Below are positions 1-34,577 of a stretch of DNA of 34,577 bases, piece after piece; positions within the stretch are counted from its first letter, which is position 1; every line of letters starts with the position of its first letter. The stretch is from Allobosea sp. (lineage in GTDB: Bacteria > Pseudomonadota > Alphaproteobacteria > Rhizobiales > Beijerinckiaceae). The notes beneath the pieces were generated by a model that saw nothing but the letters and a program-made list of their open reading frames with translations, searched no databases and had not been told where the DNA came from. A program made the translations under genes and the position numbers. The DNA lies in NCBI RefSeq assembly GCF_030694325.1, contig NZ_JAUXYO010000147.1, forward strand, positions 1-34,577. The letters are read 5' to 3'.

Positions 1-108
1 GCGGGCGTCGAGCCCGATTGCGAGACGGCCGGTCTTCGCGCGCCGTGGCTCGGGATGGCCGTCCCGGGCCACGGCGTTCCCTCCCGGGAACCAACACCAC
101 TCTGACAC
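1..108 (-). other. possible 5' fragment of a gene running off the left edge (ambiguous)
   Basis: Read on the minus strand from a GTG at 108, the sequence stays open to the window edge and its last residues (AKTGRLAIGLDAR) look protein-like. There is no clear ribosome binding site. A plus-strand frame (1-105, ending in TGA) is open too, and a 34-base hairpin lies inside the segment. Third-position GC is only slightly better in the minus frame (about 81% against 76% by hand count). It could equally be non-coding repeat DNA. I do not recognise a family. Confidence 0.2.
42..75. repeat. perfect-arm hairpin near the left edge
   Basis: GCCGTGGC-T-CGGGA, a six-base loop, then TCCCG-G-GCCACGGC. The 14-base arms pair fully except for one T/G position, which would be a wobble pair in RNA. 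No T-tract follows on either strand, so it is not a standard intrinsic terminator. It resembles the intergenic palindromes common in this bacterial order. Confidence 0.5.
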
Positions 109-120
109 ATCGCCAAGAGA

Positions 121-203
121 CAATTGCGAGCGCAGCGAAGCAATCCAGAGGCCTCGCGCAATCCCACTGGATTGCTTCGTCGGCTGCGCCTCCTCGCGAT
201 GAC
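121..203. repeat. intergenic palindromic repeat, CGAAGCAATCCAG class
   Basis: The arms CGAAGCAATCCAG (136-148) and CTGGATTGCTTCG (167-179) are exact 13-base reverse complements. They are flanked by GCGAGCG and by CTCGCGATGACGG. From memory, this layout (ATTGCGAGCG...GAAGCAATCC...GGATTGCTTCGTC...CGCGATGACG) is a widespread alphaproteobacterial intergenic element. It lies just beyond the stop codon of the minus-strand lipoate-ligase-like gene and could form a transcript end or RNA-stabilising hairpin. Confidence 0.75.
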
Positions 204-213
204 GGCCAACGAC

Positions 214-957
214 TCACAGTTTCGGCCCGCCGCTCTCGCGGTCCATCCAGTCGACCCGGGCCAGCGCTTCGACCAGGCTGCGGCGCTCGGTGCCGGCCTG
301 GGTGGTCGCGACGAGATCGCCATTGGGCTCGATGCCGTGGCGGGTGCCGACGACCTTGTCGAGCCGGTCGAGCCAGCGCAGCGCGGCCGCCTTGGGCCCA
401 GCGCTCTGCCAGCGGGTGACGGCCAACATGAGGTGGCGGGCGAAGGCCTCGATCAGGTCGACGGCGTCGATCTCCTCGAAGCCCTCCTCGGCCATGCCGA
501 CGCCGACCTGCCCCATGGCGAAGGGCGCCATCGTGGTGGCGCGCAGCATGGCGCCGAAGACGATCCACTCCGGCACCTCGTCCTCGCCGCAGCGCTCCGG
601 CCAGGCCAGCCGGCCGCCGCCGATCAGGCCGAGATCGTAGATCAGCGCATCGGGCCAGCGGAACAGGATCGGCCGCTCGGGCGGGCTGTAGACCGCGAGT
701 GCGTCGGCCAGCGCCGTCATCGCGAGATAGTGCGCCAGCCGCGCCTCGCGCAGCGGGCTGTCGGGCTCCAGCACCACGGCGAATTCGATCACGTCGAAGC
801 GCCGGGTCCAGACCAGCGTCGCCGCGCCCGCCTCGGCCGCGATCGTGCAGGCATGGGCGAAGGCGTCGCCCGCTTCCCGCAGCGTGACGAGCGAAAATCC
901 CGGCGGCAGCACCGGCTCGCGACGCAGATCGTCCGGGCGCAGGGCACTGGCAGCCAT
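214..957 (-). CDS. biotin/lipoate A/B protein ligase family protein (DUF4444-type C-terminus)
   Basis: This 247-aa protein has the biotin/lipoate ligase-like fold sequence of a family that alphaproteobacteria often carry beside formate dehydrogenase accessory genes. The N-terminal two thirds (about 1-165) form the ligase-like part (RFDVIEFAVVLEP, WPDALIYDLGLIGGGRLAWPE). The last 80 residues match the short C-terminal domain I associate with DUF4444 (RWLDRLDKVVGTRHGIEPNGDL). The start at 957 is preferred over the longer open frame because AGGAGG lies 10 bases upstream; the ORF-track extension runs through the promoter region of the divergent gene. Substrate and acceptor protein are unknown, and a true lipoate or biotin ligase activity is not shown. 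It is divergent from the 4Fe-4S gene across a 121-base spacer. Confidence 0.8.
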   Translation of the reverse strand: MAASALRPDDLRREPVLPPGFSLVTLREAGDAFAHACTIAAEAGAATLVWTRRFDVIEFAVVLEPDSPLREARLAHYLAMTALADALAVYSPPERPILFRWPDALIYDLGLIGGGRLAWPERCGEDEVPEWIVFGAMLRATTMAPFAMGQVGVGMAEEGFEEIDAVDLIEAFARHLMLAVTRWQSAGPKAAALRWLDRLDKVVGTRHGIEPNGDLVATTQAGTERRSLVEALARVDWMDRESGGPKL

Positions 958-1078
958 ATCCGACCATCCTCCTGGAGCCTGCGACGAAACACGCCGGCTT
1001 CGTTTCTTTTGAACCGCTCCAATTCCATATAAGCACGGATGATCGCAAGAGAGGCGACACAACGCCGCCGGCCCGAGG

Positions 1079-3130
1079 ATGAAGCCTGCCATGCAAGACA
1101 CCACCCGGACGCTGATGGTGTGCTCCTGCGAGGACACGATGCCGCTCGATGCGGCAGCGCTCTCCCGTGGCTGCAAGGGCGCCGACATCCGGACCGCGCG
1201 CCATCTCTGCCGGACGCAGACCGAGCTGTTCACGCGCGCGCTCGACGAGAGCCATTCCATCACCGTCGCCTGCACGCAGGAGGCGCCACTGTTCGAGGAA
1301 ATCGCGGCCGATCTCGACTATGCCGGGGACCTGGTCTTCGCCAATATCCGCGAAACGGGGGGATGGTCGCGCGAGGCGAAGGCTGCGGGACCCAAGATGG
1401 CGGCGCTGCTGGCGGCCGCCGCCGAGCCGATGCCGCCGATCTCCTTCACGACGCTGACCAGCAAGGGCGTCGCGCTGGTCTATGGCCGCGACGAGACGGC
1501 GCTCTCGGTCGGGCAGCGGCTGGCGGAGCATCTCGACGTCACCATCCTGATCAGCAGGCCCGGCGAGATCACGCCGCCGCGCGTCGTCGAGACGCCGGTG
1601 CTGAAGGGCACCATCGTTGCCGCCACCGGCTGGCTCGGCGCTTTCGAGCTGCGCATCGACGATTATGCCGCGCCGGCCCCCTCCTCCCGCGCTCGCCTCG
1701 TCTTCGGCGAGCCGCGCAATGGCGCCACCTCGCATTGCGACCTCGTCATCGACGTCTCGGGTGGGACGCCGCTGTTTCCGGCCGGCGAGTTGCGGGCTGG
1801 CTATCTGCGCGCCGACCCGGCGAACCCCGCCGCGATCGAAAAGCTGATTGCGGAGGCCGGCCATCTCGTCGGCGAATTCGACAAGCCGACCTATGTGCGG
1901 CTGAACGAGGATCTCTGCGCCCATTCGCGCTCGAAGAAGACCGGCTGCACGCGTTGTCTCGAGCTCTGCCCCACCGGGGCGATCACCCCCAATGGCGACC
2001 ATGTCGCGATCTCGGCCGAGATCTGCGCCGGCTGCGGCGCCTGCGCGGCCGTCTGCCCGACCGGGGCCGTGACCTATGCGCTGCCGCCGGCGGATGCGCT
2101 GCTGCGCCGGCTGCGCACGCTGCTTGCGACCTATGCCGAGGCCGGCGGGCGCGAGCCGGTCATTCTGCTGCATGACGAGGCGCATGGCGAGCCGCTGATC
2201 GATGCGCTCGCCCGCTTCGGCGAGGGGCTGCCGGCCCGCGTGCTGCCGCTGCGCGTCAACGAGATCACCCAGATCGGGCTCGATGCCTTCGCCGCAGCGC
2301 TGTCCTTCGGCGCGGCCTCCGTGCAGGTGCTCGGCCGCGCCCGCCCGAAGCACGACCTCTCTGGGCTGCAGCGCAACCTCGCCTATGCCGAGACGCTGGC
2401 CGCCGCGCTCGGCTATGGCGCCGGCAGTGCCGGGCTGATCGAGACCGACGACCCCGAGCAACTGGCGGCGGCGCTGGAGCGGGTCGCACCGGGCACGGTC
2501 TCCCCGAAGCCGGCGCGCTTCCGCCCGATGGGCGAGGGCCGGCCGCTGCTGCGCCAGACCATCGGCGAACTGCACGCGGCGGCGCCGATGCCGGTGGCCA
2601 CGGTGGCGCTGCCGCCGCGCGCGCCCTTCGGCACCGTGCATGTCGACACGGATGGCTGCACGCTCTGCCTGTCTTGTGTCTCGGCCTGCCCGGTGCAGGC
2701 GCTGTCCGATGATCCCGAGCGGCCGACGCTCGCCTTCCAGGAGGATCTCTGCGTGCAGTGCGGGCTGTGCGCCGCGACCTGCCCGGAGAAGGTCATCACG
2801 CTGGAGCCGCGCATCGATTTCGAGGCCTGGAAGGGCGGCAAGCGCGTGATCAAGCAGGAGGAGCCGTTCCACTGCATCGCCTGCGCCAAGCCTTTCGGCG
2901 TGCGCAGCACGATCGAGAAGATCACCGCCAAGCTCGAGAACAAGCACTGGATGTTTTCGGGCGACGCGGCCAAGCGCATCTCGGTTTTGAAGATGTGCGA
3001 GGATTGCCGCGTCGAGGTCGTCGTCAACGAGAGCTTCGACCCGCATCTGTCGCCGCAGCGCCCGCCGGTGCGCACGACGGAGGATTATCTGCGCGAGCGG
3101 GCGGAGCGGGGGGAAGATCCGTTGCAGTAG
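1079..3130 (+). CDS. multi-cluster 4Fe-4S binding protein of the formate dehydrogenase accessory region
   Basis: This 683-aa cytoplasmic-looking protein has no signal peptide. It carries four CxxCxxCxxxCP-type ferredoxin motifs in two pairs: near residue 290 (CTRCLELCP) and 316 (CAGCGACAAVCP), then near 527 (CTLCLSCVSACP) and 558 (CVQCGLCAATCP). That predicts four [4Fe-4S] clusters. Two further CxxC pairs follow near the C-terminus (CIAC around 600, CEDC around 640), which could form a zinc or iron site. Proteins of this type sit beside fdh maturation genes in many Hyphomicrobiales; an electron-transfer or assembly role is inferred, not proven. The start may be codon 1 or the Met at codon 5 (1091); GAGG at 1075-1078 is better spaced for the latter. 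Confidence 0.85.
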   Translation: MKPAMQDTTRTLMVCSCEDTMPLDAAALSRGCKGADIRTARHLCRTQTELFTRALDESHSITVACTQEAPLFEEIAADLDYAGDLVFANIRETGGWSREAKAAGPKMAALLAAAAEPMPPISFTTLTSKGVALVYGRDETALSVGQRLAEHLDVTILISRPGEITPPRVVETPVLKGTIVAATGWLGAFELRIDDYAAPAPSSRARLVFGEPRNGATSHCDLVIDVSGGTPLFPAGELRAGYLRADPANPAAIEKLIAEAGHLVGEFDKPTYVRLNEDLCAHSRSKKTGCTRCLELCPTGAITPNGDHVAISAEICAGCGACAAVCPTGAVTYALPPADALLRRLRTLLATYAEAGGREPVILLHDEAHGEPLIDALARFGEGLPARVLPLRVNEITQIGLDAFAAALSFGAASVQVLGRARPKHDLSGLQRNLAYAETLAAALGYGAGSAGLIETDDPEQLAAALERVAPGTVSPKPARFRPMGEGRPLLRQTIGELHAAAPMPVATVALPPRAPFGTVHVDTDGCTLCLSCVSACPVQALSDDPERPTLAFQEDLCVQCGLCAATCPEKVITLEPRIDFEAWKGGKRVIKQEEPFHCIACAKPFGVRSTIEKITAKLENKHWMFSGDAAKRISVLKMCEDCRVEVVVNESFDPHLSPQRPPVRTTEDYLRERAERGEDPLQ

Positions 3131-3137
3131 AGATGCC

Positions 3138-3269
3138 TGTCATTCCGGGGCGCGGCACAGCCGCGAACCCGGAACCCATGACGGGGTGAGCGGCTGCTGA
3201 CCTGTGTCGGTGACCGCTCACCCGGTCGTGGGTTCCGGGGTCATCGCTGCGCGATGCCCCGGAATGACA
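3138..3269. repeat. long palindromic element, TGTCATTCCGGGGC class
   Basis: The outer arms TGTCATTCCGGGGC and GCCCCGGAATGACA are exact 14-base reverse complements. Inner arms (GGAACCCATGAC and GTCGTGGGTTCC) pair imperfectly, and a G-TGAGCGG/CCGCTCAC stem sits in the centre. It fills the space between two convergent genes (4Fe-4S protein and WD40-cytochrome), where it could end transcription from both sides. Copies of the same class lie at 7034, 13002 and 26250. Confidence 0.85.
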
Positions 3270-3275
3270 GACGGC

Positions 3276-4550
3276 TCAGCGCGTCACCTTCTCCAGCCAG
3301 TCGACCAGCGCCTGCCGGTCTTCAGCCGAACCGATCGTCTGCTCCGGCATCTTGGTGCCGGGCGTGTAGGCGTTGGGGCCGATCTCGAAGAGCTTTGCCA
3401 CCGTCTCCTTGGTCCAGACGATGTCCATCGTCTTGAAGGCCTCGGAATAGGCGTAGCCCGGCGCGCTGGCGATGCGGCGGCCGAAGATGCCGTGCAGCGT
3501 CGGCCCGGCGCGGTTGCCGTCCGACGGCGTCAGCGTGTGGCAGGCGGCGCAGGCGCGGAAAACCTGCGCGCCACGCACACCATTGAAGGCGGCCAGCACA
3601 TCGGCCCCGGCCCGCGGCACCACCGTGCCGATATGCTCGCCGGTGACGGCGTTCCAGCGGCGCACCAGCCGGTCGGCGCCGCCCGACAGGATCTGGCGGC
3701 CATCCGGCAGGAAGGCGAGCGACCAGACCGGCAGCCCGGGCCCGACCAGCGTCGCGCGGATGCGGCGTGCGGCCCGGTCGATCAGCGCGACCTGGCCGCG
3801 CAGGCCCCCGGCCGCGAGCGTCGTGCCGTCGGACGAGAGCGCCAGTGCGATCAGCGGTGTCTCGCCGACAGTCACCTCCCCGCGCGCCTCCCCATCCGGC
3901 CCGAAAAGACGCAGCCGCCCGTCTGCCGCGGCGACGGCGATCTCGCCATCGGCGGCCACGACCACGCCGTTCAGCGGCGCGGACAGCGTGACGATCCGGG
4001 GCGCGCCGGCATCCGCCGGCCAGATTCGCAGCGTCGCGTCATAGCCGGCGGTGACGAGGCCGCCGCCAGGCAGGAAGGCGACGCCGTTGACCGGCCCCTG
4101 ATGGCCCTCGAAGGCAACCGCGGCCCCGCCCCCGCGCGCCGTGACCCGCGCCGTTCCGTCCCAGGAGGCCGAGGCGATGCGGCGGCCATCGGCCGAGACT
4201 GCAAGCGCGGCCACGGGCCCCTTATGGCCCTCGATGATTTCGGCCGGAACGGCCGCCGCGCCGCGCCAGAGCGCGATGCGCCCATCCTCGGCACCGGTGG
4301 CAAAGCCGAGGCCGGGTACCGCCGCGACCGCGTTCACCGCGCCGTCATGAAAGCGCAGCACGGCCTCCGCCGTGCCGCCCGACAGGCTCCAGAGGATGGC
4401 CGACTGGTCGAAGGAGCCGGTCATGGCACTCGCCCCGTCAGGCGCGACCGCGATGGCCCGCACCGGCCCGCCATGACCGCGAAGTTCCTGAGCGGCGGCG
4501 GGGACAGCGAGGCAGGATAGAAGGATGAGGGGCTTCAGGAGGGATCGCAT
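3276..4550 (-). CDS. periplasmic WD40-propeller / cytochrome c fusion protein
   Basis: The protein is 424 aa and begins with a Sec-type signal peptide (MRSLLKPLILLSCLAVPAAA). Seven WD40-like repeats follow (for example LRGHGGPVRAIAVAPDG, IEGHKGPVAALAVSADG), enough for one seven-bladed propeller. The C-terminal 95 residues are a class I cytochrome c with a CAACH haem site at 334-338 and a likely axial Met at 401 (GTKMPE). It should therefore be an exported c-type cytochrome, with the propeller as a docking surface. Its redox partner is unknown; its position among formate-dehydrogenase accessory genes suggests a link to that respiratory chain, but this is inference. It is divergent from the TusA-like gene (101 bases between starts). 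Confidence 0.88.
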   Translation of the reverse strand: MRSLLKPLILLSCLAVPAAAQELRGHGGPVRAIAVAPDGASAMTGSFDQSAILWSLSGGTAEAVLRFHDGAVNAVAAVPGLGFATGAEDGRIALWRGAAAVPAEIIEGHKGPVAALAVSADGRRIASASWDGTARVTARGGGAAVAFEGHQGPVNGVAFLPGGGLVTAGYDATLRIWPADAGAPRIVTLSAPLNGVVVAADGEIAVAAADGRLRLFGPDGEARGEVTVGETPLIALALSSDGTTLAAGGLRGQVALIDRAARRIRATLVGPGLPVWSLAFLPDGRQILSGGADRLVRRWNAVTGEHIGTVVPRAGADVLAAFNGVRGAQVFRACAACHTLTPSDGNRAGPTLHGIFGRRIASAPGYAYSEAFKTMDIVWTKETVAKLFEIGPNAYTPGTKMPEQTIGSAEDRQALVDWLEKVTR

Positions 4551-4651
4551 CCGCCCATCATGCCGCCTCCCCGGCGCCGTGACAAAGGGGCCAGTTGCCC
4601 CGGTGCGACCGCCCAGCCTATGAAGCCCGCGCCCAGCAACCGGTTCCCGCC

Positions 4652-4882
4652 ATGACCGCCACGCCTCTCAATCTCCGCGGCCTGAAATGCCCCCTGCCGG
4701 CGCTGCGGGTCCGCAAGGCGCTGAAAGGGGCTGCTCCTGGTGCGCTGTTCCTGGTCGAATGCACCGATCCGATGGCGGCCATCGACATTCCCAACCTGAT
4801 GCGCGAAACCGGGGACACAATCGAGGAGAGCCGCAGCGACGGCGATCTGCTCGTCTTCCACATCCGCAAGGCGCCGGCCTGA
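4652..4882 (+). CDS. TusA/SirA-family sulfurtransferase-like protein
   Basis: This 76-aa protein has the family signature LRGLKCPLPALRVRKAL, with the single conserved cysteine at residue 13. That Cys in TusA-family proteins carries persulfide sulfur for tRNA thiolation, molybdenum-enzyme maturation or other sulfur relays. The start at 4652 gives the usual family length; the ORF-track start 57 bases upstream would add an unrelated Arg/Pro-rich leader. The stop is 24 bases before the TTG start of the Mrp-like ATPase, so the two are probably co-transcribed. A role in sulfur delivery to FdhD or to Fe-S assembly is attractive given the neighbours but is inferred. Which TusA subgroup it belongs to cannot be settled by eye. 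Confidence 0.85.
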   Translation: MTATPLNLRGLKCPLPALRVRKALKGAAPGALFLVECTDPMAAIDIPNLMRETGDTIEESRSDGDLLVFHIRKAPA

Positions 4883-4906
4883 GCCGCGCCGATAGGAGTT
4901 CTGCCC

Positions 4907-6028
4907 TTGGCCCTCACCCAAGCCGACATCCTGCGCGCGCTCGAACTGGTGAAGCTGCCGGCCAGCGGCCAGTCGCTCTCCGCCTCGGGCCGCGTCGCCG
5001 ACATCCTGATCGACGGCGGCAAGGTGATCTTCGCCATCGGTATCGACCCGACCGAAGCCGCGACCATGGAGCCGGTGCGCAAGGCGGCCGAAAGCGCGGT
5101 GTCGGGCCTGCCCGGCGTGAGCCAGGTCCTGGTTGGGCTGACCGCCGACAAAGCGCCCTCCTCGGCTGCCGCGCAGGCGCGCAGCCAGGCCCAGCGCCCG
5201 GCGCCCGGTGGCCCGACGCCGAAGGCGGCCGGCGTGCCGGGTGTGAAGCAGATCATCGCGGTCGCATCCGGCAAGGGCGGCGTCGGCAAGTCGACCACCA
5301 CCGCGAATCTCTCCGTGGCCCTGGCGACGCTCGGCCTCAAGGTCGGCGTGCTCGACGCCGACATCTACGGCCCGTCGGTGCCCAAGATCTTCGGCATCAC
5401 CGGCAAGCCGCGGCTGGTCTCCGGGCGGACGCTGGCGCCGATGGAGGCCTATGGGCTGAAGATCATGTCGATCGGCTTCCTCATCGACGAGGAAACGCCG
5501 ATGATCTGGCGCGGGCCGATGGTGATATCCGCCATCACCCAGATGCTGCGCGAGGTCGCCTGGGGCGAGCTCGACGTGCTCGTCGTCGACATGCCGCCCG
5601 GCACCGGCGACGCGCAGCTGACCATGGCACAGCAGACGCCGCTGGCCGGCGCCGTGATCGTCTCGACCCCGCAGGATCTGGCGCTGCTCGATGCGCGGCG
5701 CGGCGTCGCGATGTTCAAAAAGGTCGAGGTGCCGATCCTCGGCATCGTCGAGAACATGAGCTATTTCATCTGCCCGGAATGCGGCACGCGCTCGGACATC
5801 TTCGCCCATGGCGGGGCGCGGCATGAAGCGGAACGCCTCGGCGTGCCCTTCCTCGGCGAGGTGCCGCTGGCCATGCCGATTCGGGAGACCTCCGATTCAG
5901 GCCGGCCGATCGTGGCGAGCGACCCGGATTCGGCCCATGCCAAGGCCTATCTCGCGATCGCGCGGCAGGTCATGGCGTCGATGGCCGGAGGGGCGGCCCG
6001 TGCCGCGCCGCGCATCGTCATCGAGTGA
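4907..6028 (+). CDS. apbC: Mrp/NBP35 family P-loop ATPase, Fe-S cluster carrier (ApbC-like)
   Basis: The protein is 373 aa. An N-terminal MIP18/DUF59-like domain (about 1-80) and an Ala/Pro-rich linker (about 85-112) precede the ParA/MinD-type ATPase. The deviant Walker A motif ASGKGGVGKST lies at 120-130, and DADIYGPSVP and DMPPGTGDAQLT follow. A CPEC pair (Cys289, Cys292) matches the bridging Fe-S site of this family. Such proteins hold and transfer [4Fe-4S] clusters to apo-enzymes, which fits a region rich in Fe-S and molybdenum-enzyme helpers. The start codon is TTG, chosen because AGGAG lies eight bases upstream and the N-terminal sequence MALTQADILRALE aligns with family starts. Confidence 0.93.
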   Translation: MALTQADILRALELVKLPASGQSLSASGRVADILIDGGKVIFAIGIDPTEAATMEPVRKAAESAVSGLPGVSQVLVGLTADKAPSSAAAQARSQAQRPAPGGPTPKAAGVPGVKQIIAVASGKGGVGKSTTTANLSVALATLGLKVGVLDADIYGPSVPKIFGITGKPRLVSGRTLAPMEAYGLKIMSIGFLIDEETPMIWRGPMVISAITQMLREVAWGELDVLVVDMPPGTGDAQLTMAQQTPLAGAVIVSTPQDLALLDARRGVAMFKKVEVPILGIVENMSYFICPECGTRSDIFAHGGARHEAERLGVPFLGEVPLAMPIRETSDSGRPIVASDPDSAHAKAYLAIARQVMASMAGGAARAAPRIVIE

Positions 6029-6055
6029 GCGGCGCTCGCCATCAAGACGCGCTCT

Positions 6056-6164
6056 CCGTCATCTTGGGCGACCGAAGGTCGTCCCGGGATCGATCATAGG
6101 GGACGACATCGCCTTATGATGGATCCCGGATCTGGGCCGCTGCGCGGCTTGTCCAGGATGACGG
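6056..6164. repeat. long palindromic element, CCGTCATCyTGGrC / GGGATCCATCAT class
   Basis: The outer arms CCGTCATCTTGGGC and GTCCAGGATGACGG pair with two mismatches. The inner arms CCGGGATCGATCATA and TATGATGGATCCCGG pair with one. The copy at 14198 is a cleaner version of the same class. It lies between the convergent Mrp-like gene and the 41-aa microprotein gene. Confidence 0.8.
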
Positions 6165-6194
6165 TGTGGTTCCGCGATTGACCGAACTGATCGC

Positions 6195-6320
6195 TCAGAG
6201 CCTGACGCCGCTGGTCGAGAAGGCGACGTCGACCGGCTTCTGGAAATAGTCGTTCAGCACGAGGCTGGCGCCGAAGGCGAGGATGGCGGCGACGGCGATG
6301 GCAGCGACGAACGATTTCAT
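6195..6320 (-). CDS. 41-aa single-pass membrane microprotein
   Basis: The sequence is one hydrophobic segment (about residues 4-22, FVAAIAVAAILAFGASLVL) and a short polar tail ending QKPVDVAFSTSGVRL. GGGGGA lies about six bases before the ATG at 6320, which sets the start inside the longer open frame listed in the track. I recall similar 40-aa proteins annotated as hypothetical in other Hyphomicrobiales, so it is likely a real conserved gene; the function is unknown. It may be a membrane-anchored small subunit or a secreted peptide with an uncleaved signal. It lies 76 bases downstream of mobA on the same strand and may share its transcript. Confidence 0.65.
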   Translation of the reverse strand: MKSFVAAIAVAAILAFGASLVLNDYFQKPVDVAFSTSGVRL

Positions 6321-6396
6321 GGTCTTCCCCCGAATGGCGGCGCGGCAGCGATAAGCCGCTCTTATACAAGACAGATAGCGAAGGACAGCGGGCGCT

Positions 6397-7020
6397 TCAA
6401 GCAGTCGCGAGAGTGGCGAAAAGCCGCTCGGCCTCGTCCAGATCCTCCGGCCGGTTGGCGTTGAAGAAGGGATCGACCGGATCGACCGGCCACTCCGCAC
6501 TGGCGCAGCCGTGACGGGCGGTCCAGCGGTCGATCTTGCGCTCGCCCTCGACCGTCAGCGCCCGGCGCAGATCATCCCGCAGCGACACCGGCCAGAGCCC
6601 GATCACGGGATGCGTCCAGCCGCCCGAGGCGGCGCAGGCGAGCGGAACGTTTTCCGCTTGGCGCGCCGCATAGAGGCGGGCGACGAGATCGCGCGGGATG
6701 AAGGGCGTGTCGGCGGCGACGCTGACGAGCCATTCGCTCTCGGGCCGATGGGCGGCCATCCAGTCGAGCCCGGCGAGGATGCCGGCCAGCGGCCCGGCGA
6801 AATCCGGCACGCTGTCGGCGACCACCGGCAGGCCGCAATCGGCGAAGCGGGCGGGATCGCCATTGGCGTTGACCACGAGCCCGTCGCATTGGGGCGCCAG
6901 GCGCTCGATGACATGGGCGAGGATGGTGCGACCCGCGATGGTCCGCAGCGGCTTGTCACCGCCCCCCATGCGGCGCGCGAGGCCACCGGCGAGGAGCAGA
7001 CCGAGGGTGGGGGGGGTCAT
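6397..7020 (-). CDS. mobA: molybdenum cofactor guanylyltransferase MobA
   Basis: The protein is 207 aa. It shows the nucleotidyltransferase signature [17 protein letters not shown] at residues 9-25 and downstream motifs of the family ([21 protein letters not shown], where the Asp binds the metal). MobA attaches GMP to molybdopterin to form the guanine dinucleotide form used by formate dehydrogenase and other DMSO-reductase-family enzymes. It follows fdhD on the same strand, separated by a palindromic element (7034-7166), and this pairing supports a formate-dehydrogenase maturation role. Length is normal for the family (about 190-210 aa). The start at 7020 puts the motif at the expected distance from the N-terminus. 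Confidence 0.95.
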
Positions 7021-7033
7021 TGAGCAACCACCT

Positions 7034-7166
7034 TGTCATCCCGGGGCGATCCGCAGGATCGAACCCGGAACCCACGACCGGGCGATATATGAAGAACGCG
7101 CAGTATTCCGGATTCAACCCCGTCGTGGGTTCCGGGTTCTTCGCTGCGCGAAGCCCCGGAATGACA
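7034..7166. repeat. long palindromic element, TGTCATTCCGGGGC class
   Basis: The outer arms TGTCATCCCGGGGC and GCCCCGGAATGACA pair with one mismatch. Inner arms GAACCCGGAACCCACGAC and GTCGTGGGTTCCGGGTTC are nearly perfect. It sits between fdhD and mobA, two genes on the same strand, so the fdhD-mobA transcript would carry this long stem-loop. Confidence 0.85.
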
Positions 7167-7173
7167 GAGGGGC

Positions 7174-8067
7174 TCAATCATCACGATCGGCCCCCTTGCG
7201 CCGGCTCCTGCCGCCCTCCTCCTCGACCGTGTCGGGGTCCTGGTCGAAGACGATGTTCTGCTCGCCGGCGAGCGCGACGAAACGCTTGCCGCGTGCGCGG
7301 CCGATCAGGGTGAGGCCTGCCTTGCGGGCCAGTTCGACGCCCCATTCGGTGAAGCCGGATCGCGAGACCAGCACGGGGATGCCCATGCGCACGGTCTTGA
7401 TCACCATTTCCGAGGTCAGGCGGCCGGTGGTGTAGAAGATCATCTTCGCGGGATCGACATCGTGCCGGAACATCCAGCCGGCGACCTTGTCGACGGCGTT
7501 ATGGCGGCCGACATCCTCCATGTAGACCAGCGGCCTGTCGGCCTCGCAGAGCACGCAGCCATGGATGGCGCCGGCCTCGAGATAGAGCGAGGGCGTGGTG
7601 TTGATCTTCTTCGTCAGCGCATAGAGCCAGCTGGTGCGGAGTTCCGCCTTGGGCAGTTCGATCTCGTCGATCGCCTCCATCAGGTCCCCAAAGGCAGTGC
7701 CCTGGGCGCAGCCGGAGGTCAGCGTCTTCTTCTTCAGCTTCTCCTCGAAATTGGTGCGCTCCGGCGTGCGAACGACGACGACCTCGAGCTCCTCGTCATA
7801 ATCGACGGCATCGACGACATCGCCGCGCCTGAGCATGTTCTGGTTCAGGAGATAGCCCAGCGCCAGCGCGTCGGGATGGTCGCCGATCGTCATCATGGTG
7901 ACGATCTCCTGCGCGTTCAGGTAGAGCGTCAACGCGCGCTCCGTGACGACGCGGGTCTCGACCCTCGCGCCCGTCTGGTCGATGCCGGAGACGGTCGCGC
8001 CCAACCGGGCGGCTTGCGGATCGGGCCGGACCAGATACTCGTCGAGGAAGCTCATATCCTGCGCCAT
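7174..8067 (-). CDS. fdhD: formate dehydrogenase accessory sulfurtransferase FdhD
   Basis: This 297-aa protein has the FdhD core: IGDHPDALALGYLLNQ near residue 61, the catalytic loop LTSGCAQGTAFGD at 116-127 and the C-terminal signature MEDVGRHNAVDKVAGW. FdhD moves sulfur from a cysteine desulfurase to the Mo-bisMGD cofactor of formate dehydrogenase. The E. coli enzyme has two loop cysteines (CxxC); here only Cys120 is present and the second position is Gly (CAQG). GGAGG lies about five bases before the ATG at 8067. The gene is 12 bases downstream of the DUF2478 gene, so the two are likely co-transcribed, with mobA following beyond a repeat. Confidence 0.95.
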   Translation of the reverse strand: MAQDMSFLDEYLVRPDPQAARLGATVSGIDQTGARVETRVVTERALTLYLNAQEIVTMMTIGDHPDALALGYLLNQNMLRRGDVVDAVDYDEELEVVVVRTPERTNFEEKLKKKTLTSGCAQGTAFGDLMEAIDEIELPKAELRTSWLYALTKKINTTPSLYLEAGAIHGCVLCEADRPLVYMEDVGRHNAVDKVAGWMFRHDVDPAKMIFYTTGRLTSEMVIKTVRMGIPVLVSRSGFTEWGVELARKAGLTLIGRARGKRFVALAGEQNIVFDQDPDTVEEEGGRSRRKGADRDD

Positions 8068-8079
8068 CGCGCCCTCCGC

Positions 8080-8592
8080 TCAAGCGGCCAGGCGCGCGAC
8101 GCCGAGCCCCCAGGCCTCGACCGCCTCGGCCTGCGCCGGCAGTTCGGCCCAGTCTTCCCCCGCGAAATCGCGGAAGGCGGGCAGCACATCCTGCCGGACC
8201 GCGATCAGCACGGGCAGCCCGGCCATCAGCGCCGCGGCGATCTCCTGCCGCAGCCCCTGGCCGAGCATCTCCTGCCGGCCGAATTTGTTGACGATGACGA
8301 GATCCGTCTCGCCCGCCAGAGCCGCGCCCAGAGCGCCGCCCGCTGCGGCGAGGCCGGTCGCGTCGAGCCGGCAGCCGGTGGCACCGGCCCCGCGGTTCTC
8401 GCTGATCGGAAAGCGCGCTCCGCTGGCGAGATCCTCCAACTCCATCGCGAGACAGCCGCTCTCGCAGGCACCCTCATTGTGCTGGACGACGCCGCCGAGG
8501 CGCAGGCCCTGCGCCTTCAGGCGCGACGCGGTGTCGGCCATGAACCGGTCGATGGGGAAGCCCGACGAATAGGGAATGACGGCCAAGAGCAT
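8080..8592 (-). CDS. DUF2478 domain protein (predicted molybdenum-related nucleotide-binding protein)
   Basis: This is a 170-aa protein whose opening (MLLAVIPYSSGFPIDRFM), middle (LVIVNKFGRQE) and closing segments fit the DUF2478 family. That family is usually found beside molybdenum transport or molybdenum-enzyme genes and is related to P-loop NTPases of the THEP1 type. The usual Walker A lysine is not obvious here. A short Cys pair occurs at CESGC. Biochemical function is not established; a role in molybdoenzyme maturation is inferred from the fdhD gene, which starts 12 bases after its stop. GAGG precedes the ATG at 8592 by about six bases. The gene is divergent from the O-antigen-ligase-like gene. 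Confidence 0.75.
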   Translation of the reverse strand: MLLAVIPYSSGFPIDRFMADTASRLKAQGLRLGGVVQHNEGACESGCLAMELEDLASGARFPISENRGAGATGCRLDATGLAAAGGALGAALAGETDLVIVNKFGRQEMLGQGLRQEIAAALMAGLPVLIAVRQDVLPAFRDFAGEDWAELPAQAEAVEAWGLGVARLAA

Positions 8593-8783
8593 CGCGACCT
8601 CATCCCATGAAAAGCGAGAGGCGACCAGAGGGCTTTCGTCGCAGCAGGCCGCGCGCTGCGACCGCGAAATGCGACGCAGGTGTTGCGCTGACCCTACAGT
8701 CGCGCCTCGCGGGGCCGGCTACGGTCGAGACCAGCATCCTCCGGCGCGTTTTCCGGCGGAGGCCAGACCCCGGTTCGCGATCC

Positions 8784-10025
8784 ATGCCCCGTCACCTCGC
8801 CCCGCCCCCGCTCGACCCGGCCGCCGATGCCGCGCTGCTGCTGAGGCGCATCGCCTTCGGTACGCTGGCGCTGCTGCTGCCGACCGCGTCCCTCGTGTCG
8901 CGGCGTGCCGCGGTGGTGCTGGCGCCGATCGGCGTCGTGCTTCTGGTCATCGCCATGCTGATCGAGGACCCGCGCGATTTCGTCTCGCGGCTCAAGCGGA
9001 GTGTGTTCAGCCTGCCGGGGCTGATTCTGATCGGCCTCGTCGCCTGGGCGGTGCTGTCTCTGGTCTGGAGCCCTTACACGATCTCGGCGACGGAAAAGGC
9101 CAGCAACATCGTTCTCGCCGTCGCACTCGGCTTCCTGGGCAATGCGGCGCTGCCTGAGCGGATGCGGGCCTCGAACCTCAACCTCGCCCCGCTCGGGGCC
9201 GGCACCGCCGCCGCCTTCGCGCTGGCGCTGATCGTGATGGCGGCCCTGCGCCACCAGGACAGCGACGGCGGCGTCGAGCGCGGGATCAGCGTCATCCTGA
9301 TCATGTCCTGGCCGGCGCTCGCCTGGTTGCTCTCGCGCGAGCGGGGCCTGAGCGCGCTCGGTCTCGCGCTGATCGTTGCGCTGCTGTCGCTGACGCGGTT
9401 CGAGGACGGCGAGGCCGTGGCGATGATCTGCGGCGCGGTCGCCTTCGGGGCCGTCAGCGCCAATCGCGAAAGGGCAGCGACCATGGTCGCAGCCGTTCTG
9501 GCCGGGCTGATCCTGCTGGCGCCGATCCTGCCCTTCCTGATGATCCCGATCGTCTCACGGCTGCCCGACAGTTCGCTCGCCTCTTCGCTGGGAGTCTGGG
9601 CCGATGTGATCAGCAGCGCGCCGATCCAGCTCGTGACCGGGCACGGCCTCGACACCGTGCTGCGCGGCCGGCTGATCGGCGCCCTGCCGCCCTCGACCCC
9701 GACGACGCTGCTGTTCGAAACCTGGTATGAGCTGGGCCTCGTCGGCGCGGCTGCGGCCGCCTTCTGCCTCTACATCGCCGTCCGGGCGGCGGGGCGAATG
9801 CCCGGCGCGCTGGCGGCTGGCGGCGTGGCGGCCTTCACCACCGCCTTTGCGCTCTCGGCGCTCGGCTTCGCGACTTTGCAGCCCTGGTGGCTGATGACGT
9901 TGACGGCTGTCGTGCTGATGTTCGGCGCGATCGCGCGAGGACAGTATCGCACCGACCGGCCCGTCGCGCCGCTGCTGAAGTCCCCGGGAACGACGCGCCC
10001 GAAGGCCGGCGGCACGCCCGCCTGA
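8784..10025 (+). CDS. O-antigen ligase/polymerase-like polytopic membrane protein
   Basis: As called, the protein has 413 aa, with about ten hydrophobic segments (for example TLALLLPTASLV, PGLILIGLVAWAVLSLVW, AATMVAAVLAGLILLAPILPFL) and a large loop containing VTGHGLDTVLRG near the C-terminal third. That arrangement and the following FETWYELGLVGAAAAAF segment are typical of Wzy_C/O-antigen ligase-like proteins, which join polysaccharide units in the inner membrane. The open frame extends upstream to 8607, but that would leave only 14 bases to the divergent neighbour and adds an Arg-rich, non-hydrophobic leader, so the Met at 8784 is preferred; neither start has a good ribosome binding site. 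No glycosyltransferase genes are nearby, so the substrate is unknown. It ends 12 bases from the convergent dppF-like stop. Confidence 0.65.
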   Translation: MPRHLAPPPLDPAADAALLLRRIAFGTLALLLPTASLVSRRAAVVLAPIGVVLLVIAMLIEDPRDFVSRLKRSVFSLPGLILIGLVAWAVLSLVWSPYTISATEKASNIVLAVALGFLGNAALPERMRASNLNLAPLGAGTAAAFALALIVMAALRHQDSDGGVERGISVILIMSWPALAWLLSRERGLSALGLALIVALLSLTRFEDGEAVAMICGAVAFGAVSANRERAATMVAAVLAGLILLAPILPFLMIPIVSRLPDSSLASSLGVWADVISSAPIQLVTGHGLDTVLRGRLIGALPPSTPTTLLFETWYELGLVGAAAAAFCLYIAVRAAGRMPGALAAGGVAAFTTAFALSALGFATLQPWWLMTLTAVVLMFGAIARGQYRTDRPVAPLLKSPGTTRPKAGGTPA

Positions 10026-10037
10026 GGCCCGGGACGG

Positions 10038-11039
10038 TCAGGCTGCGGCGACGCGCCCGGCCTGGACCGCATGACAGGCGACGCCGTCGATCACCGGCGG
10101 ATTCTCGCTCCGGCAGCGGTCGAAGACGAGCGGGCAGCGCGGGTGGAAGGTGCAGCCCGAGGGCGGCGCAAGCGGGTTCGGGATCTCGCCCTTCACCGAT
10201 TGGCGGACCTTGCCGACCATCGCGACATCGGGCACCGCATCGAGCAGCATGCGCGTATAGGGGTGCCGCGGAGCGGAGAACAGGCTCTTGCCGTCGGACA
10301 CCTCGACGAGGCGGCCGAGATACATCACGCCGATGCGGCTCGCCATGTGCCGGACGACCGCGAGATTGTGCGAGATGAAGAGATAGGTCAGCCCCAGCCG
10401 CTCCTGCAGATCTCGCATCAGGTTGAGGATCTGGGCCTGGACCGAGACGTCGAGCGCCGAGGTCGGTTCGTCGCAGACGATGAACTCGGCGTCCGACGCG
10501 AGCGCGCGGGCGATCGCGATGCGCTGGCGCTGGCCACCCGAAAATTCGTGCGGAAACTTGGTCCTGTCATCGGGATGGAGTCCAACCAGCGTCAGAAGCT
10601 CTCCGACTCTTTCCGCGATCGCTGCCTCGCTCTCGATCAGGCTGAAGGCCCGGATCGGCTCGGCGATGATGCGCCCGACGCGCCAGCGCGGGTTCAGCGA
10701 GGCGTAAGGGTCCTGGAAGATCATCTGGATGCGCCGGCGCAGGCGCTGGCGATCATCGGCCGCCGCGGCGTCGTGCATCGAGACGCCGTCGATGGTGACC
10801 GTGCCGGCGGAGGGCGGCAGGAGGCCGACGACCATGCGCGCCACGGTCGACTTGCCGGAGCCGGATTCGCCGACCAGCGCGAAGGTCTCGCCCTTGCGGA
10901 TTTCGAAGGAGACGCCGTCGACCGCCTTTAGGAACTGGCGCGGCGCGCGCTCGATGACGCGGTTGAGCCAAGGCTTCGAGACATCGAAGACGCGCTTGAG
11001 GTCATGCACCTCGACCAGCGGGGCGGGATCGGCGGTCAT
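10038..11039 (-). CDS. peptide-type ABC importer ATPase, DppF/OppF-like (importer 1)
   Basis: This 333-aa protein is a full-length DppF/OppF ATPase, with Walker A GESGSGKST, Q-loop FQDPYASLNPRW, ABC signature SGGQRQRIAIARAL and Walker B FIVCDEPTSALD. The C-terminal oligopeptide-transporter extension has HPYTRMLLDAVP and a cysteine cluster (GCTFHPRCPLVFDRCRSENP ... ACH) like the [4Fe-4S]-binding motif described for some DppD/DppF proteins. It should pair with the DppD-like ATPase to drive import of peptides or related compounds. Its ATG overlaps the TGA of the dppD-like gene by four bases (ATGA), so translation is probably coupled. The ORF-track start at 11171 lies inside the upstream gene and is not used. 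Confidence 0.93.
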   Translation of the reverse strand: MTADPAPLVEVHDLKRVFDVSKPWLNRVIERAPRQFLKAVDGVSFEIRKGETFALVGESGSGKSTVARMVVGLLPPSAGTVTIDGVSMHDAAAADDRQRLRRRIQMIFQDPYASLNPRWRVGRIIAEPIRAFSLIESEAAIAERVGELLTLVGLHPDDRTKFPHEFSGGQRQRIAIARALASDAEFIVCDEPTSALDVSVQAQILNLMRDLQERLGLTYLFISHNLAVVRHMASRIGVMYLGRLVEVSDGKSLFSAPRHPYTRMLLDAVPDVAMVGKVRQSVKGEIPNPLAPPSGCTFHPRCPLVFDRCRSENPPVIDGVACHAVQAGRVAAA

Positions 11040-12046
11040 GCGGCGACCCCGCTTTTGCTGCGCGTATCGTAGAGATGGCAGGCGACCTTGCGGCTGCCGA
11101 CGGCGATCAATTCCGGCCGCTCGACATGGCAACGCGCATAGACCTGCGAACAGCGCGGGTTGAAGGCACAACCTTGCGGGATGGCCGAGAGCCGCGGCAT
11201 CGAGCCCGGGATCTGGACGAGGCGGGGGGTCTCGCCCTCGAGCGAGGGGATCGCCCCCATCAGGCCCTTGGCATAGGGGTGGAGTGGCTCCTTCACCACG
11301 TCGCGGACCGGGCCGATCTCGGCGATGCGCCCGGCATACATGACCGCGACCCGGTCGGCCGTCTCGGCGATGACGCCCATGTCGTGGGTGACGAGCATGA
11401 CTGAGGTGCCGCGCTCGCGGCAGAGCGACTTGATCAGCGCGATGATCTGCGCCTGGACCGAGACGTCGAGTGCGGTGGTCGGCTCATCGGCGATGATGAA
11501 CTCGGGCTCGGCGCAGAGCGCCAGCGCGATGACGACGCGCTGGCGCATGCCGCCGGAGAATTCGTGCGGGTAGCTGTCGATCCGCTTTTCCGGGGCGGGA
11601 ATGCCGACCTCGTCGAGCAGGGCGATGGCACGGGCTCGCGCCTGGGCGGCATCGAGATCGGTATGGACGCGGATGGTCTCGATCAGCTGCTCGCTGATCC
11701 GGTAGAGCGGGTTCAGGCTGGTCAGCGGGTCCTGGAAGATCATGCCGATGCGCTTGCCGCGGACCTTGCGCATCGCCTCGGGTGGCAGATTGTCGATGCG
11801 CTCGCCCGCCAGCCGGACCTCGCCGCCGGCAATGCGGCCGGGCGGGTCGATCAGGCCGATGATGGCCGAGCCGGTGACGGATTTGCCGGCGCCGGATTCA
11901 CCGACGACGCCGAGGACCTCGCCGCGCGCGACGTCGAAGGAGATGCGGTCCAGCGCGCGCAGCGTGCCGCGCCGCGTGACGAACTCGACGGTCAGGTCGC
12001 GGACGGAGAGGATGGGTGCGGTGTCTTCGTGCGGCATCGCGCTCAT
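11036..12046 (-). CDS. peptide-type ABC importer ATPase, DppD/OppD-like (importer 1)
   Basis: The protein is 336 aa with Walker A GESGAGKSV, Q-loop FQDPLTSLNPLY, signature SGGMRQRVVIALAL and Walker B FIIADEPTTALD. The family C-terminal extension follows, with HPYAKGLMGAIPSL and the cysteine motif GCAFNPRCSQVYARCHVERP plus a later Cys. These residues match the Fe-S-type Cys cluster of DppD-like ATPases. The ATG at 12046 overlaps the stop of the permease gene (ATGA); a second Met three codons in (12037) is possible but loses the overlap. It is part of the continuous minus-strand operon SBP-B-C-D-F. Confidence 0.93.
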   Translation of the reverse strand: MSAMPHEDTAPILSVRDLTVEFVTRRGTLRALDRISFDVARGEVLGVVGESGAGKSVTGSAIIGLIDPPGRIAGGEVRLAGERIDNLPPEAMRKVRGKRIGMIFQDPLTSLNPLYRISEQLIETIRVHTDLDAAQARARAIALLDEVGIPAPEKRIDSYPHEFSGGMRQRVVIALALCAEPEFIIADEPTTALDVSVQAQIIALIKSLCRERGTSVMLVTHDMGVIAETADRVAVMYAGRIAEIGPVRDVVKEPLHPYAKGLMGAIPSLEGETPRLVQIPGSMPRLSAIPQGCAFNPRCSQVYARCHVERPELIAVGSRKVACHLYDTRSKSGVAA

Positions 12047-12987
12047 CTCAGCTTCGGATTGAGCGCGTCGCGCAGCCAGTCGCCGAACAGGTTGATCGAT
12101 AGAGCGAGCAGGACCAGCACGAGCGAGGGAAAAAGCAGGATCCACCACTCGCCGGAGAAGAGATATTGCTGGCCGAAGCGGATCAGCGTGCCCAGCGAGG
12201 GCTGGGTCGGCGGCATGCCGACGCCGAGGAAGGAGAGCGTCGCCTCCTCGATGACGGCGAGCGCGAGGTTGATCGTCGCGATGACCAGCACAGGACCTGC
12301 GACATTGGGCAGGACATGCTTGAGCATCACCGGCCAGGCCCTGAGCCCGATCAGCCGGGCGGCGTCGACATAGACCTTGTTCTTCTCGACCAGCGTCGAG
12401 CCGCGCACGGTGCGGGCATATTGCGCCCAGTTCGACAGGCCGATGGCGACGACCAGCACCAGCAGCGTCATCTGCTCCTGCTGCGCCGGGGGGATCAGCC
12501 CGCGGGCGACGCCGAAGACCAGAAGCGCGACCAAGATCGCCGGGAAGGAGAGCTGGACGTCGGCGACGCGCATGATCAGCGCCTCTGTACGCCCGCCGAC
12601 ATAGCCGGCGACGAGGCCGAGACCCACGCCGATGACGAGCGAGAACAGCACGGAGGCCGCACCGACCAGCAGCGAGACGCGCGAGCCGTAGAGAATGGCC
12701 GAGAAGATGTCCCGCCCTTGCGAGTCCGAGCCCAGCCAGAAGACCTTGCCGGTGATCTCGTTGGGCACCATCGGTCGGGAGAAGCCATCGGAGAGATCGA
12801 GGGAAGCCGGGTCGAAGGGGTCGTAGGGCGCGATCAGCGGCGCCGCGACCGCCGCCGCGACGAGGAGCAGCGCCAGCACGGTGGCCACCACCGTCACCGG
12901 CGACGAGCGAAAGGACCAGGCGATGTCGGAATCCCAGATCCGGGCCAGGCGGCCGGGCGGGTTTGGGGGAGTGGACGCCACCGTCAT
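12043..12987 (-). CDS. peptide-type ABC importer permease, DppC/OppC-like (importer 1)
   Basis: This is a 314-aa inner-membrane permease with six predicted transmembrane segments and the N-terminal OppC-type leader (first segment VVATVLALLLVAAAVAAPLIAPY). FWLGSDSQGRDIFSAILYGSRVSL is the typical DppC motif after the first helix. The ATPase-coupling EAA-like loop is YVDAARLIGLRAWPVMLKHVLPN. The start at 12987 has GAGG eight bases upstream. The open frame in the track extends further only because the palindromic element upstream (13002-13146) happens to lack stops. Gap to the DppB-like gene is 178 bases, mostly that repeat; downstream it overlaps the dppD-like gene by four bases. Confidence 0.92.
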   Translation of the reverse strand: MTVASTPPNPPGRLARIWDSDIAWSFRSSPVTVVATVLALLLVAAAVAAPLIAPYDPFDPASLDLSDGFSRPMVPNEITGKVFWLGSDSQGRDIFSAILYGSRVSLLVGAASVLFSLVIGVGLGLVAGYVGGRTEALIMRVADVQLSFPAILVALLVFGVARGLIPPAQQEQMTLLVLVVAIGLSNWAQYARTVRGSTLVEKNKVYVDAARLIGLRAWPVMLKHVLPNVAGPVLVIATINLALAVIEEATLSFLGVGMPPTQPSLGTLIRFGQQYLFSGEWWILLFPSLVLVLLALSINLFGDWLRDALNPKLR

Positions 12988-13001
12988 GACAAGGGCCTCT
13001 T

Positions 13002-13146
13002 CGTCATTCCGGGGCGGCCCGGAGGGCCGAGCCCGGAACCCATGAACATTGTGTCTGCCGCAATGATCATCGCGCGCGCCGCCTCTTCCGAATCCGTCGT
13101 GTTCATGGGTTCCGGGCTCGCCGCTGCGCGGCGCCCCGGAATGACG
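13002..13146. repeat. long palindromic element, CGTCATTCCGGGGC class, between two permease genes
   Basis: The outer arms CGTCATTCCGGGGC and GCCCCGGAATGACG are exact 14-base reverse complements. Inner arms (CCCGGAACCCATGAAC and GTTCATGGGTTCCGGG) are also exact. The central 52 bases differ from the other copies. It lies inside the importer 1 operon between the dppB- and dppC-like genes, so the polycistronic RNA would contain a very stable hairpin there. Confidence 0.88.
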
Positions 13147-13165
13147 GTGGAGGTACCGAGCGACC

Positions 13166-14149
13166 TCATTTCGCCATCGCCGGATTGCCGCTGCGCAGGC
13201 GCGGATCGAGCGCGACATAGACGAGATCGACCAGGAGCGAGGTCAGTACGAAGACGAAGGCGACGAACAGGAGATAGGCCGACATCACCGGCACGTCGAC
13301 GAACTGAACCGCGTTGACGAAGAGCGCGCCGAGCCCCGGCCACTGGAACACCGTCTCGGTGACGATGGCGAAGGCGATGACGCCGCCGAGTTGCACGCCG
13401 GCGATGGTGATGACCGGAATCAGGGTGTTGCGCAGCGCGTGGCGGAACTCGATGCGGCGCTCGGGAATGCCCCGCGCCCGGGCGAAGCGGATGAAATCGG
13501 CCCGCATCACCTCCAGCATCTCGGAGCGGACGAGGCGCATGATCAGCGTGAGCTGCAGGAAGCCCAGCGTCAGCACCGGCATGACCAGCGATTTGAGTCC
13601 GCTCGTGGTGAGCAGCCCGGTCGTCCACCAGCCGACCGCGACCGTGTCGCCGCGGCCGAAGGAGGGCAGCCAGCGCAATTCGACGGCGAAGATGTAGATC
13701 AGGCCGATGCCGATCAGGAAGGTCGGCAGGCTGACGCCGATCAGCGAGAGCGCCATCACCAGATTGGCGATCCAGCCATCGCGCCGGATTGCGGCATAGA
13801 CACCGAGCGCGATGCCGGTGACGAAGGCGAAGATCGCCGAGAGCACGGCGAGTTCCACCGTCGCGGGCAGGCGCTCGAGGATCAGCGAGGAGACCTTGCG
13901 GCCCTGGCGGTAGGAGATGCCGAAATCGCCCTGCGCCGCATCGGCGACGAAGCGGGCGAACTGCAGCGGCACGGGATCGTTGAGGCCGAGACGCTCGGTC
14001 AGCTCGGCGCGGTCCTGCAGAGTCGCCTCCTGGCCGAGCATGTTCACGACGGGGTCACCGACGAAGCGGAACATCGAGAAGGCGATGAAGGCCACCGCCA
14101 GCATCACGACGATGCCCTGCATCAGCGAGCGCAGGATGTAGGCGAGCAT
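13166..14149 (-). CDS. peptide-type ABC importer permease, DppB/OppB-like (importer 1)
   Basis: This 327-aa permease begins MLAYILRSLMQGIVVMLAVAFIAFSMFRFVGDPV, the normal DppB N-terminus with the first membrane helix followed by the periplasmic GDP-V segment. Other family features are LGLNDPVPLQFARFV, the coupling loop FIRFARARGIPERRIEFRHALRNTLIPV and the final helix LLFVAFVFVLTSLLVDLVYVALDPR. It forms the translocation channel with the DppC-like partner. The start at 14149 is selected because the ORF-track extension (MTRRVCFRPDRSSESNP) is not membrane-like and only a weak GGAAAG lies upstream. Between it and the binding-protein gene is another palindromic element (14198-14307). Confidence 0.92.
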   Translation of the reverse strand: MLAYILRSLMQGIVVMLAVAFIAFSMFRFVGDPVVNMLGQEATLQDRAELTERLGLNDPVPLQFARFVADAAQGDFGISYRQGRKVSSLILERLPATVELAVLSAIFAFVTGIALGVYAAIRRDGWIANLVMALSLIGVSLPTFLIGIGLIYIFAVELRWLPSFGRGDTVAVGWWTTGLLTTSGLKSLVMPVLTLGFLQLTLIMRLVRSEMLEVMRADFIRFARARGIPERRIEFRHALRNTLIPVITIAGVQLGGVIAFAIVTETVFQWPGLGALFVNAVQFVDVPVMSAYLLFVAFVFVLTSLLVDLVYVALDPRLRSGNPAMAK

Positions 14150-14197
14150 TGCGGGGTTACTTTCCGAAGACCGATCCGGCCGAAAACACACCCTTCG

Positions 14198-14307
14198 CGT
14201 CATCCCGGACGCAGCAAAGCGGAGCTCCGGGATCCATCATAGGGCGGGACGGTGCTCCATGATGGATCCCGGAGCTACGCCGCTTGCGCGGCTTGTCCGG
14301 GATGACG
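14198..14307. repeat. long palindromic element, CGTCATCCCGGAC / GCTCCGGGATCCATCAT class
   Basis: The outer arms CGTCATCCCGGAC and GTCCGGGATGACG are exact 13-base reverse complements. The inner arms, 14224-14240 and 14259-14275, are exact over 17 bases. It is the best-preserved copy of the class also seen at 6056. It lies between the binding-protein gene and the first permease gene of importer 1, where it could cap the SBP message and reduce read-through. Confidence 0.9.
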
Positions 14308-14338
14308 CCGAGGCACATGAGTCAGGACGACGAAGGGA

Positions 14339-15940
14339 CTACGAGCCCTTGAAGCTCACCATCTTCAGCTTCGGGTTGTTGCCGACATCGACCGGGATAT
14401 CGAGCGAGGTCTTCATCGCGTAGCTGAGCGACTGGTTGTGGATCGGCAGATAGATCGTCGCGTCCTTCAGCCGGGTCCAGAGCCTGGCGATGGTGGCGTC
14501 ACGCTTGGGCAGGTCGACCTCCTTCGACAGAGACTCGATCATCGTGTCGATCTCGGCGTTCTTGAAGCCGGTCGCGTTCCAGGAGCCCTGCGAGCCCGTG
14601 CGCGAATGGTACATGTAGGAGAAGATATAGTCTGAATCATAGGTCGGGACGCCCCAGCCGACGAGGTAGAACTCTGTCTCCGGCGGGTTCTTCTGGATCA
14701 GGTTGAAGTGGATCGACTTCGACTGCGAGACCAGGTTCACCTTGACCCCAATCTGCGCGAACATGCCCACAGCCGCCTGGCAGATGCCCTCGTCGTTGAC
14801 ATAGCGGTCATTGGGGCAGTGCAGCGTGACCGAGAAACCGTTGGGATAGCCGGCTTCCGCCAGCAGAGCCTTGGCCTTGGCGTTGTCGACCGCCGGGAAG
14901 GAGTCCAGCTCCTTGGTCCAGCCATTGACGAAGGGAGGCATGATAACGCCCGTCGGCACCGACTCGCCGCGCATGACGACACGCTGGATCGCCGGTCGGT
15001 TGATCGCCATGTTGAGGGCCTGACGCACCTTCTTGTCGGCGAAGGGGTTCTTGCCCTGCACGTCGTCGCCCTTGAGATCGGCGGAGGCGACGTCCATCCC
15101 GAAGAAGATGGTGCGGTTCTCGGCGCCCGAGTTGACCCGCAGGTTCTGCTGGTTCTTCAGCCGCGCGATGTCCTGCACCGGCACGTCCTGGACGAAGTCG
15201 ACCTCGCCGGAGAGCAGCGCCGCGACACGCGTCGCGTCCTGCTTGATCGGCACCAGCGTCAGCTCGGTGATCTCGAGCGGGACCTTGTCCTTGTTCCAGT
15301 AGGCGTCATTGCGCTTCATCACCGTCTTCACGTCGGCCTCGCGCGAGACGAGGATGAAGGGGCCGGTGCCGTTGGCGTTACGGACGGCGAAATTCTCTTC
15401 CTTGTTCTTGAAGTCCTGCGCCTTGGTGGCGTTGTTCTTCTCCGCCCAGGCCTTGCTCATGATGCGGATCGAGGAGGTGTTGTTGACCAGGAGCGGGTTC
15501 GGCCCCTTGGTCTTGATGCGCACCGTCTGGTCGTCGACCTTGCTGACCTTCTCGACCGAGGTGAGATAACCCTTGAAGTCGGAGGTCGGCTGCATGGCGC
15601 GCTCATAGGAGAACACCACGTCGTCGGCGGTGAAGGGCGAGCCGTCATGGAACTTGACTCCCGACACCAGCTTGAACTCCCAGGTCGTCGGGTCGTCGGG
15701 GAGGACCCGCCAGGACGACGCCAGCAGCGGCAGCAGCTTGCCGGTGTGGTCACGCTCGGTCAGGCTCTCATAGATGTGCTGGTTGAGCGAGGTGGTGGGC
15801 CCCTCGTTCTGCCCGTGGGGGTCGATCGTCAGGGCATCGCCCGCGGCGGCCCATTTCAGGGGTCGGGCCTCGGCGGCGCTCAGTGCCAGCAGCGAAACCC
15901 CGAGCAAAGCGGCCGCAAGGCCGAAGACACGCGCTTTCAT
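14339..15940 (-). CDS. family-5 peptide-type ABC substrate-binding protein (importer 1)
   Basis: The precursor is 533 aa. Residues 1-28 form a Sec signal peptide (MKARVFGLAAALLGVSLLALSAAEA), followed by RPLKWAAAGDALTIDPHGQNEG. The family 5 solute-binding signature is seen in YESLTERDHTGKLLPLLASSWRVLPDDPTTWEFKLVSGVKFHDG. There is no lipobox cysteine, so it should be a soluble periplasmic protein that delivers ligand to the permeases. GGGAGGTG lies eight bases before the ATG at 15940, the strongest ribosome binding site in the region and consistent with high expression. The ligand cannot be read from sequence; nearby deacylase genes make N-acyl amino acids or small peptides plausible. Confidence 0.93.
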   Translation of the reverse strand: MKARVFGLAAALLGVSLLALSAAEARPLKWAAAGDALTIDPHGQNEGPTTSLNQHIYESLTERDHTGKLLPLLASSWRVLPDDPTTWEFKLVSGVKFHDGSPFTADDVVFSYERAMQPTSDFKGYLTSVEKVSKVDDQTVRIKTKGPNPLLVNNTSSIRIMSKAWAEKNNATKAQDFKNKEENFAVRNANGTGPFILVSREADVKTVMKRNDAYWNKDKVPLEITELTLVPIKQDATRVAALLSGEVDFVQDVPVQDIARLKNQQNLRVNSGAENRTIFFGMDVASADLKGDDVQGKNPFADKKVRQALNMAINRPAIQRVVMRGESVPTGVIMPPFVNGWTKELDSFPAVDNAKAKALLAEAGYPNGFSVTLHCPNDRYVNDEGICQAAVGMFAQIGVKVNLVSQSKSIHFNLIQKNPPETEFYLVGWGVPTYDSDYIFSYMYHSRTGSQGSWNATGFKNAEIDTMIESLSKEVDLPKRDATIARLWTRLKDATIYLPIHNQSLSYAMKTSLDIPVDVGNNPKLKMVSFKGS

Positions 15941-15961
15941 CGAAAAACACCTCCCCAAGCA

Positions 15962-15976
15962 GGCACCGTCGGTGCC
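15962..15976. promoter_or_regulatory. short dyad GGCACC-GTC-GGTGCC upstream of the binding-protein gene
   Basis: This perfect 6-3-6 inverted repeat is 22 bases upstream of the SBP start codon and just before its ribosome binding site. It could be an operator half-pair or a small 5'-UTR hairpin. There is no second copy in the window, so it may be chance. Confidence 0.3.
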
Positions 15977-16095
15977 CGAAGCGAGAGATGTTAGGGGCAG
16001 CTTCTGCGCGAGTCACGGGGGACCTGCGCCCCCGACGCATGGCATTTCCGAGCAATCTGCCCAAACCGTGATCAGTCTCGGGCCGCTCTGTCGGG

Positions 16096-17043
16096 TCAGA
16101 CGGCCGCGGCGGGTGCCAACTCCGGATCAGCCAAGGCGGCTCGGTGACGTTCGCGCGTCAGGAGCCATTCCGCCGCCGCCCAAGCCGCAACAGCCAGCGC
16201 GGCCCCGGCGATGACGTCGACGAGGTAATGGCTGCCCTCGATGGGGATCGCCACCAGCATCAGTCCGTTGAGACCGACCCCGAACCAGCGCCAGTAGGGC
16301 GCCGCCCAGAAGCCGAACATCAGCAGCACGGCCGAGACGGTGTGGAAGCTCGGGAAGGTCACCAGCCCCTGGGCGCCGTTCAGATCGACCAGTTTCATGC
16401 TGCCGTCGCGCAGCGCCTGGGCATGCTGGGCAAATTCGAGCGGAACGGCCAGGACGATGTTGGGATGGTCCGCCGGCGTGACGCCGAGATGGACCACGGG
16501 GCTCAGCGCGGGCAGCAGGGTCGCGACGGCCACGGTCACGATCGCCGCGAGCACATAGCTCAACAGAAACCGGTCGAGATGACGGAAGGCTCCGATCGCC
16601 GCGAGGACGATCGGCAGCAGCGCCGTCTGCGGCAGCATCGAGTGATAGGCGAGGACGAGAACCTGGTGAGCGGCCGGATGGGCGTCGAGCACGGAGAGCC
16701 AGAAGCGCCAGTCGAAGCCCAGGGCCACGTCCATCGCCTGGAACCAGTCGTCGCGCAGAGGCATGGCGAGGGATGTGCCGCTATAGGACAGCGATCCGAC
16801 CATGAAGATCAGGAGGATCAGTTCGGCCATCGCGCGCGTCAAACGGGCGAGGCGCTCGTCGGGGCGACGCTGCGTGTAGAAGGCCGAGATCGCGAGGAGA
16901 CTCGCGACGACGCCGAGAATCACGAGCAGGTCGCCGGCCTTCAGGCCCACTCCGGTGGTCGACCAGATGGCGAGGCTGAGCAGCGAGATCGCGCCGACGA
17001 GGGCCCACAGCGTCCGCGACGCCCTCCATCCGTCTCCCGCCAT
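16096..17043 (-). CDS. PAP2-superfamily (inositol phosphotransferase-like) membrane phosphatase
   Basis: This 315-aa polytopic membrane protein has about six to eight hydrophobic segments. Two of the three PAP2 catalytic motifs are visible: PSFHT at 231-235 (His234) and GSHYLVDVIAG at 270-280 (His272, Asp276). I could not place the first Lys/Arg-containing motif. The family removes phosphate from lipids such as phosphatidate or undecaprenyl diphosphate, or transfers head groups; the arrangement is closest to the PAP2_3/Aur1-like subgroup. The ATG at 17043 is chosen because GGGGAGGGGG lies about eight bases upstream; the track starts earlier at a GTG. It has no clear functional tie to its neighbours. 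Confidence 0.8.
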   Translation of the reverse strand: MAGDGWRASRTLWALVGAISLLSLAIWSTTGVGLKAGDLLVILGVVASLLAISAFYTQRRPDERLARLTRAMAELILLIFMVGSLSYSGTSLAMPLRDDWFQAMDVALGFDWRFWLSVLDAHPAAHQVLVLAYHSMLPQTALLPIVLAAIGAFRHLDRFLLSYVLAAIVTVAVATLLPALSPVVHLGVTPADHPNIVLAVPLEFAQHAQALRDGSMKLVDLNGAQGLVTFPSFHTVSAVLLMFGFWAAPYWRWFGVGLNGLMLVAIPIEGSHYLVDVIAGAALAVAAWAAAEWLLTRERHRAALADPELAPAAAV

Positions 17044-17168
17044 GCCGCTGCCCCCTCCCCGGTGGAGAAGCAGTGACACGACTCTCTAAAAACTCCGTTG
17101 CCCTGGCCAGCTGAAACCGGTTGGTTCCGATGGACGGATCAAATGGCCCGGAGCACTTGGGCTCGCTC

Positions 17169-18314
17169 TCAGCGCGAAAGCTCCGCGATCAGCTTCCGGA
17201 CGAACTGCGTTCCCGCATCGAGCTGCGCCAGCGAAATGAACTCGTCGGGCTGATGGGCCTGCGCGATGTCGCCGGGGCCGCAGACCACGGTCGACCAGCC
17301 AGCGCGCTGGAACAGGCCACCCTCCGTGCCATAGGCGACGACGTGGCGGCCATTGTCACCGGTCAGCCGGCGGCAGAGTTCCTCGGCGACGCCGTTCTCC
17401 TCCGGCCCCATCGCCGGAGTGTCGGAAGTGACGACGAAGTCGATGCCGGTCTCGGGCGCGATCGCCTGCATCTGCTCCTCCAGCGCCACGACCTCGGCGC
17501 GGTAGCGCTGCTCGTAGCTCTCGAAGCTCTCGCCGGGAATGCAGCGGACCTCGTGGGTGAACATGCAATGCTCGGCGGTGATGTTGACCGCCGTCCCCCC
17601 ATTCACGACGCCGACATGAAGCGTGGTATAGGGCGGCTCGAACCCGTTGCCCGGTGCGGTGCGGGCCTTGTTCTCGGCCATGGCCTGGTTGTGCCAGTCG
17701 ATCAGCCGACCCGCGATCATCACGGCGGGCACGCCGACATCGACACGGCTGGAGTGGACGGCATGGCCGCGCACCGTCGTCCTCATCCGCATGCCGCCCT
17801 TGTGGCCGGTGACCACCTGCATCATCGAGGGCTCGCCGACGATGACCGCGGCGGGCTTCATTCCATCCTTCGTCATCGCCTCGATCATCACCCGCGCGCC
17901 CTGGCAGCCGACCTCCTCGTCGTAGGAGAGCGCGATGTGGATCGGCCGCTTCAGCGGCGCCGCCAGCATCTCCGGCACCAGCGCCAGCGCGATGGCGTCG
18001 AAACCCTTCATGTCGCAGGTGCCGCGGCCGAAAAGCTTGCCGTCCCGCTCGGTCAGCGTCCAGGGATCGGAACTCCAGTCCTGTCCGGCGACAGGCACGA
18101 CGTCGGTGTGGCCGGAGAGCACGACACCGCCAGCGCCCTTGGGCCCGATCGTGGCATAGAGATTGGCCTTGTCGCCGTTGGCATTGAACGCCAGCGTGCT
18201 CTCGACGCCGAGACCCGCGAGATAATCGCGGCAGAAATGGATCAGATCGAGATTGCTGCGCTGGGATTCCGTGTTGAACGAAACCAGCCGGGCCAGCATC
18301 TCCTTGGGGGTCAT
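17169..18314 (-). CDS. argE: acetylornithine deacetylase-like M20 metallopeptidase (ArgE family)
   Basis: The protein is 381 aa. The M20 metal sites are seen in SGHTDVVPV (His69, Asp71), GRGTCDMKGFDA (bridging Asp101) and YDEEVGCQGA (Glu pair). The overall sequence fits ArgE/acetylornithine deacetylase of proteobacteria, which removes the acetyl group from N2-acetylornithine in arginine synthesis. Enzymes of this family also act on other N-acyl amino acids, and the neighbours here are catabolic rather than arginine-synthetic, so the true substrate is uncertain. The start may be ATG at 18314 or GTG at 18320; GGAGAG is better spaced for the GTG. The gene is divergent from the dehydratase gene across about 170 bases. 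Confidence 0.85.
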   Translation of the reverse strand: MTPKEMLARLVSFNTESQRSNLDLIHFCRDYLAGLGVESTLAFNANGDKANLYATIGPKGAGGVVLSGHTDVVPVAGQDWSSDPWTLTERDGKLFGRGTCDMKGFDAIALALVPEMLAAPLKRPIHIALSYDEEVGCQGARVMIEAMTKDGMKPAAVIVGEPSMMQVVTGHKGGMRMRTTVRGHAVHSSRVDVGVPAVMIAGRLIDWHNQAMAENKARTAPGNGFEPPYTTLHVGVVNGGTAVNITAEHCMFTHEVRCIPGESFESYEQRYRAEVVALEEQMQAIAPETGIDFVVTSDTPAMGPEENGVAEELCRRLTGDNGRHVVAYGTEGGLFQRAGWSTVVCGPGDIAQAHQPDEFISLAQLDAGTQFVRKLIAELSR

Positions 18315-18480
18315 CGTCACGCGTCTCTCCAAAATGCGGCGCGAGGCAGGTTTCGTGCCGAGCCAACCGATGGGCCGAGCCTGATATATGTCCTAAGCCT
18401 CCAGCATGCCGCTGCCAACGATCCGTTTCCGTCCATCGCCGCGCGCCCCTATAACGGCAGCCGTAGATGAGAGGCACCAA

Positions 18481-19449
18481 ATGAATTTCGACGTCTCGCT
18501 CGCTGACATCCAGGCCGCCGCCGTGCGCATCGCCGGCAAGATCCGGCGCACGCCGACCTTTCATAGCGCCGGGCTATCGGCGCGGCTGGGCGTCGAGACG
18601 GTGGTCAAGGTCGAGAGCCTGCAGCTCGGCGGCTCCTTCAAGGTCCGCGGCTGCTTCAACAAGCTGATGGGGCTGAGCGAGCGCGAGCTCGCCCGCGGCG
18701 TCGTCACCGTATCCGGCGGCAATCATGCGATCGCGGTGGCGCTGGTCGCCAAGACGATGGGCTGCCGCGCACTGGTGCTGATGCCGCAGAATGCATCTGC
18801 CTTCAATGTCGAGATGGCGCGTTCGCTCGGGGCCGAGATCGAGCTCTGCGCGGATTCGATCGAGGCTTTCGCCAAGGCCGAAGACTACGCCGCCCAGGGC
18901 ATGACCAACATCCATTCCTATGACGATCCGGCGATCATCGCCGGCCATGGCTCGCTCGGGCTCGAGATGAACAACGATGCCGGCGGGCGGCTCGATCATG
19001 TCTTCATCTCGATCGGCGGCGGCGGTTTCGCGGCCGGTGTCGGCGCGGCGATGAAGGGGCTCGACCCGGCCCTGCGCATCCATGGCGTCGAGACCGAAGG
19101 CGCGACCGCGATGACGCAGGCGCTGGCGGCCGGCCAGCCGGTGCCGATCCGCCCGACCTCGATCGCGCGCACGCTGGGCGCCCCCTTCGCGACGGAGCGA
19201 ACGATGGCGGCCGCCCGGCAGTTCCTGGAGGACATCGTGATCGTGCCCGACGCCGAGGCCGTGCGCGAGATCGGCTGGGTGCTGCAGAACGGGCGCGTGC
19301 TGTTGGAGCCGGCCGCTTCCTGCGTGGTCGCCGCGGCGTTGGCGCGCAAGGAGATCTTCAAACCCGGCGAGCGCGTCGGGCTCGTGCTCTGCGGCTCGAA
19401 TGTCGCGCTCGACGACATCGCCGCCTGGCGGACGCAGTTCGGTGTCTGA
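18481..19449 (+). CDS. PLP-dependent threonine/serine dehydratase-like enzyme
   Basis: This 322-aa protein is a fold-type II PLP enzyme. The Schiff-base lysine is Lys54 in GGSFKVRGCFNKL. SGGNHAIAVA is the substrate loop, and the phosphate-binding GGGGFAAG loop and the C-terminal LCGSNVAL follow. Length matches catabolic (single-domain) threonine ammonia-lyases and serine racemase-like proteins; it lacks the ACT regulatory domain of biosynthetic IlvA. It would deaminate threonine or serine to 2-oxo acids, though related enzymes act on other hydroxy amino acids. AGAGG lies seven bases upstream of the ATG at 18481. It heads a plus-strand set with the cupin, M20 amidohydrolase and FAD oxidase genes. 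Confidence 0.88.
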   Translation: MNFDVSLADIQAAAVRIAGKIRRTPTFHSAGLSARLGVETVVKVESLQLGGSFKVRGCFNKLMGLSERELARGVVTVSGGNHAIAVALVAKTMGCRALVLMPQNASAFNVEMARSLGAEIELCADSIEAFAKAEDYAAQGMTNIHSYDDPAIIAGHGSLGLEMNNDAGGRLDHVFISIGGGGFAAGVGAAMKGLDPALRIHGVETEGATAMTQALAAGQPVPIRPTSIARTLGAPFATERTMAAARQFLEDIVIVPDAEAVREIGWVLQNGRVLLEPAASCVVAAALARKEIFKPGERVGLVLCGSNVALDDIAAWRTQFGV

Positions 19450-19593
19450 ACCGGATGTGCCGCGGGCGCGCGGCAGGGTCGCAGTGCCCGTGCTTGACGC
19501 TGCCCCCCGTTCGGGCTTGTGGAATTCGGTGTCGCGCCCGACCGATGCGGCCGGGGCCGCAACGGCGGGCGCAAACGAAGCGGAGGCATGCCC

Positions 19594-19983
19594 ATGACGA
19601 TCCTCGACCACAAGACGCAGCCGCAGGACAAATGGCGCGATGGCGTCATGACCGAGATGCGGGTTTCCGCCATGGTCGAAAGCAAGCAGCTCTGCATCTT
19701 CGAGCAGTTCTGCGAGCCGGGCCTGGGCGCGCCGATGCATCTGCACGCGGTCGAGGAGGTGCTCGAGGTCATGGGCGGCACGGCCGAGATCTATCTGCGC
19801 GACAAGACGATGGTCGTCACCGCCAACCAGTCCGTCCTGGTGCCGGCCGGCGCCCGCCATGGCTTCAAGAACATCGGCACCGACACGCTGCATGTGCGCG
19901 CGACGCTGGCGGCCGCGATCTTCGAGGCGTCCTATGACGACCGCAACGAGCTGTCGCGCCGCTACGTGCCGGCCGACGCCTGA
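19594..19983 (+). CDS. small single-domain cupin protein
   Basis: This 129-aa protein has cupin motif 1 (GAPMHLHAVEEVLEVMGG; metal ligands His49, His51 and Glu54 or Glu55) and motif 2 with His89 (PAGARHGFKN). It is a typical small metal-binding beta-barrel, possibly an isomerase, a dioxygenase or a sensor-like protein; the exact reaction cannot be told. The start at 19594 is seven bases after GGAGG, whereas the earlier ATG at 19588 would leave one base, so the later Met is favoured. A 144-base spacer separates it from the dehydratase gene. That spacer contains a CTTGAC that could be a -35 element, but I see no convincing -10, so an independent promoter is only possible. Confidence 0.85.
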   Translation: MTILDHKTQPQDKWRDGVMTEMRVSAMVESKQLCIFEQFCEPGLGAPMHLHAVEEVLEVMGGTAEIYLRDKTMVVTANQSVLVPAGARHGFKNIGTDTLHVRATLAAAIFEASYDDRNELSRRYVPADA

Positions 19984-20011
19984 GCGGTTCTTTTCATTCC
20001 TCTCCTGACGT

Positions 20012-20030
20012 GATCCACCGCCGGTGGATC
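20012..20030. promoter_or_regulatory. 19-base dyad GATCCACCG-C-CGGTGGATC before the amidohydrolase gene
   Basis: This perfect 9-1-9 inverted repeat lies between the cupin stop (29 bases upstream) and the amidohydrolase start (25 bases downstream). As DNA it resembles an operator; as RNA it could fold as a 7-bp stem with a five-base loop. No regulator gene is in the window to match it. Confidence 0.4.
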
Positions 20031-20054
20031 TCACCCGCGCTTTTCGAGGTCCCG

Positions 20055-21227
20055 ATGCCCAAGACCGAACTGATTGCCGCCATCCACCCGGAGCTCACGG
20101 CCATCCGCCGCGACCTGCACCGGCACCCGGAGCTGATGTACGACGTGCACCGCACGGCCGGCGTCGTCGCGCAGAAGCTGACGGAATGGGGCGTCGACGA
20201 GGTCGTGGCCGGCATCGGCAAGACCGGCGTGGTCGGCGTCATCAAGGGCCGCGGCCAGGGTTCGGGCAAGGTCATCGCCATGCGCGCCGACATGGACGCG
20301 CTGCCGATCCATGAGGAGACCAACCTCGAGCATCGCTCGACCGTGCCGGGCAAGATGCATGCCTGCGGCCATGACGGCCACACCGCCATGCTGCTCGGTG
20401 CTGCCAAGTATCTCGCCGAGACGCGCGATTTCGATGGGACGGCGGTGGTGATCTTCCAGCCTGCGGAAGAAGGCGGCGCCGGCGCCAAGGCGATGATCGA
20501 TGACGGGCTGATGACCCGCTTCGGCATCCAGGAGGTCTACGGCATGCACAACAAGCCGGGCCTCCCCGTCGGCCAGTTCGACGTGCGCAAGGGCCCGACC
20601 ATGGCCGCCGCCGACCGCATCCACATCAAAATCGAGGGCAAGGGCGGCCATGCCGCGGCCCCCCACCGAGTCAACGATCCGATCGTCGCCGCCTGCCAGC
20701 TCGTGACCGCGCTGCAGACGATCTCCTCGCGCAATGCCGACCCGCTCGATTCGATCGTGGTCTCGGTCACCGCGATGAATGCGGGCGAGGCCTTCAACGT
20801 CATTCCGCAGACCGTCGAGCTCAAGGGCTCGGTGCGGACGCTGACGCCGCAGATGCGCGAGCTCGCCGAGAAGCGCATCAAGGAGGTGACCGCCGGCATC
20901 ATGACGGCTTTCGGAATGAGCTTCGTCTGCGACTATCTCCACGGCTACCCGGTCACCTTCAACCATGCGGCGCAGGCCGAGTTCGTGGTCGGCACGATCG
21001 AGGCCGCCTTCGGCGAGGGCAAGGTCGACACCAGCGTACCGCCGACCATGGGCTCGGAGGACTTCTCCTACATGCTGGAGGAGCGTCCCGGCGCCTTCAT
21101 CAATATCGGCAATGGTGAGTCGGCCGGCCTCCATCACCCGGCCTATGAATTCAACGACGAGGTCATCCCGGTCGGCGTGACCTACTGGGCGAACCTCGTC
21201 GAGACCGCGATGCCGGCCAAGGCCTGA
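20055..21227 (+). CDS. M20 amidohydrolase, hippurate hydrolase / aminoacylase-like
   Basis: The protein is 390 aa. It begins with the HipO-type sequence IRRDLHRHPELMYDVHRTAG and contains MHACGHDGHTAMLLGAA, whose His102, Cys104, His106 and His109 region supplies metal ligands in this subgroup. FQPAEEGGAGAKAMIDDGL provides the catalytic Glu pair, and the dimerisation domain starts with IEGKGGHAAAPH. Family members cleave N-acyl or N-benzoyl amino acids to the free amino acid. GAGG lies six bases before the ATG at 20055. It is 14 bases upstream of the FAD oxidase gene, so the two are likely translated from one message. This is the second M20 deacylase within 3 kb, of a different subgroup from the ArgE-like one. 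Confidence 0.92.
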   Translation: MPKTELIAAIHPELTAIRRDLHRHPELMYDVHRTAGVVAQKLTEWGVDEVVAGIGKTGVVGVIKGRGQGSGKVIAMRADMDALPIHEETNLEHRSTVPGKMHACGHDGHTAMLLGAAKYLAETRDFDGTAVVIFQPAEEGGAGAKAMIDDGLMTRFGIQEVYGMHNKPGLPVGQFDVRKGPTMAAADRIHIKIEGKGGHAAAPHRVNDPIVAACQLVTALQTISSRNADPLDSIVVSVTAMNAGEAFNVIPQTVELKGSVRTLTPQMRELAEKRIKEVTAGIMTAFGMSFVCDYLHGYPVTFNHAAQAEFVVGTIEAAFGEGKVDTSVPPTMGSEDFSYMLEERPGAFINIGNGESAGLHHPAYEFNDEVIPVGVTYWANLVETAMPAKA

Positions 21228-21241
21228 AGGGCGCATCTCCC

Positions 21242-22348
21242 ATGCACGACATCGATTGCCTGGTGATCGGGGCCGGCGTGGTCGGCCTCGCGACGGCCCG
21301 CGCCCTGGCGCTCTCCGGTCGCGAGGTCGTCATCGCTGAAGCCACCGATGGCATCGGCACCCAGACCTCGGCGCGCAACAGCGAGGTCATCCATGCGGGG
21401 ATCTACTATCCGCCGGGCTCGCTGAAGGCGCAGGTCTGCGTCGAGGGGCGCAAGCGGCTCTATGCCTATCTCGGCGAGCGCGGCCTGCCCCACAAGGCCT
21501 GCGGCAAGCTGATCGTCGCCACCAGCGCGGCACAGAAGCCGGCGCTGGAGACGATCATGGCGCGCGCGCTGGCGTCCGGCGTCGACAGCCTGCGCTGGCT
21601 CGACACCGCCGAAGCGAAGGCGAGGGAGCCGGAGGTGCGCTGCGAAATCGCGCTGCTCTCGCCCGAGACGGGCGTTGTCGACAGCCACGCCTTCATGCTG
21701 TCGCTGCTCGGCGAATGCGAGGCGGCGGGCGGGTCGCTCGCGCTCAACACGCCGATTTCCGGCTGGCGCCGCGAGGCGGATGGCTTCAGCGTCGATTTCG
21801 GCGGCGCGGAGCCCGCGACCTATTCGGTGAAGACGATCGTCAATTCGGCCGGCCATGGCGCGCCGAAACTGCTCGGCGCGCTGGAGGGTTTCCCGGCCGA
21901 GCATGTGCCGGTGCAGCACTATGCCAAGGGCAATTACTTCGCGCTGCTGGGCAAGCAGCCCTTCTCGCATCTGGTCTATCCGGTGCCGGAAGCCGCGGGC
22001 CTGGGGATCCACGCCACGATCGACATGGGCGGGCGGGTCAAGTTCGGGCCCGACGTCGAATGGGTCCAGCACGACCAGGATCTCGTCGTCGATCCGCAGC
22101 GGGCCGAGAAGTTCTACGCTGCGATCCGGACCTATTGGCCGGCCCTGCCCGACGGCGCGCTCGTCGCCGACTATGCCGGCATCCGCCCTAAGCTGCATGA
22201 TTCCACCCAGCCGATGCCCGATTTCCGTATCGACGGGCCGGCCGTCCATGGCGTGGACGGGCTGGTCAATCTGCTGGGGATCGAGAGCCCTGGGCTGACG
22301 AGTTCGCTGGCCATCGCGGAGATGGTTGTGGAGCGGCTGGGGGCATAG
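21242..22348 (+). CDS. FAD-dependent oxidoreductase, L-2-hydroxyglutarate oxidase (LhgO)-like
   Basis: This 368-aa protein starts with a dinucleotide-binding motif (LVIGAGVVGLATARALA, 8-24) and the DAO-family segment ARNSEVIHAGIYYPPGSLKA. The latter is characteristic of the LhgO/YgaF subgroup, as are HVPVQHYAKGNYF and the C-terminal GIESPGLTSSLAIAEMV. LhgO oxidises L-2-hydroxyglutarate to 2-oxoglutarate and passes electrons to the quinone pool. Other 2-hydroxy acids or D-amino acids remain possible substrates. It follows the M20 amidohydrolase by 14 bases, suggesting that a 2-hydroxy acid or amino acid freed by deacylation is oxidised here. The gene ends against a palindromic element shared with the convergent eda. 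Confidence 0.85.
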   Translation: MHDIDCLVIGAGVVGLATARALALSGREVVIAEATDGIGTQTSARNSEVIHAGIYYPPGSLKAQVCVEGRKRLYAYLGERGLPHKACGKLIVATSAAQKPALETIMARALASGVDSLRWLDTAEAKAREPEVRCEIALLSPETGVVDSHAFMLSLLGECEAAGGSLALNTPISGWRREADGFSVDFGGAEPATYSVKTIVNSAGHGAPKLLGALEGFPAEHVPVQHYAKGNYFALLGKQPFSHLVYPVPEAAGLGIHATIDMGGRVKFGPDVEWVQHDQDLVVDPQRAEKFYAAIRTYWPALPDGALVADYAGIRPKLHDSTQPMPDFRIDGPAVHGVDGLVNLLGIESPGLTSSLAIAEMVVERLGA

Positions 22349-22352
22349 CGGA

Positions 22353-22463
22353 CGTCATGCTCGGGCGAAGACCCGAGCATCTCAGGCCGATGAGGCCTCC
22401 GTGCCCGCGTTCCAGTCTGCGAGAGATTCTCGGGTCTGCGCTTTGCTCCGCCCGGGAATGACG
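22353..22463. repeat. palindromic element between convergent genes, CGTCATGCTCGGGC class
   Basis: The outer arms CGTCATGCTCGGGC and GCCCGGGAATGACG pair with two mismatches. Inside is a compact perfect hairpin, ATGCTCGGG-CGAAGA-CCCGAGCAT (22357-22380), and a short AGGCC/GGCCT stem. It fills the gap between the convergent LhgO-like and eda genes and is the natural candidate for a two-way transcript end, though no T-tract is present. Confidence 0.75.
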
Positions 22464-22470
22464 CGAGCGG

Positions 22471-23115
22471 TCAGCCTCGCAACGCCTTGAACGCCGCGCT
22501 CGCCTCTTTCGCGAGCTGCGTCACCCGCGACCAGTCGCCGGAGGCGATGGCGTCGGCCGGCACCAGCCAGGAGCCGCCGACGCAGATGACCTGCGGCAAG
22601 GCGAGGTAGCTCGCGAGATTGTTCAGGCCGCCGCCGCCGGTCGGGCAGAAGCGCATCTGGGGGAATGGACCCGACAGCGCCTTCAGCGCAGGTGGCCCGC
22701 CCGCCGTCTCGGCCGGGAAGAACTTCGCGACGGTGCGGCCGGCGGCGACCGCGCGCATGCAGTCCGACGCCGTGGCGACACCCGGCAGCCAGGGCAGGCC
22801 CGCCGCCTTCAGCGCCTCGTCGACCGACTCGCTGAAGCCGGGGCTGACCACGGCTTTGGCGCCGGCATCCTTGACCTGCGCGACCTGCGCCGGCGTGACG
22901 ACCGTGCCGGCGACCGGCAGCGCGCCCGGCACCGATCTGGCGATGGCTTCCAGCGCAGCCAGCCCGGCCGGGCGGCGCAGCGTGACCTCGACGACGTCGA
23001 TGCCGCCGGCGACGAGGGCATGCGCCAGATCGATGGCGCGCGAGGCGTCCTCGATCACCACGACCGGAATCACGCCACAGGCTTCGAGGCGGGCAACCGC
23101 AGCGGTCTCGTCCAT
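22471..23115 (-). CDS. eda: 2-dehydro-3-deoxy-phosphogluconate (KDPG) aldolase
   Basis: This 214-aa class I aldolase has the family residues Glu43 (VVEVTLR), the GTVVTP phosphate/substrate loop near 70 and the Schiff-base Lys131 (VAKFFPAE), followed by CPTGGGGLNN. It splits KDPG into pyruvate and glyceraldehyde-3-phosphate, the last step of the Entner-Doudoroff pathway; many of these enzymes also cleave 4-hydroxy-2-oxoglutarate. It starts 39 bases after the pgl stop on the same strand, so it is probably the third gene of a zwf-pgl-eda operon. The ribosome binding site is weak. The 6-phosphogluconate dehydratase gene (edd) that would supply its substrate is not in the window. Confidence 0.95.
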   Translation of the reverse strand: MDETAAVARLEACGVIPVVVIEDASRAIDLAHALVAGGIDVVEVTLRRPAGLAALEAIARSVPGALPVAGTVVTPAQVAQVKDAGAKAVVSPGFSESVDEALKAAGLPWLPGVATASDCMRAVAAGRTVAKFFPAETAGGPPALKALSGPFPQMRFCPTGGGGLNNLASYLALPQVICVGGSWLVPADAIASGDWSRVTQLAKEASAAFKALRG

Positions 23116-23154
23116 GGTCGGCGTCTTTCAATCGTTTGAACGGGTGCGGGCGGT

Positions 23155-23856
23155 CTACTCTTTCGCCCAGTAGACGTCGAGGCCCTGCGGGCGGTCCAGC
23201 AGCAGGTCGACCGGCAGCGGCGAGGCGCGATCCGGTGCGGCCTTCAGCACGGCCTCCTTCTCGCTGCCCGAGACCAGCAGGCTCGCCCAACCCGTACCGA
23301 CGAGACGTGCAGGCGACAGGGAGAGACGCGGTGGCAGGCCTGGCGGCGTGGCGATGCAGACGCCGCTGTCGGGCTGCGCTCCGAAGCTCGCCTCCTCGCC
23401 GGGGAACAGCGAGGCGATGTGCCCGTCGGCGCCCATGCCGCTGACGACGAGATCCAGCGGCGGCAGGGTCGACAGTTCCGAGGCGAGCGCGACAGCCGCC
23501 ACTTCAATGTCGCTGCCTCGGTCATGGAACGACAGGAAGCGGACCCGCCCCTCGCGCAGCGGTGCAAATTGCGCGCGCATCATGCGCTCGTTGGAAGCCG
23601 CGTCATCGGCGGCGACGAAACGCTCGTCTGTCGGCAGCAGCGTCACCCTCTCCCAGGCTAGGTCGCGGGTGCCGAGCGCTGCGAGAAAGCGCGCCGGCGT
23701 CGTGCCGCCGGGAACGGCGAGCGAAGCGCTACCCTGCGCCGCGAGCAGCGCGCGCAAGCGAATGGCAACGGCCTCCGCCAGCGCCTCCGAGGCATCGGCG
23801 AGTGTCGCGAAGCGGTGCCACGCGACGGGACCAAGGGGAGGAGGGCTCGGCTGCAT
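23155..23856 (-). CDS. pgl: 6-phosphogluconolactonase
   Basis: This 233-aa protein of the SugarP_isomerase/NagB-like fold has the Pgl signatures VPGGTTP (48-54), LLPTDERFV (73-81) and SNERMM, and VVSGMGADGHIASLFPG in the second half. It hydrolyses 6-phosphogluconolactone from Zwf. Its ATG at 23856 shares one base with the zwf stop (TGATG), so translation is coupled to zwf; the ORF-track start upstream lies inside zwf. Length is normal for the family. Confidence 0.95.
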   Translation of the reverse strand: MQPSPPPLGPVAWHRFATLADASEALAEAVAIRLRALLAAQGSASLAVPGGTTPARFLAALGTRDLAWERVTLLPTDERFVAADDAASNERMMRAQFAPLREGRVRFLSFHDRGSDIEVAAVALASELSTLPPLDLVVSGMGADGHIASLFPGEEASFGAQPDSGVCIATPPGLPPRLSLSPARLVGTGWASLLVSGSEKEAVLKAAPDRASPLPVDLLLDRPQGLDVYWAKE

Positions 23857-25358
23857 CACTCGAAATCCGGATCGGCCCAAGAGCGGCCCTCGCGCTCGAT
23901 CAGGCCGATCGCCTGCGACGGTCCCCAGGAACCGGCGGCGTAGCGGTGCGGATGGGGCGCATAGTCCTGCCAGCCGGCGATGATCGGATCGACCCAGCGC
24001 CAGGCCTGCTCGACCTCGTCGCGATGCATGAACAGCGTCTGGTCGCCGCGGATGACGTCGGTCAGCAGCCGCTCATAGGCATCGGGCGTGCGCTCGTCGA
24101 AGGCGGTGGAATAGCGCAGATCGAGCTGGCGCGGCACGATCTTGAGCCGGCCGGAGCCCGGCACCTTCATCATCAGCTGGAGCTGGACGCCGTCATTGGG
24201 CTGCAGGCGGATCAGCAGGCGGTTGGCATAGAGCCTGTCGCAGGAGCCGCCGCCAAAGATCGAATGCGGCACCGGCTTGAAGGTGACGACGATCTCCGAA
24301 TAGCGCTGCGCCATGCGCTTGCCGGTGCGCAGGTAGATCGGGACGCCGGCCCAGCGCCAGTTGTCGAGTTCGCAACGGATGGCGACGAAGGTCTCGGTGT
24401 TGCTGAGGTGGCCGAGTTCGTCGGCATAGGCACGCACGCGCTGGCCGTCGATCTGGCCGGTGCCGTACTGGCCGCGCACCGTGTAGCGCTCGACATCGGG
24501 CCCGACGATAGGGCGCAGCGCCTTCAGCACCTTGATCTTCTCGTCGCGAACGGCGCCGGCCTCGAGCATGTTCGGAGGCTCGATGGCGAAGAGGGTCAGC
24601 AACTGCATGAGATGGTTCTGGACCATGTCACGCATCTGCCCGGCCTTGTCGTAATAGCCGGCGCGGGCTTCCAGGCCGACCGTCTCCGCGACCGTGATCT
24701 GGACATGGTCGATGTCGCGGCCGGTCCAGGAGCGCTCGAACAGCGTGTTGGCGAAGCGCAGCACCAGCAGGTTCTGGACCGTCTCCTTGCCCAGATAATG
24801 ATCGATCCGGTAGGTGCGGTCCTCCGGCAGGATGCGGGCGACGGCGTCGTTGATCTCGCGCGCGGAGGCGAGATCGCGCCCCAGCGGCTTCTCGAGGATG
24901 ACGCGCGAGGTCGGCGTCAGGATATCGGCGGCGGCGAGGTTCTCGCAGATCGGGATGAAGAGGTCGGGCGGCGTCGAGAGGTAGAACGAGCGGACGCGGC
25001 CGTCGTCGCCGAGCGCCATCTTCAGCGCCTTGTAGGTCTCGGGCTTCACCGCATCGAGCAGCACGATGGTCAGGCGCTGCTGGAAGGCGTGGATATGATC
25101 GGGCGAGAGCCCCTCCTCCTTCAGCCGCTTCGCGATCTGTTTCGGCAGCCCCTCGACATCCTCCTGCTTGCGAACGATGCAGAGGATGCGGCTCTCACCG
25201 GGCAGGACGCCTTCGCGGCTACGCTGGGCGAGCGCCGGAAAGAGCTTGCGCATGGCGAGATCGCCGCCCGCGCCGAAGATCACGAGGTCGAAGGCGGGCA
25301 CCGGCGTGCGCTCGGGAATGGTTTCGGGCCGCAGGATGCGGCCGGCAAGATCGTCCAT
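23856..25358 (-). CDS. zwf: glucose-6-phosphate 1-dehydrogenase
   Basis: This 500-aa protein has the NADP-binding start FGAGGDLAMRKLFPAL (28-43), the substrate motif RIDHYLGKE (184-192) and the catalytic His region DKAGQMRDMVQNHLMQLL. EKPLGRDL is also in place. It oxidises glucose-6-phosphate to the lactone, feeding Entner-Doudoroff and the oxidative pentose phosphate routes. The family usually has GASGDL at the dinucleotide loop; here it is GAGGDL, a mild change that keeps the Gly spacing. The first gene of zwf-pgl-eda, it starts 124 bases after the stop of the second importer's ATPase on the same strand, leaving space for its own promoter, though I could not identify one. Confidence 0.97.
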   Translation of the reverse strand: MDDLAGRILRPETIPERTPVPAFDLVIFGAGGDLAMRKLFPALAQRSREGVLPGESRILCIVRKQEDVEGLPKQIAKRLKEEGLSPDHIHAFQQRLTIVLLDAVKPETYKALKMALGDDGRVRSFYLSTPPDLFIPICENLAAADILTPTSRVILEKPLGRDLASAREINDAVARILPEDRTYRIDHYLGKETVQNLLVLRFANTLFERSWTGRDIDHVQITVAETVGLEARAGYYDKAGQMRDMVQNHLMQLLTLFAIEPPNMLEAGAVRDEKIKVLKALRPIVGPDVERYTVRGQYGTGQIDGQRVRAYADELGHLSNTETFVAIRCELDNWRWAGVPIYLRTGKRMAQRYSEIVVTFKPVPHSIFGGGSCDRLYANRLLIRLQPNDGVQLQLMMKVPGSGRLKIVPRQLDLRYSTAFDERTPDAYERLLTDVIRGDQTLFMHRDEVEQAWRWVDPIIAGWQDYAPHPHRYAAGSWGPSQAIGLIEREGRSWADPDFE

Positions 25359-25482
25359 CGTTCAGTCGTCTCCGTGCCCGTCCGCGAATCCGGCGCGGCG
25401 TCCGACTGGACGGTGGGCGTGCGACGAGAATGAGACCAAGCGCCGCGATTGCCAAACGCTGAGATCGCAGGGCCGACGGCCG

Positions 25483-26235
25483 TCAGCCGCGGCGGAAGCC
25501 CTCGCTCGCGGTCAAGAGCTGCCGGGCATAGTCGGTCTGCGGGCTGCGGGCGGCCAGGGTTTGAGCCGTCATCTCCTCGACGCCGCGGCCGAACTGCATG
25601 ACCAGCAGCCGCTCGCACATATGGCCGACGACGGCGAGATCGTGGCTGACGAGGATGTAGGTCAGCTTGCGCTCGTGGCGCAGCGCCTGCAGCAGGTTCA
25701 GCACCTCGGCCTGGATCGAGACGTCCAGCGCCGAGTTCGGCTCGTCGAGCAGCAGGATCGAGGGCTCAAGCACGAGCGCACGCGCGATGGCGACGCGCTG
25801 GCGCTGGCCGCCGGAGAGCTGGTGCGGATAGCGGAAGCGGAAGGAGGAGGGCAGCCCGACCTCCCCCATCGCCCGCCCGATCCGCCTCTCGGCATCGCTG
25901 ATGCCGTGGATGGCGAGCGGCTCGGCCAGCGTATCGTCGACCGTTTTCTTGGGATGGAGCGAGCCATAGGGGTCCTGGAAGACCATCTGCACGGCGCGGT
26001 AGAAGGCCTTGTCGCGGATCTTCGGCTGGGTCCGTCCGGCGATCTCGACGGTGCCGCTCCAGTCCCGGTTCAGCCCCGAGAGCACGCGCAGCACGGTCGA
26101 CTTGCCCGAGCCCGACTCGCCGACGATGCCGTAGCTCTCGCCGGAGGCGACTGAGAAGGACAGGTCCTTCACGACATGCGAGTCGCCGAAGGAGACGTTG
26201 AGGTTTTCGACGCGGATGGCGGGTCGAGTGGTCAT
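25483..26235 (-). CDS. short DppF/OppF-like ABC ATPase (importer 2)
   Basis: The protein is 250 aa, clearly shorter than the 333-aa DppF-like protein of importer 1. The ATPase core is complete: Walker A GESGSGKST, Q-loop FQDPYGSLHPKK, signature SGGQRQRVAIARAL and Walker B ILLLDEPNSALD. The C-terminal oligopeptide-transporter extension, with its HPY segment and cysteine cluster, is absent; the protein ends SPQTDYARQLLTASEGFRRG. The ATG at 26235 is called from homology because the ribosome binding site is weak. It is separated from the DppD-like gene by a palindromic element. It should still pair with that protein, but without the Cys motif seen in importer 1. Confidence 0.9.
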   Translation of the reverse strand: MTTRPAIRVENLNVSFGDSHVVKDLSFSVASGESYGIVGESGSGKSTVLRVLSGLNRDWSGTVEIAGRTQPKIRDKAFYRAVQMVFQDPYGSLHPKKTVDDTLAEPLAIHGISDAERRIGRAMGEVGLPSSFRFRYPHQLSGGQRQRVAIARALVLEPSILLLDEPNSALDVSIQAEVLNLLQALRHERKLTYILVSHDLAVVGHMCERLLVMQFGRGVEEMTAQTLAARSPQTDYARQLLTASEGFRRG

Positions 26236-26249
26236 GCGGGCAACTCGCT

Positions 26250-26374
26250 GTCTTTCCGGGGCGCTGCGCAGCAGCGAACCCGGAAGCCATGACTGGGCGC
26301 ACCATCCGGACTGCATGCAGGTTCAACCCGGCCGTGGGTTCCGGGTTCTTCGCGATGCGAAGCCCCGGAATGAC
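26250..26374. repeat. long palindromic element, GTCATTCCGGGGC class, inside importer 2 operon
   Basis: The outer arms GTCTTTCCGGGGC and GCCCCGGAATGAC pair with one mismatch. Inner arms (GAACCCGGAAGCCATGAC and GTGGGTTCCGGGTTC) pair with small breaks. It lies between the dppD- and dppF-like genes, like the copies inside the importer 1 and fdhD-mobA units. Confidence 0.85.
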
Positions 26375-26392
26375 AGAGGCGAGCGAAGCCCA

Positions 26393-27253
26393 TCATGCCA
26401 GCCATGCCGGGTCGCGGGTGAGCGTGGCGAGTTCGGCCTTGGGATGGTCGAGGTCCGGCAGGCAGCCGAGCAGGCCGAGCGTGTAGGGGTGACGCCGGGC
26501 GCGGGCGGATTCGTCGGCGAGTTCGGCCGCCGGCAGCGTTTCCATGGCCTTGCCGCCATACATGACGATGACGCGGTCGCAGAAGGACTGCACCAGATGC
26601 AGGTCGTGGCTGATGAAGATCAGCCCCATGCCGCGCTGGGTGACGAGATCGTCGAGGATCTTCAGGATCTGCAGCTGGACGGTGACGTCCAGCGCCGAAG
26701 TCGGCTCGTCGGCGATCAGGATATCAGGCTCGGCGATCAGCATCATCGCGATCATGACGCGCTGGCCCATGCCGCCCGAGACCTCGTGCGGATAGAGTTC
26801 GTAGACGCGCGCCGGCTCGCGAATCTGTACCTGCTCCAACATGGCGAGCGAGCGGTCCTTCGCCTCGCGGGCGCTGGCCTTGTGATGGACGCGATAGGCT
26901 TCGGCGATCTGGTCGCCGACGGTACGGACCGGGTTGAGCGAGAATTTCGGGTCCTGCATCACCATCGAGATACGGCGGCCGCGCAGCTTGCGGCGCTCGC
27001 GCTTGTCCATGGTGAGGAGATCCCGCCCGCGGAAGACCATGCGGTCGGCCGTGACGATTCCGGACGGCGGGATCAGGTCGAGGATGGCGCGACCGGTCAT
27101 CGACTTGCCGGATCCGGATTCGCCGACGATGCCGAGCCGCTCGCGGCCGAGCGTGAAGGTCAGGCCGCGCACGGCGTGGACGATGCCGGTCGGCGGGTGG
27201 AAATCGACGCGCAGATTGTCGAGTTCGAGGAGGGGCTGGTCCATCTCGCTCAC
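26393..27253 (-). CDS. DppD/OppD-like ABC ATPase with shortened C-terminus (importer 2)
   Basis: This 286-aa ATPase has Walker A GESGSGKSM, Q-loop MQDPKFSLNPVR, signature SGGMGQRVMIAMML and Walker B ILIADEPTSALD. It keeps the HPYTLGLLGCLPDL segment but ends soon after, lacking the GCxFxPRC cysteine region present in the DppD-like ATPase of importer 1. The GTG at 27253 overlaps the permease stop by four bases (GTGA), which supports this start; an ATG three codons in (27244) is the alternative. It drives import with the DppF-like partner downstream. Confidence 0.9.
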   Translation of the reverse strand: MSEMDQPLLELDNLRVDFHPPTGIVHAVRGLTFTLGRERLGIVGESGSGKSMTGRAILDLIPPSGIVTADRMVFRGRDLLTMDKRERRKLRGRRISMVMQDPKFSLNPVRTVGDQIAEAYRVHHKASAREAKDRSLAMLEQVQIREPARVYELYPHEVSGGMGQRVMIAMMLIAEPDILIADEPTSALDVTVQLQILKILDDLVTQRGMGLIFISHDLHLVQSFCDRVIVMYGGKAMETLPAAELADESARARRHPYTLGLLGCLPDLDHPKAELATLTRDPAWLA

Positions 27254-28140
27254 CTTGCATCCATGACGTCGCGCAGGCCGTCGCCGAGCAGGTTAAAGCC
27301 GAGCGCGACGATGCAGATGGCGATGCCGGGGAAGGTCGCGACCCACCACTGGTCGAAGATTTGCTCGCGGCCGGCCGAGATCATCGCGCCCCATTCGGGG
27401 ATCGGCGGCTGGGCTCCGAGCCCGAGGAAGCCGAGGCCGGCGGCGATGAGGATGACGCCGGCCATGTCGAGCGTGGTCCGCACGATCAGCGAGGGCAGGC
27501 ACATCGGCACGACATGCTTCCAGACGATGCGCCATTGCGAGGCGCCCTGCAGGCGGATCGCGGCGATGTAGTCCTGCTGGCGGATGATCAGCGTCTCGGC
27601 GCGGGCAACGCGGGCGTAAGGCGGCCAGGCGGTGATCGCGATGGCGATGACCGCGTTCTCCAGCCCCGGGCCGAGCGCCGCGACGAAGGCGAGCGCCAGC
27701 ACGAGCCGTGGAAAGGCCAGGAAAACGTCCGTCATGCGCATCAGCGCCCGGTCGACCCAGCCGCCGAGATAGCCCGAGGCCGCGCCGATCAGCAGGCCGA
27801 TCGGCCCGACGGAGACGACCACGAGCAGCACGATCACCAGCGTGACGCGGGTGCCGTAGATGATGCGGCTGAAGATGTCGCGGCCCAGCGAATCCGTGCC
27901 GAAGAAATTGGTGCCCGAAGGCGGGAGCAGGCGGCGGTCCAGGTTCTGCGCCAGCGGGTCGGCCGTGGCGATCAGCGGCGCGAAGGCCGCGACCAGCAGC
28001 AGCGCGATGATGATGCAAAGCCCGACCATGGCGAGCGGATTGCGCCGGAAGGCGAGCCATTTCCGGTAGATCTGCCCGAGCCGCGCCTGGCGGCGGGAGG
28101 ACGGGGAATCGGTGAGGAGATAGTCGGTCCAGGTGGTCAT
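27250..28140 (-). CDS. peptide-type ABC importer permease, DppC/OppC-like (importer 2)
   Basis: This 296-aa permease has six predicted membrane helices, the first being MVGLCIIIALLLVAAFAPLIAT. The family motif FFGTDSLGRDIFSRIIYGTRVTL follows it. The coupling loop is YIAAIRLQGASQWRIVWKHVVPM, and the protein ends in the common LGFNLLGDGLRDVMDAR. CTGAGG lies five bases upstream of the ATG at 28140. It follows the DppB-like gene by seven bases and overlaps the dppD-like gene by four, forming a tight operon. Confidence 0.93.
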   Translation of the reverse strand: MTTWTDYLLTDSPSSRRQARLGQIYRKWLAFRRNPLAMVGLCIIIALLLVAAFAPLIATADPLAQNLDRRLLPPSGTNFFGTDSLGRDIFSRIIYGTRVTLVIVLLVVVSVGPIGLLIGAASGYLGGWVDRALMRMTDVFLAFPRLVLALAFVAALGPGLENAVIAIAITAWPPYARVARAETLIIRQQDYIAAIRLQGASQWRIVWKHVVPMCLPSLIVRTTLDMAGVILIAAGLGFLGLGAQPPIPEWGAMISAGREQIFDQWWVATFPGIAICIVALGFNLLGDGLRDVMDAR

Positions 28141-28147
28141 ACCGGCC

Positions 28148-29212
28148 TCAGCGCGTACGCGGATCGACCAGCCGGCCGAGAATGTCGGATAGCAGGTTGA
28201 CGCCGATGAAGACCGCGCCGATCACCAGCGTGCCGCCCAGCACCGCGTTCATGTCGGCGTTGAGGAGCGAGTTGGTGAGGTAGCGGCCGAGGCCTGGCCA
28301 GGCGAAGATCGTCTCGGTCAGCACCGAGCCTTCGAGCAGGTGCATGTAGGAGACGGCGATCACCGTCACCAGCGGCACGAAGGCGTTGTGCATGGCATGG
28401 CGCCAGACCACGCGGAACTCCGACAGCCCCTTCACCCGCGCGGCGCTGACATATTGCTGCTGCAGCTCGGTGATCATGAAACTGCGGGTCATGCGGCTGA
28501 TATAGGCGACGCTGAGGACGCCTAGGACGGATGCGGGCAGGACGAGATGGGACCAGGCGTCGCGCACCGCCTCCCAGTCGCCCTCGAGCGCGGCGTCGAT
28601 CATCAGGATGCCGGTGACCGGCGTGATCAGGTCCTGAAAGGCGACGCCCGCGCGACCGGGCCCGCCGACCCAGCCGAGCTTGGCGTAGAACAAAAGCAGC
28701 CCCATCAGGCCGAGCCAGAAGACGGGGATGGAATAGCCGAACAGACCGATGATGCGGGCGACCTGGTCGGGCCAGCGGCCCTGATAGACCGCCGCGACGA
28801 CGCCGAGCGGGATGCCGAGCAGGCAGCCGATCAGCGTGCCGAGCGTCGCCAGTTCCAGCGTCGCCGGAAAGACGCGCTTGATGTCGTCGACGACGGTGTT
28901 CGAGGTCAGCACCGAGCGGCCGAGATCGCCGGTGAAGACCTTGCCGACATAGATCGCGAACTGCTGCCAGAGCGGCTTGTCGAGGCCGAGCTCGATGCGC
29001 GCGGCCTCGTAGGTCTCGGGCCGGGCATTGTCGCCGACGACCGCGAGTACCGGGTCGATCGGGATGACGCGGGCGATGAAGAAGGTGATCAGCAGCAGGC
29101 CGAAGATGGTGATCGCCACGGTGACGAGTTCGCGCGAGGCGATCCTCGCCCAGCGTCCTGCCGTTTCGCCCCATGAACGCCTGCGAACAGGGCTTTCCAC
29201 CACGCTCGTCAT
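28148..29212 (-). CDS. peptide-type ABC importer permease, DppB/OppB-like (importer 2)
   Basis: This 354-aa permease has the DppB layout: a polar N-terminal leader, first helix LVTVAITIFGLLLITFFIARVIPIDPV, then ARIELGLDKPLWQQFAIYVGKVFTGDLGRS. The coupling loop is YVSAARVKGLSEFRVVWRHAMHNAFVPL. It is slightly longer than the importer 1 homologue because of an extended N-terminus and a longer loop around PGRAGVAFQDLITPVTGILMIDAALEGDWEAV. A 112-base gap with an intrinsic terminator separates it from the binding-protein gene upstream, so its expression depends on read-through or an internal promoter. Confidence 0.93.
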   Translation of the reverse strand: MTSVVESPVRRRSWGETAGRWARIASRELVTVAITIFGLLLITFFIARVIPIDPVLAVVGDNARPETYEAARIELGLDKPLWQQFAIYVGKVFTGDLGRSVLTSNTVVDDIKRVFPATLELATLGTLIGCLLGIPLGVVAAVYQGRWPDQVARIIGLFGYSIPVFWLGLMGLLLFYAKLGWVGGPGRAGVAFQDLITPVTGILMIDAALEGDWEAVRDAWSHLVLPASVLGVLSVAYISRMTRSFMITELQQQYVSAARVKGLSEFRVVWRHAMHNAFVPLVTVIAVSYMHLLEGSVLTETIFAWPGLGRYLTNSLLNADMNAVLGGTLVIGAVFIGVNLLSDILGRLVDPRTR

Positions 29213-29271
29213 GCCAGCTTCATTCCATTTTCTTGGCTACGCGGACCGGCCTTGCCGGGCCACCCGGAAGC

Positions 29272-29310
29272 AAAAACCCCGCCGCGGCCAGGATCGGCCG
29301 AGGCGGGGTT
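29272..29310 (-). terminator. intrinsic terminator directly after the importer 2 binding-protein gene
   Basis: Read on the minus strand: AACCCCGCC-T-CGGCC, loop GATCCT, GGCCG-C-GGCGGGGTT followed by TTT, i.e. a 14-bp stem with one internal mismatch and a run of five T. It begins 14 bases past the SBP stop codon. It is the only canonical rho-independent terminator I see in the window. Confidence 0.85.
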
Positions 29311-29324
29311 CGTTGTCGCGAAAC

Positions 29325-30929
29325 TCAGTTCTTCGAGATCGGCGCGTAGAAATTGGTGTCCGAACTCGGCCCGATGACCCAGCCCTTGACGCCCTTGCGA
29401 TCGGCCGACACCTCGACCTGCTGGAACATGATGACGAAGGGCGAAACCTTCTGGTGCTCGCGCTGCAGGGTCCCATAGACGGCGGCGCGCTTGGCGGCCT
29501 CCGTCTCCAGCACGTTGGCCTGCGTGGTCTTGGTCATCTCGGGGATGTCCCAGGCGTTGCGCCAGGCCAGCGTCTTCGACTTCGCATCCTCGCCATTGTT
29601 CTCGTTGATGGCGAAGGTCTCTGCATTGGTGTGCGGGTCGAGATAGTCCGGGCCCCACTGGCCGATATAGATGTCGTGCGTGCGGGCGCGGTACTTGGTC
29701 AGGGTCTGCTTGCCGTCGCCCGGGATCAGCTCGAGCTTGATGCCGGCCTGACCCCAGTTGGCCTGGATGGCCTGGGCGATATCGGTGATCGGGCTGACCG
29801 AGCGGACGTCCATGGTGACGGTGAAGCCGTTGGGCAGCCCGGCCTTAGCGAGCAGTTCCTTGGCCTTGGTGGGGTTGTAGGAATAGGGCTTGTCGTCGAT
29901 CGCGCCGAGGAAGCCCTTGGGCAGGAAGGACTGGTGCGCCTTGTAGGTGCCCTCGACGATGTTGCGCTCGATCGAGGCGTAATCGACGAGGTACTTCAGC
30001 GCCTCGCGCACCTCCGGCTTGGCGAAGTTCGGGTTCTTCGTGTTGAGGCCGAGATAGAGAATGTAGCCCTTGTCGCCCTGGACGAGCTCGACGTCCTTGT
30101 TGGTCTTCACCGCGGCGAGCTGGTCCTTCGAGAGGTTCCGGGCGATGTCGATGTCGCCCTTCTCGAGCAGCAGGCGCTGCGAGGCCGGCTCGGCGACATG
30201 GCGCACGACGATGCGCTTGTTCTTCGGCGCGCCCTTGTACCAGGCCTCGTTGGCGTCGAGCGTGTACTGCTCGTTGGGACGGTAGGCGCGGACCTTGTAG
30301 GCGCCCGAGCCGGCCGAATTCTGCTTCAGCCAGCCATTGCCCCAGTCGCCGTCCTTCTCATTGGCCTTGACCAGCTTGCTGTCGACGATCGAGGCGACCC
30401 CCGAGGTCAGGCAGTTGAGAAAGAAGGTCGGCGCGAAGGGCTTGGAGACGGTGATGACGATGGTGGAATCGTCGCTCGCCTTCACCTTCTCGGTGACGTT
30501 GTCCTTGGTGAAACCGAACTGGGCCAGGATGAAGCCGGGCGACTTGTTCAGCGTCACGGCGCGTTGAAAGGAATAGACCACGTCGGCCGCCGTCAGCGGG
30601 TTGCCGGAGTGGAACTTCACGCCGGGGCGCAGCTTGAAGGTGTAGGTCAGGTTGTCGGGCGTGACGCTCCAGCTCTGGGCGAGTTCGGGAACGAGTTCGT
30701 TGTTCTTGGCGAGGTCGACGCCCATCAGCTTGTCGTAGAGGTTGGTGACGACCTCGACGCCGGAGAATTCGAAGGCCTCGGCCGGATCGAGCGAGATGAT
30801 GTCGTCGATCTGCTTGGCCATGACCACCGTGTCCTTCGGGGTCTGGGCCAGGGCCACGGTGGTCTGGGCGGTCGTCGCCAGCAAGGCCGTGAAGGCCGAC
30901 GCCACCATCAATTTCGCAACGTGACGCAT
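29325..30929 (-). CDS. family-5 peptide-type ABC substrate-binding protein (importer 2)
   Basis: This 534-aa precursor has a signal peptide (MRHVAKLMVASAFTALLATTAQTTVALA) and then QTPKDTVVMAKQIDDIISLDPAEAFEFSG. The family 5 signature appears in NLYDKLMGVDLAKNNELVPELAQSWSVTPDNLTYTFKLRPGVKFHSG. It is probably soluble and periplasmic, since no lipobox Cys is present. The Met at 30929 is favoured since GGGGA lies seven bases upstream; a Met four codons earlier (30941) lacks a ribosome binding site, and the longer ORF-track start adds a non-secretory leader. The ligand is unknown. A terminator after the gene should keep its message more abundant than that of the permeases. Confidence 0.92.
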   Translation of the reverse strand: MRHVAKLMVASAFTALLATTAQTTVALAQTPKDTVVMAKQIDDIISLDPAEAFEFSGVEVVTNLYDKLMGVDLAKNNELVPELAQSWSVTPDNLTYTFKLRPGVKFHSGNPLTAADVVYSFQRAVTLNKSPGFILAQFGFTKDNVTEKVKASDDSTIVITVSKPFAPTFFLNCLTSGVASIVDSKLVKANEKDGDWGNGWLKQNSAGSGAYKVRAYRPNEQYTLDANEAWYKGAPKNKRIVVRHVAEPASQRLLLEKGDIDIARNLSKDQLAAVKTNKDVELVQGDKGYILYLGLNTKNPNFAKPEVREALKYLVDYASIERNIVEGTYKAHQSFLPKGFLGAIDDKPYSYNPTKAKELLAKAGLPNGFTVTMDVRSVSPITDIAQAIQANWGQAGIKLELIPGDGKQTLTKYRARTHDIYIGQWGPDYLDPHTNAETFAINENNGEDAKSKTLAWRNAWDIPEMTKTTQANVLETEAAKRAAVYGTLQREHQKVSPFVIMFQQVEVSADRKGVKGWVIGPSSDTNFYAPISKN

Positions 30930-31038
30930 CGCATTCCCCATCGGTTCGGATTGTCGGCCGCCATGCGGCCATTGGCGTGAATGTGGAACCAGTCGGCGGC
31001 TTCTGTCCAGCAGGACGAGGCCCATGTCCAGATGTTGC

Positions 31039-31055
31039 TGCACAGTTCTTGTGCA
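31039..31055. promoter_or_regulatory. dyad TGCACA-N5-TGTGCA in the divergent region before importer 2
   Basis: This perfect 6-5-6 inverted repeat lies about 110 bases upstream of the SBP start (minus) and about 120 bases upstream of the DUF2126 gene start (plus), in their shared divergent intergenic region of 244 bases. It has the form of a repressor or activator operator. No regulator gene is adjacent in the window. Confidence 0.4.
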
Positions 31056-31173
31056 TCGGCCTGGCGAGGATCGGGCAATGCGTTGCGAGTTGCGGCTTTG
31101 CGCGCCCTCCCCGCCTCGCTAACGTGAGCACGCTCCGGCGCTCGCCGGCCCATGAGAAGCAGGTGCCCAGCCC

Positions 31174-34100
31174 TTGGCCATCATCGCCGCGCTCCACCAC
31201 GTCACGCATTACCGCTATGACCGGCCGGTCACGCTCGGCCCCCAGATCATCCGCCTGCGGCCAGCGCCGCATTGCCGGGCGGCGATCAACAGCTATTCGC
31301 TGAAGGTCACCCCGGCCGAGCATTTCGTGAACTGGCAGCAGGATCCCAGCGGCAACTGGCTGGCGCGCTATGTCTTCCCGGAGCCGGTGCGCGAGTTCCG
31401 CATCGAGGTCGATCTCGTCACCGAGCTGTCGATCATCAATCCCTTCGACTTCTTCGTCGAGACCGATGCCGAGATCTTCCCTTTCGCCTATCCGGAGGAG
31501 CTGAGGGCCGAACTCGCGCCCTATCTGGTGACGGAGCCGGCCGGGCCGCTGCTCACCGACTTCCTCGCGACGGTGGCGCGCGAGCCCACCAACACCGTCA
31601 ACTTCGTCGTCGACCTCAACGCGCGCCTGGCCGGCACCATCGCCTACGGCATCCGCATGGAGCCGGGCGTGCAGGAGCCGGAGCACACGCTCGGCATCAA
31701 ATCCGGCTCCTGCCGGGACACGAGCTGGCTGCTGGTGCAGATCCTGCGGCATCTCGGGCTCGCGGCCCGCTTCGTCTCCGGCTACCTGATCCAGATGAAG
31801 GCCGACATCGACCCGCTCGAGGGGCCGCGCGGCACGGACAAGGACTTCACCGACCTCCACGCCTGGGCCGAGGTCTATATCCCCGGTGCCGGCTGGATCG
31901 GGCTCGATCCGACGTCGGGCCTGCTCACCGGCGAGGGCCATCTGCCACTGGCGGCGACGCCGCACTACCGCTCGGCCGCCCCCGTCTCGGGCCTGGCGAG
32001 CTATGCCGAGACGAGTTTCGACTTCGAGATGAGCGTGGCGCGCGTGCATGAGGTGCCGCGGATCACCCTGCCGTTCTCGGACGAGTCCTGGCAGCAGCTC
32101 GACGCGCTCGGCGAGCAGGTCGAGGCCGATCTCCGGGCCGGCGATGTGCGGCTAACCATGGGCGGCGAGCCGACCTTCGTCTCGGTCGATGACCAGACCG
32201 GGGAGGAATGGAACATCGCCGCCGTCGGGCCGACCAAGCGACAGCGGGCCGACGTGCTGATCCGGCGCCTGCGCGAGCGCTTCGCGCCCGGCGGCATGCT
32301 GCATTACGGCCAGGGCAAATGGTATCCCGGCGAGAGCCTGCCGCGCTGGGCCTTCGCGCTCTACTGGCGCGCCGATGGCGAGCCGATCTGGCGCGACGCG
32401 TCACTCATCGCTCGCGAACCGGGCGCGCCGACGGGGAGCGACCGCGAACTCGAAGCCGGCGCGACCATGGCCGATGCGGAAGCGCTGGCGGAGGGATTGT
32501 CCGACCGCCTCGGACTCGGCGCCGACCATGTCGTGCCGGCCTATGAGGACACCGGATACTGGCTGCTGAAGGAGGCGCAGCTTCCCGACAATGTCGATCC
32601 GCTCGACCCGCGACTCGCCGATCCGGAGGAGCGGGCGCGGATGCAGCAGGTCTTCCAGCTGGGCCTGGGCAAGCCGCGCGGCTACGTCATCCCGGTACAG
32701 CGTTGGCAAGCTCAAGCCGGCGACAAGCGCTGGCGCTCGGAGAAATGGAAGCTGCGGCGCGGCAAGCTCTTCCTGGTGCCGGGCGATTCGCCTGTCGGCT
32801 ACCGCCTGCCGCTCGGCTCGCTGCCCGTGGTGCCGAAGGCCGAGTATCCCCATATCCATCCGCAGGACCCGATGGAGGCGCGCCCGCCGCTGCCGCGCGC
32901 CGCCGGCGGCTTTAGCCCCGCCGCCGACCCGCCGATCCAGGTGGAGGCGCCCTCGCCCCCGCAGGCTTCCCCCCACCAGATGTCGCGCTCGGTCGAATCC
33001 GGCGGCGCCCCCGCGCAGGACCGGACCGAGCAGGAGATCGGTGGTGAGCATGTGCGCACCGCGATCAGCCTCGAGATCCGCGACAATGTCCTGTGCGTCT
33101 TCCTGCCGCCGGTGGAGCGGCTGGAGGACTATCTGGATCTCGTCGCCAGCGTCGAGGCGGTGGCGCGCGAGCGCAACCAGCCCGTCCATATCGAGGGCTA
33201 TGCACCGCCGCACGATCCGCGGCTGAACGTCGTCAAGGTCACGCCCGACCCCGGCGTCATCGAGGTCAACATCCACCCCGCGCGCAACTGGCGCGAGGCC
33301 GTCGAGATCACCCGCGGCGTCTATGAGGAGGCGCGGCAGTCGCGACTCTGCGCCGAGAAGTTCATGGTCGACGGGCGCCACACCGGCACCGGCGGCGGCA
33401 ACCATGTCGTGCTCGGCGGCGTCACCCCACCCGACTCGCCGTTCCTGCGCCGGCCGGACCTGCTGAAGAGCCTCGTGCTCTACTGGAACCGCCACCCCTC
33501 GCTGTCCTACCTGTTCTCGGGCCTGTTCATCGGCCCGACGAGCCAGGCGCCGCGGGCCGACGAAGCGCGTCACGAAGCGGTGTACGAACTCGAAATCGCG
33601 ATGCGCGAACTGCGCCGCCAGCAGCCGGGCACTGACACCCCGGTCGCACCGTGGCTCGTCGATCGCGTGTTCCGCAACCTGCTGATCGACGTCACCGGCA
33701 ACACGCACCGCGCCGAGTTCTGCATCGACAAGCTCTACGCGCCCGAAGGCGCGACGGGCCGCCTCGGTCTGCTCGAGCTGCGCGCGTTCGAAATGCCGCC
33801 GCATGCGCGAATGAGCCTCGCGCAGCAGCTGCTGATGCGCGCGCTCGTCGCGCGCTTCTGGCAGCGGCCCTACCAGCCGGCACGGCTCAAGCGCTGGGGC
33901 ACCGAGCTGCACGACCGTTTCATGCTGCCGCATTTCGTGTGGGACGATTTCCGCGACGTGCTCGCTGAGCTCGCCGACGCCGGCTATGCGCTCGATCCGG
34001 CGTGGTTCGCGCCGCATCTCGAGTTCCGCTTCCCGAAGCTCGGTGAATTCGCCACGCACAACGTCGACGTCGAACTGCGCGCGGCGCTCGAACCCTGGCA

Positions 34101-34575
34101 CGTGCTCGGCGAAGAGAACACCGGCGGCGGTACCGCGCGCTATGTCGACTCCTCACTCGAACGGCTGCAGGTGCGCGTGCGCGGCCTGGTCGAGGATCGG
34201 CATGTCGTGACCTGCAACGGTGAAGCACTGCCGCTGCACCCGACGGGCACCAACGGCGAGTTCGTCGCGGGTCTGCGTTACCGCGCGTGGCAGCCGCCGA
34301 GCTGCCTGCAGCCGACGATCGGCGTGCACACGCCGCTGACCTTCGATCTCGTCGACACCTGGCAGCACCGCTCGCTCGGCGGTTGCCAGTATCACGTGGT
34401 GCATCCGGGCGGCCGCAGCTACGACGACTTCCCCGTCAACGCCTTCGCGGCCGAAGCGCGGCGCCTCGCGCGCTTCTTCCGCTTCGGCCACACTCCCGGC
34501 GAAGTGCGCGTCGCGCCGGCGCAGCTGTCCCCGCACTACCCGTTCACGCTGGACTTGCGGCGCGGCGGCGGCTAA
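31174..34575 (+). CDS. transglutaminase-like / DUF2126 large protein, 3' third of foreign codon usage
   Basis: This 1133-aa protein begins with the bacterial transglutaminase N-terminal domain ([19 protein letters not shown]). A transglutaminase-like core follows, with a Cys180-His229-Asp245 triad ([26 protein letters not shown]). The rest (about 300-1130) is DUF2126, with [32 protein letters not shown] and [22 protein letters not shown]. The family is often encoded beside circularly permuted ATP-grasp/alpha-E proteins and may act in peptide or amide-bond chemistry; function is not settled. The start is TTG at 31174, supported by the family N-terminus. From about codon 790 codon usage changes sharply (hand count GAA:GAG 7:52 before, 15:8 after) although the frame is unbroken. 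The stop is TAA, two bases from the window end. Confidence 0.9.
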
Positions 34576-34577
34576 GT

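Follow-up and report, generated by a model that had tools for sequence, protein, structure and literature searches.

A DUF2126 gene at the end of the contig

The window analysed here, the whole stretch of 34,577 nt, is the entire contig C353 of a 4.63-Mb assembly in 357 contigs. Near its right end, a reading frame stays open between 31174 and a TAA at 34573-34575, and the contig ends two bases later. The protein read from this frame is 1133 aa long and matches three Pfam families above their gathering cut-offs: PF09899 (1339 bits, cut-off 27), PF08379 (92.9 bits, cut-off 27) and PF01841 (60.1 bits, cut-off 23). It thus belongs to the DUF2126 (PF09899) family and has transglutaminase-like domains at its N-terminus. 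Antisense frames also stay open in the GC-rich DNA of the DUF2126 loci. A first-pass annotation made from the sequence had described a frame and protein family that continue unbroken to a TAA two bases before the end, and this description is correct. It also placed a codon-usage break within the gene, and named two possible causes, recombination within the gene or an assembler joining two organisms.

Comparison with the closest congener (G009), with a genome of betaproteobacterial affinity (G050) and with another contig from this assembly (C96) divides the window as follows.

213-33534, no strand assigned: native part of C353, collinear with G009:C2 from 1555760 downwards at 90-93% identity (blastn synteny)
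31174-33534, + strand: native 5′ part of the host transglutaminase-like/DUF2126 gene, ~93% DNA identity to G009
33368-33554, + strand: native stretch repeated at the end of C96, with 3 mismatches (33436, 33494, 33544)
33535-33555, + strand: junction interval; the last native-supporting site is 33534, identity to C96 ends at 33554, and donor-specific sites begin at 33556
33556-34577, + strand: foreign 3′ part, including the stop codon at 34573-34575 and the final 2 bases; 93% identical in DNA and 98.5% in protein to G050:C44:17804-18835

The DUF2126 match of the window protein extends over both organisms' parts. At the opposite end of the window, a palindromic intergenic element at 123-205 recurs elsewhere in the genome, on other contigs, and also in G009, with 75-83% identity.

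Glutamate codon usage changes within the gene

The codon-usage break itself is real. On recount, Glu codons are 7 GAA and 52 GAG from 31174 to 33540, and 15 GAA and 8 GAG from 33541 to 34572, exactly as first counted (Fisher p = 3.5e-6). The maximum-likelihood change point for Glu codons lies between 33355 and 33562, with a likelihood ratio (LR) of 22.7 that was reached in 0 of 5000 permutations. Ala codons (GCC to GCG) and Gly codons shift modestly as well, while GC3 changes minimally. For a genome-wide view, we used 374 genes called in the window, in C96 and in those of 40 further contig stretches sampled from this genome that were readable. Their GAA fraction is 0.23, and the DUF2126 gene ranks first in within-gene Glu shift, ahead of a runner-up at LR 15.3. 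Within the genome the gene is an outlier, and host codon usage is uniform in sampled contigs of at least 3 kb.

A shift of this kind might in principle arise by chance or selection within a single native gene, with no foreign DNA involved, and moderate Glu shifts do exist in native genes. The gene at the end of contig C140 has an LR of 12.1, yet its identity to G009 is 91% all the way to the final base, which rules it out as a second chimera. Since this gene is shifted yet native, a codon shift alone is no proof of foreign DNA, and the proof lies in a changed closest relative.

The closest relative changes at a conserved motif

We made a codon alignment of the window gene, 20 congeners and three relatives belonging to other families within the host's order. 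Up to codon 796, DNA identity between the window gene and G009 is 91-95% when a variable linker is excluded, and ~93% overall. Past this codon, identity to G009 is 66-75% (~70% from 33556), and all 20 congeners drop together. Informative sites show the same switch, with 684 native and 64 donor sites before 33524, and 253 donor and 26 native sites after 33555. The switch is confined to 33535-33555, at most 21 bp, within a conserved motif of 10 residues. The break had been placed at a conserved segment, and the DNA junction falls there; of the interval first proposed (33360-34577), the part from 33535-33555 onward is foreign as claimed, whereas 33360-33534 is native, so that the proposed start was slightly early.

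The closest relative differs between the two sides of the junction: it is G009, of the same genus, before 33534 (93%), and G050 after 33556 (93%). These observations leave next to no probability for a codon change within one native gene, because identity to congeners falls from ~93% to 70% exactly where identity to G050 rises to 93%, and the congeners' own 3′ parts remain GAG-rich in the codon alignment. That explanation is refuted by the source switch at the junction.

The G050 genome carries an intact DUF2126 gene with 98.5-99% protein and 93% DNA identity to the 3′ part of the window. Base by base from 33555 to 34577, ~7% of sites differ, nearly all of them silent, and the match takes in the stop codon and both bases that follow it. 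The DUF2126 gene of G050 has GAA and GAG near parity in both parts (26/28 and 12/11). Because GAA is about as frequent as GAG throughout that gene, the codon shift in the window is largely donor usage. In a search with the 3′ protein, betaproteobacterial relatives came first, and G050 was then found in the family of the best hit. Plasmid searches returned distant relatives only, with at most 77% identity for the 3′ part, and indicate a beta-type donor; a scan of genome contigs with the 3′ protein gave a best match of 76% aa, and searching the genus of another scan match added nothing on the donor. The donor of the window tip is thus most likely a betaproteobacterium-like organism closely related to G050, judging from these comparisons. 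G050, which is 93% identical to the tip, is probably not the exact donor species, and the label 'betaproteobacterial' is based on the named relatives in the searches and on G050 sharing a family with the genome of L036. The beta-style donor that had been offered as a guess holds on the same grounds. L036 (CAMATU010000050.1) is a public MAG record titled 'Klebsiella pneumoniae'; the title looks wrong, as its neighbours in the DUF2126 hit list are betaproteobacteria.

The native 3′ end lies on a second contig

Contig C96 (L035, G000:C96; 10,779 bp) of the same assembly terminates inside the same DUF2126 gene. Its overlap with window 33368-33554 is near-exact and includes variants that are absent from G009 and from the compared betaproteobacterial genes. 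The three mismatches change S to A, H to P and Q to E at conserved residues, which looks like poor consensus in C96. Past the overlap, C96 is 95-97% identical to G009. In G009 coordinates, the window runs from 1555760 down to the gene, and C96 resumes at 1523155 and runs down to 1513843, collinear at 90-93% identity. The true continuation of the gene is thus present elsewhere in the assembly in native order. Because C96 overlaps the window and continues the G009 synteny, the host locus is a single native one that the assembly divides between C353 and C96. The genes that follow downstream on C96 are of the CP-ATP-grasp/alpha-E and transglutaminase types. C96 also carries, at 3322-4793, a 1.5-kb insertion that collinear G009 lacks; it contains an open frame of 353 aa that matches no Pfam family.

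The tip of C96 has yet another origin. Its outermost 111 bp (10669-10779) are 81% identical to G009 and 67% to G050, and its outer 120 bp find a match of up to 90% outside the host's family but within its order. On these identities, the 111-bp tip is neither host DNA nor G050-like, and comes from a third source. Derivation of the C96 tip from the window's donor is rejected by the 67% identity to G050.

A probable assembly join

Homologous recombination in nature could also have brought a betaproteobacterial 3′ part into the host gene, for instance by a single-crossover insertion that left the native 3′ end downstream. Family and frame run on without a gap, the junction falls where the two genes are nearly identical, a setting in which recombination would act too, and a single crossover would yield one hybrid on each side of the locus, which the layout resembles. 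However, a single crossover requires one donor in both hybrid genes, whereas the C96 tip is not G050-like and the two foreign tips have different sources; a replacement would not have kept the native 3′ end in native order. Host and donor also differ by ~30% of their DNA in this gene region, and homologous recombination is rare at such divergence. Donor flanks, that is, DNA of the G050 gene neighbourhood, were not found in the assembly, in which contigs below 3 kb were read as N and could hide short donor contigs. Taken together, natural recombination of this kind is very unlikely. Even less probable is a genuine cross-class intragenic DUF2126 recombinant in which the native 3′ part was retained beside a complex foreign insertion from two sources.

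When two contigs break off within one gene and their tips come from two different organisms, mis-joined mixed DNA is a good fit and natural recombination a poor one. We are thus highly confident, from sequence comparison and synteny, that contig C353 is chimeric, its last ~1 kb coming from a different organism through an assembler join at the conserved stretch. Of the two options first put forward, the assembler join is supported by the differing relatives and by the presence on C96 of the native 3′ part, in its native order, and the recombinant gene is disfavored by the different sources of the tips and the retained native end. The sequenced DNA would have been mixed, either as a metagenome bin or as a contaminated culture. 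During assembly, the host DUF2126 gene may have been cut at the very conserved stretch; C353 would then have been extended by ~1,020 bp of betaproteobacterium-like, G050-related DNA, while the host's real 3′ end was assigned to C96, whose tip would have gained 111 bp from a third organism. Mis-joining of multi-organism reads at hyperconserved segments would explain all the observations. Against an assembly chimera, the exact match to G050 at the junction, about 21-31 bp, is short for an assembler k-mer, although the match to the true donor may be longer. Joins of this kind are not general in this assembly, since the sampled contig end of C140 is clean.

The hybrid gene is most likely an artefact to be trimmed from ~33535 and not a recombinant gene, and the 1133-aa hybrid protein probably exists in neither organism. 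Studies that survey homology, recombination or gene transfer would be misled by it. Foreign contig tips of kilobase scale escape good quality scores, as in this assembly (99.5% complete, 1.5% contaminated). Codon usage that shifts within a gene close to the end of a contig can serve to flag such tips, provided that relatives are then checked.

Comparison with known systems

In the collection of papers searched, none mentions DUF2126 by name. A neighbourhood type that combines DUF2126 with CP-ATP-grasp, alpha-E and transglutaminase genes was described by Iyer et al. 2009, as cited in PMC5666114 and PMC6376114. Compared with the putative amidoligase genes (transglutaminase-like/DUF2126) of such neighbourhoods, the window gene has the same domain make-up, and the same downstream genes are found on C96 and in G050. 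The window copy differs in being a hybrid of two organisms' genes.

When a conserved region is longer than k, de Bruijn assemblers cannot phase through it (PMC11443906). Compared with the short-read chimeric contigs of mixed DNA considered there, the present case is deduced from sequence and synteny, and the exact stretch shared with the nearest donor genome is short. The signature is otherwise the same: the join lies at a conserved motif, the sources differ on either side, and the correct continuation is found on another contig that ends at the same place.
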